This document shows, in pieces, positions 1 to 64,000 of a DNA stretch of 64,000 nt. Position 1 is the first letter of the stretch. Every line of letters begins with the position of its first letter. The notes under the pieces were generated by a model that did no database searches, was not told the origin of the DNA, and saw only the letters and a program-made list of their open reading frames with translations. The position numbers were made by a program, and so were the translations under genes. This stretch comes from Rhodospirillaceae bacterium (GTDB lineage Bacteria; Pseudomonadota; Alphaproteobacteria; MPNO01; UBA2964), in the NCBI GenBank assembly GCA_002720855.1, contig PBIN01000014.1:1-64000 (forward strand). Reading direction: 5' to 3'.

Positions 1-1
1 A

Positions 2-79
2 CAAACTGACGTACAGGATGTGCCTGTTGACGGTGACCAGCTGATACGTAGACTGGCGGTATTGCTCATATATCAGTGA
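2..79 (+). CDS. Possible 3' end of a gene entering from the left edge
   Basis: The second forward frame stays open from the left edge to a TGA at 77-79, giving 25 residues ending in RRLAVLLIYQ. The other two forward frames hit stops early. It could be the C-terminus of a gene lying outside the window. It is too short to identify, and chance openness over 25 codons is quite possible. Confidence 0.25.
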   Translation, partial: QTDVQDVPVDGDQLIRRLAVLLIYQ

Positions 80-94
80 TGTACATGAGGTGAG

Positions 95-181
95 TGGTGC
101 CCAGGAGAAGACTCGAACTTCCACGGCCTTGCGGCCACAGGTACCTGAAACCTGCGCGTCTACCAGTTCCGCCACCTGGGC
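95..181 (-). tRNA. tRNA-Leu (anticodon CAG)
   Basis: Read on the minus strand, the sequence starts GCCCAGGTGGCGG and ends CCTGGGCA followed by an encoded CCA. The acceptor stem pairs 7/7. The D-arm has the leucine pattern, the anticodon stem is CAGGT/ACCTG around loop TTCAGGT, and there is a long variable arm (GGCC-GCAA-GGCC type) and a T-loop TTCGAGT. The anticodon CAG lies at 145-147 (minus) and decodes CUG. The long variable arm is the class II form expected of tRNA-Leu. Confidence 0.96.
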
Positions 182-354
182 ACCGACGAGGAGTGGGTAT
201 TCCAAAGGGTTGTGCAATGTCAACAGATTTAACCCTTCTGTTAGGTCTCTGCGATAAGACTTTGGTTTAACACGTCCTAACACTTTATAATCCTCAGCAA
301 AGTGCTTACATAGTAAGCGAGGATTCGATTGCGGTTTCATCCGCGGAGGAATTA

Positions 355-1323
355 ATGAAACACAATGTCGTAACGGTATTTGGCGGAGCAGGTTTTATTG
401 GCCTGTATGTCGTTCGCGCCCTTGCACAGCAGGGGGTTCAGGTCAGGGTTGCATGCCGACGGCCAGAAGAGGCGATGCGCTGCAAGCCAATGGGTGACGT
501 TGGTCAAATTGTGCCGGTCGCGGCCAATATCCGGAATGAGGATTCTGTCGCTGCGGCAGTTCGAGGTGCCAAAGCAGTCATCAATCTGGTTGGCGTCCTC
601 TATAACCGTGGTCAGCAAAACTTCGATAGTCTCCATGTCGACGGTGCCCGTACTATCGCGGAGGCCGCGCAAAAAGCGGATGCAAAACGGCTTATCCATA
701 TATCGGCAATTGGCGCAGACCTCGAATCGGATTCCGAATATGCACGGAGCAAAGCCCTCGGCGAACAGGCGGTTGAAGAGGCATTTCCAGGTACAACAAT
801 TCTCCGGCCCTCGATTGTCTTTGGACCCGAGGATGATTTCTTTAACCGGTTTGCCGCCTTAGCCCGATTGTCGCCGGCTTTGCCGGTGATTGGCCCAAAT
901 ACAAAATTCCAACCTGTATATGTGGGTGATGTCGCCGACGCCGTATCCGCATGCCTGGCAGATGATGCGACGGCTGGTTGCTGCTACGAACTGGGCGGCC
1001 CAACGGTACACACCTTCCAAAACTTGATGGAAATAATGCTGGCCGAAATTGGCCGCAAACGCCTACTTGTTCCGGCACCGTTTTGGGCGGCTTCCGCCAA
1101 GGCATATTTTCTTGAGCGTCTCCGGATACCGTTTTTTCTGCCAAAACCCCTTCTGACCCGTGACCAAGTCCGTTTGCTAAAGCGGGATAACGTCGTTGGG
1201 GAAAAGTCCTTAGGCGTGGAAGATTTGGGCATCACGCCGACATCTCTTAGCGCCGTGTTGCCGACCTATCTGTGCCGATATCGCCGCGCAAAGGACAATG
1301 GTCGTAAAGTTCAGACCGCATGA
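355..1323 (+). CDS. NDUFA9-like NAD(P)-binding epimerase/atypical SDR
   Basis: A 322-residue atypical short-chain dehydrogenase. The Rossmann motif GGAGFIG lies at about residues 10-16, followed by the VNLVGVLYN, HISAIGAD and RPSIVFGPEDDFFNRF stretches. These match the bacterial relatives of the complex I accessory subunit NDUFA9, which bind NADPH. The classical YxxxK is replaced by a Y-x3-K-like YARSK at about residue 130. A GGAGGAAT ribosome site sits just before the ATG. It converges on uppP with a 12-bp gap, a neighbourhood I recall from other alphaproteobacteria that also contains gltBD. Its role in this organism is unproven; a respiratory or quinone-related function is inferred from the family only. 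Confidence 0.85.
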   Translation: MKHNVVTVFGGAGFIGLYVVRALAQQGVQVRVACRRPEEAMRCKPMGDVGQIVPVAANIRNEDSVAAAVRGAKAVINLVGVLYNRGQQNFDSLHVDGARTIAEAAQKADAKRLIHISAIGADLESDSEYARSKALGEQAVEEAFPGTTILRPSIVFGPEDDFFNRFAALARLSPALPVIGPNTKFQPVYVGDVADAVSACLADDATAGCCYELGGPTVHTFQNLMEIMLAEIGRKRLLVPAPFWAASAKAYFLERLRIPFFLPKPLLTRDQVRLLKRDNVVGEKSLGVEDLGITPTSLSAVLPTYLCRYRRAKDNGRKVQTA

Positions 1324-1335
1324 TTTCCAAGGCTT

Positions 1336-2130
1336 TTAGGCAGCTATCCACAAAATAGCGATACCGAGTGCAACGCGGTAGAGGACGAAGGGCGTGAAGC
1401 TCTGTTTTTGCAGCCAGCCCATCATAACCACGATGGCAAGAAGCGCTGTAACAAAGGCCAGCCCCGCCACAATCAAAATATTGGCCTGAAAGGCGGCGTC
1501 GCCACTTTGAACCACCTCCATGCCTTGCAGCAATCCCGCTCCGGCAATCGCTGGGATAGAAAGGAGCATCGAGAAACGAGCCGCATCCCGCCTTTCAAAT
1601 CCTAAAAGTCTCGCCATGGTGATTGTCGTGCCCGCTCGACTTGCACCCGGAATAACCGCAAAGGCCTGGGCAACTCCGATGAGCAGGGCATTCCCGACTG
1701 TTATGTGAGCCATCTTCTTGATGCGGAGACCGTAACGGTCACCGAGATAAAGTAAAACGCCACCGACAATAAAAGCCCAGCCAATGATCACGGGGGTACG
1801 GAGTCCTTCTCCAAAATAGGTTTTCACGGCTAGACCAGCGATGACGACAGGGATACTGGCAATAATGACCAAGCCGGCAAGCTTGGCGCCCTCATCTACT
1901 TTCCCCGTTGCCAGTTTTCCAATGCCGCAAAACATCATCCAGACTTCCCGCCACAAATAGGCGAGAACAGCGCCAAGTGTTCCGACATGCACAGCAACAT
2001 CGATTGTCAGTCCCTGATCTTTCCAATCCATCAGTACCGGTGTCAGGGCGAGGTGGCCCGAGGAGCTAACTGGCAAGAATTCCGTAATTCCCTGGATGAC
2101 TGCCAGAACGGTAATTTGGAAAAGTGTCAA
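1336..2130 (-). CDS. uppP: Undecaprenyl-diphosphatase UppP (BacA)
   Basis: A 264-residue polytopic inner-membrane phosphatase that regenerates undecaprenyl phosphate, the lipid carrier for peptidoglycan and other envelope polymers. Both family signatures are present: the glutamate-containing ITEFLPVSSSGH (Glu17, Ser22-24, His26) and PGASRAGTT (residues 161-169, including Arg165). Length and 7-8 hydrophobic segments fit the family. It is transcribed away from gltD, and a 19-bp imperfect palindrome lies about 70 bp upstream. The name bacA refers to bacitracin resistance on overexpression; nothing here suggests a resistance role beyond the housekeeping one. Confidence 0.96.
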   Translation of the reverse strand: MTLFQITVLAVIQGITEFLPVSSSGHLALTPVLMDWKDQGLTIDVAVHVGTLGAVLAYLWREVWMMFCGIGKLATGKVDEGAKLAGLVIIASIPVVIAGLAVKTYFGEGLRTPVIIGWAFIVGGVLLYLGDRYGLRIKKMAHITVGNALLIGVAQAFAVIPGASRAGTTITMARLLGFERRDAARFSMLLSIPAIAGAGLLQGMEVVQSGDAAFQANILIVAGLAFVTALLAIVVMMGWLQKQSFTPFVLYRVALGIAILWIAA

Positions 2131-2199
2131 TTTCTATGGCCCCCGTGTTTTCGGACGACAGAATATACGGAGTCATCGAGTCAGGGGAATATTTAGATA

Positions 2200-2218
2200 T
2201 AGTCCCATTATGGTACTA
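2200..2218. promoter_or_regulatory. Imperfect 19-bp palindrome between uppP and gltD
   Basis: The sequence TAGTCCCATTATGGTACTA is an inverted repeat around a central T with 8 of 9 arm positions complementary. It lies in the divergent uppP/gltD intergenic region, 70 bp from the uppP start and about 260 bp from gltD. It has the size of a dimeric repressor operator, but no regulator can be assigned. Confidence 0.35.
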
Positions 2219-2344
2219 AAATAAGCGCAAAATCACAAACGTTTGAATCTTTGGGAAATTTGACGAATCTCTTCGGAGATAAAAAGGTAATAAATATTGA
2301 CCTATAAGTCATTTTTTACTCGCCAACCGCGGAAAATTAGCTTA

Positions 2345-2350
2345 TATAAT
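2345..2350 (+). promoter_or_regulatory. Candidate -10 box for gltD-gltB
   Basis: A perfect TATAAT occurs 128 bp before the ATG of gltD in an AT-rich stretch. I see no convincing -35 element at the right spacing, so an activator-dependent promoter or chance are both possible. If used, the transcript would have a leader of about 120 nt carrying the hairpin at 2431-2450. Apart from this, the palindrome and the hairpin, I see nothing in the roughly 340-bp gap between uppP and gltD. Confidence 0.3.
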
Positions 2351-2430
2351 CGATCCTCGTACAGAGGGCCCGGGGAAATTCGATCAATAATCGAGAGCAC
2401 CTATCGCATTTGCGAGGGCAAAATAATGGC

Positions 2431-2450
2431 GGGTAAAGCAAAATTTACCC
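2431..2450 (+). promoter_or_regulatory. Hairpin in the gltD leader
   Basis: GGGTAAA and TTTACCC form a perfect 7-bp stem with a 6-nt loop, ending 3 nt before a possible TTG start at 2454 and 27 nt before the ATG at 2478. It may be a translational control element or a protein-binding site. Its placement argues against the TTG being the real start. Confidence 0.35.
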
Positions 2451-2477
2451 TGTTTGAGCGGAAAATTGGACAATAAC

Positions 2478-3908
2478 ATGCTCAGGTTTGTCGATATAGA
2501 GCGTAAAACGCCTGAAAAACGACCTTCTGAAGAAAGAAGCAAGGATTTTAGCGAGATTTACCGTCGATTTGGCACCGAATTGGCCGAAGAACAGGCCAGT
2601 CGGTGTTCGCAATGTGGAATTCCATTTTGCCAGGTGCATTGTCCTTTACATAATAATATTCCGGACTGGCTTATGCTCACGGCGGAAGATCGTGTTCAGG
2701 AAGCTTACGAGATTTCTTCTGCAACAAATACATTTCCGGAGATTTGTGGCCGCATATGCCCCCAGGATCGATTATGTGAAGGCAATTGCGTTATCGAACA
2801 AGCCGGCCATGGAACCGTCACCATCGGAGCGGTCGAAAACTATATCACCGAAACGGCTTTTGAAAATGGTTGGGTAAAACCGCCAAAACCTGTCCGTGAG
2901 CTCGATCAATCAGTGGGAATTATCGGCGCAGGCCCTGCTGCTCTCGCCGCTGCGGATGTATTGCGACGTAAGGGCTATCAAGTCCATATCTATGATCGTT
3001 ATGACCGCGCTGGTGGGTTGCTGGTCTACGGCATCCCTAACTTTAAGCTCGACAAGTCAATTGTGACGCGGCGTGTCGAGCTCTTTGAAGAGGCCGGCAT
3101 CCAGATTCACTATAATGTCGATGTCGGTGAGGACATTAGCTTCCAGGAATTGCGCGATCGCCACGACGCCATTTTGGTGGCAACTGGTGTCTACAAAGCT
3201 CGCGATCTCCAGGCACCAGGTGTTGGGCTTGGAAATATTGTTCCAGCGCTCGATTTTTTGATCGCATCAAACAAAAAGGGGCTGGGCGATAGCGTTCCAT
3301 CTTTTGATGATGGGACGCTCGACGCTGCAAAGAAGCGCATTGTCGTTCTTGGCGCCGGCGACACGGCTATGGATTGCGTCCGGACCGCTATTCGGCAGGG
3401 CGCGGAATCTGTCGTCTGTCTCTACCGTCGTGACAAGGCCAACATGCCGGGTTCCCGCCGCGAATTGCAGTATGCCGAGGAAGAAGGCGTCCAATTTACA
3501 TTGCGTGCGCAGCCTGAAGCGTTCTTGGGAGATGAGGTCGTCTCAGCAGTTCGCGCCGCCAAAATTCATCTTGGTGTTGCGGATGCTTCCGGCCGTCAAA
3601 CACCTGAGGTTATCGAAGGGTCCAGCTTTAATGTCGAAGGCGATCTCGTTATTAAGGCCCTGGGCTTCGACCCCGAGGATTTACCGAAAATGTTTGGCGT
3701 GCCCGAATTAGGCGTGACGCGCTGGGGTACGCTCAAAATCAATTTCCGTAACAAAATGACCAATCTCGATGGTGTCTTCGCAGCGGGCGATATCGTTCGG
3801 GGCGCTTCCCTGGTGGTTTGGGCTATTCGCGATGGCCGGGATGCCGCCGCAGCTATGGACAGGTATTTGAAAGCACGTCGTCCAATCAGTGAAGAGGCGG
3901 CGGCGTGA
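2478..3908 (+). CDS. gltD: Glutamate synthase small (beta) subunit GltD
   Basis: The FAD/NADPH subunit of bacterial glutamate synthase, which feeds electrons from NADPH to GltB for converting glutamine plus 2-oxoglutarate into two glutamates. The N-terminal Cys-rich region has CSQCGIPFCQVHCPLHNNIPDW and CGRICPQDRLCEGNC patterns that ligate two 4Fe-4S clusters. Then come an FAD-binding GAGPAALAAADVL motif, an NADPH-binding VLGAGDTAMDC motif, and a C-terminal FAD segment ending GVFAAGDIVRGASLVVWAI. I start at the ATG at 2478 (MLRFVDIE). A TTG at 2454 would add eight residues, and related proteins do carry a few residues before this point; neither start has a strong ribosome site. The stop overlaps the GTG of gltB by 4 bp, implying translational coupling. 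Confidence 0.96.
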   Translation: MLRFVDIERKTPEKRPSEERSKDFSEIYRRFGTELAEEQASRCSQCGIPFCQVHCPLHNNIPDWLMLTAEDRVQEAYEISSATNTFPEICGRICPQDRLCEGNCVIEQAGHGTVTIGAVENYITETAFENGWVKPPKPVRELDQSVGIIGAGPAALAAADVLRRKGYQVHIYDRYDRAGGLLVYGIPNFKLDKSIVTRRVELFEEAGIQIHYNVDVGEDISFQELRDRHDAILVATGVYKARDLQAPGVGLGNIVPALDFLIASNKKGLGDSVPSFDDGTLDAAKKRIVVLGAGDTAMDCVRTAIRQGAESVVCLYRRDKANMPGSRRELQYAEEEGVQFTLRAQPEAFLGDEVVSAVRAAKIHLGVADASGRQTPEVIEGSSFNVEGDLVIKALGFDPEDLPKMFGVPELGVTRWGTLKINFRNKMTNLDGVFAAGDIVRGASLVVWAIRDGRDAAAAMDRYLKARRPISEEAAA

Positions 3909-6900
3909 CTCAAAAGCACTTAAATCCTGGCGAACGCCAAATTGCGCACTGGCGGGAAAATGCTGAACGGCTGAGCCGAGAAGGTCTTTACGACCCTGCC
4001 GATGAACATGACGCCTGTGGCGTTGGGATGGTGGTATCAATCGATGGCAAACGCCGGCGCGAGGTTGTTGAGGCAGGGATCGATGCTCTCAAAGCGCTGT
4101 GGCATCGAGGCGCCGTGGATGCAGATGGTAAAACCGGAGACGGTGCAGGTATCCATGTAGAAATTCCTCAGGATTTTTTCCACGAGCACACGATCAGGAC
4201 CGGTCACACGCCTGGCCCTGGCCCTATCGCCGTTGGCATGATTTTTCTACCGCGCACCGATCTCGCCGGACAGGAGCGCTGCCGCAGTATTGTCGAAGCA
4301 CAAATCCTGCAATTTGGTTATTCGATTTACGGTTGGCGTCAGGTGCCTCTAAACGTCGAGGTAATTGGCGAGAAAGCAAACGCAACCCGACCCGAAATCG
4401 AACAGATTATGATTGCCGGGCAACCGGGGAAGCCCGATGAGGACTTTGAACGTGATCTTTACGTTATTCGTCGGCGGATCGAAAATCAGGCTCTCGATGA
4501 GAATCTTTCTGACTTCTACATCTGTTCGTTAAGTTGCCGCTCAATAATCTATAAGGGAATGTTCCTGGCTGAGCAGGTTACTGACTTTTATCCCGATTTG
4601 CTTGATGAGCGTTTTGAATCTCGTTTTGCGATCTATCATCAGCGTTATTCCACAAACACTTTTCCGACATGGAAACTGGCACAACCTTTCCGCATGCTCG
4701 CTCATAATGGCGAGATCAATACGTTGTCCGGAAATGTCAATTGGATGAAAAGCCATGAAACGCGGCTTGAATCAGAACTATTTGGCGAGTCAATTGAAGA
4801 TATTAAACCAATTATTCAGGCGGGGAGTTCTGATTCAGCGGCTTTAGACGCCGCATATGAGCTTTTGGCCCGTGGTGGCCGCACTGCGCCGATGGTCAAA
4901 ATGATGGTCATCCCCGATGCCTGGTCTGCAAAGCCCAACGTTCCTGAACACCATGCGGCGTTCTTCAGCTACTGCAACTGCGTCATCGAACCCTGGGATG
5001 GCCCGGCTGCGATTTGTGCAACAGACGGCACCTGGGTGGTCGCGGGTTTGGACCGAAACGGGTTGCGGCCTCTTCGGTATTCCATTCGTGAAGACGGGTT
5101 ACTGGTCGTTGGATCAGAAACCGGGATGGTTGCGATGGATGAATCCCGAATTGTGGAGAAAGGGCGCGTCGGGCCTGGACAGACGATAGCTGTGCAGTTG
5201 GATGAAGGTCGCTTCTATCACGATTCCGAATTGCGAGAATTGTTGGCCGCGGAGGCTCCTTTTACGGAGTGGGCCAACAATATCACCCAAATGGATAGCC
5301 TTATCCGCACTGATATTGACGAGAAAGCAGAGTTTGATCGCGATGATTTACGCCGCCGCCAACTTTGCGCCGGGCACACCCTCGAAGAATTGGAGCTTCT
5401 GGTCCAGCCGATGGTCGAGGACGCCAAAGAAGCCACAGGCTCGATGGGTGATGATACACCGATTGCTGTATTGTCGGAGCAGTATCGCGGTTTGCATCAC
5501 TATTTTCGGCAATCTTTCAGCCAGGTAACCAATCCGCCTATCGACAGTCTCCGCGAATATAGGGTGATGACGCTCAATACGCGGCTCGGCAATCTCGGAA
5601 ATATCCTTGATATGGATGAAAGCCAAACGCGGTTGCTTCAGTTGAGCTCGCCGGTACTGGCCAACGCTGAGTTCGAAGCCTTGCGGACTCATATGGGTGA
5701 AACCGCATTTGAAATAGACTGCACTTTTGATACGAATGCTGGTGAGAACGCATTGCGTGAAGCGATGGATCGTATTCGCACAGAGGCCGAAGATGCGGTT
5801 CGCGGTGGCGCAGTCCATGTAATTTTGTCAGACAAGAATATTAGTGCCGAAAAGGCGCCAATTCCCATGATCCTGGCGACCAGCGGCGTTCACAGCCACC
5901 TGGTTCGCCAATCTCTACGAACATTTACGTCACTTAATGTTCGTTCTGCGGAATGTCTGGATACGCACTATTTCGCTGTGTTGATCGGCGCAGGCGCGAC
6001 GACCGTTAACGCCTATCTCACGCAGGAAGCAATTGCTGATCGGCATCGCCGCGGTTTGTTTGGCGACCTGTCTTTGACCGAATGCGTTCAGCGCTATTGC
6101 GAAGCCGTCAATCAGGGGCTTCTCAAGATTATGTCCAAAATGGGCATCTCGTTGATTTCTTCCTATCGAGGCGCCCACAAATTTGAAGTAATTGGACTAA
6201 GCCGTACGCTGGTTTCGGAATTTTTCCCCGGAATGACCTCTCGAATTTCCGGCATCGGTCTGTCGGGTATTCAACACAATGCAGTCCGATTGCACCGACG
6301 AGCTTATTCGGAAGACGTTATTACTCTGCCAATTGGTGGACTGTATCGATACCGGCGCAGTGGCGAAACGCACGCTTTTCAAGGCGAGATGATCCATATG
6401 CTTCAGAATGCCTGTGATACGGATTCCTTCGCCAGTTTTAAGAAGTATTCGGAATCGGTTCAGCGGCAGGCGCCGGTGAGTTTACGCGATCTGATGGACT
6501 TCACCCCGAGCGGCGAAAGCGTTGAACTCGAGGAAGTCGAATCAATAACGGAGCTTCGAAAGCGACTCGTTGCACCTGGTATTTCGTTGGGCGCATTAAG
6601 TCCGGAGGCTCATGAAACGCTTTCAATAGCGATGAATCGTATTGGCGCAAAATCGGATTCCGGCGAAGGTGGCGAAGACCCGTCTCGATTTAAACCAAAG
6701 CCGAATGGAGACAATGCCTCTTCTGCAATCAAACAAGTTGCTTCCGGACGGTTCGGTGTGACAGCGGAATACCTTAACAATTGCCGGGAAATCGAAATCA
6801 AGATTGCACAGGGAGCGAAGCCCGGAGAGGGTGGGCAACTTCCCGGAATCAAAGTTTCCGAGATGATCGCAAGGCTTCGGCATTCTACTCCCGGTGTTAC

Positions 6901-8455
6901 CCTAATTTCGCCCCCTCCACATCACGACATCTATTCGATCGAAGATTTATCCCAGCTCATTTACGATCTGAAGCAGATAAATCCAGAGGCGAAAGTCTGC
7001 GTAAAGCTTGTTTCGCAGTCTGGTATCGGAACGATTGCCGCAGGGGTTGCCAAAGCCAAAGCGGACGCGATTTTAGTATCAGGACATTCAGGTGGCACAG
7101 GTGCCAGCCCGCAGACCTCGATAAAGTATGCCGGTTTACCCTGGGAGATGGGGCTCGCAGAAGTGCATCAGGTGCTCACGCTTAACGGCCTGCGTGACAA
7201 CGTTTTGTTGCGAACCGATGGTGGTCTGAAAACCGGTCGCGATATCGTCATCGCGGCGCTGCTTGGCGCGGACGAATTTGGCATTGGTACCACGTCACTT
7301 GTTGCTGTCGGCTGCATTATGGTGCGCCAGTGCCACTCGAATACCTGTCCTGTTGGCGTTTGCACACAGGATGACGCACTGCGGGACAAATATACGGGCA
7401 CCCCCGAAAAAGTCGTGAACCTGTTCAGTTTTGTAGCCGAAGAGGTTCGAGAAATCTTGGCATTTCTCGGGTTTCGGACTCTCAATGAGATAATCGGGCG
7501 GACCGATTTGCTGATGCAGGTCAGGCGCGGCAACCCGCATCTTGATGATCTTGATCTTAATCCGCTTTTGGTTCAGGCCGACCCAGGTGGTGAAAATCGC
7601 TCTGAAACGCGCGGTCTGCGAAATGAAGTTCCGGATTCCCTTGATGCCCAGATGATAAAAGATGCTGCACCGGCATTGGAGGGCGGCGAGAAAATGCAAC
7701 TCGCCTATAATATTCGCAATACCGAGCGCGCGATCGGTACCAGAATTTCATCGGCCATAACGCGGCGGTATGGCATGGATGGATTGCAGCCCGGCCATAT
7801 TGCTGTCCGCCTACGTGGATCAGGCGGCCAATCACTTGGTGCCTTTGCGGTCCAAGGGCTCAAGTTGCAGGTTCTTGGCGATGCCAACGACTATGTTGGT
7901 AAAGGTCTTTCAGGTGGCACCATTATTGTGCGGCCCGTTACCGCGAGCCCTCTCGCAACAAACGAAAACGCGATCATAGGCAATACCGTACTCTATGGTG
8001 CGACGGCTGGGCGGCTATTTGCCGCCGGGCAAACCGGTGAACGGTTTGCTGTTCGCAATTCTGGCGCCGATGCTGTTGTCGAAGGGGCTGGCGCTAACGG
8101 CTGCGAATATATGACAGGCGGTACTGTCGCTATTCTTGGTCCGGTTGGCGACAACTTCGCCGCCGGTATGACAGGCGGTATGGCTTTCGTTTACGACACA
8201 GACGCCAGCCTGATCAGCAATATCAATCCCGATACGGTCGTCTATCACCGGATGCAGTCACCGCATTGGGAACAGGTTTTACGTGATCTTGTTTCCGAAC
8301 ATTGGCGCGAAACGCAGTCGCGTTTTGCAGAACGTCTGCTGGTCGACTGGGACCGTGAATTGCGGCGGTTCTGGCAGGTCGTTCCAAAAGAGATGATGGA
8401 CAAGCTCGAACATCCTGTGCTGGTGGAGCCCGATAGCGAAGAGCAATCGGCCTAA
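3905..8455 (+). CDS. gltB: Glutamate synthase large (alpha) subunit GltB
   Basis: A 1516-residue amidotransferase/synthase subunit. The GTG start overlaps the gltD stop (GTGA). The class II glutaminase begins at Cys38 in the context DEHDACGVGMV, so the first 37 residues are the propeptide removed in this family. Later come the central domain, the FMN-binding synthase domain with KICPxGEGGQLPG-like (AKPGEGGQLPGIKV) and SGHSGGTGASP motifs, the 3Fe-4S cysteines in CIMVRQCHSNTCPVGVC, and the C-terminal beta-helix rich in glycine (GGTIIVRP, GYMTGG-type repeats). Length is normal for bacterial GltB. It forms an operon with gltD. An MFS gene follows after 2 bp and may be co-transcribed. Confidence 0.98.
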   Translation: MTQKHLNPGERQIAHWRENAERLSREGLYDPADEHDACGVGMVVSIDGKRRREVVEAGIDALKALWHRGAVDADGKTGDGAGIHVEIPQDFFHEHTIRTGHTPGPGPIAVGMIFLPRTDLAGQERCRSIVEAQILQFGYSIYGWRQVPLNVEVIGEKANATRPEIEQIMIAGQPGKPDEDFERDLYVIRRRIENQALDENLSDFYICSLSCRSIIYKGMFLAEQVTDFYPDLLDERFESRFAIYHQRYSTNTFPTWKLAQPFRMLAHNGEINTLSGNVNWMKSHETRLESELFGESIEDIKPIIQAGSSDSAALDAAYELLARGGRTAPMVKMMVIPDAWSAKPNVPEHHAAFFSYCNCVIEPWDGPAAICATDGTWVVAGLDRNGLRPLRYSIREDGLLVVGSETGMVAMDESRIVEKGRVGPGQTIAVQLDEGRFYHDSELRELLAAEAPFTEWANNITQMDSLIRTDIDEKAEFDRDDLRRRQLCAGHTLEELELLVQPMVEDAKEATGSMGDDTPIAVLSEQYRGLHHYFRQSFSQVTNPPIDSLREYRVMTLNTRLGNLGNILDMDESQTRLLQLSSPVLANAEFEALRTHMGETAFEIDCTFDTNAGENALREAMDRIRTEAEDAVRGGAVHVILSDKNISAEKAPIPMILATSGVHSHLVRQSLRTFTSLNVRSAECLDTHYFAVLIGAGATTVNAYLTQEAIADRHRRGLFGDLSLTECVQRYCEAVNQGLLKIMSKMGISLISSYRGAHKFEVIGLSRTLVSEFFPGMTSRISGIGLSGIQHNAVRLHRRAYSEDVITLPIGGLYRYRRSGETHAFQGEMIHMLQNACDTDSFASFKKYSESVQRQAPVSLRDLMDFTPSGESVELEEVESITELRKRLVAPGISLGALSPEAHETLSIAMNRIGAKSDSGEGGEDPSRFKPKPNGDNASSAIKQVASGRFGVTAEYLNNCREIEIKIAQGAKPGEGGQLPGIKVSEMIARLRHSTPGVTLISPPPHHDIYSIEDLSQLIYDLKQINPEAKVCVKLVSQSGIGTIAAGVAKAKADAILVSGHSGGTGASPQTSIKYAGLPWEMGLAEVHQVLTLNGLRDNVLLRTDGGLKTGRDIVIAALLGADEFGIGTTSLVAVGCIMVRQCHSNTCPVGVCTQDDALRDKYTGTPEKVVNLFSFVAEEVREILAFLGFRTLNEIIGRTDLLMQVRRGNPHLDDLDLNPLLVQADPGGENRSETRGLRNEVPDSLDAQMIKDAAPALEGGEKMQLAYNIRNTERAIGTRISSAITRRYGMDGLQPGHIAVRLRGSGGQSLGAFAVQGLKLQVLGDANDYVGKGLSGGTIIVRPVTASPLATNENAIIGNTVLYGATAGRLFAAGQTGERFAVRNSGADAVVEGAGANGCEYMTGGTVAILGPVGDNFAAGMTGGMAFVYDTDASLISNINPDTVVYHRMQSPHWEQVLRDLVSEHWRETQSRFAERLLVDWDRELRRFWQVVPKEMMDKLEHPVLVEPDSEEQSA

Positions 8456-8457
8456 AA

Positions 8458-9669
8458 ATGAAGCGCCGCCAATTCGGTGCGGCAGCGCTGATATCCTTCT
8501 TTTGTAGCGCTCTCGTTCTGAACCTGCTTGGTTTTATGACATTGGCGGCCGTTCTGCCGGCGCTGATTAGCGAGTGGGGACTTACCAGTACTGAAGCTGG
8601 TTGGCTCGGCGGTATCTATTTTGCCGGATATGTCGTGGCGGTTCCCATTCTGACAGCGCTCACCGATCGCATCGACCCCAAACGTATTTACCTAGGTTCT
8701 GCACTTCTCGCGGGCGTATCATCGATAGGTTTTGCTGTTGCGGCAGATGGGTTTTGGGCAGCACTGCTATTACGTTTTCTTGCAGGGGCCGGACTCGGTG
8801 GCACCTACATGCCGGGTTTGAAGGCATTAACTGACAACCTCCAGAAATCAGCACAAAGCCGAGGTGTTACATATTATACCGGTGTGTTTGCACTCGGGAC
8901 CGCATTCTCATTCTTGATTGGCGGTGAAGTTGCTGAACAGTTTGGTTGGCGCTGGACATTTGCAACAGCCGGCGCTGGTTGTTTTGTTGGCGCGCTAATT
9001 ATCATCTGGGTATTGCCTTCAAGGATTCCTAGAGACGGTACCATATCCATAGTCACTTCTTTCCGGGCCGTTCTGCAAAATCAGTCGGCGATGTCGTATA
9101 TGATCTCTTATTTCGGATATGCGTGGGAGGTCTTTGCCTTTCGCGTTTGGGTCGTTGCATTTCTGTTTTTTTCCCAGATGCACAATGCGCTCGGCCCAGA
9201 GGTTTTGAATGCGACCGTTTGGGCCACAATTTTTGCGCTTGCAGGCGTTGCCGCGAATATGGCTTTCGGCGAATTGGCAATCGCTTTTGATCGCCGCCGT
9301 GTTCTGATTTTTGTGTCCGTTATTTCGGTTTTGGCCGGCGTTTCTATTGGTTTACTGAGCGATAGTACATATGGGGCCGTTGTCAGCGTCTGTTTCGTAT
9401 TTGCGATGCTCACATCGGGTCGCAACGCCCCTACAAATGCCGGTCTCGTAAACGCAGTGCCAGAGCATTTACGTGGAACTGCAATGGCCGTCCACGCGAC
9501 CATCGGTTATGCCGGTGGTATCGTTGGCCCTCTCGCTGCCGGAATTGCGCTTGATGTAGCGGGCGGTATCGAAAACCCCCGAGGCTGGACTGCTGCATTT
9601 TTGGCAATCTCGGCCGGTGCGGTAATTTCGGCGCTGGCGTTATATTGCCTAAACCGGCGTCGGGATTAA
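8458..9669 (+). CDS. MFS transporter (paralogue of the gene at 17811-19013)
   Basis: A 403-residue protein with about 12 hydrophobic segments and the MFS loop motif LTDRIDPKRIY after TM2, plus GLGGTYMPGLKALTD after TM4. The start lies 2 bp after the gltB stop, so it can be read from the same transcript. It is clearly related to the MFS protein at 17811-19013: both carry the same pattern of (F)MT(L/V)AAVLP, TEAG, LTDRID, ADGFW, GTYMPGL(K/R)ALTD and RGV.YYT. The substrate is unknown. Its 3' end overlaps the convergent cupin gene by 21 bp. Confidence 0.88.
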   Translation: MKRRQFGAAALISFFCSALVLNLLGFMTLAAVLPALISEWGLTSTEAGWLGGIYFAGYVVAVPILTALTDRIDPKRIYLGSALLAGVSSIGFAVAADGFWAALLLRFLAGAGLGGTYMPGLKALTDNLQKSAQSRGVTYYTGVFALGTAFSFLIGGEVAEQFGWRWTFATAGAGCFVGALIIIWVLPSRIPRDGTISIVTSFRAVLQNQSAMSYMISYFGYAWEVFAFRVWVVAFLFFSQMHNALGPEVLNATVWATIFALAGVAANMAFGELAIAFDRRRVLIFVSVISVLAGVSIGLLSDSTYGAVVSVCFVFAMLTSGRNAPTNAGLVNAVPEHLRGTAMAVHATIGYAGGIVGPLAAGIALDVAGGIENPRGWTAAFLAISAGAVISALALYCLNRRRD

Positions 9670-10227
9670 CTCCAGACCCCGGTGATTGTTGTTCGTTTCA
9701 CCAGTTTCCAGATTGAATCTGTTCTGGGCATAGCCACCTGGCCGCTGACTTCGCACCGTAATTGCGACGGATCTGTCGCCCATGCCCCATTCGGAATGCG
9801 GCACCCAGGGCGGCACGATATCGACATGACCGGTTGGTGCGGCCGATTGGGCGAGTAATTCAAGTTCCGCTTTGCCGGGTTCGCTCCCGTCATCCAGCCG
9901 CTTGTATACATGCGTGCGTTCTTCACCATCGAGCACGCCATAAATCGTCCAGGTGTGGGCGTGATCATGTACGTTCGCCTGATGTTTTGGCTGGCGGATC
10001 AGACCGCCGACAAAAAAACCGTAATCAGGATCATGATGCAGCTGCAACTCAACACCTCGTTTGGCAGGCCATTCTTTTGACTTTTCGCGCATCTGCTCAT
10101 CGGCGCAAAGCGTCTTCAAGATGTCTCGCACCCCTTCCCAATGTTCAGTTTCGGGCAACTCCTTCGAGAAGTGCTGGCGTAAATCATCGATAAAAGTTTT
10201 AAAGGCGGGAACCGTATATTCTGTCAT
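9649..10227 (-). CDS. Cupin-fold putative metal-dependent protein, cysteine-dioxygenase-like
   Basis: A 192-residue soluble protein. The stretch NVHDHAHTWTIYGVLDGEE (residues 85-103) is a cupin metal-binding motif (His87, His89, Glu102 or Glu103), with a second candidate ligand at His144 in WVPHSEWG. The size and HDH...W...YG...GxE pattern resemble the cysteine-dioxygenase-type cupins, but assignment to thiol dioxygenation is not secure. It lies 18 bp downstream of the periplasmic-binding-fold gene at 10246-11223 and is probably in one operon with it, which suggests a small-molecule catabolic step rather than central sulfur metabolism. Confidence 0.7.
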   Translation of the reverse strand: MTEYTVPAFKTFIDDLRQHFSKELPETEHWEGVRDILKTLCADEQMREKSKEWPAKRGVELQLHHDPDYGFFVGGLIRQPKHQANVHDHAHTWTIYGVLDGEERTHVYKRLDDGSEPGKAELELLAQSAAPTGHVDIVPPWVPHSEWGMGDRSVAITVRSQRPGGYAQNRFNLETGETNNNHRGLELIPTPV

Positions 10228-10245
10228 TGGTTGGTCTCCTCTTAC

Positions 10246-11223
10246 TTAGCTGTCGAGCACAGACTCATGAAATAGTTGCTCAACAGGATAGGGTGCTTCG
10301 ATCAGTGTTTGATCGGTTAGATATTTCATAAAGCGTTCGACACTGGCGCGGTTGGCCGAAAGTCCTGTTGGCCAAGGGTCAGTACCGAATATCTCTTGTT
10401 CTTCTTCATAGGCATTGCGCGCAAAAGCCATCTCCGAATAGCCGGGGTCTTCATAGAAATCTGCAGCCTGATGTTTTGCATCTTCCCACATTTCCATCAA
10501 GGCCCGCGGCAGGTGCGGGTGCGCGTCGGCCAGCGCAGTCTTAAAAACCAGTAAATGCATAATCGGATAGTCATACTTCTGGAAATAGCGGCCGCATTCC
10601 TCTCGCAAATCGGGCCACATCCGCTGAACTGACCCATTGCGTAATCCCTCAAGAATTGCCGGTGGCGGGTGCGGGTGGATCATCATTGCAAGCTCGCCGG
10701 CGATAAACCGTTCGGGGGCGCTTGGCTCATCAATCATAGTGAGGTCTGCTTCTTCCTGTCCGGGGAAAGCGACAAGCTCCGGGCTCATGGTATGCCAATC
10801 CAATTCGCGCCAGGGGACATCATACTCAAAGGCAAGATCACCTTTGGCGAGAACCGACATGGTTGTTTGAAAGCTTCGGCAACATACTTTTTTGCCGATC
10901 AAATCTTTAGGCGTCGATATGTTTGCCGCCGTGCTGACAAACATATGGTTCTGGCTGAACAGGCGCCGGGGAAAGACCGGAACGGCAGTATAGGGCAGGT
11001 CCTTGGCCTTCGATGTCAGATAAGACGAAACTGACATTTCGCAGATATCGAACTCTTCGTCTTCATAGAAACGCCGGTGGCGATCAATCCCGTCGCGCCG
11101 TGGCGGCGCCATACCAACTTCCAGCGATTTTATGATGATGCCATCAGGGTTCTCGACCATATCCATAAAGAACGGGACATGTCTGTCATAGCGCTCCAGC
11201 GCCATAGTCAGTTCAACTGTCAT
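10246..11223 (-). CDS. 4,5-dihydroxyphthalate-decarboxylase-like / periplasmic-binding-fold protein
   Basis: A 325-residue protein with no signal peptide. The beginning (ALERYDRHVPFFMDM), FDICEMSVSSYLTSKA and AVPVFPRRLFSQNHMFV stretches match the family of 4,5-dihydroxyphthalate decarboxylases (Pht5-like), which share the type II periplasmic-binding fold but act in the cytoplasm. ISTPKDLIGKKV is the usual hinge segment. It is the first gene of a probable two-gene minus-strand operon with the cupin. The reaction may be decarboxylation of a catecholic or dicarboxylic aromatic acid; substrate not determinable. An alternative is a substrate-binding protein that lost its export signal. Confidence 0.75.
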   Translation of the reverse strand: MTVELTMALERYDRHVPFFMDMVENPDGIIIKSLEVGMAPPRRDGIDRHRRFYEDEEFDICEMSVSSYLTSKAKDLPYTAVPVFPRRLFSQNHMFVSTAANISTPKDLIGKKVCCRSFQTTMSVLAKGDLAFEYDVPWRELDWHTMSPELVAFPGQEEADLTMIDEPSAPERFIAGELAMMIHPHPPPAILEGLRNGSVQRMWPDLREECGRYFQKYDYPIMHLLVFKTALADAHPHLPRALMEMWEDAKHQAADFYEDPGYSEMAFARNAYEEEQEIFGTDPWPTGLSANRASVERFMKYLTDQTLIEAPYPVEQLFHESVLDS

Positions 11224-11338
11224 TGTTATCCCTGTTCGTCATGGTTATGTCTTGTTTGGAAAGCGATGCTAAAACGCATAGCCTTTCACCGCAACGGTTC
11301 CACTGTGCAGAGACCCCTGGTTCGATTAAAATCCTCTC

Positions 11339-12007
11339 ATGCGTGTTCTGTATCATCTCTGGTTGTCGCCCTTTTGCCGCAAGGTCCGAATTGCTCTCTT
11401 GGAAAAAGGTGTTGAGGCGGAGCTAAAGACCGAAAATTTATGGGATCGCCGTCCGGAGTTTTTGGCGCTTAATCCGGCGGGTGACGTCCCCGTCCTCGTT
11501 GAAGAGGACGGTCAGGCAATTTGTGATTCCGCTGCGATTTGTGAATATCTTGATGAAATCGCGCCTGATCCCTGCCTGCTGCCGGGTACACCCGCCGAAC
11601 GGGCCGAGGTGAGGCGGCTCGTGTCCTGGTTCGACCGCAAGTTCAATGTCGAGGTCAGCGAGAATCTGGTTGGCGAGAAGATAATGAAACGCTTCCTTAA
11701 ACGCGGGGCTCCCGATGCGACAGCCATTCGCGCGGGCAAGAAAAATCTGGAATATCACTTAAAATATATCGCCTGGCTCTGCGAACGACGGAATTGGCTG
11801 GCCGGCAACGACATGTCGCTTGCTGACGTTGCCGCCGCCGCACATATTTCGTGCCTCGACTATCTCGGTGATGTTCCCTGGGAGGAGCATGAAGGGGCCA
11901 AGGAATGGTATGTCCGGATGAAATCGCGTCCGTCCATGCGGCCAATCTTGGCGGATCACTTGCCCGGCGAACCGCCCCCCAAACATTACGCCGATCTGGA
12001 TTTCTAA
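11339..12007 (+). CDS. fzlA: FzlA, glutathione-transferase-like FtsZ-associated division protein
   Basis: A 222-residue GST-fold protein. The N-terminal thioredoxin-like half has LSPFCRKVRIALLEKG and NPAGDVPVLVEEDG; the helical half has WFDRKFNVEVSENLV, LSLADVAAAAHIS-type and DYLGDVPWEEH stretches. It ends in the conserved tail PPPKHYADLDF, which is diagnostic of alphaproteobacterial FzlA. In Caulobacter FzlA binds FtsZ filaments and couples the ring to septal wall synthesis, and its C-terminus matters for that link. Its presence is one of the best pointers to Alphaproteobacteria in this window. It lies 21 bp before the MetX-family gene in the same direction. Confidence 0.88.
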   Translation: MRVLYHLWLSPFCRKVRIALLEKGVEAELKTENLWDRRPEFLALNPAGDVPVLVEEDGQAICDSAAICEYLDEIAPDPCLLPGTPAERAEVRRLVSWFDRKFNVEVSENLVGEKIMKRFLKRGAPDATAIRAGKKNLEYHLKYIAWLCERRNWLAGNDMSLADVAAAAHISCLDYLGDVPWEEHEGAKEWYVRMKSRPSMRPILADHLPGEPPPKHYADLDF

Positions 12008-12028
12008 TTATTTGTGGACTGAATTGAG

Positions 12029-13129
12029 ATGGCCGACGCACGGCAATATTTAAAAATCGACGGCCAGTTCGAAATGGTGAGAGGGGAAATTACCGAACCC
12101 TCCATCGCTTATGAAACCTGGGGCACGCTCAATGAGGCGGGTGACAATGCTGTATTGATCCTAACAGGATTGTCGCCATCGGCACATGCAGCCTCTTCTA
12201 CCACAGACCATTCTACCGGCTGGTGGGAAGATATGGTTGGGCCAAGTAAGCCGATCGATACCAATCGATTTTTCGTGATCTGCGTCAATTCACTGGGCAG
12301 CTGTTTCGGTTCAACTGGTCCGGCATCGATTAACCCTGAAAGCGGCGAAAAATATCGTCTGGATTTTCCCGTGCTCTGTCTCGAAGACGTTGCCAAAGCG
12401 GGACACCTTGTCGTCAAAAGCCTTGGCGTCGATGTTTTGCACACTGTGGTCGGCAATTCCATGGGCGGAATGACGGCGCTCGCCTATACGCTGTTGTTTC
12501 CTGGAAAATCACAGCGGCTGGTCTCGACATCTTCGGCGGCACGAAGCGCACCCTTTTCGATCGCCTTACGCTCCCTCCAGCGTGAGTTGATCCGCAAGGA
12601 TGCCGGCTGGAAAGACGGGCATTATGCGGAAGATGAACCGCCGGCAACAGGCATGCTAATGGCCCGCAAGCTGGGGATGATCACCTACCGATCCGCCAAG
12701 GAATGGGAACAGCGGTTTGGTCGTGAACGGGCAACGGACGATATCAGCAGCGGTAAATCGGGCCCGTTCGGCATCGATTTTGAAATCGAGTCGTATCTCG
12801 AAGCGCACGGGCGGAGTTTTATCAACGCGTTCGATGCGAACTGTTACCTGTATCTATCCCGCGCTATGGATTTGTTCGATGCCAGCGATCACGGCGGAAG
12901 CATCGAAACCGCATTAGCGCTAACCGGCTTGGAAAGCGCGTTGGTGATCGGCGTTGAAACCGATTTCCTGTTCCCGCCGCATCAGCAGAAAGAGCTGGCG
13001 ACTGGCCTCGAAGCCGGTGGAGTCAATGTTACCTTTGAGATTCTGGATTCGCTTCAGGGGCACGATTCGTTCCTGATCGATATGGACCGGTTTAGACCGG
13101 TCATCGGCGAGTTTTTCGGAGACTCCTAA
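12029..13129 (+). CDS. metX: MetX-family homoserine/serine O-acyltransferase
   Basis: A 366-residue alpha/beta-hydrolase-fold acyltransferase. The nucleophile is Ser144 in VGNSMGGMTAL, with Asp312 (ETDFLFPPHQ) and His345 (LQGHDSFL) completing the triad. The oxyanion-side motif GSCFGSTGPASINP (residues 90-103) is intact. The family contains homoserine O-acetyltransferases, homoserine O-succinyltransferases and serine O-succinyltransferases. The gene converges on a cysteine synthase with a 4-bp overlap, and RLDFPVLCLEDVAKA differs from the usual homoserine-enzyme DFPxxTxxD pattern, so a serine acyltransferase in cysteine synthesis is a real alternative. Family certain, acceptor and acyl donor not. 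Confidence 0.85.
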   Translation: MADARQYLKIDGQFEMVRGEITEPSIAYETWGTLNEAGDNAVLILTGLSPSAHAASSTTDHSTGWWEDMVGPSKPIDTNRFFVICVNSLGSCFGSTGPASINPESGEKYRLDFPVLCLEDVAKAGHLVVKSLGVDVLHTVVGNSMGGMTALAYTLLFPGKSQRLVSTSSAARSAPFSIALRSLQRELIRKDAGWKDGHYAEDEPPATGMLMARKLGMITYRSAKEWEQRFGRERATDDISSGKSGPFGIDFEIESYLEAHGRSFINAFDANCYLYLSRAMDLFDASDHGGSIETALALTGLESALVIGVETDFLFPPHQQKELATGLEAGGVNVTFEILDSLQGHDSFLIDMDRFRPVIGEFFGDS

Positions 13130-14169
13130 AGCAGATGGTTCGGTGTCGAAGAGGCGATGTCGAGCTCGTCGCTGTTCATGTCTTCCTCGATTTCCGCAAA
13201 TAGCGGCGTGCTGAGATAGCGTTCACCGGTATCGGGCAGCATACAGAGCACGGTCGCGCCGTCCGGTGCCTTGGCACAGATTTTCAACGCGCCAGCGAGA
13301 GTGGCCCCTGCGGTAATTCCAACGAATATCCCTTCCTTGGTGGCGAGATCTCTGCTGCACCGCAAGGCGTCTTCCTCCACGATGGTTACCACTTCATCGA
13401 TGATGCCCATCTCCTTGGTATCGTTGGTCAGCCGTGAAATAAAATTCGGCCCCCAGCCCTGCATTGGGTGAGGATTATAGGCGGGGTGATCTCCAACCGG
13501 ATTACCATCACCGTCCATTTCCTGTGGCAGGCCGCTGGAAAGAACCGGCGCTTCCACTGCTTCGCAGACGACAATTTTCGTATCGGGCCGATTTTTGGCG
13601 AGTTCGCGGGCAACACCTTTGAGTGTGCCGCCAGTGCCATATCCCGTCACCCAGTAATCCAGCGCATCGCCTTCGAAATCCCTGATGATTTCCTGTGCGG
13701 TGGTCTGCGAATGAAAATCGGGGTTGGCTTCGTTCTCGAACTGGCGCGTCATGAACCAGCCGTGTTTTTCCGACAGTTCTTTGGCCTTGTTGATCATACC
13801 AGTACTGCGCTCAGCGGCGGGGGTGAGGATGACCTTGGCGCCGAGAAACCGCATGAGCTTGCGCCGTTCGATGCTGAAGGTTTCCGTCATGGTGATGACC
13901 AGCGGATAGCCTTTTTGGGCGCATACCATGGCAAGCCCGATGCCGGTATTGCCGCTGGTCGATTCGACTATGGTCTGTCCCGGTTTGAGTGCACCAGATC
14001 GTTCGGCATCTTCAATGACACCCAGCGCCAGCCGGTCCTTGACTGAACCGAGCGGATTGAACGCCTCGATTTTTACATACAGATTGACATTTTCAGGCGC
14101 GATGTTGTTGAGCCGTACAACAGGCGTATTGCCAACGGTCTTCAGAATACTCTCGAATTTACGCTTCAT
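13126..14169 (-). CDS. cysK: Cysteine synthase (PLP-dependent, CysK type)
   Basis: A 347-residue fold-type II PLP enzyme that makes cysteine from an O-acylserine and sulfide. Lys44 in GSVKDRLALG is the PLP lysine, and ESTSGNTGIGLAM (69-81) binds the cofactor phosphate and substrate. GYGTGGTLKG is also present. About 20-25 residues longer than a minimal CysK at the C-terminus (EEDMNSDELDIASS). The gene faces the MetX-family acyltransferase and overlaps its stop by 4 bp, so the two may supply and use the same O-acylserine even though they are on opposite strands. Cystathionine beta-synthase activity is a less likely alternative. Confidence 0.92.
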   Translation of the reverse strand: MKRKFESILKTVGNTPVVRLNNIAPENVNLYVKIEAFNPLGSVKDRLALGVIEDAERSGALKPGQTIVESTSGNTGIGLAMVCAQKGYPLVITMTETFSIERRKLMRFLGAKVILTPAAERSTGMINKAKELSEKHGWFMTRQFENEANPDFHSQTTAQEIIRDFEGDALDYWVTGYGTGGTLKGVARELAKNRPDTKIVVCEAVEAPVLSSGLPQEMDGDGNPVGDHPAYNPHPMQGWGPNFISRLTNDTKEMGIIDEVVTIVEEDALRCSRDLATKEGIFVGITAGATLAGALKICAKAPDGATVLCMLPDTGERYLSTPLFAEIEEDMNSDELDIASSTPNHLL

Positions 14170-14244
14170 CTGTAGTTTGGCTCCCTGATGTCTTTATTGC
14201 CGTTGCGATGCCAAAGCTATCGCGAATCGATATTTGGTAACAGC

Positions 14245-14277
14245 CCGCAGTCGCTAATCAGCGCGTGCTTTCCGCCG
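14245..14277. repeat. 33-bp direct repeat, copy A
   Basis: Matches 16329-16361 at 32 of 33 positions in the same orientation. The matching block covers the last codons and stop of the MFS gene plus 9 bp beyond it, so it is a DNA duplication rather than conserved protein sequence. The two copies enclose a hydrolase-HxlR-MAPEG block of about 2 kb. Confidence 0.9.
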
Positions 14278-14355
14278 GGCTGCAGATCAGAAAGGCCACC
14301 GACGTTAGAATCGTCACGCGACGATAAGGCAGCAACCTGTCTCCTTCGGAGCTAG
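14245..14355 (-). pseudogene. Remnant of an MFS transporter gene (internal piece joined to the C-terminal tail)
   Basis: Read on the minus strand, about 14286-14355 encodes SEGDRLLPYRRVTILTSV followed by AFLIC. This lines up with the LSALPYRRLALLTLAVFLIS segment of the intact MFS gene at 16338-17759; the DNA agrees at about 34 of 48 positions (my hand alignment). Directly next to it, in another frame, is a near-identical copy of that gene's last codons (RRKARAD, stop). The middle and 3' half of the gene between these two pieces is missing, so this is a deletion-scarred relic. It fills much of the 199-bp gap between cysK and the alpha/beta hydrolase. Confidence 0.65.
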
Positions 14356-14368
14356 ATACCGAAATGGG

Positions 14369-15385
14369 CTAGTGGGCTTTTGAATTTAAAGGCGCAGGAC
14401 TATCCAGCATCAACCTCGCAACTTCTTCCGGCCGATCCAGCTGGACGTAATGGCCAGCTTCTCGGACCAGATGTAGGGCCGAGTTGGGGATCAATTTTTT
14501 GAATTCACGCGCCAGGGCCGGATTTAGATACGGGTCTTGTGTGCCGAAAATGATCTTGACCGGCACGCTCAAATTTCGAAGTGGCTCCAAACGAGCACCG
14601 CGGTCCTGGATTTCTTTCTTCCAAACTCTGTTCAGACCAAAAAAAGCGGGGCGGATCTGTAGTGACTGATGTAGGAATATGGGCAAAAACTTTTCACGGG
14701 CCTGTCGATTGTAGAAGAATTCGCCTACCTGAGCCGAAAAGCGTTGCTGCCATCGGAAATCGATCATCGTTGCCCCAAATACCAATAAATCTCGCCGTAG
14801 TCCCGGGGTTGAAAATGTTTGAATTCCGGCTGGCACCTTGCGAACTTTTGATGGTCCATAAAGGGTATTCAGCAGGATCAGTTCGCTTGTTTTTTTTGGA
14901 TTGTCGATTGCGTAATCAATCCCTGGCAGACCTGACGAGTCATGGACCAGCAGCTTAGCGTTTTTGATTCCGAAATAGGTAATTACCGCTTCAAGATCGC
15001 GCCGCATGCTTGCCACATCATAGCGGTGATCACTGGGTTTGTCGGAATTGCCCCAACCTAAAGAATCAAAGGTAATAACCCGGCTTTTTTTTGCCAACAA
15101 TGGCGCTAACCGGTCATACAGGTGGACGCTGTCAGTGAAACCGTGCATCAGAATATAGGGTGCTCCGACAGGCTGTTTTCCTACTGGGTGATATTCCCGT
15201 GCGTTAAGTTTGTACCCGTCGCGAGGAATCGTGTGAGCCTTTTGCCCTTTCTGTTTCCCGAAGACCGAATTGTACTCTTTATACGCCGTGCCAGATTCCT
15301 CGCTCCCACTACCGCTAAACACACTGGCCGCGCCGATAATAACAATCGTCGTTCCGATAAGGAGCCACCGCCATCGTGACCGCAT
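14369..15385 (-). CDS. Alpha/beta hydrolase with N-terminal membrane anchor or signal
   Basis: A 338-residue protein starting with a basic RSRWRWLL segment and one hydrophobic stretch (LIGTTIVIIGAASVFSG), so it is likely exported or anchored with the catalytic domain in the periplasm. The hydrolase domain has the oxyanion motif MHGFTDSVHLYD, DSLGWGNSD, and a nucleophile elbow LVHDSSGLPG. The HD-x-x-G pattern resembles haloalkane dehalogenases and epoxide hydrolases, where the Asp is the nucleophile, more than the usual GxSxG. The catalytic His is probably in REAGHYVQLD near the C-terminus. It is divergent from an HxlR regulator 75 bp away, which may control it. Substrate unknown. Confidence 0.8.
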   Translation of the reverse strand: MRSRWRWLLIGTTIVIIGAASVFSGSGSEESGTAYKEYNSVFGKQKGQKAHTIPRDGYKLNAREYHPVGKQPVGAPYILMHGFTDSVHLYDRLAPLLAKKSRVITFDSLGWGNSDKPSDHRYDVASMRRDLEAVITYFGIKNAKLLVHDSSGLPGIDYAIDNPKKTSELILLNTLYGPSKVRKVPAGIQTFSTPGLRRDLLVFGATMIDFRWQQRFSAQVGEFFYNRQAREKFLPIFLHQSLQIRPAFFGLNRVWKKEIQDRGARLEPLRNLSVPVKIIFGTQDPYLNPALAREFKKLIPNSALHLVREAGHYVQLDRPEEVARLMLDSPAPLNSKAH

Positions 15386-15423
15386 AACATTCCCTTTCGA
15401 TATTAACTATTAAAAATATAGCG

Positions 15424-15439
15424 ACTTGTTATGATAAGT
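15424..15439. promoter_or_regulatory. Candidate HxlR operator
   Basis: ACTTGTTATGATAAGT is an imperfect 16-bp inverted repeat (6 of 8 pairs) in the 75-bp divergent space between the hydrolase and the HxlR gene, 21 bp before the regulator's ATG. It contains a TATGAT -10-like hexamer, so a bound dimer would block the regulator's own promoter. Inferred from position and symmetry only. Confidence 0.35.
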
Positions 15440-15460
15440 TCAAGAGATTAAGTTTCAAAC

Positions 15461-15778
15461 ATGGTTTCTCAGAAAAACTTGTATTGTCCCGTAGCACGAT
15501 CAGCGAATGTGATAGGTGATCGCTGGACGCTCCTCATCCTGCGCGATCTTTTTCAGAACGGCCGGTGTAGATTTCAGTCGCTTCTCGAATCGCTCGATGG
15601 CATAGCGCCCAATACGTTGTCTGCCAGGCTTAAATCTCTGGAAGCCAACGGCATAATCGAGAGGGACTTTTATGAAATGCATCCACCACGTGCGGAATAT
15701 TTGTTGACAGAAAAGGGCAGGGCTCTCGGCCCAATCATTCGGGCCCTTTATAAGTGGGGAGATCAGTACGGAACATAG
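15461..15778 (+). CDS. HxlR-family winged-helix transcriptional regulator
   Basis: A 105-residue single-domain DNA-binding protein with the family hallmarks CPVARSANVIGDRWTLLILRD near the N-terminus, the recognition-helix region GIAPNTLSARLKSLEANGII and the wing Y.LTEKGRALGPI. The conserved N-terminal Cys (in LYCPVARS) is the residue that senses thiol-reactive or quinone-type compounds in studied HxlR proteins such as YodB. It is divergent from the alpha/beta hydrolase and 99 bp ahead of the MAPEG gene; local control of one or both is the natural guess. Confidence 0.9.
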   Translation: MVSQKNLYCPVARSANVIGDRWTLLILRDLFQNGRCRFQSLLESLDGIAPNTLSARLKSLEANGIIERDFYEMHPPRAEYLLTEKGRALGPIIRALYKWGDQYGT

Positions 15779-15877
15779 GCCCGCTGACGTTTAGCCATGT
15801 TAGCGATTTGGAATTTTTTACCCTCTGCGCCTCAAACGTTTTATGGCCGGGGTGGTCAGGAAGTGGAGTAGAAGTTC

Positions 15878-16285
15878 ATGGACCTTAACATTGTCCCTCT
15901 ATACGCGGCGCTGCTGGGGATCGGGCTGATCCTTCTTTCCCTACGTGTCATTTCCCTAAGGAGACAGTTCAAAGTGGCGTTGGGCGGTGGTGATGAGCCG
16001 CGATTGGAAAGAGCAATCCGTGCCCATGGCAACTACAGTGAATACGTCCCTATTTCTATTATCCTGATTGCTTTTGTTGAATTTGCCGGAAATCCTGCCT
16101 GGATTATTCACATGCTGTGCGGTCTTTTATTGGTTAGCCGCGTAATACATGCTTTCGGGGTATCCCAAACGGCGGAAAATTTTAGTTTCCGCGTTTTTGG
16201 GATGGCAACGACTTTCGCTGTCCTTGCCATTTGCTCCACTATCCTGCTCACCGGCGGTAGTTTATTAACGAGGTTCATCGGCTGA
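15878..16285 (+). CDS. MAPEG-family membrane protein
   Basis: A 135-residue protein with four hydrophobic segments and the family signature RAIRAHGNYSEYVP at about residues 46-59. Members are trimeric membrane glutathione transferases/peroxidases or proteins of unknown function. It lies within the block enclosed by the 33-bp direct repeats, next to a stress-type HxlR regulator, which would suit a detoxification role. Activity not demonstrable from sequence. Confidence 0.87.
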   Translation: MDLNIVPLYAALLGIGLILLSLRVISLRRQFKVALGGGDEPRLERAIRAHGNYSEYVPISIILIAFVEFAGNPAWIIHMLCGLLLVSRVIHAFGVSQTAENFSFRVFGMATTFAVLAICSTILLTGGSLLTRFIG

Positions 16286-16328
16286 AGCGGACAGGCGCTT
16301 CAATTCCTGGATTGTTTTTTAAGGTGCT

Positions 16329-16361
16329 CCGCGGTCGCTAATCAGCGCGTGCTTTCCGCCG
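16329..16361. repeat. 33-bp direct repeat, copy B
   Basis: Partner of 14245-14277 (one mismatch). This copy includes the last seven sense codons (RRKARAD) and stop of the intact MFS gene and the first bases beyond it. Confidence 0.9.
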
Positions 16362-17759
16362 CGCCATATACATCGGAATGGTCATGATGAGCGCGAGCAA
16401 CGCGAACCCGGCATTGACGCCATAGACCCAGCTCATTGAAAAGGCGATCTCGGCGCGATCCGAGCCGTGCGCCAGCCCTGCCGCTGCGGCCACCATGCCC
16501 GACGCGGCAGCGCCGAATGAAATACCAATATTGCGGATGGCCTGCACGGAGGCGCCCGCCATGTGCTTTTCATCTTCGCGCACAATGGTGATGATGCGCT
16601 GTATCGTTGGGTTGTTGATAAAGCCGAGCCCAATACCGGTAAGTGCGATGGCGACGGCAATCATGGATACGGGGCCGCTATCGACGGTCAGCCAGACACC
16701 GACAGCGCCCGCTAAAATAATCAGCAAACCGATCAACAGGAACTCGGATTCATATTTGCGGGGCAGGGTGGCGACGATCAACGCACTCGTCGTCCACATG
16801 ATCGACTGAATCGCGAACAGATATCCGGCAATCAATGGCGATATGCCGTGTAACGCCTGCAGGTAAAAGGTCGAATAGGTGTTGACGATCGCCAACACGA
16901 TGCTGCCGAGAAACAGTATCCAGTAGACTGCGCCAAGTTCGGTTGTCATCGAGGTCACGCCCTTGGGGAACATATTGTGCTCCGAGACAGCATCCATCCG
17001 GAACGTGATGATGGCCAGGAAAATCGCAATGACGATGAACAGGCTCCGCATCCAGAGCTCTTCGGTTAGTGATGTGCTGCTAATCAGAAAAACCGCGAGC
17101 GTTAAAAGTGCGAGGCGGCGATAGGGCAGCGCGGAGAGCTGACCATGTCCCTTGTCGCTCTCCACCCGGAGCAACACCAGCGCGACGAAGATGACGATAA
17201 GCGGCAAGAGACCCAGAAACGCCCATGGCCAGAGATGTGGTTCGGCAAACAGTGCCCCAAATCCTGGCCCCATAATTGTCGCTGTGCCCCAGATGGTGGA
17301 AACGACTCCGAGGACCCGCGGCCGCAAATACACCGGGTAGGCGATCGCGACCAGCCCATAGCCCTGGGATGCCAAAGCGCCCCCACCGATGCCCTGTAGG
17401 AGCCGCCATCCAACGAAGGTCAGCATGTCCGGTGCCAGCGCGGCACCGGCAAGACCCAGACCCAATATCAGCCCCGCCCCGGCATAGGCGGGACGCAAGC
17501 CAAACGCATCACGCAAGGCATGGGCGCTGGCTGCGCCAATGATGGCGCCGACCGCGAAAAGGGAGAATGCCCAGCTGTAAAACCTTACCCCGCCAAGATC
17601 TTCCAGGACGGTTGGCATGATCGTCGCGACGACAAACTGGTTGATCGCGAACAGCCCCATTCCGAGGCCAAGCACAAGCGTGTAAACGCCGAGACGTCCG
17701 GTAAAAATATCCGCCCAGCAGCCGGTTTCTTCTTCCGCCGGGCCCTCTGTATCTGTCAT
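16338..17759 (-). CDS. MFS transporter, drug:H+ antiporter-like
   Basis: A 473-residue protein with about 14 hydrophobic segments. TM1 is followed by a VVATIMPTVLEDLGG motif, typical of DHA2-type exporters, and there are LLQGIGGGALASQGYGLV and GVVSTIWGTATIMGPGFGALF (motif C-like, proline/glycine-rich) segments of antiporters. A small-molecule efflux role is plausible; substrate unknown. A decayed piece of a related gene, and an exact copy of its 3' end, lie 2 kb downstream on the same strand. It precedes the shorter MFS gene only by chance of position: the two are not close relatives. Its start is 51 bp downstream of the stop of the 17811-19013 gene, same direction. Confidence 0.88.
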   Translation of the reverse strand: MTDTEGPAEEETGCWADIFTGRLGVYTLVLGLGMGLFAINQFVVATIMPTVLEDLGGVRFYSWAFSLFAVGAIIGAASAHALRDAFGLRPAYAGAGLILGLGLAGAALAPDMLTFVGWRLLQGIGGGALASQGYGLVAIAYPVYLRPRVLGVVSTIWGTATIMGPGFGALFAEPHLWPWAFLGLLPLIVIFVALVLLRVESDKGHGQLSALPYRRLALLTLAVFLISSTSLTEELWMRSLFIVIAIFLAIITFRMDAVSEHNMFPKGVTSMTTELGAVYWILFLGSIVLAIVNTYSTFYLQALHGISPLIAGYLFAIQSIMWTTSALIVATLPRKYESEFLLIGLLIILAGAVGVWLTVDSGPVSMIAVAIALTGIGLGFINNPTIQRIITIVREDEKHMAGASVQAIRNIGISFGAAASGMVAAAAGLAHGSDRAEIAFSMSWVYGVNAGFALLALIMTIPMYMARRKARAD

Positions 17760-17810
17760 GGGTTGGATCGTCGCGCGGATACTGTCATGCGGTCAACGCG
17801 AACGGCGAAA

Positions 17811-19013
17811 CTATTTTCTCGGCCGCGACAGGATCAGCAAGCCGAGCGCGGTGATCGCACCGCCGATCGCAAGCGTCAGGAACCCTGCCATCCATCCCGC
17901 GGCATCGAGGCGCCCGCCCGCCAGATCAAGCGCCGCGCCGACAAGCGGCGGGCTGATGATACCCCCGCTAAAGCCGACCGATGCATAAAATGCCATATAC
18001 ATGCCTTTGAGTTTGGGTTCGGCTGCTGCCATCATCCCGGCGGTGGTGGAGGCATTGCGGCCATAGGAAAACGCACCAAGGATCAAGAGCAGGATCACCA
18101 GAACCGCGTAGCTGTTGCCGATGGCGTAGGCGATCAAAATACCGGCCGTTAGCGATATCGTGCCGGCGCTTATCATGACCCTGCGCCGGTCATATTTCGC
18201 CGTCAGTTCACCCAGCGCCATACTGGTGGGAATCCCGATGAGCGCGACGATGGTTGCCATGACCGTGGGCTTAACGAGATATCCGGCATCCGGTGTGATT
18301 GGCAGCAGGAAAATTAAAAAGGTCGGCGCCCAGACGCGCAAGGCGAAGACCTCCCACGCCGTCCCGACGATGCCCGCAACATAACCGAGTGCGACACGGT
18401 TGCGCAGCACAGGACGGAAATCCAGCGGATGGGTTTCAGGCTTGTCGGTTTGCTGCGGTGGATTGGCGGGCAGCACGATGGCGATGATCGCGGCGGCAAC
18501 ATAGAATCCTGCCCCAGTAATGATGAAGGCCCAGCGCCAGTCGAGCCATTCCTTGATCTCGCCGCCGACCAAAATCGACAGCCCCGAACCCAGCGCAAAG
18601 AACGAGGTGTAATAGACCACGCCGCGATTGCGCGATGCTTCCGGCAATTGATCGGTTAGTGCGCGAAGGCCCGGCATGTAGGTACCCGCAAGCCCGAGAC
18701 CCGTCAGAATGCGAAACAGAGTGCCCGACCAGAAACCGTCGGCCGTGAAACCAAGCAGGATCGATGCGGTACCGCCGATCAGCGCCGAGACGATATAGAT
18801 CAGCTTTGAATCGATCCGGTCAGTGAGGCTGGTGAGGATGAGGACGGCGATGACATAGCCGATAAAAAACGCGCCCCCAACCATGCCGGCCTCGGTATTG
18901 TTGAGCGCCCACGCCGCTTTTAGCTCGGGCAATACCGCGGCGACGGTCATAAAGCTCATCAGACTAAAGACCAGGGCAACAGCGAAAGAGGCGATCAGGA
19001 CAAAGACGGGCAT
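17811..19013 (-). CDS. MFS transporter (paralogue of the gene at 8458-9669)
   Basis: A 400-residue, 12-TM transporter. It shares long conserved stretches with the MFS gene behind gltB (FMTVAAVLPEL, TEAGMVGGAFFIGYV, LTSLTDRIDSKLIYI, ADGFWSGTLFRIL, GTYMPGLRALTD, RGVVYYT), at clearly more than generic MFS similarity. Base composition is higher in GC than the gltB-linked copy as judged by third positions. It may form a two-gene unit with the downstream 16338-17759 transporter. Substrate unknown. Confidence 0.88.
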   Translation of the reverse strand: MPVFVLIASFAVALVFSLMSFMTVAAVLPELKAAWALNNTEAGMVGGAFFIGYVIAVLILTSLTDRIDSKLIYIVSALIGGTASILLGFTADGFWSGTLFRILTGLGLAGTYMPGLRALTDQLPEASRNRGVVYYTSFFALGSGLSILVGGEIKEWLDWRWAFIITGAGFYVAAAIIAIVLPANPPQQTDKPETHPLDFRPVLRNRVALGYVAGIVGTAWEVFALRVWAPTFLIFLLPITPDAGYLVKPTVMATIVALIGIPTSMALGELTAKYDRRRVMISAGTISLTAGILIAYAIGNSYAVLVILLLILGAFSYGRNASTTAGMMAAAEPKLKGMYMAFYASVGFSGGIISPPLVGAALDLAGGRLDAAGWMAGFLTLAIGGAITALGLLILSRPRK

Positions 19014-19098
19014 TGCCCCATGCTATCAGCCGTTAGACCAGCGGACAAAGGAACGCCGTTGGGGTCAATCACGGGGAATTGCGCCGCCTAAATTTTCT

Positions 19099-19800
19099 CT
19101 AGCAACAGGCATCCGTTGCGCAGCGTTCGCTGAAATCGCAATTCTCTACCGTGCCGCCGCGCCCGAGATAGGTTTTGTCGGAGAGGTAAAACTCGGCAAA
19201 CAATTCTTCAAAATCTTCGGGCACGGATTTTTCCGCCAGACCGGTGGCAAGCAAATTCTTTTGCCACGCCTTTAGCTTCGGACGGTCACCAATAAAGTCA
19301 TAGCAGGATCGCCGCTGGATAATATCCGCGCGATGCAGTAGCGGCAGCCAGGCAATATCGACCATGTTGATATCGTCGCCAGCAAAAAATTTTGTGTCGT
19401 CAAGCTGCCTCTCAATTCGGTCGAAGGCCTTGCCAAGATTTTCGCTGCTCTCCTTCAGCACATCGGCATCGGGGCTGCGCTGCGCGCTGCACTGAACGAG
19501 ATAGTTCTTGGAGGCCAGGTAACTCCAGGCGCGGTTGGTCGCCTTGTCTTCCGGCGCGAGGCCGTCCTGCAAAGGCGGGTAGGCTTCCTCCAGATATTCG
19601 ACAATGGCATCAGACTCAAAAAGGGCGCGGCCTTCATCGGTGATCAAAACCGGCACCTGGCCGTTGGGGGAGATGTCGAGAAACCATTGCGGCTTGTCGC
19701 TCAGGCTAATGAACTCGATCTCATAGGGGATGTTCTTTGCCTCCAGTAACGCGGTGACACGCTGCACAAAGGGGCAGATTTTGAAGCTTACGATTTTCAT
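19099..19800 (-). CDS. Glutathione S-transferase family protein with Cys-rich C-terminus
   Basis: A 233-residue GST-fold protein. The thioredoxin-like domain has FKICPFVQRVTALL (Cys9 as the candidate catalytic residue, as in omega/thiol-transferase types) and the glutathione-binding NGQVPVLI and ALFESDAIVEYLEE segments. The last 13 residues contain Cys221, Cys227, Cys232 and Cys233, which is not normal for GSTs. It is divergent from an ArsR regulator that also ends in paired cysteines, with a palindrome between them, so it is probably a regulon member handling a thiophilic metal or metalloid, or an electrophile. The exact reaction is unknown. Confidence 0.85.
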   Translation of the reverse strand: MKIVSFKICPFVQRVTALLEAKNIPYEIEFISLSDKPQWFLDISPNGQVPVLITDEGRALFESDAIVEYLEEAYPPLQDGLAPEDKATNRAWSYLASKNYLVQCSAQRSPDADVLKESSENLGKAFDRIERQLDDTKFFAGDDINMVDIAWLPLLHRADIIQRRSCYDFIGDRPKLKAWQKNLLATGLAEKSVPEDFEELFAEFYLSDKTYLGRGGTVENCDFSERCATDACC

Positions 19801-19843
19801 TATTGGCTTTCCTCAAATTGAGCTGGTTGATTTTCGTAGGGCC

Positions 19844-19884
19844 GATATAATATTATATCTCAACATTTCAAGAGATATTGAGAT
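19844..19884. promoter_or_regulatory. ArsR operator region: perfect 16-bp palindrome plus second inverted repeat
   Basis: GATATAATATTATATC (19844-19859) is a perfect palindrome. Overlapping its right end, ATCTCAA (19857-19863) pairs with TTGAGAT (19878-19884), ending 1 bp before the arsR ATG. Both lie in the 85-bp divergent GST/arsR intergenic region. AT-rich inverted repeats of this size are typical ArsR/SmtB sites, and binding here could control both genes. Confidence 0.6.
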
Positions 19885-19885
19885 T

Positions 19886-20215
19886 ATGGATGAAGAGAAC
19901 GTTTTGGATATGCTTGCGGCGCTGTCGCAGGAGACCCGTCTGCGGATCGTGCGCTATCTGATTCAACGTGGTGAAGAAGGTGCCGCGGCGGGCGAGGTTG
20001 GCAAACAGGTCGAGGCGTCGTCTTCACGCGCCTCGTTTCACCTGTCGGCTTTGGAACAGGCCGGGGTTATTTCGTCGGAGCGCCAATCCCGCAAAATTAT
20101 TTACCGCGCGGACATTGGCAATCTGGGAGGTCTCGTCTCATTCCTGTTGAATGACTGCTGCGACAATCACCCCGATATTCTTGCCTGCTGTACGGGAAAA
20201 AACGGCTGCTGTTGA
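19886..20215 (+). CDS. ArsR-family metalloregulator with C-terminal cysteine pairs
   Basis: A 109-residue winged-helix repressor. I chose the ATG at 19886 (MDEENVLDML), which gives the normal ArsR length; the frame is open farther upstream but that would run through the operator. The helix-turn-helix lies in VGKQVEASSSRASFHLSALE and the wing in RQSRKIIYRA. The classical alpha3 CVC site of R773 ArsR is absent. Instead there are three pairs at the C-terminus: Cys91/92, Cys101/102 and Cys108/109. As(III) binding by C-terminal cysteines is known for one ArsR class (Acidithiobacillus type), so As/Sb sensing is the best guess; other thiophilic ions are possible. Confidence 0.9.
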   Translation: MDEENVLDMLAALSQETRLRIVRYLIQRGEEGAAAGEVGKQVEASSSRASFHLSALEQAGVISSERQSRKIIYRADIGNLGGLVSFLLNDCCDNHPDILACCTGKNGCC

Positions 20216-20219
20216 GCGC

Positions 20220-20585
20220 TTATTTCTGCGTTGCGATCTTTGCTTTCATGCTTGGGTGAAAGCGGCAGAAATAACCGCCCAACAATTTCTTTGTCACTGT
20301 TATCGTCTTGCGTTCGTTGGGCTTGAGCGCACCCGTGTCCCAGCTCTTGTCATCCGCCGTTGCGGTGTGGGGCACGATGTCCTTATTGACCCATGTAATG
20401 CGGTCGCCCGGGCGTACTTCCAATGATTTCGGGACGAACACAAAATCGGTGATGTCTACGATATGGGTGACGGGTTTACGGTTGGTCTCGGCAAAAACCG
20501 GAATGGTAAATGGCAGGATGGCAGCTGCGATCGCAGCTGCCGCCCAACCGACGACTTCACGTCGTTGCATCTGAAACGGACGCAT
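20220..20585 (-). CDS. Exported cupredoxin (plastocyanin/amicyanin-like)
   Basis: A 121-residue small blue-copper-type protein. An N-terminal signal region with a twin arginine (MQRREVVGWAAAAIA) precedes the cleavage area near FAETN; the alternative Met6 would give a standard-length leader. The type 1 copper ligands are visible: His73 (VPHTATADD), then Cys107, His110 and Met113 in YFCRFHPSM. It would act in the periplasm as an electron carrier or copper binder. It follows the DUF4142 gene by 2 bp in one operon and converges on arsR with a 4-bp gap. Confidence 0.88.
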   Translation of the reverse strand: MRPFQMQRREVVGWAAAAIAAAILPFTIPVFAETNRKPVTHIVDITDFVFVPKSLEVRPGDRITWVNKDIVPHTATADDKSWDTGALKPNERKTITVTKKLLGGYFCRFHPSMKAKIATQK

Positions 20586-20587
20586 TT

Positions 20588-21121
20588 CTATTTCAGTCCT
20601 TTGACCATCATCTCGGCGTGTTTCTCATGCGCCTTGAAAATTTTCAGACCGGTCTTGAAGAGCGCTTTCACCTCTGCATTCTCGATATTGGGAATGAAGG
20701 CATTGGCGACGAGACCATTAACCGCCTTGTGATAGGCAAGTTCGTTACTGGCATAGAATTTGTCGAATGCATTTCCGCGCAATTTGCTCATCTTGTCGAT
20801 AAGTTTGAGCGAATTTGCGGTGAGCTGTTTGCTCAGGAAATTATCCTGCGGTGCGGCTTTAAGTTTCTTTAGAAGAGCCAGCGCCTGTGTGTTTACCGCT
20901 TCATGATCGCGGATCATGGTGCGGGCAAACTCATGAATTTTGGGATTGGTCGAAAGCGCCAACGCAAGATGCGCATAACGAATGTCAATGTTATCCGCCG
21001 TGTATGCGACATGTGCGATTTGCAGATCGTTTAACTTGGCCGGATCATTGGCCTGTGCCCCGCCCATAACGGTTATCAGAGCGATCCCCACGGTCGCGAT
21101 TAGTGTTCGAATTTTCATCAT
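20588..21121 (-). CDS. DUF4142 exported four-helix protein
   Basis: A 177-residue protein with a clear signal peptide (MMKIRTLIATVGIALITVMGG..AQA) and a mature helical domain. HEFARTMIRDHEAVNTQAL and ELAYHKAVNGLV carry the spaced Asp/His and Glu/His residues of DUF4142 proteins, a ferritin-like family of periplasmic proteins of unclear function. It is first in a two-gene operon with the cupredoxin, which suggests a joint periplasmic redox or metal role. Confidence 0.85.
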   Translation of the reverse strand: MMKIRTLIATVGIALITVMGGAQANDPAKLNDLQIAHVAYTADNIDIRYAHLALALSTNPKIHEFARTMIRDHEAVNTQALALLKKLKAAPQDNFLSKQLTANSLKLIDKMSKLRGNAFDKFYASNELAYHKAVNGLVANAFIPNIENAEVKALFKTGLKIFKAHEKHAEMMVKGLK

Positions 21122-21223
21122 CCTTTTCCTTTAAATGTGTCCTTTCTAGTGCGCGGCAAGGAATTGAGTTGATCTCCTCGCTGTGCAGATCGTTAAAATA
21201 AGGATGGAAAATGGAATGATGAA

Positions 21224-21271
21224 TGACGGTTCGTTCGTATAATTTGACGGCTCGTTCAAACGTCTTTTAAT
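21224..21271 (+). promoter_or_regulatory. Direct-repeat operator and promoter of the AraC gene
   Basis: TGACGGTTCGTTC (21224-21236) is repeated as TGACGGCTCGTTC at 21245-21257, 21 bp apart, i.e. two helical turns, as expected for an AraC-family dimer. The second copy is fused to a TTGACG -35 box (21244-21249) with a TTTAAT -10 box 16 bp later (21266-21271). This fits autoregulation; control of the divergent DUF4142/cupredoxin operon is also possible. Confidence 0.55.
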
Positions 21272-21320
21272 GCGAAATATGTACTGGTAGCGTGGCAATC
21301 GACATTGTGAGGAAACGCTT

Positions 21321-22268
21321 ATGGATTTGCTCAGCGATATTCTGGGGCTGATGAAACTCTCCGGAACGCTCTATTTCCGGACATCGTTTACAGCGCCCTG
21401 GGGGGTCGAGGTCCCATCCTTTGAGAATATTGCGCGGTTTCACTATGTGCATCGCGGACGGTGTTATGCCCGCGTCGCAGGGGAGGATGACGCCCGGCTG
21501 CTCGAGCAGGGCGATCTCATCATTATCCCGCATGGCGCGACACATATCCTCTCTGACCCTGTCGATGTCGATGCGCCAACGGTTGATCAGGTAGTTGAAC
21601 AGTCCGGCTTCACAGGACAGGGCGCGCTGGTGGTTGGCGAGCCGGGATCAGGGCATGAGAGCCAGTTGATCTGCGGTCATTTTGCATTCGAGACCGAGGC
21701 GAGCCACATCCTGGTCGATGCATTGCCGCGCTTCATTCATATCAAGGAGTATGGACAGGTATCTCCGGGCTGGCTGGATGACACGCTCAAAGTCATCGGG
21801 GCGGAAGCGGGCGGCGATCAACTAGGTAGCGATCTGATCGCGCTCAAACTTTCCGAGATAATCTTTACGCAAGCGGTACGGCACTATCTCGCGCATGAGG
21901 GAAGCTCCCAAAAAGGGCTGGCTGGTTTTGCCGATCCAAATATCCGGCAGGCGCTCGAAGCCATTCATCAGGAACCCGCCGCACCGTGGACTGTAGAGAC
22001 ACTCGCGCAAAAAGCCGGCATGTCGAGAACGTCCTTTGCCAACCGGTTTAGCGACCTCACGACCTACACGCCGCTCAACTATCTGACATCCTGGCGGATG
22101 CAGATTGCCCGCAAGTTGCTGGCAGACAGCGATCTTCCCATTATAGAAGTTGCCACTCAGGCGGGGTATCAATCAGAGGCGTCATTCGGCCGGACATTTA
22201 AACGCCACATCGGCCAGCCACCGGCAAGCTACCGGCGGTCGAAAATGAGAGTCATTGCTGCTTCTTAA
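21321..22268 (+). CDS. AraC-family transcriptional regulator with cupin sensor domain
   Basis: A 315-residue protein. The N-terminal half is a cupin-type sensor (SGTLYFRTSFTAPWGVEVPS, FHYVHRGRCYARV, LIIIPHGATHIL), as in regulators classed with the cupin_6 sensor. The C-terminal about 100 residues hold the two helix-turn-helix units: TVETLAQKAGMSRTSFANRF and IIEVATQAGYQSEASFGRTF, followed by the family ending GQPPASYRR. Its own promoter carries a direct repeat. Its targets are unknown; the divergent cupredoxin operon is the nearest candidate. Its end overlaps the convergent TPR gene by 17 bp. Confidence 0.92.
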   Translation: MDLLSDILGLMKLSGTLYFRTSFTAPWGVEVPSFENIARFHYVHRGRCYARVAGEDDARLLEQGDLIIIPHGATHILSDPVDVDAPTVDQVVEQSGFTGQGALVVGEPGSGHESQLICGHFAFETEASHILVDALPRFIHIKEYGQVSPGWLDDTLKVIGAEAGGDQLGSDLIALKLSEIIFTQAVRHYLAHEGSSQKGLAGFADPNIRQALEAIHQEPAAPWTVETLAQKAGMSRTSFANRFSDLTTYTPLNYLTSWRMQIARKLLADSDLPIIEVATQAGYQSEASFGRTFKRHIGQPPASYRRSKMRVIAAS

Positions 22269-23040
22269 CGTCGATGCTCTCAAGATTGCGGCGCGCGGCA
22301 TCGGTCAGCGGGCCTTGGACCGAAATTTCCAGCACCTTTAGCCAATCCTTGCGGGCGGCGGCGATTTCACCCTGCGCCTTGCGGATGAGGCCGCGTTCCA
22401 AAAGACCGTCGGGATCATTCGGTTTCAATGCGAGCGCAGCGATGACATCCTGTTCGGCGAGATCCAGCGTGCCGACTTTACGCCAGGCGCTGGCCCGGAA
22501 AATAAGCGCGTCAGCATTGTCGGGTGCTTTGTCCAGAACGGCATTGAGATCATCCAGCGCCTCCCAATATTTACCGAGCCCTGCATGGGCGATGCTGCGA
22601 TCAATGAGGAGGTCCTGATTGTCCGGCTGCAGTTTGATCGCTTTGGTGAGCAATTTTGCTGCGGTCTGCGGCCGCCCGGCAATCGTCCACGCATTTGCTG
22701 CCTGTCCGTAAAGTCCGGCCTGCAATTTCGGTCGCCCCGGTTTCGGTTGATCTGCAAGTTCCTCGAGCATGCGCGCTGCCTGGCTGTATTGACTCATCCC
22801 GAGAAGCGATACCGCGATGCAGTGAATGGCTGCTTCGCCACCGCCCTTCTGTCGCCATGCGAGGGCGGAATCGTGCGCCACCTTTGGCGTTGATCTGGCG
22901 AGCGCCATGCAGGCGGCATACTCCCGGGCCTGCTGGCTTTTGGGTGTGAGGATCTGGTTGCGCTGGGCAAAGCTCGCATCGGCCGCGATCAAGCCGGCCA
23001 AAATTAAAAGGCCCATCATGCGCTTGGTGCTGTTTGCCAT
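22252..23040 (-). CDS. Exported TPR-repeat protein
   Basis: A 262-residue protein with a signal peptide (MMGLLILAGLIAADASFA) and several tetratricopeptide repeats. Recognisable units begin near AAKLLTKAIKLQPDNQDL, YWEALDDLNAVLDKAPDNAD and LAEQDVIAALALKPNDPDG. TPRs mediate protein-protein contacts; a periplasmic scaffold role is inferred. No further domain is visible. Confidence 0.85.
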   Translation of the reverse strand: MANSTKRMMGLLILAGLIAADASFAQRNQILTPKSQQAREYAACMALARSTPKVAHDSALAWRQKGGGEAAIHCIAVSLLGMSQYSQAARMLEELADQPKPGRPKLQAGLYGQAANAWTIAGRPQTAAKLLTKAIKLQPDNQDLLIDRSIAHAGLGKYWEALDDLNAVLDKAPDNADALIFRASAWRKVGTLDLAEQDVIAALALKPNDPDGLLERGLIRKAQGEIAAARKDWLKVLEISVQGPLTDAARRNLESIDVKKQQ

Positions 23041-23104
23041 TGCTACAAATCGTTACAGTGTAAAAATGATATTCTATCTATCGATATAGTTTCCCGAAAC
23101 GATC

Positions 23105-23971
23105 ATGTCTCATCTTTTCTGCTTTGGATTCGGATTTACTGCGCACCGTCTGGCGAAAAAATTGCGGGCTGATGGCTGGTCCGTTTCCGGCACGGCACGG
23201 ACCGCCGAGAAATGCGCTGTATTGCGTGATGCGGGATTTGCCTGTCAGGAATTTGACGGTTCATCATCGCTTGAAGACGTTTCAGACCTTAAGAACGCGA
23301 CACATATTTTGCTATCGGCGCCGCCGGGTGAACAGGGCGACCCGGTTCTGCTGCGGCATCGCAACGATCTCGCGGAAAACGGAAACCTCCAATGGATCGG
23401 TTATCTATCAGCAACCAGTGTGTACGGCGATACTGGTGGCGCACTGGTCGATGAGATGGCGGCGTTAAAGGCGACGACGGCGCGCGGTCTAAGGCGGATT
23501 GAGTCAGAGAAAGCCTGGCTTGAGTTGGGCAGGGAACATGAATTGCCGGTGCATGTTTTTCGGCTTGCAGGTATCTACGGGCCGGGGCGCAGCGCGATCG
23601 ATCAACTGCGGTCAGGCAAAGCGCGGCGCATCATAAAAGAAGGCCATCTGTTTTCGCGCATTCATGTCGATGACATTGTGAATGTTCTGCTCGCATCGAT
23701 TGCTGCGCCCAGGCCCGGCGGGACATACAATGTGTGTGACGATGAACCGGCAATGAGTTCGGACGTGATGGAATATGCCGCGGAGTCGCTGGGTTTGGAG
23801 CCGCCACCCGCTATTCCGTTTACCAGTACATCACTCAGCGAAATGGCACGTAGTTTTTATGCCGATAACCGCCTGGTGGATAATTCTCTGATCAAATCGG
23901 AACTGGGCGTAACGCTGACATATCCGGACTTTCGGGTGGGGTTGAAGGCGATACTGGCTGAGAGGGGTTGA
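23105..23971 (+). CDS. NAD(P)-binding epimerase/dehydratase family protein (YeeZ-like)
   Basis: A 288-residue extended-SDR protein. The Rossmann motif is FGFGFTAHRLAKKL at the N-terminus; further on are ILLSAPPGEQGDP, LSATSVYGDTGG and VFRLAGIYGPGRSA, and HVDDIVNVLLASI. These match the YeeZ/YfcH-like epimerases of unknown substrate. The stop lies 3 bp from the end of the convergent hydrolase gene. An envelope-sugar or quinone-related function cannot be separated from the sequence. Confidence 0.82.
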   Translation: MSHLFCFGFGFTAHRLAKKLRADGWSVSGTARTAEKCAVLRDAGFACQEFDGSSSLEDVSDLKNATHILLSAPPGEQGDPVLLRHRNDLAENGNLQWIGYLSATSVYGDTGGALVDEMAALKATTARGLRRIESEKAWLELGREHELPVHVFRLAGIYGPGRSAIDQLRSGKARRIIKEGHLFSRIHVDDIVNVLLASIAAPRPGGTYNVCDDEPAMSSDVMEYAAESLGLEPPPAIPFTSTSLSEMARSFYADNRLVDNSLIKSELGVTLTYPDFRVGLKAILAERG

Positions 23972-23974
23972 CCT

Positions 23975-24736
23975 TTACTTGGCAGGCCCTGCCGCCAACC
24001 GATCCACCGCGGCAAATATCTTTTGCAAATCTTCATCACGCGACAAGCGGTGATCACCGTCCTTGATCATGGTGATTGTCACGTCTTCCGTTTGCAGCTT
24101 GTCTGAAATTGCCAGCGCGTGTTCCCACGGGACGGCGTCATCCTCTATTCCCTGAAACAGATGTACCGGGCAATCCAACGGAATTGTTCTATCAAGCAGC
24201 AGGTGTTGCCGCCCGTCTTCAATGAGGTCCATCGTGATCGGATAAGGGCTGTCAGCATATTCCGATGGTTGGTGATAAATTCTGTCACGCTGAAGTGTTT
24301 CCTGAACTTCGGGTGGAAAATTCTCCCACATTAAACGCTCGGTAAAATCCGGTGCGGCAGCGATGCCAACCAGCGCTGCGACCCGTTCCGGCCGTTCCAG
24401 CGCCGCCAGCAACATAATCCAGCCACCCATAGATGAACCGACAAGTATTTGCGGGCCGTCGGTTAATTCACTGATCGCCCCGATCGCATCTTCTGCCCAC
24501 ATTCCGATAGTGCCGTCTGTAAACTCACCCGATGACTGACCATGCCCCTGGTAATCGAATCGAAGATAAGCGCGTCCCTGCTGCTGACAGTGGGTTTCGA
24601 GCGCTACGGCCTTGGTTCCGTCCATGTCCGACATAAAGCCGCCTAGAAAGACAACACCGGGTCCCGTACCTTCCGATTTGTGGTAAGCAATTGAAGCGCC
24701 ATTGTTGCGTTTAAGGAATTTTGGAGTATTAGCCAT
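23975..24736 (-). CDS. Alpha/beta hydrolase (thioesterase-like)
   Basis: A 253-residue cytoplasmic hydrolase. The nucleophile elbow is VGSSMGGWIML (Ser about 99), with an oxyanion motif VFLGGFMSDMDG, FDYQGHGQSSG and a catalytic Asp/His pair in GIEDDAVPWE and KDGDHRLSRDED. The pattern resembles the ABHD10/palmitoyl-thioesterase-like bacterial group. Substrate unknown. It is divergent from the glycosyltransferase at 24772 with only 35 bp between starts. Confidence 0.82.
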   Translation of the reverse strand: MANTPKFLKRNNGASIAYHKSEGTGPGVVFLGGFMSDMDGTKAVALETHCQQQGRAYLRFDYQGHGQSSGEFTDGTIGMWAEDAIGAISELTDGPQILVGSSMGGWIMLLAALERPERVAALVGIAAAPDFTERLMWENFPPEVQETLQRDRIYHQPSEYADSPYPITMDLIEDGRQHLLLDRTIPLDCPVHLFQGIEDDAVPWEHALAISDKLQTEDVTITMIKDGDHRLSRDEDLQKIFAAVDRLAAGPAK

Positions 24737-24771
24737 TGCGTGCCCTACTGGTCCGGCGGTAAGTCAGGAAT

Positions 24772-25983
24772 ATGGAATCTGCCATTCAGTCACCTTCCGG
24801 GCAATCTAACACCGGGAATTCATCCGACAAGTCGGCACCTGTCGTCATGCAGGTTTTGCCGTCCTTGATCACCGGCGGCGTTGAACGTGGGACGATCGAT
24901 GTGACACAGGCGCTTTCTGAATCTGGCTGGCGCGCAATTGTCGTATCCAGCGGTGGTCCCATGGCACACGAGGTTGAGCGGGCAGGCGGTTTGCACATCG
25001 AATTTCCCGCCGGCAGCAAAAACCCATTTACGGTTTATCGAAATATCGATCGTCTCGTATCGCTGATAAAGGAACATCAGGTTGATATTCTGCACGCACG
25101 GAGCCGTGTTCCCGCCTGGAGCGCTTTGGGGGCTGCGCAAAAAACTGGCGTTAAATTTTTAACGACTTTCCACGGTAATTATAACGAGGGGAACCCGCTC
25201 AAAAAGTACTACAATTCTGTGATGGCGCGCGGCGATCTGGTCATCGCAATCTCACAGTTTATTGGCGATCAGATTTGTGACCGTTATGGCGTCGATGCCA
25301 ACAAGGTGCGTGTTGTACCGCGTGGCGCGGACATCAACCTGTTCGATCCGAATGCTGTGAGCCCGGAACGGGTAATCCAGCTCGCGGAAAGCTGGCGGGT
25401 GCCCGACGACGCGACGGTGGTGATGCTGCCCGGCCGACTGACCCGATGGAAAGGCCACAAGGTAATGCTGGAGGCCCTGACCCGTTTGGAGGACCGCAAG
25501 AATTTGCGCTGTATTATGGTCGGGGATGCACAGGGCCGGGATGCCTATGTTCGCGAACTGCAGGATGATATTGTCCGGCTCGGCTTGGAATCAGTTGTTC
25601 ACTTACCCGGCGACTGCCGCGACATGCCGGCCGCCTTCATGCTGGCCGATGTCGTTGTGTCTGCGTCAACAGATGCAGAGGCCTTTGGACGCGTCATTGT
25701 CGAAGCACAGGCGATGGGCCGCCCGATCATCGCGACCGATCATGGCGCGGCGCGTGAAACCGTAACCCATGGTGAGAATGGCTGGCTGGTGCCACCGAAC
25801 GATGCAAGTGCGCTGGTCAATGTTTTGCGCGAAGCACTATCCATCGACAATGAAACCAGAGATCAGATTGCACGTCGCGGCATCGCCAATGTCCGAAAAA
25901 ATTACACCAAGGAACTGATGACCGACCGGACAATGACGGTCTATCAGGAAGTTTTATCGGATCATCCTGGCCATGGCGGCTGA
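24772..25983 (+). CDS. Glycosyltransferase family 4
   Basis: A 403-residue GT-B fold enzyme. The N-terminal domain has VLPSLITGGVERGTIDVTQ and DILHARSRVPAWSALG; the C-terminal nucleotide-sugar domain has LPGRLTRWKGHKVMLEAL and the E-x7-E motif in SASTDAEAFGRVIVEAQAMG (acceptor-side glutamates). It overlaps the next gene (GT9) by 11 bp, so both probably belong to one lipopolysaccharide or surface-glycan step. No membrane segment. Sugar and acceptor unknown. Confidence 0.9.
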   Translation: MESAIQSPSGQSNTGNSSDKSAPVVMQVLPSLITGGVERGTIDVTQALSESGWRAIVVSSGGPMAHEVERAGGLHIEFPAGSKNPFTVYRNIDRLVSLIKEHQVDILHARSRVPAWSALGAAQKTGVKFLTTFHGNYNEGNPLKKYYNSVMARGDLVIAISQFIGDQICDRYGVDANKVRVVPRGADINLFDPNAVSPERVIQLAESWRVPDDATVVMLPGRLTRWKGHKVMLEALTRLEDRKNLRCIMVGDAQGRDAYVRELQDDIVRLGLESVVHLPGDCRDMPAAFMLADVVVSASTDAEAFGRVIVEAQAMGRPIIATDHGAARETVTHGENGWLVPPNDASALVNVLREALSIDNETRDQIARRGIANVRKNYTKELMTDRTMTVYQEVLSDHPGHGG

Positions 25984-26908
25984 CATTCACCGCAAAATAC
26001 TGGTCATCAAACTCGGCGCTCTTGGCGATATTGTTTTGGCCCTTGGACCATTTGCTGCCATTCGCGAACATCATCCGGACGCTGAAATAGTTCTTCTGAC
26101 AACTGCCGCGTATGAAAATTTTTTGAAACCCTGCGGCTATTTTGACGACATTTGGATCGATACCAGGCCTTCTCTCTGGCAGGTCCCGACATGGCTGAAT
26201 TTGAAATCCAGATTGCGCGCGGGAGGGTTCACCAGAGTTTATGATTTGCAAACATCTGATCGGAGCGGCTGGTATTTTCGGCTGTTCGGCAAAAGTCTGC
26301 GGCCAGAATGGTCTGGCATCGCCCGCGGTTGTTCACATCCTCACGCGAATCCGGATCGTGACTTTATGCATTCAATCGAACGCCAGAACGAGCAGATGGC
26401 GATGGCAGGAATTTCGCACATCCCTGATGCCAGGCTTGATTGGGTTACGGCGAATACAGCCAGATTTGGTTTGGAGGAGCGCTATGCACTCTTTATTCCC
26501 GGCGGTGCAGCGCACCGGCTCGATAAGCGTTGGTCTGCGGATCGATTTTCCAAATTGGCTCAAATAATCGCTGATCAAGGCATTCAACCTGTTCTGCTTG
26601 GAACGAGCGGGGAATCCGAATTAGCGGAGGAAATTCAGACGGGGTGTTCTGCCATTCTCAATCTTTGTGGTCAGACCGATCTTGCGGATATTGCTGTCCT
26701 GGCGCGTGGTGCGGCAGGCGCCGTGGGAAACGATACCGGTCCCGTTCATATGATTGCAGCGGCAGGGTGCCCGACGACCGTGCTGTTCTCTGCTGCCTCA
26801 GATCCTGCGCTGACGGCACCGCGCGGCGCTTCCGTCGAGATATTGCAGCGGGATAAATTGGACGATCTTTCTGTCGAAGCGGTTGCCGCGGCGTTAAGAT
26901 TACGTTAA
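25973..26908 (+). CDS. Glycosyltransferase family 9 (heptosyltransferase-like)
   Basis: A 311-residue protein of the ADP-heptose:LPS heptosyltransferase family. N-terminal ILVIKLGALGDIVLALGPF and C-terminal LCGQTDLADIAVLARGAAG and VGNDTGPVHMIAAAGCPT are the typical signatures. It overlaps the GT4 gene upstream by 11 bp. It likely adds a heptose-like sugar to lipid A core on the cytoplasmic face; the specific position is not determinable. Confidence 0.9.
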   Translation: MAADIHRKILVIKLGALGDIVLALGPFAAIREHHPDAEIVLLTTAAYENFLKPCGYFDDIWIDTRPSLWQVPTWLNLKSRLRAGGFTRVYDLQTSDRSGWYFRLFGKSLRPEWSGIARGCSHPHANPDRDFMHSIERQNEQMAMAGISHIPDARLDWVTANTARFGLEERYALFIPGGAAHRLDKRWSADRFSKLAQIIADQGIQPVLLGTSGESELAEEIQTGCSAILNLCGQTDLADIAVLARGAAGAVGNDTGPVHMIAAAGCPTTVLFSAASDPALTAPRGASVEILQRDKLDDLSVEAVAAALRLR

Positions 26909-26997
26909 ACGGCTGCTTGCTAGCGTCTGTTTCAGACATAGCTTTGTTTTAACAACGGGTGTAATCGCCTGAATGAACGCCAAATGATAAGCCCCTC

Positions 26998-28971
26998 ATG
27001 AGCACTGCGAACGAGAGCGCAGAGGCTCCACGCGCCGCGAGCGCGTCGGGAGAAGGCGTCTCACTTACCTTACCAGACGGTAGTATCCGCCAATTTGGCG
27101 GACCGGTCTCTGGTGCCGACTTGGCGGCAGACATAGGCCCTGGGTTGGCGAAAGCTGCTGTTGCCGTCGTCGTGGATGGTGAGGTGCGTGATCTCGCGCG
27201 TCTGATAGAAAACGATTCATCAGTAAGTATCGTCACCCGCAAAGATGAAATAGCGCTCGAGATTATTCGCCACGACGCTGCGCATGTTATGGCGGAAGCG
27301 GTTCAAAAACTTTACCCCGGCACGCAAGTGACGATCGGCCCGCCCATCGAAAATGGTTTTTACTATGATTTTGCGCGTGAGGAGCCTTTCACACCAGAAG
27401 ACTTGGAAAAAATTGAAGCCTGTATGACGGAAATCATCGCCCGTGATGAACCGTTTGTCCGCGAGGTGTGGGAACGCGAGAAAGCCATCGAAACCTTTGT
27501 GGGCATGGGAGAGAAGTATAAGGCTGAAATTATCGAAGACCTTCCCGCCGACGAAGAGATTTCGATTTACCACCAAGGTGAATGGTTCGATCTCTGTCGC
27601 GGCCCTCACATGCCGTCCACGGGGCATGTCGGCAAGGGATTCAAGCTATTGAAACTCGCCGGTGCCTATTGGCGTGGGGATTCACGGAATGAAATGCTGC
27701 AGCGGATTTACGGTACGGCGTGGCGTGATCCGAAAGAACTCCGCGTTTATCTCCACCAGTTGGAAGAAGCGGAAAAGCGCGATCACCGCCGGCTTGGTCG
27801 TGAAATGGATTTGTTCCATTTCCAGGAAGAAGCAATTGGTTCGGCGTTCTGGCATCCCAAAGGATGGACTCTTTATCGTGCGATAGAAAATTACATGCGG
27901 GCGCGCCTGGATGAAGCGGGGTATGAAGAGGTCAAAACACCGACGCTGTTTGACCGCGCGCTTTGGGAACAATCCGGTCACTGGGAAAAGTTTCGCGAGC
28001 ATATGTTCACTGCTGACACCGAAGATGAACGAACGCTCGCTGTGAAACCAATGAATTGTCCGGGTCATGTCCAGATTTTTCGACAGGGCATCAAGAGCTA
28101 TCGCGATCTGCCGCTTCGCATGGCGGAGTTCGGCTCCTGTCATCGCTATGAGCCATCCGGTGCATTGCATGGTCTTATGCGGGTACGCGCATTTACCCAG
28201 GATGATGCACATATTTTCTGTACCGAAGATCAGGTGACATCAGAGACCAAAGAGTTTTGTGACCTGTTGCAGACGATTTATGCGGACTTTGGATTTACCG
28301 ACGTCGTTGTGAAATTTTCAGATCGGCCTGAGGTCCGCGCCGGAGACGATAGCGTTTGGGACAAGGCAGAGAGTGCCTTGAAGGAAGCGGTTGATGCGGC
28401 TGGGCTGGAATATTCACTTAACCCCGGCGAAGGCGCCTTCTATGGGCCCAAGCTTGAATTCGTTTTGCGGGACGCGATTGGCCGCGATTGGCAATGCGGG
28501 ACTCTGCAGGTCGATTTTGTTCTTCCTGACAGGCTCGATGCGGAGTTTGTTGCAGAAGACGGTCAAAAGCACCGACCCGTCATGTTGCACCGCGCCATAT
28601 TAGGTTCTTTTGAGCGCTTTATAGGTATTCTGATTGAGAATTATGCCGGCCGGATGCCGTTGTGGCTTGCGCCAACGCAAGTCACCGTCGCGACAATTAC
28701 CAATGCTGCCGATGACTATGCTGAAGAAGTTGCCGATGCACTTAGCGCTGCCGGATTGCGTGTCGATCTGGATCAACGAAACGAGAAAATTAATTACAAG
28801 GTGCGCGAACATAGTCTCGCGAAGGTACCGGCGCTTTTTGTTGTCGGTGCCAAGGAGTTAGAAGCACGCACCGTCGCCATCCGCCGCCTCGGAAGCAAGG
28901 AACAGGAAGTCCTTGCCTTGACCGAAGCGGTGGCTAGACTTGCTGAGGAATCCGCCCCGCCCGCCGGTTGA
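26998..28971 (+). CDS. thrS: Threonyl-tRNA synthetase
   Basis: A 657-residue class II synthetase charging tRNA-Thr. Domain order: TGS (about 20-80, [15 protein letters not shown]), editing domain with [17 protein letters not shown] (HxxxH type) , catalytic core with the zinc cysteine in [12 protein letters not shown], motif 2 [17 protein letters not shown], motif 3 [12 protein letters not shown], and the anticodon-binding domain at the end. The N-terminus has about 20 extra residues before the TGS start, so a later start is possible. It heads the thrS-infC-rpmI-rplT-pheST order of housekeeping genes. I see no T-box-like leader in the 89 bp upstream. Confidence 0.97.
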
Positions 28972-29004
28972 CCCGGTAAAAAAGGGTTGGTGGACCCATT
29001 ACTG

Positions 29005-29021
29005 AAGGAGAAACGCTTATC
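29005..29021 (+). promoter_or_regulatory. Shine-Dalgarno and ATC start codon of infC
   Basis: AAGGAG (29005-29010) is followed by 8 nt and then ATC (29019-29021), from which the translation begins with the expected IF-3 N-terminus ARRPFQQP. There is no ATG, GTG or TTG in frame between the preceding stop and the conserved domain at the right place. This decides the start and marks it as a discriminated initiation codon. Confidence 0.8.
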
Positions 29022-29558
29022 GCACGAAGACCATTCCAGCAGCCGGTTCCGCAAAAGGACGAACGGCGCATTAACGAACTAATTGAGGCGCCAGAAGTGC
29101 GGCTCGTAGACCCCGACGGAGAAGTACTCGGGGTTGTTCCAACTTCCGAAGCATTAGCCAAAGCAGATGAATTGGGTCTCGATCTTGTCGAGATGGCCTC
29201 AAACGCCAGCCCGCCCGTTTGCAAGATTCTCGATTATGGAAAACTGAAATACGAGGATCAGAAGCGCAAAGCCGAAGCACGCAAAAAACAAAAAACCATT
29301 GATGTCAAAGAAATCAAAATGCGTCCTGGCATCGAATCGCATGACTACGATGTCAAAATGCGGGCGATGCATCGCTTCCTTGACGATGGCGACAAGGTGA
29401 AGGTTACCTTGCGGTTCCGCGGGCGAGAAATGGCCCATCAGGACCTTGGTATGAATGTATTAAACCGGGTTAAGGATGATCTCGAAGACCATGCGAAAGT
29501 TGAGCAATACCCGAAAATGGAAGGTCGCCAGATGGTGATGGTACTGGTACCACGCTAA
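29019..29558 (+). CDS. infC: Translation initiation factor IF-3
   Basis: A 179-residue protein that binds the 30S subunit and checks the start codon-initiator tRNA pairing. Starting from ATC at 29019 gives [20 protein letters not shown], the usual N-domain beginning, then [33 protein letters not shown], the linker with [17 protein letters not shown] and the C-domain [13 protein letters not shown]. Ends [15 protein letters not shown] as normal. An ATT seven codons upstream is also in frame but is ahead of the Shine-Dalgarno. Use of a rare start codon is known for E. coli infC (AUU), where IF-3 represses its own synthesis; the ATC here would allow the same control. Confidence 0.95.
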
Positions 29559-29578
29559 TCTGAGAAATCTTTGTCACT

Positions 29579-29604
29579 AAAGGGCGGATATTGGGGCGCC
29601 CTTT
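29579..29604 (+). terminator. Hairpin between infC and rpmI
   Basis: AAAGGGCG (29579-29586) pairs perfectly with CGCCCTTT (29597-29604) around a 10-nt loop, followed by CAGTTTCT, a weak U-tract. It stands 20 bp after the infC stop in a 218-bp gap. It may be a partial terminator or an attenuator in the leader of the L35/L20 genes, which are often controlled by L20 binding. The rest of the gap shows no gene. Confidence 0.5.
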
Positions 29605-29776
29605 CAGTTTCTAACTGCTTGCAATCTGAGGCCAGGGCCGTTATAAACCGCGGCCTTGCGCAGTTTTGCGCGAGAACAGGTGGTCCGGCGATTATCACAG
29701 TCAAAATATGGCAAAAGATAATGGGCATGCCGAGGCGATCTGCATGAAAACCGAACAATGATTAAGGATATTGGAA

Positions 29777-29974
29777 ATGCCCAAGATGAAGACAAAATCG
29801 AGCGCCAAAAAGCGCTTCTCCAAAACCGGCACCGGTAAGATCAAGCGTAACTACGCCTACAAGCGTCACTGCCTTGAAGAAAAGTCATATAAAATGCGCC
29901 GCAAAGCGCGCGGTACAACGACCTTGACGCCTCAGGACGCCAAGCTCGTTCGGCAATATATGCCTTACCTATAA
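29777..29974 (+). CDS. rpmI: 50S ribosomal protein L35
   Basis: A 65-residue basic ribosomal protein beginning [18 protein letters not shown], the standard L35 N-terminus, and ending RQYMPYL. An upstream TTG in frame would add two residues (ME), but homologues begin at MPKMK, so I use the ATG at 29777. GGATATTGGAA upstream provides a modest ribosome site. rplT follows by 22 bp. Confidence 0.97.
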
Positions 29975-29996
29975 CCGACACTGACGGAGAAACGAC

Positions 29997-30356
29997 ATGT
30001 CACGCGCAAGAAGCGGCGTTGCAGCACACGCCCGCCACAAAAAGGTTCTCGCTCAGGCCAAAGGCTATCGGGGACGCAATCGAACCGCATTCCGGGTTGC
30101 GAAAGAAAAGGTTGAGAAAGGGCTGCAATATGCCTATCGCGATCGCCGTAATCGTAAACGGAATTTTCGGTCACTATGGATTCAGCGGATCAATGCCGGT
30201 GCCCGCCAAAATGGTCTTACCTATTCGCGTTTGATGAATGGTTTAAACCGCGCTGGAATTGAGCTTGACCGTAAGGTTCTTGCGGATCTTGCCGTTCAGG
30301 AACCGGCGGCATTTAAAACGATTTGCGAGCAGGCTCAAGCCGCGCTGGCAGACTAA
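29997..30356 (+). CDS. rplT: 50S ribosomal protein L20
   Basis: A 119-residue rRNA-binding protein needed early in 50S assembly, and known in several bacteria to repress the rpmI-rplT mRNA. The sequence has [39 protein letters not shown] and [17 protein letters not shown], all typical. CGGAGAAACGAC gives a good ribosome site. Adjacent to rpmI in the normal order. Confidence 0.98.
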
Positions 30357-30471
30357 GTCATCGGTTCTGGGAATTAGTCGCTTGGGGTTTACCCACAAAT
30401 AATCCGGTATAGCGTCGCGCAGGTGACCGTGACGCTCTGCTGGGCGTGGGCGGTGTAATGGGCATTGGCGT

Positions 30472-31548
30472 ATGACAACGGAAAATCTAGATACCTTAAG
30501 AGATAGTTTGCTCGCCGAGATTGAGGGCGCGGCAAATCTCGAGGCGCTGGAGGACATCCGGGTGGCAGCGCTTGGCAAGCAGGGGACCGTCACTGGCCTC
30601 TTGAAAAGCCTTGGCCAAGCCGCGCCAGAAAACCGCAAGGCACTCGGTCAATCCATCAACAATGTTAAGTCCGCTGTTAACGACGCACTGACTGAGCGCA
30701 AAACGCAACTGGAAGCCGGCGCGTTGGACGAGCGTCTGATCGCCGAGGCAATTGACGTAACGTTGCCGGTGAGACCGCAGCAGGAAGGCCGCATTCATCC
30801 GATTAGCCAGACCATCGATGAGATGGTCGCAATCTTTTGTGAGATGGGCTTTGTAATAGCCGAAGGGCCACACATCGAAACCGATTTCAACAACTTCACG
30901 GCGCTCAACATTCCGCCGGAACATCCGGCGCGTCAGGAGCACGACACGTTTTATCTGCCCGAGAAAGAAGACGGTTCCCGGCTGGTTTTGCGGACACACA
31001 CTTCTCCAGTGCAAATCCGCACAATGGTGAATCAGAAACCGCCAATTCGTATCGTCGTACCCGGTCGGACCTTCCGGGCAGATTATGACGCAACGCATTC
31101 GCCGATGTTTCATCAGATTGAAGGGCTAGTGATCGACGAGACCACTCATATGGGTCATCTGAAAGGTTGTTTGATTGAGTTCTGCCGCGCCTTTTTTGGT
31201 GTTGATGATTTGCCTGCGCGTTTTCGCCCTTCGTATTTTCCCTTCACCGAACCTTCGGCAGAAATGGATATAGGCTGCTCGCGTGAAGGCGGCGGCCTGA
31301 AGATCGGTGCCGGCGCGGATTGGTTGGAAATTCTCGGTTGCGGCATGGTGCACCCCAATGTTCTGGCGGCCTGCGGTATCGACTCGACCAAATATCAGGG
31401 CTTCGCCTTTGGACTTGGGATCGAGCGCGCCGCAATGCTCAAATATGGCATCCCCGATCTTCGGACATTCTATGAGTCGGACCTGCGTTGGCTTCGCCAT
31501 TACGGCTTCTCGGCTCTCGATATTCCCTCCGTGACAAAGGGGGTGTAA
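30472..31548 (+). CDS. pheS: Phenylalanyl-tRNA synthetase alpha subunit
   Basis: A 358-residue catalytic subunit of the alpha2-beta2 enzyme. An N-terminal coiled-coil tRNA-binding arm (about 1-90) leads to the class II core: [19 protein letters not shown], the motif 2 region [35 protein letters not shown] and the motif 3 region [18 protein letters not shown]. Length is standard. pheT begins 3 bp after its stop. A 115-bp gap after rplT contains no gene. Confidence 0.98.
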
Positions 31549-31551
31549 GCG

Positions 31552-33954
31552 ATGCTGTTTACATTCTCCTGGCTCAAGGAACATCTCGATACCGATGCCT
31601 CGCTCGAAGAAATTACAGATCGACTGTCGATGCTCGGATTGGAAGTAGAGGGTGTTGATGATCGCGGTGATGCCCTCGCGCCATTTGTCATTGGATATGT
31701 AAAAGAAGCCCGGCAACATCCGAATGCCGATCGATTGCAGCTTTGTGTCGTCGATGCTGGTGCCGGTGACGTCCAGGTCGTCTGTGGTGCGCCGAATGCC
31801 AGGACTGGAATGAAAGGCGTTTTTGCACCAAGCGGCAGTTATATCCCCGGTTCCGACATGACATTAAAACCGTCAAAAATTCGGGGCGAGGAATCTAACG
31901 GTATGTTGTGTTCCGAACGCGAGATGGGGCTCTCGGATGATCATGATGGTATTATCGAGTTGCCCGATGATGCGCCGGTTGGCGAAACCTGGGCAAGCTG
32001 GGCCGGGTTGGACGATGCCGTGATCGATATCGCGCTGACGCCGAACCGCGGCGACTGTGCAAGCGTGCGTGGTATCGCGCGGGACCTGGCAGCCGCAGGA
32101 CTTGGAACGCTTAAACCACTGGATGCCTCAGCTGTTACCGGCGAATTCGAAAGTCCCGTAAAGTGGCAACGCGATTTTTCCGAAGCATCCGGCGACGCCT
32201 GTCCGATGGTGGTTGGCCGAACTTTCCGAAATGTAAAAAATGGCGAAAGCCCGCAATGGCTGCAGGATCGTTTGCGCGTGATCGGACTTCGGCCGATCTC
32301 GGCGCTGGTCGATATCACCAACTGGTCAACATTTGACTTGGGACGGCCGCTGCATGTTTTTGATGCAGACAAAATCAGTGGTGATCTCACGATGCGTTTC
32401 GCCAATTCCGGTGAGAAGCTTGAAGCCCTGGATGAACGCGAATATGAACTCGAAGATGGCATGATTGTTATTGCCGATGAAAATGGACCGCAAGGCATTG
32501 GCGGCGTCATGGGCGGCATGGCATCAGGGTGCAGCGAAATGACGACCAACGTGTTTCTCGAAGTCGCTCTGTTTGACCCTATCAGGATTGCCGAAACCGG
32601 CCGCAAGCTAGGCATTATTTCTGATGCCCGCTATCGCTTTGAACGTGGTATCGACCCGACCTCATTGGATTGGGGCACGGAGATCGCAAGCCGGTTGATC
32701 CTTGATATCTGTGGTGGTGAAGCGTCTGAACTGACGACTGCCGGCGAGATGCCGGACTGGCAACGCAATGAGACCCTCCGCACTTCGCGCATCCTATCGC
32801 TCGGTGGAGTTGACGTGTCCACCGGGGAGCAAAAGGGAATTCTATCACACCTTGGATTTGAACCTGAAGCCGATGGCGAGAAACTGCATTGCGCCGTACC
32901 GCCCTGGCGACCGGATATCGAAGGCGAAGCCGATCTCGTCGAAGAAGTGCTTCGAATTTACGGGTATGACAACATTCCGGCTGTACCTTTGCCCAACGAT
33001 GCCATCGTACCCGAACCAGTACGGGATGCCGCCCAGCAGCGTGTTGAAACGATCCGCCGTGGCCTTGCTTCGCGCGGTCTGGTTGAAGCTGTTACCTATT
33101 CATTCCTCGATGAAAAAACAGCGAATATTTTCGGAGAGGTTCCCGATTCTTTGCGATTGGCCAATCCAATCAGTACGGATCTCGATACAATGCGGCCCTC
33201 GGCTTTGCCGAATCTCATTACGGCGATCGCCCGAAATATGGCACGTGGATTGGAAAATCCAGCGCTGTTCGAAGTAGGCCCTCAATATTCTGATGATACG
33301 CCCGAAGGTCAGGCAACCGTTGCCGCAGGTGCACGGGCTGGTGCAACAGGCGGCCGGAACTGGGCTGAAAAGTCGGAGCCGGTTGATGCATTTCATGCGA
33401 AAGCGGACGCCCTCGCGGCTCTCTCTTTGGCTGGGGCACCTGTTGAAAATTTGCAAGTTACCACCGATGCGCCTGACTGGTACCATCCAGGCCGTTCCGG
33501 CTGTTTACGGCTTGGACCCAACGTTCTTGCCCAGTTTGGTGAACTTCACCCGCGGGTAATAGCCTCATTAGATGCAGAAGGCCCGATCGCGGGATTCGAA
33601 ATTTTTATTGATCAAATTCCGCCGGCCAAATCAAAAGGCGGTGCAGCAAAACGATTACTGACTTTGTCCTCCCTCCAGCCTGTGCGGCGTGATTTTGCCT
33701 TTATCGTAAAGGAAGAGATTGTCGCGGGCGATGTTTTGCGGGCCGTTCGGACGGCAGAACGCTCTCTTATCGTTGATGTTGAGTTATTCGACGTTTATCG
33801 CGGAAAAGGCGTAGAGGAAGGGAATAAGTCTGTGGCGCTTGCCGTAACGCTGCAGCCCACCGAAGCAACGATGACGGAAGAAGAGATAGACGCCGTGGCG
33901 GATAAAATCGTTGCCAACGTTACCAAACAGACGGGCGGTGTCCTTCGCGGCTAA
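31552..33954 (+). CDS. pheT: Phenylalanyl-tRNA synthetase beta subunit
   Basis: An 800-residue subunit. Domains in order: tRNA-binding EMAP-like domain (about 40-150, ADRLQLCVVDAG and GVFAPSGSYIPG), B3/B4 editing domain (about 210-390, PLHVFDADKISGD, GVMGGMASG), B5, the catalytic-like B6/B7 core and a C-terminal ferredoxin-fold anticodon-binding domain (about 705-800, SLQPVRRDFAFIVKEE, VELFDVYRGKGVEEG). Forms an operon with pheS. Length usual. Confidence 0.98.
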   Translation: MLFTFSWLKEHLDTDASLEEITDRLSMLGLEVEGVDDRGDALAPFVIGYVKEARQHPNADRLQLCVVDAGAGDVQVVCGAPNARTGMKGVFAPSGSYIPGSDMTLKPSKIRGEESNGMLCSEREMGLSDDHDGIIELPDDAPVGETWASWAGLDDAVIDIALTPNRGDCASVRGIARDLAAAGLGTLKPLDASAVTGEFESPVKWQRDFSEASGDACPMVVGRTFRNVKNGESPQWLQDRLRVIGLRPISALVDITNWSTFDLGRPLHVFDADKISGDLTMRFANSGEKLEALDEREYELEDGMIVIADENGPQGIGGVMGGMASGCSEMTTNVFLEVALFDPIRIAETGRKLGIISDARYRFERGIDPTSLDWGTEIASRLILDICGGEASELTTAGEMPDWQRNETLRTSRILSLGGVDVSTGEQKGILSHLGFEPEADGEKLHCAVPPWRPDIEGEADLVEEVLRIYGYDNIPAVPLPNDAIVPEPVRDAAQQRVETIRRGLASRGLVEAVTYSFLDEKTANIFGEVPDSLRLANPISTDLDTMRPSALPNLITAIARNMARGLENPALFEVGPQYSDDTPEGQATVAAGARAGATGGRNWAEKSEPVDAFHAKADALAALSLAGAPVENLQVTTDAPDWYHPGRSGCLRLGPNVLAQFGELHPRVIASLDAEGPIAGFEIFIDQIPPAKSKGGAAKRLLTLSSLQPVRRDFAFIVKEEIVAGDVLRAVRTAERSLIVDVELFDVYRGKGVEEGNKSVALAVTLQPTEATMTEEEIDAVADKIVANVTKQTGGVLRG

Positions 33955-34017
33955 AAGAAAAGTTGAGAATCGCGCCCGACCTTCCTATCTTTTCTTATAG
34001 TAAGGAGGCAGGTAGCG

Positions 34018-34512
34018 ATGAAGAAGACGATCCTCACGGCTCTTATTGGCCTGATAGTCGGCGGTGGCGGCGGATTCGCTATCGGCATTTTTATCTATCC
34101 GTTTATTTTCCCTCCGCCACCGGCAATGGAAAAAGTTGAGAACCGCGAAGAGAAAACGGTCGTCGCGACAGGCAAATTTATTCATGCCAATCCGGCCGAC
34201 CCTGTTCATTACGGGAAAGGCGGTCTTGAGGTTCTCAAGGGAGAAACCGGTGGCAATCTGATTCATCTAAAACCTGATTTCAAAGTTGGACCTGGTCCCC
34301 GCTTCCATATTTATCTCGCAGACAAAGCAAAGATCATGAATAGCGCTGATTTTAAGGCGGCTAAGAAAATTGATCTTGGGAAATTGCGTGCATTTGAAGG
34401 CAGTCAGGTCTATCCGGTACCCAAAGGAACCGATATAGAACCGGTCAAGAGCGTTGTTATCTGGTGTAAGGAATTCAACGTCCTGATTTCACCCGCTACG
34501 TTGCAGAAGTAG
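34018..34512 (+). CDS. DM13-domain protein with N-terminal membrane anchor
   Basis: A 164-residue protein with one N-terminal hydrophobic segment (TALIGLIVGGGGGFAIGIFI) that is probably an uncleaved anchor, then a DM13 domain. Diagnostic stretches are HYGKGGLEVLKG, GPGPRFHIYLADKA, DLGKLRAFEGSQVYPVPKG and the terminal VVIWCKEFNVLISPATL, where the Cys is the conserved putative redox residue of the domain. DM13 domains are suggested to act in extracytoplasmic electron transfer. Good ribosome site (AAGGAGG). Function in this organism unknown. Confidence 0.82.
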   Translation: MKKTILTALIGLIVGGGGGFAIGIFIYPFIFPPPPAMEKVENREEKTVVATGKFIHANPADPVHYGKGGLEVLKGETGGNLIHLKPDFKVGPGPRFHIYLADKAKIMNSADFKAAKKIDLGKLRAFEGSQVYPVPKGTDIEPVKSVVIWCKEFNVLISPATLQK

Positions 34513-34675
34513 TAGGCGGCGAACTTTAATTATTCGATTTTTTCGGATTTAGTGAACAACGGCGAGACCCGGCCTATCGGGCGGGACAGCGCGCAGTTGC
34601 AAAAATGATTCCGAGTGCCCGAAAGATGTTATTCGATCTGCGTCGATCACTAAAAACACAAGCACAGATAAGCCA

Positions 34676-35344
34676 GTGAAATTCTTATTCATTTTAATGG
34701 GGGTATTTACGCTGCTCGGCGGGGACAAACTTGAGTCGAGAGAAATACCTGAACTTTCAGCTGATGTTGATTCCGTTGCGATCTATGTCGTTCGCCACGA
34801 TTGGCATGTCGGCATCGCGGTCCCCGTGTCAAAAATCGATAAGCGTTATCTTCCTGAACGTAAAGACTTTCCGGTTGCGAAATTCCTGGAGATTGGCTGG
34901 GGAGATGCGCGCTTCTACCGGGCAAAGGAAGTCACCGTCTCGATGGCGTTAAATGCGCTCTTTCGACCGACAGAAAGTATCGTCCATATTGCAGGTTTTG
35001 ACCGTCCCGTTGAAAAATTCTTTCCTAATTCAGGTGTCTATAAGATCGAGCTGTCGCGGCCGAAATTTGATGAGGTGTCACGATTTATTCACCGGAGTAT
35101 TGAGCGGGAAAATTTGGACATTGCTCGCAACTCAGGAACGGGACGTTACGGGAAAAGTTTTTTCTATAAAGGTATCGGCTCATATCATCTTTTCCGAACC
35201 TGCAATACCTGGGCAGCCCAGGCACTGCACATTGGAGGTATAGAGATTTCGGTATCTGGCACAATAACGGCAGAGGGTCTGGCAACCCAAATCGCCGAAC
35301 AAGCCGTAATTCTGCAGGAACGAACAACACCAGAGTCTGAATAA
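34676..35344 (+). CDS. DUF2459 (TIGR02117) family protein
   Basis: A 222-residue protein recognised by IYVVRHDWHVGIAVPVS, EIGWGDARFYRA, YFLRPTES-like (ALFRPTESIVHI) and FRTCNTWAAQALHIGG. The HDWH and CNTW residues are the conserved polar positions of the family and look catalytic, but no activity is known to me. The GTG start at 34676 overlaps a TGA of a coding-like but startless frame immediately upstream. A short hydrophobic N-terminus (FLFILMGVFTLLGG) may be a signal. Confidence 0.8.
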   Translation: MKFLFILMGVFTLLGGDKLESREIPELSADVDSVAIYVVRHDWHVGIAVPVSKIDKRYLPERKDFPVAKFLEIGWGDARFYRAKEVTVSMALNALFRPTESIVHIAGFDRPVEKFFPNSGVYKIELSRPKFDEVSRFIHRSIERENLDIARNSGTGRYGKSFFYKGIGSYHLFRTCNTWAAQALHIGGIEISVSGTITAEGLATQIAEQAVILQERTTPESE

Positions 35345-35437
35345 ATCGCTCCTGATTGCGGCGGTAGTTTCGTTTCAACGCTCAAATTCTTATTGCTTGC
35401 GGTACTATGGTCGACTGATTATGTTTCGCGCAATCTC

Positions 35438-37240
35438 ATGACTGAGCTTTCCCACATCCGTAATTTCTCAATTGTCGCGCATATCGATCACGGCAAATCG
35501 ACGTTGGCAGACCGGCTTATTCAGGTTTGTGGCGGGGGGTCTGAGCGTGAGCTCAAAGAACAGATGCTCGATACCATGGACATCGAGCGCGAGCGTGGTA
35601 TCACAATCAAGGCGCAGACGGTTCGGCTGAACTACAAAGCCAAAGATGGCGAAACCTATCAGCTGAACCTGATGGACACGCCCGGCCATGTCGATTTCAC
35701 CTATGAAGTCAGCCGGTCGCTTTCTGCCTGCGAAGGCTCGCTCCTGGTTGTCGATGCGAGTCAAGGCGTTGAAGCCCAGACATTGGCCAATGTCTATCTA
35801 GCGTTGGATGCCGATCACGAAATCATCCCGGTTCTGAACAAGATCGATCTGCCGGCGGCTGAACCCGAACGCATCCGCTCCCAAATCGAAGACGTTATCG
35901 GTTTGGACGCCAGTGAAGCGATACAGGTTTCCGCAAAAACCGGCGTTGGTATCGAAGACGTTCTTGAATCTCTGGTGCAGCGTCTGCCTGCGCCTTCCGG
36001 TGAAAAAGACGCGCCGCTAAAAGCCCTTCTTGTCGATAGCTGGTACGACGCCTATCTCGGCGTCATTGTCCTGGTACGGATTAAGGACGGTGTTCTCAAG
36101 CGCGGCATGAAAGTAAAATTTATGGCGACAGATGCGGTCCATCACATTGACAGTGTCGGGGTGTTCTCGCCCAAGCGACAGAATGTTGATGCGCTGTATC
36201 CCGGCGAAATAGGATTTATTACTGCCTCGATCAAACATGTTGCCGAGACGCAGGTTGGTGACACGATTGTTGAAGAGAAATCGACAATCACCGAACCGCT
36301 GGCTGGTTTTCAGCCATCCGTGCCAGTCGTCTTTTGCGGGCTGTTTCCTGTGGATGCCGCTGATTTTGAGGATTTACGCGACAGTCTCGCCAAGTTGAGG
36401 CTAAACGATTCCAGCTTCCACTATGAAGCTGAGACATCTGCCGCCCTTGGCTTTGGCTTCCGTTGCGGTTTTCTCGGACTCCTTCATCTCGAAATAGTGC
36501 AGGAACGGCTCCAACGCGAATTCGATCTCGATCTCATTACCACCGCGCCGTCGGTCATTTATCGCGTTCACCTGAAGAATGGCGATGTCGAGGAAATACA
36601 TAACCCTGCTGACTGGCCTGACCCAACCCAGATTGACCGGATTGAAGAACCGTGGATTAAAGCGACCATCCTGGTACCGGACGATTTTCTTGGTCCCGTA
36701 TTGGCGCTGTGCCAGGAACGTCGCGGCGAACAGATCGAGCTTACATATGCCGGCAGCCGGGCGATGGCGGTATATCGTCTGCCGCTCAATGAGGTGGTGT
36801 TCGATTTTTATGACCGGCTGAAATCGGTAACCCGCGGCTATGCCAGCTTTGACTATCAGCTCGAGGACTATCGCGAAGGTGAGTTGGTGAAAGTCACAAT
36901 TCTGGTCAACTCCGAACCTGTCGACGCGTTGTCGATGATCGTTCACCGGACGCAATCCGAATATCGCGGCCGGGGTATTTGCACCCGGCTCAAAGACCTG
37001 GTGCCGCGACAGCTTTTCAAAATTCCAATTCAGGCGGCGATTGGCGGCAAGGTCATCGCCCGCGAAACGATCAGTGCCATGCGTAAGGATGTGACCGCCA
37101 AATGCTATGGCGGGGACGTATCGCGTAAACGCAAACTGCTGGAAAAGCAGAAAGAGGGAAAGAAGCGGATGCGTCAATTCGGATCGGTGGAAATTCCCCA
37201 GTCAGCCTTCATCGAGGCGCTGAGGATTGGCGGCGAGTAA
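35438..37240 (+). CDS. lepA: Elongation factor 4 (LepA)
   Basis: A 600-residue translational GTPase that acts on the ribosome (back-translocation / initiation or assembly roles have been proposed). The start is the ATG at 35438 ([15 protein letters not shown]), which gives the normal length; an upstream in-frame start would add 15 unlike residues. G1 is [15 protein letters not shown]2 the [10 protein letters not shown] region, G3 DTPGHVDF, G4 NKIDLP. The C-terminus [20 protein letters not shown] is the LepA-specific tail. A 9-bp gap separates it from the small convergent membrane gene. Confidence 0.98.
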
Positions 37241-37248
37241 ACGTTAAA

Positions 37249-37563
37249 TTAGCGTCGATGTCCGCCGCCCGCGCGGCGCCGTCTGCGCCCCGTCCACACA
37301 AGAAGCAACCCTGGTACACCAAACACGGCCCAACCCGGCCACAGCAATATGGTTGTAATAACGGGCTCCCAAAGCCATGGAGCGACGTAACGCTGGATTC
37401 CGGCCTGGCTGACGCTGAGGCTTTGTGCGTCGAGCTTGAACCAGAGCTCGCCCAGCGCAACCATTTTCCATCCGCCATTGGCGACGGCTTGCCACGCTTC
37501 ATATCCCGCGGCGGCAACCGCCAGAACGAGAAAAATATACCCGATGACCCGAACAACAATCAC
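37249..37563 (-). CDS. Small two-helix membrane protein, unknown function
   Basis: A 104-residue protein with a hydrophobic N-terminal helix (VVRVIGYIFLVLAVAAAGYE) and a second near the C-terminus (WEPVITTILLWPGWAVFGVP), ending in an Arg-rich tail. Such proteins are common near lepA in alphaproteobacteria by my recollection. Not recognised to function. Convergent with lepA. Confidence 0.65.
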   Translation of the reverse strand: MIVVRVIGYIFLVLAVAAAGYEAWQAVANGGWKMVALGELWFKLDAQSLSVSQAGIQRYVAPWLWEPVITTILLWPGWAVFGVPGLLLVWTGRRRRRAGGGHRR

Positions 37564-37694
37564 GTGACCGCTCCTATGACGCGTCGCTCGCCCAGAGCCT
37601 AATAAGGCTCTGACATTGCTGCAAGTTTTGTATTGAAACGCGAACCGCGCCTAATGCTTGAGATATTGGCCTATGATGCTAAGTTGGCGCCGCC

Positions 37695-37784
<90 letters not shown>

Positions 37785-37793
37785 TAAAACTAT

Positions 37794-37820
37794 AGGGCCC
37801 GTTTGCGGCCCTTTATTTTT
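37794..37820 (+). terminator. Rho-independent terminator after tRNA-Ser
   Basis: AGGGCC (37794-37799) pairs with GGCCCT (37807-37812) around a 7-nt loop, followed by TTATTTTT. It begins 9 bp beyond the tRNA CCA, so it terminates the tRNA transcript. The rest of the gap up to 38049 holds no gene that I can support. Confidence 0.8.
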
Positions 37821-38049
37821 GGAGAAGCGAGAACGGGATAGGCTACTTCATTCAGATCCGCCCAAGGGCGGACATTCGAACAGCTTCTGCAGCCAAATGT
37901 AGTCCTTGGTAAATGGAAATTAGCCTACTGGGGCTATGAATTTCACAAACCCACCATCACCCAAAATTCGTTCTGAGCGATTGATCCATTCAGGCCCAAT
38001 TACCGTATAACATAGTGAGAATTAAATCTCGTACAGAAAGGATAATAAA

Positions 38050-38292
38050 ATGCGTGATCAATATTCGGTCGTAATGGATGAGAACAAAAACCCCTTGCGG
38101 ACTCTCCCGAAACCGCAGCGTTTTCAGGCGATGGTTTTTCTTTCGCTGATGTGGACATGTGTGTTTTGTGTCGCCATTGGGTCCTGGGCATGGTGGGGCG
38201 AAATGGTCGTTGGTCACCTGGCTTTGGCCTTAGGCGTATTGATAACTGGCGCCACATTTACGTCGGCCAGAAAAGTAGATGGAAAGCGATAA
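38050..38292 (+). CDS. Small membrane protein, unknown function
   Basis: An 80-residue protein with two hydrophobic segments (MVFLSLMWTCVFCVAIGSWAW and MVVGHLALALGVLITGATFT) separated by a short loop, and a GAAAGGA ribosome site upstream. Codon use looks coding. No family recognised. It is the first gene after the tRNA-Ser. Confidence 0.6.
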   Translation: MRDQYSVVMDENKNPLRTLPKPQRFQAMVFLSLMWTCVFCVAIGSWAWWGEMVVGHLALALGVLITGATFTSARKVDGKR

Positions 38293-38358
38293 CAAGGTTT
38301 TACGGTCTGTTTAGCTCTAAAGCGCTCGCTAATCATCAACGAAAAAAAGGTTTGAGCT

Positions 38359-39138
38359 TTGAGCGTCCTTCCGATGTTCGAAGTTTCTGACAGCGTACTC
38401 TCTTCGTTTGCGCATCCATGCAACGTTGCTGTCATAGGAGCGTCTGGGGGTATCGGAAATGCATTCCTGCAGGTTCTTTCCGATGACTCCGCCGAGCCCA
38501 AACTCATCGCTTTCTCGCGTATAACCAGCCCTAATAAAAAACTGGAATGGCTTAACTCAGAGCTCCAGCTCGAAAATGAAACCTCTATAATAGAGGCGGC
38601 CAATTTTGCGAAAAAGAGCTTAGGGACACTAAGCGCGGTTTATGTCACCACAGGGCTTTTACATGAAAGCGATTATGTGCGGCCGGAAAAGTCTTGGCGC
38701 AGCTTGGATGCTTATGCCCTTGAGAGGGTATTGCGTGTCAATACCGTGGGCCCATCCTTAGTGGCGAAACATTTTTTGCCTCTCTTGAAGAAAGACAGCA
38801 AATCCGTCTTTGCTTGTCTTTCGGCTCGGGTTGGCAGCATTGAGGATAATCGACTAGGCGGTTGGTACGCCTACCGCGCCTCAAAGGCAGCGCTAAATAT
38901 GATTCTGAAGACCCTCTCGATAGAACTTGCAAGATCACACCCAAAAGCCATCTGCGTCGGACTACATCCAGGGACGGTTGATACGGCTCTCTCAAGGCCT
39001 TTCCAGGGTAACGTGAAGCCAGACAAGTTGTTCACGCCTGAAAAGTCCGCAAGTGCAATGTTGTCGGTGGTCAACAGGTTGCGACAGGCTGACACCGGTA
39101 AATGTTTCGCTTGGAATGGTGAAGTCATTCCTTATTAG
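38359..39138 (+). CDS. SDR-family oxidoreductase (C-factor-like)
   Basis: A 259-residue short-chain dehydrogenase. The dinucleotide motif is VIGASGGIGNAFLQ, with a catalytic Tyr-x3-Lys in AYRASKAALN and the active-site serine in CLSARVG. VNTVGPSLVAKHFLPLL and GLHPGTVDTALSRPF resemble the CsgA/C-factor-like SDR group. A TTG start at 38359 has an AAAGG at 8 nt; an ATG five codons later (38374) is the alternative. Substrate unknown. Confidence 0.85.
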   Translation: MSVLPMFEVSDSVLSSFAHPCNVAVIGASGGIGNAFLQVLSDDSAEPKLIAFSRITSPNKKLEWLNSELQLENETSIIEAANFAKKSLGTLSAVYVTTGLLHESDYVRPEKSWRSLDAYALERVLRVNTVGPSLVAKHFLPLLKKDSKSVFACLSARVGSIEDNRLGGWYAYRASKAALNMILKTLSIELARSHPKAICVGLHPGTVDTALSRPFQGNVKPDKLFTPEKSASAMLSVVNRLRQADTGKCFAWNGEVIPY

Positions 39139-39215
39139 TAGACTCAAAAAAGACAAAGAAAATGAAAACATCATCGCTTAAATTCGATGATAGCCCCCTA
39201 TCCCCATAGCCGATC

Positions 39216-39335
39216 ATGGGTGTCGGCTCCTTCGATCTTACGATATCGGAAGTTGGTGAGCCAAACGCGTTGGCCGTGTTCGGATTGGGACTGCTGGGTC
39301 CTGGCTATATGCGGCGGCGCAGCCAGCATGTCTAA
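39216..39335 (+). pseudogene. Orphan PEP-CTERM sorting signal (3' end of a lost exported gene)
   Basis: The frame ending at the TAA at 39333-39335 encodes 39 residues from an ATG at 39216, finishing VGEPNALAVFGLGLLGPGY then MRRRSQHV. That is a textbook PEP-CTERM sorting tag: Glu-Pro, a hydrophobic helix, then an Arg cluster. The stop TAG at 39207 cuts the frame upstream, so only the C-terminal tag of an exosortase substrate is left. A terminator follows at once, as for a normal gene end. No signal peptide or passenger domain remains nearby. Confidence 0.7.
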
Positions 39336-39362
39336 ACCAAGACGGTAACTGGTATTTTAGTC

Positions 39363-39394
39363 TCGGCGGCTAAGAGGACGCCGCCGATTTCTTT
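39363..39394 (+). terminator. Rho-independent terminator after the PEP-CTERM remnant
   Basis: TCGGCGGC (39363-39370) pairs perfectly with GCCGCCGA (39380-39387), 9-nt loop, followed by TTTCTTT. It lies 27 bp after the PEP-CTERM stop and just beyond the end of the convergent secreted-lectin gene, so it may serve both. Confidence 0.7.
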
Positions 39395-39415
39395 GCTTTA
39401 GGTCTTGCGCCGTTA

Positions 39416-39946
39416 CTATTTCACAACGACCCATTGTTTAAATTTACTGTCGATTGATGCGCAATCGGCGTACGTCATATCGCGTGACATAAACGGGCCA
39501 GCTGACCGGCTCGCCGCTGCAACGACGACGCATTTAGAGGTGTCGTCGGCAATCCGAATTTCTTTGCTGCCTGCGTCATAAACGAATTTCTGCGAAGCCT
39601 TGCCGGAGACGCAATCCAGCAGGCCAAAAGGCACGGACTTATTCTTGGGATCGCTTAGCGTCATGCATTTGCCTTTATACGGTACCGATCGGATTTGCCC
39701 GCTTTTCACATCATATGAAAATTGTGTGTCTTGGCCGCGCCCTGCGGGTTTGCACGTATGGGCTTGCAGCGTTTCGGCAAAGCCACGCCCTTTGGTATCG
39801 ATACACCAGCCAAGCTTGTCCTTTTCATCGAGATTGTCAGCGAGATAAATCACTGGTGTAGCTGATTTAAGCTGAGGCGGCTCCGCGTTTACGGGTGGCG
39901 CACACAGTGCTACCGCTGCACCTAAGAATACTAAAAATTTCATCAT
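39416..39946 (-). CDS. Secreted ricin-B-like lectin-domain protein
   Basis: Signal peptide MMKFLVFLGAAVALCAPPVNA, then a single domain with ricin-type beta-trefoil repeats: LGWCIDTKG, GKCMTLSDP, SKCVVVAAA and a closing FKQWVVV, with disulfide-type cysteines. I start at the ATG at 39946 because AAGGAG lies 8 nt upstream; a longer reading frame to 39991 lacks that. Predicted carbohydrate binding outside the cytoplasm. A second secreted protein lies upstream on the same strand. Confidence 0.78.
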   Translation of the reverse strand: MMKFLVFLGAAVALCAPPVNAEPPQLKSATPVIYLADNLDEKDKLGWCIDTKGRGFAETLQAHTCKPAGRGQDTQFSYDVKSGQIRSVPYKGKCMTLSDPKNKSVPFGLLDCVSGKASQKFVYDAGSKEIRIADDTSKCVVVAAASRSAGPFMSRDMTYADCASIDSKFKQWVVVK

Positions 39947-39987
39947 CGCTTGCTCTCCTTTATCCGTTCGTAGTTTAAGAATTTTGT

Positions 39988-40974
39988 TCATTCAAGGACC
40001 TTTCTGAACAACACCAGATTGTCCAGGATTAGATTGGACGACCAGATAAACAGTGCATCGGCGCCTGGGGTATCGAATACATCGGTAAAGCTTGTATAGG
40101 ACCGTTTGTTGCCTACGCCCACGGTTTGGTTTGTGAACGTCACGGCGTTTGGCCAATTTGAGTCGTCGAATTCCGCCTTCATCCAGTTCATTGGAATAGC
40201 CCAGTGTGCGCCGGATATTTGAGTGCCGTCGTCGGCGGCTTCCGTATCGCAGGCCGAACTGTCACGCCTGTTGCCGATAACTTTCAGGCAGCTCCGGTCT
40301 TTCAGTGGGGCCGTATAGAACGTTTGCGCCCGCCAACTGTCATCTGTCAGTAAAACCGTCTTTCCGGATTTATCCTTAAAGTGCGCCACCAGACCGCCAT
40401 CGCCGGGATGGTGATCCGAGCCCCAACTGCTCTCGGTCCCTACACCAAGATTTTCCTCCGAGTCGACCAGTTTAAAAGCAACTGTCACCGGCCGTTTTGC
40501 TTTGAAACGAACAACCGAAGAGTTGAAAGGCGAGAAGGGTACGGGATCAACCGCTATCAATTTGCCGTTTACAAACAGTTCGAAATAGTTGTCCGCGAAA
40601 ATATAGGCGACGAACTCTTCCAGGCCACCCGCATCGAAGACGGGGATACGGGAACGATCAACCTCGGCGAGACTGCCGGGTGTCGTGCCCGTGCAAACAT
40701 TGTGCAGATCAGGTGCTTTTCTGGCGGTCAGGAAATGGGTTTCGGCCGGTACAATCCATTCTTTTCCGTCCTCTGAGGTGATCTTCCCAACGGCACTGAC
40801 GCGCCCGCGAGACCAACCGAAACTACTCTTGCACTGATATAGTCCCTTGTTGGTGATTTCCCCGGGGCCTTTGGTGAAGCTGGGCGATTGTGCAAACACC
40901 CCGAAAGACAGAATGCTTAAGAATCCGATCAACAAAACCGCACCAGTTTTAATCAACATTTCGCTTGAAATCAT
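39988..40974 (-). CDS. Exported protein of unknown function, galactose-binding-like fold suspected
   Basis: A 328-residue protein with a signal peptide (MLIKTGAVLLIGFLSILSFG..VFA). Mature-part features include FVAYIFADNYFELFVNGKLIAV, DDSWRAQTFYT and ALFIWSSNLILDNLVLF, reminiscent of carbohydrate-binding beta-sandwich accessory domains of glycosidases, but I do not see a catalytic domain. It is the first of two secreted genes on the minus strand, the second being the ricin-like lectin. Convergence with nothing; it diverges from the Rieske gene at 41109. Function unknown. Confidence 0.65.
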   Translation of the reverse strand: MISSEMLIKTGAVLLIGFLSILSFGVFAQSPSFTKGPGEITNKGLYQCKSSFGWSRGRVSAVGKITSEDGKEWIVPAETHFLTARKAPDLHNVCTGTTPGSLAEVDRSRIPVFDAGGLEEFVAYIFADNYFELFVNGKLIAVDPVPFSPFNSSVVRFKAKRPVTVAFKLVDSEENLGVGTESSWGSDHHPGDGGLVAHFKDKSGKTVLLTDDSWRAQTFYTAPLKDRSCLKVIGNRRDSSACDTEAADDGTQISGAHWAIPMNWMKAEFDDSNWPNAVTFTNQTVGVGNKRSYTSFTDVFDTPGADALFIWSSNLILDNLVLFRKVLE

Positions 40975-41108
40975 GAGTGCTCGTTATTCCTCAGGAAGGA
41001 CACGGTTCAATATGCCCCATTCCGTCGATTGTCGTCTTCCGCTATTCTGCCCGAAATAAAAACTGGGGGCGGCGGCATCAGTGCGCGGCCCATAGATGGA
41101 GTAGGCCA

Positions 41109-42299
41109 ATGGCGGTAAGCGCCGGATCCGAGATCCCTGATCTTCCCGAGACTCATTATCTTGATAACCGAATTTATTTCGATCAGGAAATTTATTCTCA
41201 GGAACAATCGGATGTTTTTGCCAAGGTCTGGCTGTTTGTGTGTCATGAAAGTGAATTGGCACAGCCTGGTGATTTTCGCACGACCCTGGCCGCTGGAAAG
41301 CCGGTTGTTATCGTACGCGGGCAAGATGACGTTATTCGCACCTTCTACAATATTTGCCGGCATCGGGCCTCGCCGGTGGTGCGGTCAGATGCAGGAAATG
41401 CAACCGAGTTTCAGTGTTTTTATCATTTGTGGACCTATGGTCTGGACGGGGCCTGCACCGGAATTACCAAGCCCGCAGGTTATAAGGCGGTCAATCTCGA
41501 TCGCAGCAAGCTTGGGCTAATTCCCATTCGGACCGAAACCATCGCCGGTCTGGTGTTTATTTGCCTGAACGAGGACGCTCCGGATCTCAAGACATTTCTC
41601 GGCGACATTATGGACCCTCTAATGGACCCGCTTGGTGGCGAGCCGCTGGACGTGTTCCATTTCCACAAGGCCGATATCGCGACGAATTGGAAGTTATGGC
41701 AGGACAATAACAGCGAACGTTATCACAGCATGCTGCATGTGATTAACCGCAAGACCCAGCCCTGGGTGAAGGGCAAGACGAGCCCGATGAAACTTCGTCT
41801 CGGTGAAAACGGTCATAGCGGCTATTGGTCGGACGGGGTCGCCGAGGTCGATTATGCTGCCGGTGGTTATGCGGGGGTATCATCCGGTATTCTGCCGGGT
41901 TTGCGCGAGAATGAGATGCGGGTCATCAATCTCTTTCCCGACACCATGGTCAATATCCGATCGAACGTCATTCGGATCGATCGCATGGTGCCGATAAGTC
42001 CCGGCTGCACGCGCATTGAATGGTGGGGGCTTGGTCTGAGAGATGTATCGGAGGAGGTGCGGAGCGAGCGATTGCGACACCATAATATGTTCTGGGGTCC
42101 GGCGGGCCGGAATCTTGGTGAGGATATAATCGCGGTGGAGGAGCAGTGGGCAGCAATGAGCGCCGATGTCGTGCGCTACAGCATTCTCGCCCGTGAGGAG
42201 GAGTTAAATCCCACCGATGATGCGAATCTGCGAGCGTATTATCAGGAGTGGGGTCGGCTTACCGGCCGGGCACCCAATGCACCATTTGATGCCGTTTGA
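41109..42299 (+). CDS. Aromatic-ring-hydroxylating dioxygenase alpha subunit (Rieske)
   Basis: A 396-residue oxygenase subunit starting at the ATG at 41109 behind GGAG; the open frame upstream of it is not protein-like. The Rieske 2Fe-2S site is Cys83-x-His85 and Cys103-x2-His106 (CRHRASPV, CFYHLWTY). The mononuclear iron site lies in the DNNSERYHSMLH stretch with His206 and His210, and the acidic bridging residue close by. A beta-subunit gene follows at 42315, so this is an alpha-beta type enzyme. Ferredoxin and reductase are not in the window. Substrate unknown; the catabolic neighbourhood suggests an aromatic acid. Confidence 0.9.
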   Translation: MAVSAGSEIPDLPETHYLDNRIYFDQEIYSQEQSDVFAKVWLFVCHESELAQPGDFRTTLAAGKPVVIVRGQDDVIRTFYNICRHRASPVVRSDAGNATEFQCFYHLWTYGLDGACTGITKPAGYKAVNLDRSKLGLIPIRTETIAGLVFICLNEDAPDLKTFLGDIMDPLMDPLGGEPLDVFHFHKADIATNWKLWQDNNSERYHSMLHVINRKTQPWVKGKTSPMKLRLGENGHSGYWSDGVAEVDYAAGGYAGVSSGILPGLRENEMRVINLFPDTMVNIRSNVIRIDRMVPISPGCTRIEWWGLGLRDVSEEVRSERLRHHNMFWGPAGRNLGEDIIAVEEQWAAMSADVVRYSILAREEELNPTDDANLRAYYQEWGRLTGRAPNAPFDAV

Positions 42300-42314
42300 A
42301 CCGGGCGGTTGGTT

Positions 42315-42788
42315 GTGGAAAAAGAACTTGCCCAACTTCTCGATAAAGAGGCCATATTTGACCTGATCCGGGTGACGGCAGCGCGGCTCGATGACGAGGC
42401 GCTGGAGGAATGGCTCACCCTTTTTGCACCAGACTCTTTCTACGAAATTGCCGCTGCCAGCCCGGAAATTCAGAGCGCGATGTCATGGTGGAAATCAAGC
42501 CGCGAAGAACTTGAAAAGATTCTGTCAGAGGTGACCGAGCATGTACGTGACCCCGGAAAGCGGCTTCATCTCGTGACACCAATTTTAGCGGAGATCAACG
42601 GCAATAATGCCAGCGCGATTTCACATTTTTCGATCACGCGGACGGACACAGATGGACGAAGTTCTCTTTATGTTGCCGGTCGATACGAAGACGAACTTGT
42701 CAAAATAGATGGGCGCTGGCTCTATGCAAGTCATCGTGCGGTTTTAGATACGAGAATGGTCGAACCTTTTACGCATTTGCCGCTTTAG
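42315..42788 (+). CDS. Aromatic-ring-hydroxylating dioxygenase beta subunit
   Basis: A 157-residue SnoaL/NTF2-like fold protein. AIFDLIRVTAARLDDEALEEW, LFAPDSFYEIAA and LYVAGRYEDELVKIDGRWLY are typical of the small subunit, which stabilises the alpha3-beta3 oxygenase. The start may be GTG at 42315 (GGGCGG 6 nt upstream) or the TTG two codons earlier. Adjacent, downstream of the alpha gene by 15 bp, confirming the pair. Confidence 0.85.
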   Translation: MEKELAQLLDKEAIFDLIRVTAARLDDEALEEWLTLFAPDSFYEIAAASPEIQSAMSWWKSSREELEKILSEVTEHVRDPGKRLHLVTPILAEINGNNASAISHFSITRTDTDGRSSLYVAGRYEDELVKIDGRWLYASHRAVLDTRMVEPFTHLPL

Positions 42789-42792
42789 AAGC

Positions 42793-42837
42793 AGTAACGC
42801 CCCCGAGCATTTCCAGATAATCGTCGAGGCTATTACG
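42793..42837 (-). pseudogene. Remnant of a WYL-regulator 3' end
   Basis: On the minus strand this spells RNSLDDYLEMLGGVT, which resembles the end of the intact WYL regulator at 43727 (HEFDDYLETLRSVT). A stop lies directly upstream in frame, so only the tail is left. The core 24 bp agree at about 21 positions with the WYL gene (hand alignment). It lies between the dioxygenase beta gene and the GH108 gene; the rest of this 190-bp gap shows nothing. Confidence 0.4.
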
Positions 42838-42979
42838 TCAAAAACTCATTTGCCTTGGCGTTGGTGTATCTCGTGGGCATGGAAATTCAAGGTTTTCCTA
42901 TGCCCCACTACTGGTTGTATTTGTGTGATGATGTTAAACAATGACGGTCAGTTGATCGATTTCGGAGTAGGGAACTGCA

Positions 42980-43713
42980 ATGAAGAAAAATTTTGAAAAT
43001 TCGCTCAAGCATGTGCTTATCCATGAAGGCGGTTGGGCAGATCATCCCAGGGACCCAGGTGGTGCGACAATGAAAGGTGTTACTCTTGCGACCTTCCGAC
43101 GCCATTTCGGCGAAGCGAAATCCAAGAGGGCTTTGCGTAACATATCCGATGACCAACTTCGTCAAATCTACCGATCGGGCTATTGGGATAGATGCCGCTG
43201 CGATCAACTCCCGTCCGGCGTCGATTATGCAGTATTTGATGCCGCGGTGAATTCTGGTCCGGGGCGCAGTGCAAAATGGCTACAGGCCGTCATTGGCGCA
43301 AAGCAGGATGGAGGGATCGGGCCTAAGACCTTGCTTTGGTTAAACAACACGACCCTGTTTTAGTCATCGAAAAGATGTGCGATGGTCGCCTAAATTTCCT
43401 GCGTCGTCTTGATACATTCGATACGTTTGGCAAAGGCTGGACGCGCCGTGTGGAAGGGGTACGGGCCACGGCACTCGCATTGGCAACAGGAAAAACACCT
43501 GAAATCAAACCTTCGGTCGAATTCAGGACCACCCGCAAAGGTTCTTCCGGCCTATGGGTTCGAAAACTGCAGCAAGCGCTTGAAATACATGTAGATGGAA
43601 AATTTGGCAAAGACACCGAAGCAGTTCTTAAAGCCTGGCAGGAGGCTCAAGGCCTCCAACCTGATGGCATTGCGGGGCGCAATACCTACCGCGCTCTAGG
43701 TCTGCTCGCGTGA
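42980..43713 (+). pseudogene. Frameshifted GH108 lysozyme-like/peptidoglycan-binding gene
   Basis: The first part (42980-about 43330) encodes a glycoside hydrolase family 108 domain: LIHEGGWADHPRDPGGATMKG with the catalytic Glu, then IYRSGYWDRCRCDQLPSG. It hits a premature stop at 43363. The next frame, from about 43331, continues without break as ALVKQHDPVLVIEKMCDGRL and FGKGWTRRVEGVRATALAL, then a peptidoglycan-binding domain (SSGLWVRKLQQALEIHVDGKF..DGIAGRNTYRALGL). One base (a C at GACC/TTG near 43330) is missing. Related enzymes are phage endolysins or secretion-activating proteins. Single-base indel may be a real mutation or an assembly error. Confidence 0.8.
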
Positions 43714-43726
43714 ATTGAAACCTTAT

Positions 43727-44695
43727 TCACGTTGTCACGCTTCGCAGCGTTTCCAGATAGTCATCGAACTCGTGGCGCAGTGAGTCTGGAGACTCGATCT
43801 TCACCTGTCCCAGCCAGTCAGGATGGCAGAGTTCATGAATCAGTTCACGATGTCCCTGACAGTGTAGCTCGACAATAAGGCCGCCACGAACGCGACGCGT
43901 TTTCTGGCTGCGATGAAACCGGACTTTCTCAGCGCGTTTCGCCGCTTCGCCAGTGAAGCGCAATCGAATGTTGAGGATGTCATCGCCATGATAGATACCA
44001 AAACTATCTGCGGCCCAATCTTTCATGTTCCAATCGGTATGCGCTTCGAAGATCGTTCCGGTGGGTTTTACGTCTTCGATCAAATCAAGCCGGTATGTCG
44101 CGCGGATGTCGCCGCGCGCAGCTACCAGATATCCAAAGCGCCCGAATAATAGCCCCAATGGTTCAACGGTCCGCCAGCTGGCGCGGGGGCGTCCAAGTGA
44201 CCGATATCGTATTTCCAGTTTTTCGAAACCCTGGATAGCACGTTCAAATATTGCCATATGGGTTTCTTTGGCCTGGGTACGCGGTCCTGTGCGGCCAATG
44301 TGAGCAGTCCGGTTGATGAGCTCCTCTTCATCGAGCGCAAGATGACTGGATAAAGGTTTCTGGTTTGCCAGCAATTTAGCCAGGGCGTGTGCCGCCTGAC
44401 CTTCTGCAAGCGTCTGCAAATGACGTTCGAGTGCTGCCCGTTCGTTAGATTGCAATATCAGAAGCGCGTTTGGCAGATCGGCTTTTAAACGCCAGCGCTT
44501 TGTCAAATGGTGATCACTTTCGAGTCGGCTGGGTTCTGCCTCCAAGCCCAGTTCTGCCAGTCCCTGCAACATGCGCTCGACCGTTTTACGGCTGCGGCCG
44601 GTTCTCTGCATGAGTTGTTCGATGGTCAGGCCGAGCGAACTGACCTGCATCTCCAGAGCAAGCTCTAAAACATCGCGAAGTTTGGTATAGGCCAT
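43727..44695 (-). CDS. WYL-domain transcriptional regulator (YafY type)
   Basis: A 322-residue regulator. The N-terminal winged helix is SSLGLTIEQLMQRTGRSRKTVERMLQGL. The middle holds a WYL-type ligand-binding region (YRSLGRPRASWRTVEPLGLLFGRFGYLVAAR, where W.YL-type contacts are diverged) and the C-terminal WCX extension. WYL proteins sense nucleic acid or small ligands and control, among others, catabolic or defence loci. It stands between the lysozyme pseudogene and the orphan gene at 44811, so its targets are unclear; the aldolase operon and the dioxygenase pair are candidates. Confidence 0.85.
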   Translation of the reverse strand: MAYTKLRDVLELALEMQVSSLGLTIEQLMQRTGRSRKTVERMLQGLAELGLEAEPSRLESDHHLTKRWRLKADLPNALLILQSNERAALERHLQTLAEGQAAHALAKLLANQKPLSSHLALDEEELINRTAHIGRTGPRTQAKETHMAIFERAIQGFEKLEIRYRSLGRPRASWRTVEPLGLLFGRFGYLVAARGDIRATYRLDLIEDVKPTGTIFEAHTDWNMKDWAADSFGIYHGDDILNIRLRFTGEAAKRAEKVRFHRSQKTRRVRGGLIVELHCQGHRELIHELCHPDWLGQVKIESPDSLRHEFDDYLETLRSVTT

Positions 44696-44810
44696 CTACG
44701 CACTCCTGTTTTTTTATACCCCAAAAAATGACGAATAAGAAGGTTATCTTCTACATATCGGATAAACGATGGTTCAGCCGGAGTGGAGGCGGGCCGCTTA
44801 GTAGGAGAAA

Positions 44811-45269
44811 ATGATGTATACCGACTTTTTGCCAACTCGGAAGATACCCGTTAGTCAGCTTTATGCGTGGAACAGTCGCAGAGCATTTCCGCTAGAAATC
44901 AGTTTAACGCATCAGGGTTGTATAATTCGCGACGAGGCAAGTGGTATGGCTTTCCTGGTATCAACGGACGATGAAGGGTTTATCCGTGGTGCGACACTAA
45001 TGGGTGATACACGCGATCATCTTGTCTATTCGCAGCTTGCGGAAATGACGGGGTGCGAATGGGTCAACGAATATTCCGAGCAATGGCCGCTCTATCGGTG
45101 CTGGACCGAAGAAGAACGCGAAACACATGCCCGCAAAGTGGCCGCTGATCTGGCCGAAGATCGCGCCGAAACTGAAGGAATCTCGTTAGATGAGGCCTTT
45201 GAAATTGAATATAGAGCAATCTACGAGATGCACCCTGTGACCATTGCCCATATTCCTATCGCAGCCTGA
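44811..45269 (+). CDS. Hypothetical protein
   Basis: A 152-residue soluble protein starting MMYTDFLPTRKIPVSQL. The C-terminal half is acidic and helical (EERETHARKVAADLAEDRAE). AGGAG provides a good ribosome site. No family recognised. Its last 49 bp overlap the convergent membrane-protein gene. Confidence 0.6.
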   Translation: MMYTDFLPTRKIPVSQLYAWNSRRAFPLEISLTHQGCIIRDEASGMAFLVSTDDEGFIRGATLMGDTRDHLVYSQLAEMTGCEWVNEYSEQWPLYRCWTEEERETHARKVAADLAEDRAETEGISLDEAFEIEYRAIYEMHPVTIAHIPIAA

Positions 45270-45817
45270 TCTTCTTCTGAATATCGAAGCAATGTGTATA
45301 TAAAAAGGATCACGCCGCCCATCTCCATCCCTTCTTCAACGGGAGTCCAGAGATTGTAGGCAAGCGTATTTAAGAGCCCGTTCTCTTCATACATATTCGT
45401 TGCGTATTCCACACCGAGCGCTCCACCCAAAAAGATGGCGGCGGAAAGAAGAAATAAATTTCGGAATAACGGCCGCAGGTGAAGCAGGAACCGCAAATAT
45501 ATGAGGCCCATGATCAGCGAAACAATTGCAGCGGGGATCACCCAGGAGAATGTCGTAAAGCTGTTTACCGTTTCGTGCAGTTCGGCAATTTCGTCACAGG
45601 ACATATAAAGGAACCCAGCCGACAGTCCGTACCAGGCCCTGGTCCATTGGTCATCGATCTCGGACTTTCGCTTGGCGATCAGGAACAGTAGCGCTGAACA
45701 GTAAAAAAGGATGAATGTCGAAAACCAGGTTGCGAAATTCTTCTCAAGATCGACATCGAAATAATCGCGGATCGTTCCCGAAACACGTTCTACCTGATGG
45801 TGCCATATCTGGATCAT
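45221..45817 (-). CDS. Membrane protein of unknown function, last gene of the aldolase operon
   Basis: A 198-residue polytopic protein with at least five hydrophobic segments (TWFSTFILFYCSALLFLIA, SWVIPAAIVSLIMGLIYL, LFLLSAAIFLGGAL, EEGMEMGGVILFIYTLL) and an acidic motif SCDEIAELHE. The frame continues upstream of the ATG with a further hydrophobic stretch (TVITVLILCAVALLASHI), but has no ATG, GTG or TTG there, so the true start may be a rare codon or the ATG is right and the stretch is chance. It is 98 bp downstream of aroE on the same strand. Function unknown. Confidence 0.6.
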   Translation of the reverse strand: MIQIWHHQVERVSGTIRDYFDVDLEKNFATWFSTFILFYCSALLFLIAKRKSEIDDQWTRAWYGLSAGFLYMSCDEIAELHETVNSFTTFSWVIPAAIVSLIMGLIYLRFLLHLRPLFRNLFLLSAAIFLGGALGVEYATNMYEENGLLNTLAYNLWTPVEEGMEMGGVILFIYTLLRYSEEDQAAIGIWAMVTGCIS

Positions 45818-45915
45818 GATGTGCGACGCGAGCAGCGCGACCGCGCACAGAATTAAAACGGTAATGACCGTTCTAGTCGAAACTTGGAATTTGAATGACG
45901 GTCCTTATGTCACGG

Positions 45916-46770
45916 CTATCCGTCACCCAAAATGCTTTTCTCCATCATATCGCGCAGCTCTTCTGTGACCGTCGGCTCTACACCAAACCATTTGGTCCAG
46001 GCCGCGGGTCCCTGATGAATGAGCATGCCGAGACCGCCCACCGTTGGGTTGCCGCGCTCCCGTGCTGCCAAAATGAAAGTTGATTCCAATGGTGTGTAAA
46101 TAATGTCCGCGGCAATCGCGTTCACCGGAAGTTTTTCGAGATTTAGGTCGAGCGGGTCTTCGCCAACCATGCCCTGGTTCGTGACGTTGACCACGGTTGA
46201 GGCTCTCTCAAGAAGGCTATGCCGATCCTCCCATGGATAGACAGTAATCGGTCCGCCAAACTCATCAGCGATTATCTGCGCATTTTTCTGCGTGCGGTTC
46301 ACCAACCGCACTTCTTCTGCACCTTCATGCAGCAGCGCGTACACGATTGCCCGTCCGCCGCCACCGGCGCCAATTACAGTGCAGGGGCCTGCACTGGCCC
46401 GCCAATCGGGTTGCTGTTGTTTTAGATTGCCAAGAAATCCGAGCCAGTCGTTGTTCGTGCCGAACAGCGAACCGTCCTCGCGCACCACGACGCAGCTAAT
46501 CGCGCCGATCTTTTTGGCGACGTCGTCGACCTCATCGACAATGGTCATCGCATCCAGCTTATGCGGGATCGTGAGGTTGCAGCCCGAAAAACCCAACGGA
46601 TGCAGTGCTTTAAGCGCCGGTTCCAATTCGCCCGGCTTAATCTCCAGAAAGACATAGGTGCCCGCCATTCCCTGTTGCTCAAACCAGTAATTATGCATCA
46701 AGGGTGAACGTGAATGCATAACCGGCCAGCCCATAACACCGGCCAATAGAAATTTTTCGGAATGCACCAC
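45916..46770 (-). CDS. aroE: Shikimate/quinate dehydrogenase family (AroE)
   Basis: A 284-residue NAD(P)-dependent enzyme. The substrate site has HSRSPLMHNYWFEQQG (Ser20/Ser22 type) and NLTIPHK with catalytic Lys71; the cofactor site has VIGAGGGGRAIVYALL and the nucleotide-specificity segment VNRTQKNA. Located in a catabolic operon behind two class II aldolases and a GMC oxidoreductase, so it may act on quinate/shikimate-like or other cyclic polyols rather than in aromatic biosynthesis. Only 2 bp separate it from the aldolase gene. Whether the organism has another, biosynthetic AroE cannot be seen here. Confidence 0.85.
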   Translation of the reverse strand: MVHSEKFLLAGVMGWPVMHSRSPLMHNYWFEQQGMAGTYVFLEIKPGELEPALKALHPLGFSGCNLTIPHKLDAMTIVDEVDDVAKKIGAISCVVVREDGSLFGTNNDWLGFLGNLKQQQPDWRASAGPCTVIGAGGGGRAIVYALLHEGAEEVRLVNRTQKNAQIIADEFGGPITVYPWEDRHSLLERASTVVNVTNQGMVGEDPLDLNLEKLPVNAIAADIIYTPLESTFILAARERGNPTVGGLGMLIHQGPAAWTKWFGVEPTVTEELRDMMEKSILGDG

Positions 46771-46772
46771 GT

Positions 46773-47456
46773 TTAGGTACCCTCAACCATCTTTGCGCTG
46801 AAGTGATCCCATGTGCGCCGGAACAGGCTCGCTGACCATAATTTTTTGCGGCACAAATTCAGCTCTTCCTGGGTGAAGGAATAGGGAGTTCCGAGTTGCG
46901 CTGCCCTGTATTGCCGCTCGGCATTGTCTTCGAGATAGTTCATCAAAACGAAGGCATCGATGATCGTCTCGCCTAAAGTCACCGCCCCGTGCGCCTTCAT
47001 CAACGCGGCGGGCCGGTCATCCAGACACTCGGTTAATGCGTTCGCCATTTCGACATTGTTGATCGAATCCGGTGAATCGAGGATCGGCATCGGATACACC
47101 AGCGAACCCTGGGCATAGACCGGCAGATATTCCTGACCGGCAGTTGACAGAATTGTCGACCATTTCGGGTGGCAATGGACGATTGCACGTGCATCGGGAC
47201 GCGCCTTGTAGATTCCTGAATGCAGATGAAATTCCAGCGGCGGATTGCCATCGCCTTCCAGCAGATTGCCGTCGAAATCGATAATACAGAGGTCGTCGAT
47301 TGTCAGCGTGCTGCGCTGCCGGTTGCCAATATTAATAAGGATACGATCGTCGGGCTGGCGGATGCTGGCATGTCCGTTATAGTCGACGATACCTGATCGC
47401 TCCAGCATGCGGATGCATTGAACCAGCTGCTGTTTTTGTTGGTAGAAACCGGTCAT
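46773..47456 (-). CDS. Class II aldolase/adducin family protein (copy 1)
   Basis: A 227-residue zinc aldolase-type protein. The start is the ATG at 47456, behind an AAAGGAGG ribosome site 6 nt upstream; an extended frame would run into the gene before it. Glu75 (PPLEFHLHSGIY) and the metal ligands His94, His96 (VHCHPKW) and His156 (KAHGAV) fit the family that includes fuculose-phosphate aldolase, epimerases and some decarboxylases. Operon position second to last catabolic gene before aroE. Substrate unknown. Confidence 0.87.
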   Translation of the reverse strand: MTGFYQQKQQLVQCIRMLERSGIVDYNGHASIRQPDDRILINIGNRQRSTLTIDDLCIIDFDGNLLEGDGNPPLEFHLHSGIYKARPDARAIVHCHPKWSTILSTAGQEYLPVYAQGSLVYPMPILDSPDSINNVEMANALTECLDDRPAALMKAHGAVTLGETIIDAFVLMNYLEDNAERQYRAAQLGTPYSFTQEELNLCRKKLWSASLFRRTWDHFSAKMVEGT

Positions 47457-47478
47457 CGCATGCCTCCTTTCCTTCACC

Positions 47479-48225
47479 TCACCAATTTGTCTCGGCACGT
47501 ACTTCGCGGCGCCACAAATCCCATGCCCGCAAGCACGCGCCATTATTCGGAACATCGGCGAGGCGACCTTCTTCTTCGTCCAGCGAGGCAATCGGTTTGT
47601 TACCCGCCAGATCCATTGTCCAATGTTGGATACGAGAATTCACTTCGGTAAAAACCGCCCGAAAAACGGCGAGCTGCAATGATGATCCGCAGGCGACTGA
47701 GCCATGGGCCCGCATCAAGGCAATGTCTTTATCGCCCAGACATTCCGCAAAGGTCTCACCCTTGTCGCCATCGCTCACCAGCATATCGGTGGGTCCATAT
47801 TTCTCACTGATATCGAACACCGGCACGCCCGCAGCGAGAAAAGCTGCGTTGTGGAACATTGCCTCAATCTTGCAATCGACAAGCCCGAAGGGAATGACCG
47901 ACGGTGAATGGCTGTGCACGACGGAATTTAGATCAGGCCGCGCTTTATAAATTTCGCCATGGATAAAGCGTTCCAGAAAACTGCCGCGTCCTTCGGCGTT
48001 CACCGCGTTGCTGTCGAGATCGTACTCGATGATGTCTTCCGGTGTGGCGAGCGCGGGGGCTTTGGCACGGCACATGAAATAGCGGTCCGGTGCATCGGGG
48101 TGGCGCTGTGAGACATGCCCGAACGCATCAACCACACCGCGCGCGGCAAGAATCCGGCTTGCAGCCGCCAGATCGGCAATAAACGCGTCAGAGACTGGCC
48201 CGCCCGATTTCGGTTCTTCGCTCAT
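47479..48225 (-). CDS. Class II aldolase/adducin family protein (copy 2)
   Basis: A 248-residue member starting at the ATG at 48225, 7 bp after the GMC oxidoreductase stop, with GAGGGG 8 nt upstream. Active-site residues are Glu85 (GSFLERFIHGEIY), His104 and His106 (VVHSHSPS) and His174 (RAHGSVAC). It is only distantly similar to the neighbouring copy, so the two probably catalyse different steps. Some characterised members of this branch are aldolases or decarboxylases of hydroxy acids. Confidence 0.87.
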   Translation of the reverse strand: MSEEPKSGGPVSDAFIADLAAASRILAARGVVDAFGHVSQRHPDAPDRYFMCRAKAPALATPEDIIEYDLDSNAVNAEGRGSFLERFIHGEIYKARPDLNSVVHSHSPSVIPFGLVDCKIEAMFHNAAFLAAGVPVFDISEKYGPTDMLVSDGDKGETFAECLGDKDIALMRAHGSVACGSSLQLAVFRAVFTEVNSRIQHWTMDLAGNKPIASLDEEEGRLADVPNNGACLRAWDLWRREVRAETNW

Positions 48226-48232
48226 CGTCGCA

Positions 48233-49942
48233 TCACCCCTCCGCCAGGATCGTCCCGGCGACTTTTTCGCCGACCATGATGGTCGGGAAGTTGGTGTTCG
48301 CACACGGTACGGCGGGCATGATCGAGGCATCGGCGACACGCAGCCCCTCAACGCCATAGACGCGTGCCGACGGATCGGTCACGGCACCTGGATCGTCGGC
48401 TGCACCCATACGGTTTGAACAGGACGCGTGGAAGTGTCCCAGCACGGTTTTGTGAATCCATTCGGTCATCACGCTATCGTCTTCAAGGACATCACTGATC
48501 GAAAGTCCGTCCGAGACGAAGTTGCGGATGATCCAGCGGCGTAAAGGTCCGGAAAGGTCCATCGCCTGGCCACCAACCCAGGTCTGGAATTTGTTGGCGG
48601 CGTTATAGACAGCGTAACGCCTGGCTCGGTCGCTATAGCTGATTGGGAACACATCATGCAGCGTGTCGCGCAGTTCCGGCATCTCGCACAGATTGGCCAT
48701 CATGCGAACACCGATCTTGAGCCGTTCGAGATCGCGGACATCGGAACACATATTGAAATCGACATCCGGTGTCCCCATCGGATCATCGGGGTTCAGTTTT
48801 ACCTCGCCGGTAGAGAACGACTTGTTGACCCAGAGCATCATAAGCCCAATCCGTTCCCCGACCGCATGCCAGAAGGATTTATTCATCGGAATCAAATACA
48901 TGTCGCCGGCCGGACAGCCTTCAACACCTGATGACCAGCGCATCCCGGCATACATCGGCATACGCAGTTCGGGTGATAGTCGCGACTCTGGTTTCATATA
49001 ACAGCCGAAATTTACACCCGGATGCTCCATAAGGTGTTTTCCCACACCGGCACGGTCCGCCACAACATCAATGCCGTATTCCTGAAGCTCGCCTGCAGGT
49101 CCGATACCGGAGCGTAACAGCATAGCCGGTGAATGCAGCGCGCCAGAGCTCACGACGACCTCATTTGCCTGAATATCAAAAACTTCGCCATGGTGATGCG
49201 CACGCACACCAGTGACCCGAGTGCCATCGAACAAGACTTTTTCGACACGTGCGTCGCCAAGGATGTTGAAATTGGGCCGCGCGCGAACATCCGATGTTAG
49301 ATAGGCGGTTGCAGTAGACGTCCGGTGGCCTTCGTGATGCGCGACCGCAATGGGGAAATAGCCATCATCAAAAACCCCGTTCTTGTCTTTAAGGTCTTGC
49401 CAACCTTCTTTGCGAGCCGCCTCAACAAAGCCTTTGGTAAAGCCCGGCCAGCGCTCTGCGGCAATTCTCTGCACGGCCATCGGGCCGTCCTTGCCATGCA
49501 GCGGGCCGTCAAAGTCAAGGTCAGTTTCCTGCTTCTTGAAATAGGGCAGGACATCTTCCCAGCCCCAGCCTTTGGCACCGCGTTCGACCCAGCCGTCATA
49601 ATCCCACGGCACGCCGCGAATTGAGATCATGCCATTGACGGAAGACCCGCCACCGATGACCCGGCCCTGCGCATAACGAACGCGTTTGCGATCATCAGGG
49701 GCATTGCCGGGACGAGGTCCCCAGGCGACCGTTTGGCCCACCCAGGTAAAGCGTGGATTACCATGAGCGGAGCCAGCAAACGTGTCACGGATTTCGGCGG
49801 GTTCAGTGCCCGGTACGAAATCTTCTCCGGCTTCCAGCAGGAGAACGTTGTTGGATGAGCGTTCGCTCAAGCGGCTCGCGACGACACACCCCGCAGAGCC
49901 GCCGCCGACGATTACATAATCGAATTTCTGATTTTCAAACAT
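48233..49942 (-). CDS. GMC-family FAD oxidoreductase (choline/alcohol dehydrogenase-like)
   Basis: A 569-residue flavoprotein. FAD-binding motif VIVGGGSAGCVVASRLSE at the N-terminus, the GMC signature VIGGGSSVNGMISIRGVPWDYD, and the C-terminal catalytic region GHFHASCSNRMGAADDPG (active His) and VPCANTNFPTIMVGEK (active-site Asn/His position). The ATG at 49942 is chosen because the signature follows directly; the extension upstream lacks a ribosome site. It leads an operon with two aldolases and aroE. Expected to oxidise a primary or secondary alcohol, passing electrons to a quinone or other acceptor. Confidence 0.92.
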   Translation of the reverse strand: MFENQKFDYVIVGGGSAGCVVASRLSERSSNNVLLLEAGEDFVPGTEPAEIRDTFAGSAHGNPRFTWVGQTVAWGPRPGNAPDDRKRVRYAQGRVIGGGSSVNGMISIRGVPWDYDGWVERGAKGWGWEDVLPYFKKQETDLDFDGPLHGKDGPMAVQRIAAERWPGFTKGFVEAARKEGWQDLKDKNGVFDDGYFPIAVAHHEGHRTSTATAYLTSDVRARPNFNILGDARVEKVLFDGTRVTGVRAHHHGEVFDIQANEVVVSSGALHSPAMLLRSGIGPAGELQEYGIDVVADRAGVGKHLMEHPGVNFGCYMKPESRLSPELRMPMYAGMRWSSGVEGCPAGDMYLIPMNKSFWHAVGERIGLMMLWVNKSFSTGEVKLNPDDPMGTPDVDFNMCSDVRDLERLKIGVRMMANLCEMPELRDTLHDVFPISYSDRARRYAVYNAANKFQTWVGGQAMDLSGPLRRWIIRNFVSDGLSISDVLEDDSVMTEWIHKTVLGHFHASCSNRMGAADDPGAVTDPSARVYGVEGLRVADASIMPAVPCANTNFPTIMVGEKVAGTILAEG

Positions 49943-50078
49943 GATAGGACGGTACCGCGAAGCGGCGTTTAGGTCCAATCGAGGTATGTCTTTTCGGTTT
50001 TCTTAGGTGTCTCCCTTGCCGGTTGATCGGACGAACCCTAGGCTATTGCCAATAAATGCCGATCAGGGAGGCAACAAA

Positions 50079-50876
50079 ATGGCTGATAATATTCACGGCC
50101 CGCTTTATTACGAAAATATGGGCCGAAAAGGGCCGGTGATCGCCTTTGTGCATCCAAATCCGATGGACCAGTCGTGCTGGATGTATCAGATGGCGCATTT
50201 CTCAAGCTGGTATCGTTGTATCGGTATCGACATTCCGGGCTATGGCCGTTCGCCAACAGCGGACAAAGACCTGACCATGGACGACATGGCGGCGGGTTGC
50301 TGGGAAGCCGTCGATGACGCGGTGGGCAAAGGTGAAAAAGCTATCGTGGTAGGCTGTTCTGTCGGCTCGGCAATTGCCCCCTATATGTATCATCAGCGAC
50401 CGAATTTGACGTCGGCCCTGATCCTGTCGGGCACTGGCTACAATCCCGGCAAACCCTTTGCACCCGGCCGGATAGAGCAGTACGAAGCGAAAGGCGTCGA
50501 TTACCGCTGGGAATATACGTTTCAGGATTTTAGCGCGTCTTTTCGCACAACACCGATGGCGCATTACTTCGCGGACCTGTTTGCCGAGCGCAATGATACG
50601 GCGGACGCTCAGACCATCATCTATCAGTTCAAGGCGATGATGGCAGAAGAGTCGGAAGAACATCATGCCGGGATCAAATGTCCGACGATCATATTGACCG
50701 GCAGCGAAGACAATTCGCATCAACGGGCTTTCGCACTACAGGAGCGTATACCGGGCTGTGAGCTCAAAACGCTGCCGGGAGCCGGGCATGCCTGCCAGCT
50801 TGAACAACCCTGGCTTTTTGATCGCTTTATGGTCGAGTTCCTGACCAAACACGGACTGCACCCGGCGGCCTCTTGA
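50079..50876 (+). CDS. Alpha/beta hydrolase
   Basis: A 265-residue hydrolase with nucleophile Ser in VVGCSVGSAIAPYM, oxyanion motif FVHPNPMDQSCWMYQM and the pair GSEDNSHQ and LPGAGHACQLEQP for acid and base. The start is the ATG at 50079, behind GGGAGG. It is divergent from the GMC operon and is followed by an unknown small gene, so it may be part of the dissimilation of the same substrate class. It resembles meta-cleavage-product hydrolases or enol-lactone hydrolases generally. Substrate unknown. Confidence 0.82.
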   Translation: MADNIHGPLYYENMGRKGPVIAFVHPNPMDQSCWMYQMAHFSSWYRCIGIDIPGYGRSPTADKDLTMDDMAAGCWEAVDDAVGKGEKAIVVGCSVGSAIAPYMYHQRPNLTSALILSGTGYNPGKPFAPGRIEQYEAKGVDYRWEYTFQDFSASFRTTPMAHYFADLFAERNDTADAQTIIYQFKAMMAEESEEHHAGIKCPTIILTGSEDNSHQRAFALQERIPGCELKTLPGAGHACQLEQPWLFDRFMVEFLTKHGLHPAAS

Positions 50877-50941
50877 CCGCTGACGAATCGCAGATATTTA
50901 CGAGAGAGAAATAACGCAACGCCAACAGAGAGGATATGAAA

Positions 50942-51256
50942 ATGGCAAATGAAGGTGAAATTCTTCTGACAATCTTTTTGAAGCACCAGCAGGAAATGTC
51001 GCTCGGCGAAATCAACGCCAAACTTGATGAAAACGAGTTCTGGAAGAACTTTCCCCCTGAGGGCATAGAAGTTGTGACCTGGTACGTCATGATGGGTATT
51101 GGACAGGTCGTGACACTCCGCGTTCCGGGTCACCGGCTTCGCGAGGTTAATCTTGCGATTGAAAAATCAGCCTGGGGCTCGTTCAGAACTGAGTTCTTTG
51201 CGACCTATGATTTCATGCCTGTTTTCGAAGCCAACAAGGCAAACGCAAATAAATAA
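50942..51256 (+). CDS. Small unknown protein, muconolactone-isomerase-size
   Basis: A 104-residue protein starting at the ATG at 50942, with GAGG 8 nt upstream; an ATG two codons earlier is too near that site. Predicted alternate beta and alpha pattern (ILLTIFLKHQQEMS, EVVTWYVMMGIGQVVTLRVP, REVNLAIEKSAWGSFRTEFF) suggests a ferredoxin-like dimeric fold of the type seen in muconolactone isomerases and monooxygenase-like proteins. This is my guess from size and hydrophobic spacing; no family recognised. It is 65 bp downstream of the hydrolase. Confidence 0.55.
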   Translation: MANEGEILLTIFLKHQQEMSLGEINAKLDENEFWKNFPPEGIEVVTWYVMMGIGQVVTLRVPGHRLREVNLAIEKSAWGSFRTEFFATYDFMPVFEANKANANK

Positions 51257-51289
51257 ATTCCGATTGAATTGTCGAGCCGGGCGGTCGCT

Positions 51290-52480
51290 TTATTCTGCGA
51301 CCACCGCCCCGGTCTCGATAACGGCGTTGCCCGAGGGAATCACGATTGTTTGTTCTTCCGGGTCGCGAGCAATGCCCGGCGGGTCTTCGCCGCGCTCCAT
51401 AGCCTTTATCGCCTCGCGAAGTCGCCGCCGGAATAACGCCACGCCCCGATCTGACGTGGCCAGATTTTCCAAGGCGTGCCTTGCGATCGGGCGTTGGCTG
51501 ACCTGTGCTTCCCAGTCGTCCGGCTCACGCTGTTTGGTTTCGTAGTCGCGAATGACAGGTGCATCGGGCGGTTGGAAAATTTTCTTTTCCGGATCTAAAA
51601 GCTCGACGTGAAACCCGATGGTGTTTTCATTATCCACCGGGACCCACCATCCGACCATACGCGCGCGTTCTGTCTCGCGATCGGGATCGGTGCCGGTGAC
51701 TTCCGTTGGCGGTACGGATCGCGCTGTGGGGACGTAGATTGTCGATGTCCGCGTTAGCTGAAATCCGCTATCTAGGTCGGTGGTTCTTATATAGGACACA
51801 TGCGTTTTGGCATGCTTGTAATCGTAGGTAGGCTCGACTGCCATGACCTCGGAGAACTCAAACAGTCCCGGATTCCAGCCATGCAGGATGTTAGTATGCA
51901 CGGGGTCCATTGCATTTTCCTGCAATTGCAGCCAATTGCATTCCGCCACCTCACCGCGACTGTAATTCCGATAGGCGAGATAATCCGCGTTTTCAACTTC
52001 CAGGACGTCATAGCGCGGTAGAAGCGGCTTCTTTTCCAGCGGCCCCATATAAGCGAAGACGAGACCCTTATACTCCTCGGCAGGGTACCAGGGCTGACGT
52101 ATTTCATCTTTGTAGTTGCTTTCCTCGGGTTCGCCGGGTTGATCAAGGCATCTGCCTTCTTCGTCATAGAGCCAGCCGTGATAACAGCAGCGAAGGCCGT
52201 TTTCCTCAATTCGGCCATATTCAAGCGAGGTGCCGCGGTGGCAGCAATGAGCCCCCAAAACACCCACTTTACCCGATTTGTCGCGATAGGCTACGAGCTC
52301 CTCATCGAGAATTTTGAGAAATTTTGGGAGATCGGTCAGTTCCGACGACATGCAAACCGGTTGCCAATACCGTCGCATAAGCTCGCCCATCGGTGTTCCG
52401 AATCCGACATGGGTGAGTCTGGGGTCTTCGTCAGGCACGATTGCATTATGCCCGTAACCAGATACGTCGGTATTAGTCAT
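51290..52480 (-). CDS. Rieske oxygenase, phthalate-4,5-dioxygenase-like (single-component oxygenase)
   Basis: A 396-residue oxygenase. The Rieske cluster residues are Cys79 and His81 (AHCCHRGTSL) and Cys98 and His101 (CCYHGWLYDEEG), with the mononuclear iron in NAMDPVHTNILH. This arrangement and the ERYDYLTEYV-free sequence fit the group that includes phthalate dioxygenase and vanillate O-demethylase, which lack a beta subunit. The start is the ATG at 52480 behind GGGAGG; an earlier TTG would add one residue. A cognate reductase is not visible nearby. Substrate could be a methoxy- or carboxylated aromatic. Confidence 0.9.
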   Translation of the reverse strand: MTNTDVSGYGHNAIVPDEDPRLTHVGFGTPMGELMRRYWQPVCMSSELTDLPKFLKILDEELVAYRDKSGKVGVLGAHCCHRGTSLEYGRIEENGLRCCYHGWLYDEEGRCLDQPGEPEESNYKDEIRQPWYPAEEYKGLVFAYMGPLEKKPLLPRYDVLEVENADYLAYRNYSRGEVAECNWLQLQENAMDPVHTNILHGWNPGLFEFSEVMAVEPTYDYKHAKTHVSYIRTTDLDSGFQLTRTSTIYVPTARSVPPTEVTGTDPDRETERARMVGWWVPVDNENTIGFHVELLDPEKKIFQPPDAPVIRDYETKQREPDDWEAQVSQRPIARHALENLATSDRGVALFRRRLREAIKAMERGEDPPGIARDPEEQTIVIPSGNAVIETGAVVAE

Positions 52481-52749
52481 CAAACACCTCCCGCGCCGGT
52501 ATTACTGTGATTTTTACCCGGCATTTGTATGCAAAAGAATAGGAAGAGCTCTTGGCTTTTGTCAACGAACACGGGCTCGGTCCTTAAACACTAATATTTG
52601 CGAGAAAGAGTATATTTTCAGGGTACCGAGTATTAGCGGTAAAACGGCATGACGCTAATTCTATTTGTTGGTGTCGGCTCGATCTGCACGGTGTTACATA
52701 TGTCGCCGCCAAACATGGTGCTTCGCGACAGTAAATAGGGGAGTGACAG

Positions 52750-53421
52750 ATGATGACATTCAGTGAGAAAGCCTGGGCCGAAAGCGCTGATCTCTATCGG
52801 CGTACTCTTGATTTACCTTTTAACCGCGAGATCACCGATGGCACGCTGTCGCAGGAACGTTTCCAGTTCTACATGGTGCAAGATGCTCTTTATCTTGAGC
52901 AGTATTCCCGTGCCCTGGCGCTCGCATCGGCTAAAGCGCCGGATGCTGAAGCAATGCAGTATTTTGCTCATGCGTCTGAGGATGCGCTTGTCGTTGAGCG
53001 CGCATTGCATGAGAGTTTCTTTGAAAAGTTCGGCATTGCGCAGGAAGAAGCGAGTGCCGCCGAACCTTCGCCGACATGCTATGGCTATACCAATTTTCTG
53101 CTCGCGGTTGCAGCGCACCGCAGTTACGAAGAGCTAGTGGCAGCGATCCTGCCCTGCTTCTGGATTTATTGGGAAGCGGGCAAGCATATTGCAAGTACGG
53201 CAGTTGCTGGCAATCCCTATCAGGCGTGGATTGATACCTATTCTGACGCGGAATTTGGTGACGCAGTCAACATGGCGATTACAATCACGGATCGCGCTGC
53301 CGAAGCGGCAACTACAGAACGGCAGTCAGGTATGTTGAATGCTTTTAAACGATCCGCTCAGTTTGAATGGATGTTTTGGGACAGTGCCTACCGGTTGGAG
53401 AAGTGGCCAACGAGCCTGTAA
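52750..53421 (+). CDS. tenA: TenA-family aminopyrimidine aminohydrolase / thiaminase II
   Basis: A 223-residue all-helical protein. Residues equivalent to the known active site are present: Asp45 (YMVQDALYLE), Cys136 (ILPCFWIYWE) and Glu206 (QFEWMFWDSA). The enzyme hydrolyses amino-methyl pyrimidines in thiamine salvage. No TPP-riboswitch pattern was found in the 269 bp upstream, so the regulation differs from the common thiamine gene. It lies in an otherwise catabolic region, so a related amine hydrolysis in catabolism is a real alternative. Ribosome site GGGGAGTG. Confidence 0.88.
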   Translation: MMTFSEKAWAESADLYRRTLDLPFNREITDGTLSQERFQFYMVQDALYLEQYSRALALASAKAPDAEAMQYFAHASEDALVVERALHESFFEKFGIAQEEASAAEPSPTCYGYTNFLLAVAAHRSYEELVAAILPCFWIYWEAGKHIASTAVAGNPYQAWIDTYSDAEFGDAVNMAITITDRAAEAATTERQSGMLNAFKRSAQFEWMFWDSAYRLEKWPTSL

Positions 53422-53580
53422 ATTAATATGATTGCCCAGAGACGGCTTGGAGGATGATAGCAGTCGCTATAGCGGTGGAATCTTTGCAGACGATTAAAAA
53501 AAGAAATCGGCGACTGCGGAATTGAGCCCAAGCAGATATTTTGGAGAGATTTGCATCAGCTGCAAGTGACGAGGTGAGAG

Positions 53581-54600
53581 TTGTCGATCTTTAAATCTGT
53601 TGATGGACCGGCCGCCTGGAAGGGAAGCGATTTTGTCGGAAGTGACGAATGGATTGTGCCGCTTGGTCCACAGCATTTGGATGAATTAGATGCGGCGCTC
53701 GCTGGGGTTACTTCCCAAAATCTACCTATCAACGAGATCACGGCTGACGTATTTCCCCTTCCCGCGTTAGGCACAGAGCTCGCAGCGTTGGCCGGAGAAT
53801 TACAGGATGGCCGTGGATTTGCAGTTGTCAGAGGTATTCCGGTTGAGCGCTATAGTGAAGAAGAGAATAAATTTATAAGTCTCGGGCTTTGTTCCCAGTT
53901 TGGTCGTGTCATCCCACAAAGCCGTCAAGGTGACTGGATTAATCACGTTATCGATATCAGCGATCAGAAAGCAGCACCAAAGCCCGACTTCGACCATGTC
54001 CTCAAACGAAAGAAATTACGCACCAATCACCGCGGCGGTGAACTGGATTTTCATACCGATACAACGGATGTGTTTGCACTCTACTGTTTAAGACCGGCGA
54101 AAAGCGGAGGCCGCAGCCGTCTGGTCAGCTTCGCCACGTTGCACAACATGATTGGCGAAACAAAGCCGGATTATCTAAAGGCATTGTTCGATGGCTATTA
54201 TTATATGTCGCAGTCCGACGACAGTAATAAGGCCGGGGCAGCGATCTCGGCAAAGCGCGTTCCCGTGTTTACGCGGCGCGGCAATAAGGTGGAAGGCTAT
54301 TATATTTCGCAAGTCGTACAGCGCGCCATCGATCACGGCGATTTCGAGTACAGTTTTGTTGAAGACGATGCCCGTGAGGAAATACAGCGCGTGGCAGAGC
54401 AAAAGGGCATCGCTCACGAGTTTGATTTAAAGGCGGGTGATCTATTGGTGGTCAATAATAGAACGGTGATGCACGCACGCTACGATTTTGAGGATTTTCC
54501 CGAGATCGAACGCCGCCGCCATTTGTTCAGGTTATGGATGGCGACCACTCCAGAGATGATGGCGGACACTTTTGTAGCGTCCTCGGAGAGGTTCTCCTAG
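53581..54600 (+). CDS. TauD/TfdA-family Fe(II)/2-oxoglutarate dioxygenase
   Basis: A 339-residue enzyme with a TTG start behind GAGGTGAG. The facial triad is His158 and Asp160 (LDFHTDTTD) and His298 (NNRTVMHARYD), and Arg317 (RRHLFRLWM) is the likely 2-oxoglutarate anchor. It would hydroxylate or cleave an organic substrate, releasing succinate and CO2. It is between tenA and an oxidoreductase, all in the same direction; the spacing of 34-160 bp is loose. Substrate unknown; not closely like taurine dioxygenase in my reading. Confidence 0.87.
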   Translation: MSIFKSVDGPAAWKGSDFVGSDEWIVPLGPQHLDELDAALAGVTSQNLPINEITADVFPLPALGTELAALAGELQDGRGFAVVRGIPVERYSEEENKFISLGLCSQFGRVIPQSRQGDWINHVIDISDQKAAPKPDFDHVLKRKKLRTNHRGGELDFHTDTTDVFALYCLRPAKSGGRSRLVSFATLHNMIGETKPDYLKALFDGYYYMSQSDDSNKAGAAISAKRVPVFTRRGNKVEGYYISQVVQRAIDHGDFEYSFVEDDAREEIQRVAEQKGIAHEFDLKAGDLLVVNNRTVMHARYDFEDFPEIERRRHLFRLWMATTPEMMADTFVASSERFS

Positions 54601-54634
54601 AAACTCGCTAATGTCCCAGTAAAAGGAACACATT

Positions 54635-55558
54635 ATGAAAGCTGCGTATTTTGACGAACACGGCGGACCGGAGGTCATAAAAATTGGCCAGCAACCCGAT
54701 CCCGTCGCCGGATCGGGTGAAATTGTAGTCGATATCCATGCCGCATCGGTCAACGGGGCGGACTGGAAGGTTCGCGCCGGAAATTATCGGCAATTGCCAA
54801 ACTTTCCTTACATATTGGGACGCGACTTTTCGGGCACAGTATGTGCGCTGGGCGAGGGTGCCACTGATTTTGCGATCGGTGATGAGGTGTTCGGTGTCTG
54901 CGATGTCGGGCAGGAAGGAACCTACTGCGAAAAAATAGCCATGAAACAGGCGCTCTGCGCCACTAAACCGGCGGAGTCCTCTCATATCGATATTGCCGCA
55001 TTGGCGCTGATCGGGCTGACGGCTGTGATGTCTATTGAAGATACTCTGCATCTCCAGTCGGGTGAGAAAATCCTAATCCAAGGTGGCGCAGGTGGCGTTG
55101 CCAGTTTTGCGATACAACTTGCCAAGCATCTTGGCGCGCATGTGGTCAGTACCACCAGCGCGGCCAATGTGGATTATGTCAAAGATCTCGGTGCTGATGA
55201 GGTTATCAATTATAACGCACAGGATTTTCGGGAAGTCGTATCTGATTGCGATGCCGTGTTTGATACGGTTGGTGGTGATGTTGCCAAGGGCGCATTTGAC
55301 GTTCTGAAAAAAGGTGGCCGGGCAGCTTTTATCGCCTCAGGTTCGAATGGCCTGGAATCGCCGTCAGATGATTACATTTCTCTTCGGCCTGATGTTTATC
55401 GAGACCGGCCACATCTTGAACGGATCGTTGAGCTCATTGGCGAGGGTGCGACTGTAGCACCAGCAGTAAAACTGTTTTCGCTGGATGAAGCAGTTGAAGC
55501 GCAGAAGCTTAGTGAGTCTCGCCACTTCCGCGGCAAGCTTGTTTTCAAGATCCGTTAA
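54635..55558 (+). CDS. NADP-dependent oxidoreductase, quinone-oxidoreductase-like (zinc-free MDR)
   Basis: A 307-residue medium-chain dehydrogenase/reductase. Motifs include HAASVNGADWKVRAGNY, PYILGRDFSGTV and the nucleotide-binding IQGGAGGVASFAIQLAKHLGA. The zinc ligands of alcohol dehydrogenases are absent, as in quinone and enoyl reductases. It follows the TauD gene by 34 bp and is convergent with the LLM gene, overlapping its stop by 14 bp. Substrate unknown; an enone or quinone formed in aromatic breakdown would suit. Confidence 0.86.
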   Translation: MKAAYFDEHGGPEVIKIGQQPDPVAGSGEIVVDIHAASVNGADWKVRAGNYRQLPNFPYILGRDFSGTVCALGEGATDFAIGDEVFGVCDVGQEGTYCEKIAMKQALCATKPAESSHIDIAALALIGLTAVMSIEDTLHLQSGEKILIQGGAGGVASFAIQLAKHLGAHVVSTTSAANVDYVKDLGADEVINYNAQDFREVVSDCDAVFDTVGGDVAKGAFDVLKKGGRAAFIASGSNGLESPSDDYISLRPDVYRDRPHLERIVELIGEGATVAPAVKLFSLDEAVEAQKLSESRHFRGKLVFKIR

Positions 55559-56651
55559 CCGGTTGTCTCAATCCAAGACGTTCCATGCGTGGCAAAATTT
55601 CGTCACGTAGTGCTGGAAACTCGTCGATATAGTTGATGAGCCCGATGGCAATTCCATCGACGCCGCCCTCGCTCATGATCCGATACTGCTCTACGACATC
55701 ATCATAACTTCCAACAACCGGGTATGTGCCGACGCCGCTGATCATTCGCTCCTTCAATGTTTCGAGCAGTTTTAGAGGCGTATCGCGGCCCTTGGTTCGG
55801 ATGGCGACGGCGTGCTCCGCTGCTTCCCAGTCACCCATCTCATAAACGATGTAATGGTAATAATCCGCTGCTTCCTTTCGGGTTGGCCTAGCTACCATAT
55901 GACCGCTGGCATAAACGCCTACGTCATCGTCGTCGACTGAGTCACGTAATGCTTTGACACTCGGTCCAAAATCCTTGAGTTCCATGATCGAGGTGAAAAG
56001 ACAGTCAGCGTGACGTGCGGCAAATGCCTTTCCTGCAGGTGAATTTCCTGCACTCACTAAAATTGGACGGTCGCCGCCCCAGGGTTTGGGTTTCAGGATG
56101 ACGCGCTGGAGATCGAAGTACTCGCCTTTAAAATCGAACGGTTCCTCTTCCGCCCAGGCTTTTTTGAGGATGGTGACCCATTCTTCCGTGTACTCATATC
56201 GTTCTTCGTGAGGACGCAGACCGACACCAAACATTGCGTGCTCACCGGCATTCCAGCCCGAAACCATGTTCAGGCCAAATCTCCCTTTGCCGATATGATC
56301 AGCCGTTACCATTTGTTTGGCGGCAAATATCGGGCTCAAAAACCCGACATGGACTGTGCCAAAAACACAGATATGTTCAGTTGCCGCAAGCAGGCCGGAT
56401 GCCCAGGTGAGGGTTTCGAAGGTAGTTCCTTCCGTGTCGGTTTCACCCTGATAGCCATGCCAACGCCCGATCGGCAATATAAATTCCAGACCTGCCTTAT
56501 CGGCCAATTTTGCGGCTTCCAGATTACTATCCCAGCTAGCGTCCCAATATTCGGGCGCTTTGTGCATACTCAGACCGCCCGAACAGTTTTGGCCGAAAAG
56601 GCCCAATTTAAATTTGTTAGGTCCATACATCCGCGTGTTCTTGCGGCTCAT
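55545..56651 (-). CDS. LLM-class flavin-dependent monooxygenase (RutA/dimethylsulfone-monooxygenase-like)
   Basis: A 368-residue TIM-barrel flavoprotein. EAAKLADKAGLEFILPIGRWHG, VHVGFLSPIFAAKQMVTADHI, GRFGLNMVSGWNAGEHAMFG and YDYTEEW-like (RYEYTEEWVTILKKAW) are typical of the group with RutA (pyrimidine ring opening) and SfnG. It needs reduced FMN from a separate reductase, which is not seen near. With TenA and OCD-family genes near, a nitrogen-containing ring substrate is a thought, not a result. Confidence 0.87.
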   Translation of the reverse strand: MSRKNTRMYGPNKFKLGLFGQNCSGGLSMHKAPEYWDASWDSNLEAAKLADKAGLEFILPIGRWHGYQGETDTEGTTFETLTWASGLLAATEHICVFGTVHVGFLSPIFAAKQMVTADHIGKGRFGLNMVSGWNAGEHAMFGVGLRPHEERYEYTEEWVTILKKAWAEEEPFDFKGEYFDLQRVILKPKPWGGDRPILVSAGNSPAGKAFAARHADCLFTSIMELKDFGPSVKALRDSVDDDDVGVYASGHMVARPTRKEAADYYHYIVYEMGDWEAAEHAVAIRTKGRDTPLKLLETLKERMISGVGTYPVVGSYDDVVEQYRIMSEGGVDGIAIGLINYIDEFPALRDEILPRMERLGLRQPVNGS

Positions 56652-56807
56652 CCATCGGCTCCTGATTTCTTGGGATTCATTATTAAGAAGTACACCATAG
56701 GGCTGGTTAGAATAAAAAGGTGCCCCGTTGACACGAGGCCGACAATATCCATAGCTGTTCAGAAGGAATATAGAACTGTTGCCAGACTATTTATAGGGAG
56801 CGAAGCA

Positions 56808-57635
56808 ATGTCGGAAGCTAAAGAATTTACCTGTGTAAAATTTGAAATTGATGATGAAGGCATTGCCTGGGTGTCCTTTAACCGGCCGGAAAAGCGCAAC
56901 GCGATGAGCCCAACCCTTCACTATGAAATGGAAGAGGTTCTGGCGGAACTAGAAACCAATCAAGATGCACGGGTCATTGTTCTGACAGGGGAAGGCGTTA
57001 GTTGGAGCGCCGGAATGGACCTAAAAGAATATTTTCGCGAGACCGACAATAATCCAAAAGCACGCTTTAAATCGCAATGGGCCCACCGTCATTGGGCACA
57101 ATATCTGATGCTTTCGTCAAAACCGACTATCGCTATGGTGAATGGGTTTTGTTTTGGCGGCGCCTTCACGCCTTTGGCGGCTTGCGATATTGCAATCACG
57201 GCAGAAGAAGCGACTTACGGGCTATCCGAGATCAACTGGGGCATTTTACCCGGCGGCAACGTGAGCAAGGTATTTCGCGATTTAACATCGCATCGCGATG
57301 CCATGTTTTATGCCATGACCGGCCGCACCTTCGACGGCAAAAAGGCAGTTGAGATGGGCATCGCAAATTTGGCGGTTCCTGCCGATAAACTGCGCGAGGA
57401 AACTCTGGCATTGGCACGCGAGTTGATGGAAAAAAGTCCCGCCGTTCTGGCCTTTACAAAACAGGCGGTTAAAGCGGTGCAGGGCATGGATATGAACATG
57501 GCGTATGAATATCTTGGCGCCAAGCAAGGCGCGCTACGGGCAGCCGACAAAGAAGGAACGCGCCAAAAGGGGATGTCGGAATTTCTCGATGAAAAAAGCT
57601 ACCGGCCGGGATTAGGGGCCGTAAAGCGGGATTAA
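56808..57635 (+). CDS. ech: Hydroxycinnamoyl-CoA hydratase-lyase homologue (feruloyl-CoA hydratase type)
   Basis: A 275-residue crotonase-fold protein starting at the ATG at 56808 behind AGGGAG. The long frame open upstream to 56208 overlaps the divergent LLM gene and is not protein-like. Family markers are NRPEKRNAMSPTL, AGMDLKEYFRE (Tyr75), EATYGLSEINWG (Glu141, equivalent to catalytic Glu143) and the tail FLDEKSYRPGLGAVKR, as in Pseudomonas HCHL, which converts feruloyl-CoA to vanillin and acetyl-CoA. However the position of HCHL Tyr239 is Gly237 (YEYLGAK versus DYLYAK), which may alter phenolic recognition. A CoA ligase and vanillin dehydrogenase are not in the window. Confidence 0.82.
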   Translation: MSEAKEFTCVKFEIDDEGIAWVSFNRPEKRNAMSPTLHYEMEEVLAELETNQDARVIVLTGEGVSWSAGMDLKEYFRETDNNPKARFKSQWAHRHWAQYLMLSSKPTIAMVNGFCFGGAFTPLAACDIAITAEEATYGLSEINWGILPGGNVSKVFRDLTSHRDAMFYAMTGRTFDGKKAVEMGIANLAVPADKLREETLALARELMEKSPAVLAFTKQAVKAVQGMDMNMAYEYLGAKQGALRAADKEGTRQKGMSEFLDEKSYRPGLGAVKRD

Positions 57636-58081
57636 ATTTTCTTCGCCGCCTGAACAGTCACCTCCATCCTGTCGAGGAATTTTGATCGGTCAGCTTTGCT
57701 AAATGGTCTAGGGCCGCCGGTGACCTCTCCGGTTTCGCGCAGACCTTGCATAATCTCTCGGGTCGCCAACGCCATGCCAATACTGTCATCGGTGTAGATT
57801 TCACCGTTAGGTTTCAGAGCAAAAGCACCTTGTTTCAGGCAACGGTCCGCAAGAGGAATGTCGTTAGTGACGCAAATATCGGCTTTGCCGATGTGCTCGG
57901 CAATCCAGTCGTCAGCAGCATCTGTTCCTTGCGATACCACAACCAGCTGCAACAACGGATTTTGCGAAGGGCGAATACCGCCGTCGCAAACCAAATATGT
58001 TTTCAGCCCATGACGCGTTGCAACACGTTCGATCTCATCCTTGACCGGGCAGGCATCCGCATCGACATAAATTTCAACCAT
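57632..58081 (-). CDS. YaiI/YqxD family protein (DUF188)
   Basis: A 149-residue protein of the PIN-like DUF188 family. VDADACPVKDEIERVATRHG near the N-terminus, DDWIAEHIGKADICVTNDIPLA and the C-terminal GPRPFSKADRSKFLDRME are typical. The acidic residues (Asp7, Asp9, Asp91 region) fit a nuclease-like PIN fold, but function is not established. The 4-bp overlap with ech is at the convergent ends. It is a common chromosomal gene and does not look related to the surrounding catabolism. Confidence 0.92.
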   Translation of the reverse strand: MVEIYVDADACPVKDEIERVATRHGLKTYLVCDGGIRPSQNPLLQLVVVSQGTDAADDWIAEHIGKADICVTNDIPLADRCLKQGAFALKPNGEIYTDDSIGMALATREIMQGLRETGEVTGGPRPFSKADRSKFLDRMEVTVQAAKKI

Positions 58082-58087
58082 GCAGGT

Positions 58088-58879
58088 TCAAAGGCTCGTT
58101 GGGATTCGTCCCCCATCTACTTTGATGGCGGAGCCGGTAATGTAGCGGGCCTGTTCGCTGCAAAGAAGCACAGCGGCATCCGCCATTTCCTGTACCGTTC
58201 CATCGCGCCCCATCGGCGCTTCAGCAATCATCTTCGCCTTAATATCCGCAGCCGTGACGCCGGCACGCTTTGCCCTTGCGATGTCGCCGTGGTTAACACG
58301 CTCAGTTTCAATCCTGCCCGGGACCAAACAATTCACGGTTACACCATCCTTGGCGACTTCATTGCTCAGTGATTTTGACCAGCCAACCAACGACATCCGC
58401 AATGAACTCGACAGAACGTTTTCCGTCGCAGCCAGAAAAATGTTTGACGACGTCATCGATAGAATCCTACCCCAGCCGCGCTCTCGCATGCCGGGCAGCG
58501 CACCGTTGGTTACACGGATCGCTGACATCATGATCAGATCGAACCAGTCACGCCATGTTGCGTCAGTGACTTCGGAGGGCAGCAGACGAGGTGGGCCGCC
58601 GCAATTATTAAATTGGATATCGATTCCACCGAAACGCTCGAGCGCTATATCAATCAGCTGATCGACGTCATTTTCGTTGGCGAGGTCACACACGACGGCT
58701 TCCACGCGCACATTATAATTATCAGCGATGTCTCCCGCTTCTTTGTTCAGGATATCCTGGCTGCGCGCCGTCAAAACGATATCGGCACCTTCCGCAGCTA
58801 ACCCGCGTGCCACGCCATTACCCATGCCATAGCTTGAGCCCATTACAAGGGCCCGCTTTCCCTTTAGTCCGAGGTCCAT
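58088..58879 (-). CDS. SDR-family protein lacking the YxxxK motif
   Basis: A 263-residue Rossmann protein. The cofactor motif VMGSSYGMGNGVARGLA and NNCGGP (variant of NAG) are present. The catalytic Ser is Ser144 (SMTSSN). Thirteen residues on, where YxxxK belongs, is Ser157-Ser-Ser-Leu-Arg161, so Tyr and Lys are replaced. A branch of SDRs with this SxxxR-like substitution exists as far as I recall. GRIETERVN and the C-terminal GSAIKVDGG are normal. It is 6 bp after the DUF188 gene and 20 bp after the FAH gene, one operon running on the minus strand. Confidence 0.85.
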   Translation of the reverse strand: MDLGLKGKRALVMGSSYGMGNGVARGLAAEGADIVLTARSQDILNKEAGDIADNYNVRVEAVVCDLANENDVDQLIDIALERFGGIDIQFNNCGGPPRLLPSEVTDATWRDWFDLIMMSAIRVTNGALPGMRERGWGRILSMTSSNIFLAATENVLSSSLRMSLVGWSKSLSNEVAKDGVTVNCLVPGRIETERVNHGDIARAKRAGVTAADIKAKMIAEAPMGRDGTVQEMADAAVLLCSEQARYITGSAIKVDGGRIPTSL

Positions 58880-58899
58880 ATCGAGTTATCTCGTTAGAT

Positions 58900-59826
58900 T
58901 TATGGCGCGTATTTACCACCGGTTTGAGGTGTCGCCGGACCCTCGCCGCCGCTCTCCTTATGTTCCAAGCGGGTAATACGTTCCCAGGTGCGCTTAAGGT
59001 CGTCTTGCACGTGAATGGTAAGACAGCCGGTGCCCTCAATTTCCAGCTCAATTTTGTCACCGTCCATAAACGGATTGAGGCCGCGGTGATTGGTGCCGGT
59101 CGCGAGGATGTCTCCGGGCTCGAGCGTATGGATCGAACTGACCCAGGCGATACATTCCGGAATCTTGTGCGCCATGTCGTTGGTATTGAAGTCCTGCATA
59201 ACGACTCCGTTATTCCGCAGCTGAACATGTAGGTTTTGCGGATCTTTAATTTCGTCCTTGGTCACGATATAGGGGCCGTGCGGCGCAAATGTTTCCCGGC
59301 TTTTCGCCTGGTAAAATGTATTGCCCGTTGGTGGCAGACCACGAGCCGAGCCATCGATGAAATTGGTATAGCCAAACACATAATCCATGGCGTCGGCTTC
59401 TGAAACATTGCGCGCTCGCTTGCCTATCACAAGAGCTATCTCGGCTTCGCCCTCAAATATGGTGGCTGGAACATCCGGCAAAACCATTGTATCGCCGTCA
59501 CCGATCACGCAGTTGGACGATTTATAAAAGGCGTTTATCGGCGCCGGTGCATCGCGGGTTCCGTCTTCCATATAGTTGACTGCCATACAATCAATGTTAT
59601 TTGGTTTGGGTAGCGGCGGACGAATTCGTACGCTGGCAAGCGGCACACCATCACCTTTCGCGGCCCCCTCGATGCGATCTTTAAAACTATCAAAATTCTC
59701 AATAAGACCGTTTATACGGTCGTGCGGTCCGAGATGCGGAACTTCATTGGCAATGTCGGATATATCAACGACGTTTTCGCCGTTTAAAACACCCAATTTG
59801 AAATCATCAAAGTGCAGCAGTTTCAT
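58900..59826 (-). CDS. Fumarylacetoacetate-hydrolase family protein
   Basis: A 308-residue FAH-fold protein, normal for this family of hydrolases, isomerases and decarboxylases acting on dioxo- and hydroxy-dienoic acids from ring cleavage. The metal site is EGEAEIALVIGKRA (Glu127/Glu129) and NFIDGSARG (Asp158). KSRETFAPHGPYIV and DILATGTNHRG are also present. It heads a minus-strand operon followed by the SDR and DUF188 genes. The product of meta-cleavage of an aromatic ring would be the natural substrate. Confidence 0.9.
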   Translation of the reverse strand: MKLLHFDDFKLGVLNGENVVDISDIANEVPHLGPHDRINGLIENFDSFKDRIEGAAKGDGVPLASVRIRPPLPKPNNIDCMAVNYMEDGTRDAPAPINAFYKSSNCVIGDGDTMVLPDVPATIFEGEAEIALVIGKRARNVSEADAMDYVFGYTNFIDGSARGLPPTGNTFYQAKSRETFAPHGPYIVTKDEIKDPQNLHVQLRNNGVVMQDFNTNDMAHKIPECIAWVSSIHTLEPGDILATGTNHRGLNPFMDGDKIELEIEGTGCLTIHVQDDLKRTWERITRLEHKESGGEGPATPQTGGKYAP

Positions 59827-59958
59827 AAACGCCTCTCCCAGAAATACGATTTTATTGTCACTAGACTATCCCAAATTGTTTTCATGTGCACAGGGTCAGG
59901 GGTGTTGGCGCTACGCTGAGACCGCTATGCTGGAACGGAAATTAAAGGACGTTTAAAA

Positions 59959-61185
59959 ATGACGATTCAGCCGAGTATGGAAACACGTCAGGTCTTCACA
60001 GATGCCACACCCGAAGCGCTTATTGCGCGTGCTTCGGAATTGGTTTCAGAGCTGCGCATTCGCCAACAGGAAACCGAAGAGGCAGGAAAAGTTCTGCCTG
60101 AAGCAGTGGAGTCCCTCAAGAACGCCGGTCTTTTCCGGGTCGTTCAGCCAAAAAAGTTTGGCGGTTTAGAATTTAGCATAGACGATTTTATCCGTACGGC
60201 GATTAAAGTTGCTTCTGGGTGCGGTTCAACCGGCTGGGTATATTCCACCGGGGCGCAGCACCAGTGGCAGATTGGATTGTTTGCTCCGGATGCTCAGGAG
60301 GAGGTGTGGGGGGATGACCCGCTGGCGTTAGCCGCCTCGTCTTATGCCCCTACCGGTGTGGCCCAGGCGGAGGGTGACGGGTATCGTTTGACCGGGAAAT
60401 GGTCTTTTTGCAGCGGCGTCGAAATTTGCCAGTGGATGCTACTCGGGGTTCGCATCGCATCGTCGGGAGATGCTGAGCCGACGCAGGTGGGTTTCGCACT
60501 GATACCAAAGTCGGACTATGAGATCAAAAAGAACTGGGACGTGCTGGGGCTCATTGGCACCGGTAGCCACGACCTCGTCATTGAGGATGCATTTTTACCC
60601 GCCCATCGCATTCTCACTCATGAGCAGGCGCAATCGGGAGAACCGCCTGGAGCGGAAATCAACACCAGTGGCTTGTACCGAATTCCATTCTTTGCAGCGA
60701 TTTCCTATTGTTTATGTGCCGCTATTCTCGGCATGGCGCGTGGCGCGCTCGAGGATTATTTAGAAGGGATGCGCGATCGTGTCATTCGCGGTGACGCGTT
60801 GGGCGTCTCAAAAAGCGTAGCCGATTTTCAAAGCATTCAGCTACGCATTGCTGAAGCCTCTACGAGTATCAATGCCGCCGAAGCACTTGTTTTGCAGGAT
60901 ACCAAAGAAATCATGGATATCGTAAATTCGGGTCAGGAATTGACCCACGCTCAACGCATCCGCAATAAAGGGAATATCTCTTTCGCGGTGAAACTAAGTG
61001 TCAACGCCGTTAACTTGCTATTCGAATCTGTAGGCGGGCAAGGGCTGCATAGCGAGAATAGGTTGCAACGCGCCTGGCGGGATATTCATGCAGCGTCTAA
61101 ACATATCAGCATGAACTGGGATTCGGTCGCGACAGTTTATGGGCGTTCTCAGCTCGGACTGCCACCCGGACCGGCGCAGTATTAG
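59959..61185 (+). CDS. Class D flavin-dependent monooxygenase / acyl-CoA-dehydrogenase-fold protein
   Basis: A 408-residue acyl-CoA-dehydrogenase-fold protein. FRVVQPKKFGGLEFSIDDFI, SGCGSTGWVYSTGAQHQWQI, GKWSFCSGVEICQWMLLGV and TGSHDLVIEDAFLPAHR place it in the p-hydroxyphenylacetate-hydroxylase-like (HpaH/DszC-type) group rather than with beta-oxidation dehydrogenases. It needs reduced FMN or FAD from a partner reductase, not found in the window. The ornithine-cyclodeaminase homologue follows by 16 bp. Likely ring hydroxylation or heteroatom oxidation. Confidence 0.87.
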   Translation: MTIQPSMETRQVFTDATPEALIARASELVSELRIRQQETEEAGKVLPEAVESLKNAGLFRVVQPKKFGGLEFSIDDFIRTAIKVASGCGSTGWVYSTGAQHQWQIGLFAPDAQEEVWGDDPLALAASSYAPTGVAQAEGDGYRLTGKWSFCSGVEICQWMLLGVRIASSGDAEPTQVGFALIPKSDYEIKKNWDVLGLIGTGSHDLVIEDAFLPAHRILTHEQAQSGEPPGAEINTSGLYRIPFFAAISYCLCAAILGMARGALEDYLEGMRDRVIRGDALGVSKSVADFQSIQLRIAEASTSINAAEALVLQDTKEIMDIVNSGQELTHAQRIRNKGNISFAVKLSVNAVNLLFESVGGQGLHSENRLQRAWRDIHAASKHISMNWDSVATVYGRSQLGLPPGPAQY

Positions 61186-61201
61186 AGCTTAGGAGGCCAA
61201 A

Positions 61202-62302
61202 GTGACACTCTTTATAGATAATCCGGTCGTTGAAGAAATTCTTGACGTTGAAGATATCATGGATGCCTTGGAGCAGGGCCATGAAGAACTCGGCCATGGG
61301 CGCGCAATTAACGCACCGAAATTCCGTATTATGACGCCGCGCGACCCTTCACATATCGAAGGGGGAACCGAACCGCTTCATCACGTCTACACCTCGTTGA
61401 ACGGTGCGATTGCCAAATGGAATGTGACCTGCAACCGGGTTGATTCCGACTTTATCCATTATCCTGAGATCAATGGCTTGCGACGTGAAGTGCGGGTGCC
61501 CGGCCCGCCAAGTGGCATGTTCTGCGGATTTGTTCAGCTCTATGACAGCTCGACGGCTGAACCGTTGGCGATCGTTCATGACGGCTTTATGCAAAAGTAC
61601 CGTGTTGGCGGAACGGCGGGACTTGGCACGAAGTATCTCGCGAAGAAAAATTCAAAGGTCCTTGGCCTCATCGGTTCGGGTTGGCAACAATCATCGGCCA
61701 TTGAATGCCATTGTGCCGCTGCTGATTTCGAACTCGTCAAAATTTTTAGCCCGACGAAGGAAAACCGGGAAGCTTTCGCCGCTGAGTATACCGAAAAACT
61801 CGGTATCGAAGTCCGGGCGGTGGATAGTGCGGAGGAAGCCGTTTCTGGCGCAGATGTTGTATGCACCGCGACGAATGCCGTTGATCCCGTTTTAAAGACT
61901 GAATGGATTGAGCCCGGCATGCTGATAACGGCGATCAAGGATGCAACCGAAATAGAGTACGAAACTTTTGAGCGCGCGGATTATATCGTCAGCAATCGCG
62001 ATGGACCTAACTGGAATCGATTTGCCATCGGCGGCGCTGAAATGATCCCCGAAGGGCAGAGCGATAATTGGGGAAAACCGGGAAATGTCGACTGGGACAA
62101 TATCCCGATATTCGGCGAAGTGGTCGCAGGGCTGAAACCCGCGAGAACAAGTGACGACCAGGTAATCCTTTTTCCGGTTACAGGAGAAGGTGTTCAGTTT
62201 GCCGCAGTTGCGTACCGACTTTACGAGCGCGCCAAAGAACGCGGCCTTGGTACCGAGGTCGATACAACGCTATGGCTTCAGGATGCTAAATACATCCCTT
62301 AA
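61202..62302 (+). CDS. Ornithine cyclodeaminase / mu-crystallin family protein
   Basis: A 366-residue NAD(P)-dependent enzyme. YRVGGTAGLGTKYLAKKNSK and LGLIGSGWQQSSAI are the substrate-Lys/Gly-rich and nucleotide motifs, and VVCTATNAVDPVLKTEW and ITAIKDATEIEYETF follow. The family includes ornithine cyclodeaminase, ketimine reductases and alanine dehydrogenases. It is 16 bp downstream of the flavin monooxygenase, so both probably act on one nitrogenous substrate. Its stop overlaps the end of the convergent hydrolase by 4 bp. Confidence 0.88.
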   Translation: MTLFIDNPVVEEILDVEDIMDALEQGHEELGHGRAINAPKFRIMTPRDPSHIEGGTEPLHHVYTSLNGAIAKWNVTCNRVDSDFIHYPEINGLRREVRVPGPPSGMFCGFVQLYDSSTAEPLAIVHDGFMQKYRVGGTAGLGTKYLAKKNSKVLGLIGSGWQQSSAIECHCAAADFELVKIFSPTKENREAFAAEYTEKLGIEVRAVDSAEEAVSGADVVCTATNAVDPVLKTEWIEPGMLITAIKDATEIEYETFERADYIVSNRDGPNWNRFAIGGAEMIPEGQSDNWGKPGNVDWDNIPIFGEVVAGLKPARTSDDQVILFPVTGEGVQFAAVAYRLYERAKERGLGTEVDTTLWLQDAKYIP

Positions 62303-63180
62303 GACAGGTTACTGACGTAATCCAGAACCAGCCGGTTGAAAGCCTCGGGATGTTCCCGATAGCTAAAGTGACCGGATTCGTTAAAAACATGCATATCTGT
62401 ACGCGGTTCTTTGTGGATCATTATATCGAAAAGCGCGAAACCCTGATCGATCGTCGCAGTTGGATCGTTATATCCCCAAATGAGGAGGTTCGGCCTTCCG
62501 GTACCGCGTTCCATGAGCCAGTCAAAAGTCTCTGATTTTTGCCGGCCGTGGCTCGGTAAAAATACAGTATTGCAAAGCCCGCCTGCTTCCATTTTTTCGC
62601 AGGATTCAATGTATTTCGGCAAAGCGGAAACCCGCATTAGCTCGTCGAGCCAATCGTCAGTGACACATTTGGGATTATAAGAATAGTGTTCCATGACCCA
62701 GCGTTGACTTTCGCGTGACAAAAAGGGCTGAGGCGTATCTGCAAACACGATGTGATTTCGACCTTGACCGGGTCCTAAGGTGGCGGTGTCGACCATAATG
62801 TTGGATTTAATTCGAGACGGATCCTCCAGTGTCATACGACACGTCAAAAATGCTCCACGCGAATGACCAACGATGTGACAGTCTCCGAGATCCAGTATTT
62901 CGAGAAACCGCAAAGCATGTTTAACGACGCGATCCATTGTATAGGCAGAATCAGATTCCGGATTGTCCGTATAGCCCTGGCCGATCTTGTCGACGGCGAT
63001 GACCCGACATTCCTTGGAGAGTCCGTCGAAATTTAAATTCCAGTCGGCTGCACAGTCTGCGCCATGCGGCGAACCAAAATTTCCGCCATGGAAAAGTACG
63101 ACCGTCTCGCCTTCTCCTTTATCGAAGTAGCGTGTGTTGATGCCGTCAACGTCTACAAATTTGGCTTGAGTAAAATCCAT
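62299..63180 (-). CDS. Alpha/beta hydrolase, tandem paralogue A
   Basis: A 293-residue hydrolase. VVLFHGGNFGSPHGAD oxyanion region, IAVDKIGQGYTDNPES, nucleophile Ser107 in VGHSRGAFLTCRMT, Asp in IWGYNDPTATI and His in NESGHFSYREHPE. It is a clear paralogue of the truncated gene beginning at 63196: both share the FHGGNFGS, DK(I/L)GQGYTDNP, GHSRG and RPxxxWGYxDPT patterns. Close to meta-cleavage-product hydrolases of aromatic degradation. 15 bp separate the two, same direction. Confidence 0.88.
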   Translation of the reverse strand: MDFTQAKFVDVDGINTRYFDKGEGETVVLFHGGNFGSPHGADCAADWNLNFDGLSKECRVIAVDKIGQGYTDNPESDSAYTMDRVVKHALRFLEILDLGDCHIVGHSRGAFLTCRMTLEDPSRIKSNIMVDTATLGPGQGRNHIVFADTPQPFLSRESQRWVMEHYSYNPKCVTDDWLDELMRVSALPKYIESCEKMEAGGLCNTVFLPSHGRQKSETFDWLMERGTGRPNLLIWGYNDPTATIDQGFALFDIMIHKEPRTDMHVFNESGHFSYREHPEAFNRLVLDYVSNLS

Positions 63181-63195
63181 GTCTTCCTCCCGGCG

Positions 63196-64000
63196 TCAGG
63201 CGCTAGCGATAAAGCTTCGCAATACTTCATCGAAGCGTTTGCGTTGCTCACGGAAACAGAAATGCCCGGCTTGGTTTAGAATTTGCCATCTCGCACAGCG
63301 TTCTTTCTCGGCCAATATTCGATAAAGCTCAAATGCTTGAGCATGAGATACAGTGGGGTCGTCATATCCCCAAACCTGCATCACCGGCCGTTGAATGCCG
63401 CGCGTCTGCAATGTACGGAACATCTCTTCCTTATCGGTTTGCAGGCCCGGTAAGAATTTTGTCCATAAAAATCCGTCTTGAGTCATTTTGTCTACGGCCT
63501 CAGCGTAACTTTGCTGTTGCGCTATGGCGGCAAGGGCCTCGACCCATTCGTCGGTGACACAATCCGCACTATAGGAATAGCGTTCTAATACCCAACGCTG
63601 GCTCTCTGCTGTAAGTGCCGGCGAGGGTTTGTTCGCGAACACTCTCTCGTTTCCGCCGGTACCCGGTGCGCAGGTGTTGCTGCTGACAATGACGCAGGAT
63701 TTCGCTAATTCCGGATAGTCGACTGTTAAACGGCATGTCAAATAGCCACCGCGCGAATGACCGACTAAATGAGCTGAATCGATCCCGAGCGTTTTTAGAG
63801 TCTGGTGGGCATGTTCAACAACCGCCGCCATCGTATAGTCGTCGTCAGATTTTGGATTGTCGGTATATCCCTGGCCGAGTTTATCGATTGCGACGACACG
63901 CCCCCATTTAGCGATGTCGTTGATCGTTTCTCCCCAATCATCTGTGGCATCAGCACTTCCTGTCGAGCCAAAATTTCCGCCATGAAACAGTACAACGGTC
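63196..64000 (-). CDS. Alpha/beta hydrolase, tandem paralogue B (5' end outside window)
   Basis: Coding runs on the minus strand from the right window edge to a stop at 63196; the start lies beyond 64000. The visible 268 residues begin TVVLFHGGNFGSTGSADATD and contain DKLGQGYTDNPKSD, LVGHSRGGYLTCRLT (nucleophile Ser), VWGYDDPTVSHAQ and QAGHFCFREQRKRF. It is a tandem relative of the 62299-63180 gene. An internal Met would give a shorter protein, but homology continues upstream of it to the edge, so the true gene is longer. Confidence 0.85.
   Translation of the reverse strand, partial: TVVLFHGGNFGSTGSADATDDWGETINDIAKWGRVVAIDKLGQGYTDNPKSDDDYTMAAVVEHAHQTLKTLGIDSAHLVGHSRGGYLTCRLTVDYPELAKSCVIVSSNTCAPGTGGNERVFANKPSPALTAESQRWVLERYSYSADCVTDEWVEALAAIAQQQSYAEAVDKMTQDGFLWTKFLPGLQTDKEEMFRTLQTRGIQRPVMQVWGYDDPTVSHAQAFELYRILAEKERCARWQILNQAGHFCFREQRKRFDEVLRSFIASA

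Follow-up and report, generated by a model that had tools for sequence, protein, structure and literature searches.

The described systems closest to the locus considered here are phthalate degradation, in which Pht5 is 4,5-dihydroxyphthalate decarboxylase and PhtC is 3,4-dihydroxyphthalate decarboxylase; the protocatechuate 4,5-cleavage pathway (LigAB-LigC-LigI-LigJ-LigK); the enzyme HMPDdc, which is 3-hydroxy-2-methylpyridine-4,5-dicarboxylate decarboxylase; and shikimate dehydrogenase AroE together with the quinate/shikimate dehydrogenase YdiB. To our knowledge AroE has no place in the known phthalate pathways, and we know of no dihydrodiol dehydrogenase of the AroE family. Asn86 and Thr101 of AroE are taken here to be contacts to shikimate, and the three histidines and the acidic residue of class II aldolases presumably have the metal-site roles known from FucA. 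HMPDdc is described as Mn(II)-dependent and structurally similar to class II aldolases (PMC11841055), and a role in the decarboxylation of a ring-cleavage product is described for the class II aldolase DhbB (PMC6362003).

The locus and its genes

The window – the whole stretch of DNA analysed, 64,000 nucleotides of contig PBIN01000014.1 from a Rhodospirillaceae bacterium – contains the following genes in the region of interest.

45221..45817, minus strand: putative membrane protein, 198 aa, hydrophobic by eye
45916..46770, minus strand: AroE-variant, a shikimate-dehydrogenase paralogue with a GTG start (PF08501, 87 bits; PF01488, 35 bits)
46773..47456, minus strand: Ald2, a second class II aldolase-family enzyme, 227 aa (PF00596, 130 bits)
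47479..48225, minus strand: Ald1, a class II aldolase/adducin-family enzyme, 248 aa (PF00596, 96.7 bits)
48233..49942, minus strand: GMC-family FAD oxidoreductase, 569 aa (PF00732/PF05199, GMC_oxred_N/C)
50079..50876, plus strand: divergent alpha/beta hydrolase, weakly PcaD-like (PF12697)
51290..52483, minus strand: Rieske oxygenase (PF00355, 67 bits)

The initial annotation had drawn the first five of these as one operon of unusual composition. The five minus-strand reading frames and their boundaries stand, with gaps of 7, 22, 2 and 98 bp read off the sequence, and the unusual combination of enzymes is borne out by the Pfam assignments on the window reading frames (GMC_oxred_N/C, Aldolase_II twice, and Shikimate_dh_N with Shikimate_DH). 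The GMC gene is taken to start at an ATG, an alternative TTG at 49978 being possible. Most comparisons used an Ald1 query with one extra upstream codon (48228 vs 48225); that with HMPDdc started from 48225.

A conserved three-gene core

The conserved unit is smaller than five genes and consists of the two aldolase-family genes and AroE. Ald2 and AroE lie no more than 6 kb from Ald1 in 63 of 80 loci, a fraction that describes close orthologues only, because the 80 loci are the best of 229 confirmed Ald1 relatives. Judged by record titles, the hosts of this triad are Alpha-, Beta- and Gammaproteobacteria and some Acidobacteria bins; at a threshold of E 1e-70, close relatives of Ald1 are found in just two of 398 genomes of the phylum, the window genome being one of the two. 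Clustering of the triad in several bacterial classes exceeds chance, and it is best read as a module that has spread between unrelated bacteria. Gene order and strand differ between loci: in 33 of the 63 triad loci AroE and Ald1 lie on opposite strands, so that one operon fits only some of the arrangements. Conservation of the neighbourhood is thus upheld for Ald1, Ald2 and AroE, and not for the five-gene set as drawn; the five-gene operon as one unit is rejected, because the GMC and membrane-protein genes are not conserved with the triad.

The GMC oxidoreductase is a partner of the triad in the window's genus only, where it occupies the place upstream of Ald1, and is a genus-level addition: homologues with at least 35% identity occur in 4 of 67 triad loci, and relatives in loci L033-L036 are 81-93% identical. 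It scores below the NCBIfam cut-offs for all three choline dehydrogenase and MftG models (361 vs 605, 316 vs 732 and 315 vs 387). A distant GMC homologue (31%) is also seen near the triad of L066. Relatives of the 198-aa membrane protein, which has no Pfam or NCBIfam match at E 0.001, were found in two of the 80 loci, L033 and L034, in the former about 1.6 kb from AroE, and this protein probably lies outside the module. The alpha/beta hydrolase, which scores 87.5 bits against the NCBIfam PcaD model (far under the cut-off of 255.85), is kept as a neighbour in three of the four genus relatives (L033, L034 and L036). The Rieske oxygenase, with 26.1 bits for PF19301 (LigXa_C) and a cut-off of 27, has a counterpart of its own type next to the triad only in L033; it is a possible upstream partner.

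In a plasmid collection all Ald1 matches were below 60% identity, and the triad is absent from the annotation of the three plasmid regions inspected. On a Neorhizobium petrolearium plasmid a Pht5 homologue adjoins the Ald1 relative, with no Ald2 or AroE annotated nearby.

We favour, with a probability of roughly 0.55, the interpretation that the window carries one copy of a catabolic module that is spreading and acts on a carboxylated ring compound, with decarboxylase-like enzymes and a neofunctionalised AroE as its components.

Ald1, Ald2 and the genes that accompany them

The closest solved relative of Ald1 is HMPDdc (PDB 2z7b, 149 bits over 226 residues), with whose catalytic His and Glu those of Ald1 align, and on this alignment Ald1 appears decarboxylase-like. 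Ald2 is 28.5% identical to Ald1. Both retain the three class II metal histidines and the acidic residue expected of PF00596: in Ald1 E86, H105, H107 and H175 (counting one extra start residue) are invariant in 77 aligned rows, of which 62 are distinct, and in Ald2 E75, H94, H96 and H156 are invariant in 77 rows, 61 of them distinct. The designation 'zinc aldolase' in the initial annotation is to be read as the name of a fold, Ald1 being nearest to a Mn(II) decarboxylase that shares it. Neither protein reaches the cut-off of 200 for the NCBIfam PhtC equivalog (Ald1 89.2 bits, Ald2 64 bits).

Outside the window's genus the commonest fourth gene of the triad is of the Pht5 type (match to PDB 9jp7, 212 bits). 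A Pht5 homologue is present in 36 of 67 triad loci and in none of 40 control stretches. Several of these controls, which are contig starts (C2, C7) taken from 21 triad genomes, are short and unmatched in gene content; in this and the other locus statistics related loci are counted though they are not independent. At least 29 of the 80 loci have the homologue immediately upstream of Ald1. The remaining 31 triad loci show none, in some cases owing to a contig end, and the window genome has no orthologous Pht5, its best match (46%) being on another contig.

Genes of 4,5-cleavage are less frequent companions. Any of those searched was found in 12 of 67 triad loci and 0 of 40 controls (p=0.0024, for a union chosen after looking); singly they are not enriched over controls (p 0.09-0.63), and the flanks covered in the other 55 triad loci contain none of them. 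The richest surroundings are those of locus L045 (record titled Candidatus Puniceispirillum), where PobA, LigA, a LigB-type dioxygenase and LigK, all above NCBIfam cut-offs, lie around the module and two Amidohydro_2 proteins are also among its neighbours. The LigA of the window genome is on a different contig.

These companions bear on a more specific, phthalate-like route, in which a Rieske oxygenase would convert a benzene polycarboxylate to a cis-dihydrodiol, the AroE-variant would act as dihydrodiol dehydrogenase, and Pht5, Ald1 and perhaps Ald2 would be decarboxylases leading to protocatechuate. The frequency of Pht5, the matches of Ald1 to PhtC (under cut-off) and HMPDdc, the genes flanking the module in L045 and the carboxylate positions retained in the AroE-variant all agree with it, as does the presence of a LigXa-like Rieske gene, seen in 6 of the 67 triad loci; with 1 of 40 controls also carrying it (p=0.19), however, that gene shows no enrichment, and two aldolase-family genes plus Pht5 exceed the decarboxylases needed for one phthalate. 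We consider this route possible but doubtful.

Less probable again, and unlikely overall, is the catabolism of a sugar acid or polyol, with Ald1 and Ald2 as true retro-aldolases on a polyol-derived substrate and GMC and AroE as oxidoreductases. GMC enzymes often act as alcohol oxidisers, the 5-ketofructose reductase 7cok of the AroE family is related to the AroE-variant, and the FucA_Meth model scores Ald2 above Ald1 (76 vs 39 bits), placing Ald2 nearer to the fucose-type aldolases. The sugar-aldolase models listed are nevertheless far under their cut-offs (Ald2 with FucA_Meth, 76 vs 250; Ald1 with NF005123, 46 vs 251), and aromatic-type genes do occur near the module. Moreover, no sugar kinase, isomerase or transporter was recognised by eye in the neighbour clusters common to at least four loci. 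The neighbour genes behind these comparisons were predicted with an in-house composition score, and some of their names were assigned by eye.

The AroE-variant and its pocket

A module acting on a carboxylated ring, as preferred here, would involve an AroE with an altered specificity. The AroE-variant shares 27-29% identity with AroE and YdiB of E. coli and exceeds the cut-off of the NCBIfam shikimate dehydrogenase model NF001312 (320 bits, cut-off 295). Its pocket contains S92-C93 and N107-D108-W109. When one AroE was taken per locus, the one closest to Ald2 whatever its residues, each of the 67 triad loci had Ser-Cys-Asn in place of the Asn-Thr-Thr of ordinary AroEs at positions 86, 87 and 101 (numbered as in E. 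coli), so that Ser and Asn stand where the shikimate contacts Asn86 and Thr101 would be; an earlier alignment was redundant, its 76 Ser-Cys-Asn rows comprising 68 distinct sequences. The other 30 AroE-family sequences in the alignment do not have the signature; 25 of them have Asn at 86 with Thr at 101. Seven carboxylate and catalytic positions, the equivalents of S14, S16, T61, K65, D102, Y215 and Q244, are kept in all 67 loci. With the diagnostic columns left out of the tree, the Ser-Cys-Asn AroEs still group as one clade, with moderate support (SH-aLRT 82).

In keeping with the catabolic role first suggested for it, this is not the only AroE of its genome: a second one, with ordinary pocket residues, is at G000:C15:655195, and at least one further AroE homologue is present in each of the 21 triad genomes tested. 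Judged from these residues and copies, the AroE of the triad is best read as neofunctionalised. The signature points to a changed pocket rather than to a particular substrate.

Quinate or shikimate, among the substrates initially suggested, is unlikely because the pocket is replaced at three positions throughout and no AroQ/AroD dehydroquinase was found in the 67 triad loci (nor in the 40 controls). The corresponding catabolic route, with AroE as quinate/shikimate dehydrogenase and 3-dehydroshikimate passing to protocatechuate, would suit the family and model score of the AroE-variant and the protocatechuate-cleavage genes close to some module copies; it leaves the two aldolase-family enzymes and Pht5 without a role, and we regard it as distinctly improbable. 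That the triad is held together by history or shared regulation with no pathway at all, as variable order and strand and 10 of 80 Ald1 loci with no Ald2, AroE, Pht5 or GMC within 6 kb (some near a contig end) might imply, is very improbable given its clustering in 63 of 80 loci of several classes despite the rarity of close Ald1 relatives.

A proposed function

The module favoured here would remove carboxyl groups from a ring acid and would oxidise or reduce that acid. Ald1 would supply a decarboxylase-like step and Ald2 a lyase or second decarboxylase; the AroE-variant, retaining the Lys/Asp pair, would hold the ring carboxylate in a pocket suited to a ring unlike shikimate on its hydroxyl side, such as a cyclohexadiene or polycarboxylated ring. 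In some hosts the product probably feeds 4,5-cleavage of the protocatechuate type. For the window's genus, GMC and oxygenases encoded nearby may provide the first step or stand in for it. A ring acid, also among the initial suggestions, is plausible as substrate, and our leading guess is a phthalate-like or hydroaromatic acid.

We advance more tentatively the proposal that this is an undescribed, widely transferred pathway by which uncultured bacteria of marine, freshwater and soil habitats degrade carboxyl-rich ring compounds. A neofunctionalised AroE would act on a ring that resembles shikimate without being shikimate, and carboxyls would be stripped by the two enzymes of class II aldolase fold and a Pht5-type protein. 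By carboxyl-rich ring compounds we mean acids of dissolved organic matter, aromatic or alicyclic, that bear several carboxyl groups. The literature searched, mostly titles and abstract openings, yielded no description of an Ald1-Ald2-AroE module and no paper combining shikimate dehydrogenase, class II aldolase and dihydroxyphthalate decarboxylase. The latter two occur together in PMC6362003, and in passages of PMC7522526 two of these enzyme names appear only as entries in protein tables.

An AroE subfamily that NCBIfam names shikimate dehydrogenase has a fixed, different pocket within an apparently catabolic module, and genome-based models would misassign it to the biosynthesis of amino acids. 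Should the substrate prove to be a carboxyl-rich ring acid, the genes of the module would serve as markers for the turnover of poorly known dissolved organic matter by aquatic bacteria.

Comparison with known systems

Phthalate degradation is represented by Pht5, whose homologue is the commonest partner of the triad, and by PhtC, whose family Ald1 shares, yet with a score far under the PhtC cut-off; the window copy differs from a phthalate 4,5-pathway cluster in having no neighbouring Pht5. In a minority of hosts the module is bordered by parts of the protocatechuate 4,5-cleavage pathway, the fullest set being that of L045; this partial link is based on the union chosen afterwards. Among solved structures HMPDdc is nearest to Ald1. 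With AroE and YdiB the AroE-variant has in common the fold family and the carboxylate and catalytic positions, and it differs from both in carrying Ser, Cys and Asn at 86, 87 and 101.

Gene content of the window

The five minus-strand genes of the initial annotation are all in place, with intergenic gaps of 7, 22, 2 and 98 bp. Pfam assigns them to GMC oxidoreductase, Aldolase_II (two genes, here Ald1 and Ald2) and shikimate dehydrogenase (AroE), and assigns no family to the membrane protein. Features of the window referred to here are:

48233-49942 (-), GMC-family FAD oxidoreductase, 5' of Ald1
48225 (-), start of Ald1; the query in most searches was one codon longer at the 5' end
45221-45817 (-), membrane gene
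40977-42788 (+), Rieske oxygenase alpha subunit, then a 159-aa ORF, by eye a beta subunit; neither was seen next to the triad at any of the 80 related loci
42980-43363 and 43336-43713 (+), overlapping ORFs, by eye lysozyme-like and peptidoglycan-binding, possibly one gene broken by a frame change
52750-56651, row of TenA-family, TauD-family, zinc dehydrogenase and luciferase-like monooxygenase genes, the last three also present in L036, a locus of the window's genus

Conservation of the Ald1-Ald2-AroE triad

The gene set is unusual, as was proposed, but its extent was not drawn correctly. Scanning a collection of species genomes with Ald1 yielded 229 confirmed relatives. Of the best 80, which were kept, 63 have Ald2 as well as AroE no more than 6 kb from Ald1; AroE shares the strand of Ald1 in 30 of these 63 and is on the opposite strand in 33. 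GMC accompanies this triad only in the four loci of the window's genus (L033-L036) and in a damaged copy, L112, with a distant GMC (31%) near the triad in L066; relatives of the membrane gene are found only in L033 and L034. The damaged copy (L112/L030; G016:C1 near 1300222-1302543) is a second GMC-Ald1-Ald2-AroE set at a contig end, in which the Ald1 and AroE matches are broken into several pieces, through either decay or assembly error.

Among the 80 loci, Ald2 lacks an accompanying AroE in five (one of which carries a homologue of Pht5, 4,5-dihydroxyphthalate decarboxylase), two have the Pht5 homologue as the only partner, and ten lack Ald2, AroE, Pht5 and GMC; a contig end is close to some of the incomplete loci, and L052 does have AroE, at a greater distance. 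By record title the hosts are Alpha-, Beta- and Gammaproteobacteria, plus Acidobacteria-labelled bins that may reflect misbinning. At E 1e-70, Ald1 matches occur in two of 398 phylum-wide genomes: that of the window itself and another with 49% identity. Distant paralogues are numerous in the window genome, with 12 Ald1-like (E 0.001) and 14 Pht5-like (E 1e-20) matches.

A Pht5 homologue as the fourth gene

The 67 triad loci compared with controls comprise every locus from L033 to L111 whose fetched stretch contains Ald2 and AroE at any distance, together with L159, L160, L161 and L163. The commonest neighbour of the triad is the Pht5 homologue, which is strongly enriched (36/67 triad loci versus 0/40 control stretches). 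In at least 29 of the 80 loci it sits on the Ald1 strand and ends 1 to 123 bp short of the Ald1 ORF; the true number may be higher, as distances were measured to the earliest potential start codon, so that ORFs with a long extension upstream escaped the count. A PDB search at E 0.01 matched it to a single entry, 9jp7 (212 bits), and some plasmid annotations label relatives as this decarboxylase.

In the window's genus an orthologue (64–69%) is located away from the triad, with an internal stop in G017. No such orthologue turned up in the window genome (best match 46%), and since the gene adjoining the orthologue in G017 also has no match there at E 1e-60, the window genome probably lacks this stretch, an assembly gap being the less likely alternative. 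On a Neorhizobium petrolearium plasmid (NZ_CP123001.1; L113, 12001-13716) a Pht5 homologue, 66% to the L102 copy, is followed directly by a class II aldolase gene, with ABC transporter genes adjacent; Ald2 and AroE are not annotated near this pair.

An AroE variant

Ser, Cys and Asn stand at E. coli AroE positions 86, 87 and 101 in 67 of 67 triad loci (taking the AroE nearest Ald2), and every one of the 67 matches E. coli AroE at positions 14, 16, 61, 65, 102, 215 and 244. Thirty AroE-family sequences lack the Ser-Cys-Asn signature; they carry Asn-Thr-Thr (25), Asn-Thr-Asn (2) or Asn-Cys-Tyr/Phe (3). In a tree built without columns 86, 87, 101 and 103, the Ser-Cys-Asn sequences fall on one side of a single branch with SH-aLRT 82; this support is moderate, and the tree was a quick one in which several branches are long. 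In AroE structures, positions 14, 16, 61 and 215 bind the carboxylate, 65 and 102 are catalytic, and 86 and 101 touch the ring hydroxyls. From these residues, the substrate would be a ring acid that is shikimate-like at the carboxylate and different on the hydroxyl side. NCBIfam still assigns the module AroE to shikimate dehydrogenase (320 bits versus a cut-off of 295).

As anticipated, this AroE is not the genome's sole copy: a second, with ordinary pocket residues, is on another contig. At least one additional homologue is present in 21 of 21 triad genomes tested; the nine fetched have Asn-Thr-Thr (5), Asn-Thr-Asn (1, G433) or Asn-Cys-Tyr/Phe (3; G439, G440, G442), so an ordinary AroE is established for only some hosts. 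The Asn-Cys-Tyr/Phe sequences include further paralogues, 50–57% to the window AroE, at Rhizobiales loci L185, L186 and L187 (G440, G442 and G439). In Burkholderiales L067 (near 15827) and L068 (near 16253) a paralogue (47–48%, Asn-Thr-Asn) lies about 4–5 kb from the module AroE.

The aldolase-family pair

Ald1 and Ald2 are 28.5% identical, and in each an acidic residue and three histidines are invariant across the alignment (77 rows each; 62 distinct for Ald1, 61 for Ald2). The nearest solved structure to Ald1 is 2z7b, the Mlr6791 protein, described in PMC11841055 as a Mn(II)-dependent 3-hydroxy-2-methylpyridine-4,5-dicarboxylate decarboxylase; that paper also reports a dioxygenase with the same fold. 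The model for PhtC, 3,4-dihydroxyphthalate decarboxylase, scores 89 bits against Ald1, under its cut-off of 200, and PMC6362003 mentions another class II aldolase that takes part in decarboxylation of a ring-cleavage product. With such kin, the initial label of "zinc aldolase" is unsafe as a statement of function.

Wider surroundings

In L045 (titled Candidatus Puniceispirillum) the module is set among genes scoring above NCBIfam cut-offs for PobA, LigA, a LigB-type dioxygenase and LigK, together with two Amidohydro_2 proteins that are LigI- and LigJ-like by eye. Order relatives L159, L160 and L163 have Ald2 and AroE with a LigXa-type Rieske oxygenase, a hydrolase and a zinc alcohol dehydrogenase, and L159 and L160 add a LigJ-like gene. 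The hydrolase (9/67 triad loci versus 0/40 controls, p=0.012), zinc dehydrogenase (8/67 versus 0/40, p=0.020) and TctC (15/67 versus 3/40, p=0.038) are nominally enriched, the p values being uncorrected for 22 tests; protocatechuate 4,5-cleavage (Lig) genes show enrichment only when pooled into a union chosen post hoc. The window genome's LigA is on a separate contig, adjacent to a LigB-like ORF.

Proposed role

Co-occurrence, residue conservation and family membership of the module genes are direct observations; from them we infer substrate, reaction direction and step order. Most likely, the module takes carboxyl groups off a ring acid and also catalyses a single NAD(P)-linked reaction on a ring resembling shikimate. 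Quinate, suggested initially, is probably not the substrate, since pocket positions 86, 87 and 101 are changed and no dehydroquinase is found in the 67 triad loci (nor in controls). In the window's genus the GMC flavoprotein 5' of Ald1 occupies the position held by the Pht5 homologue in many other bacteria, and within 10 kb there are genes for two Rieske oxygenases; the GMC and Rieske enzymes may feed the pathway. The module fits best under aromatic or hydroaromatic acid catabolism, as a new version with a previously unrecognised AroE subfamily.
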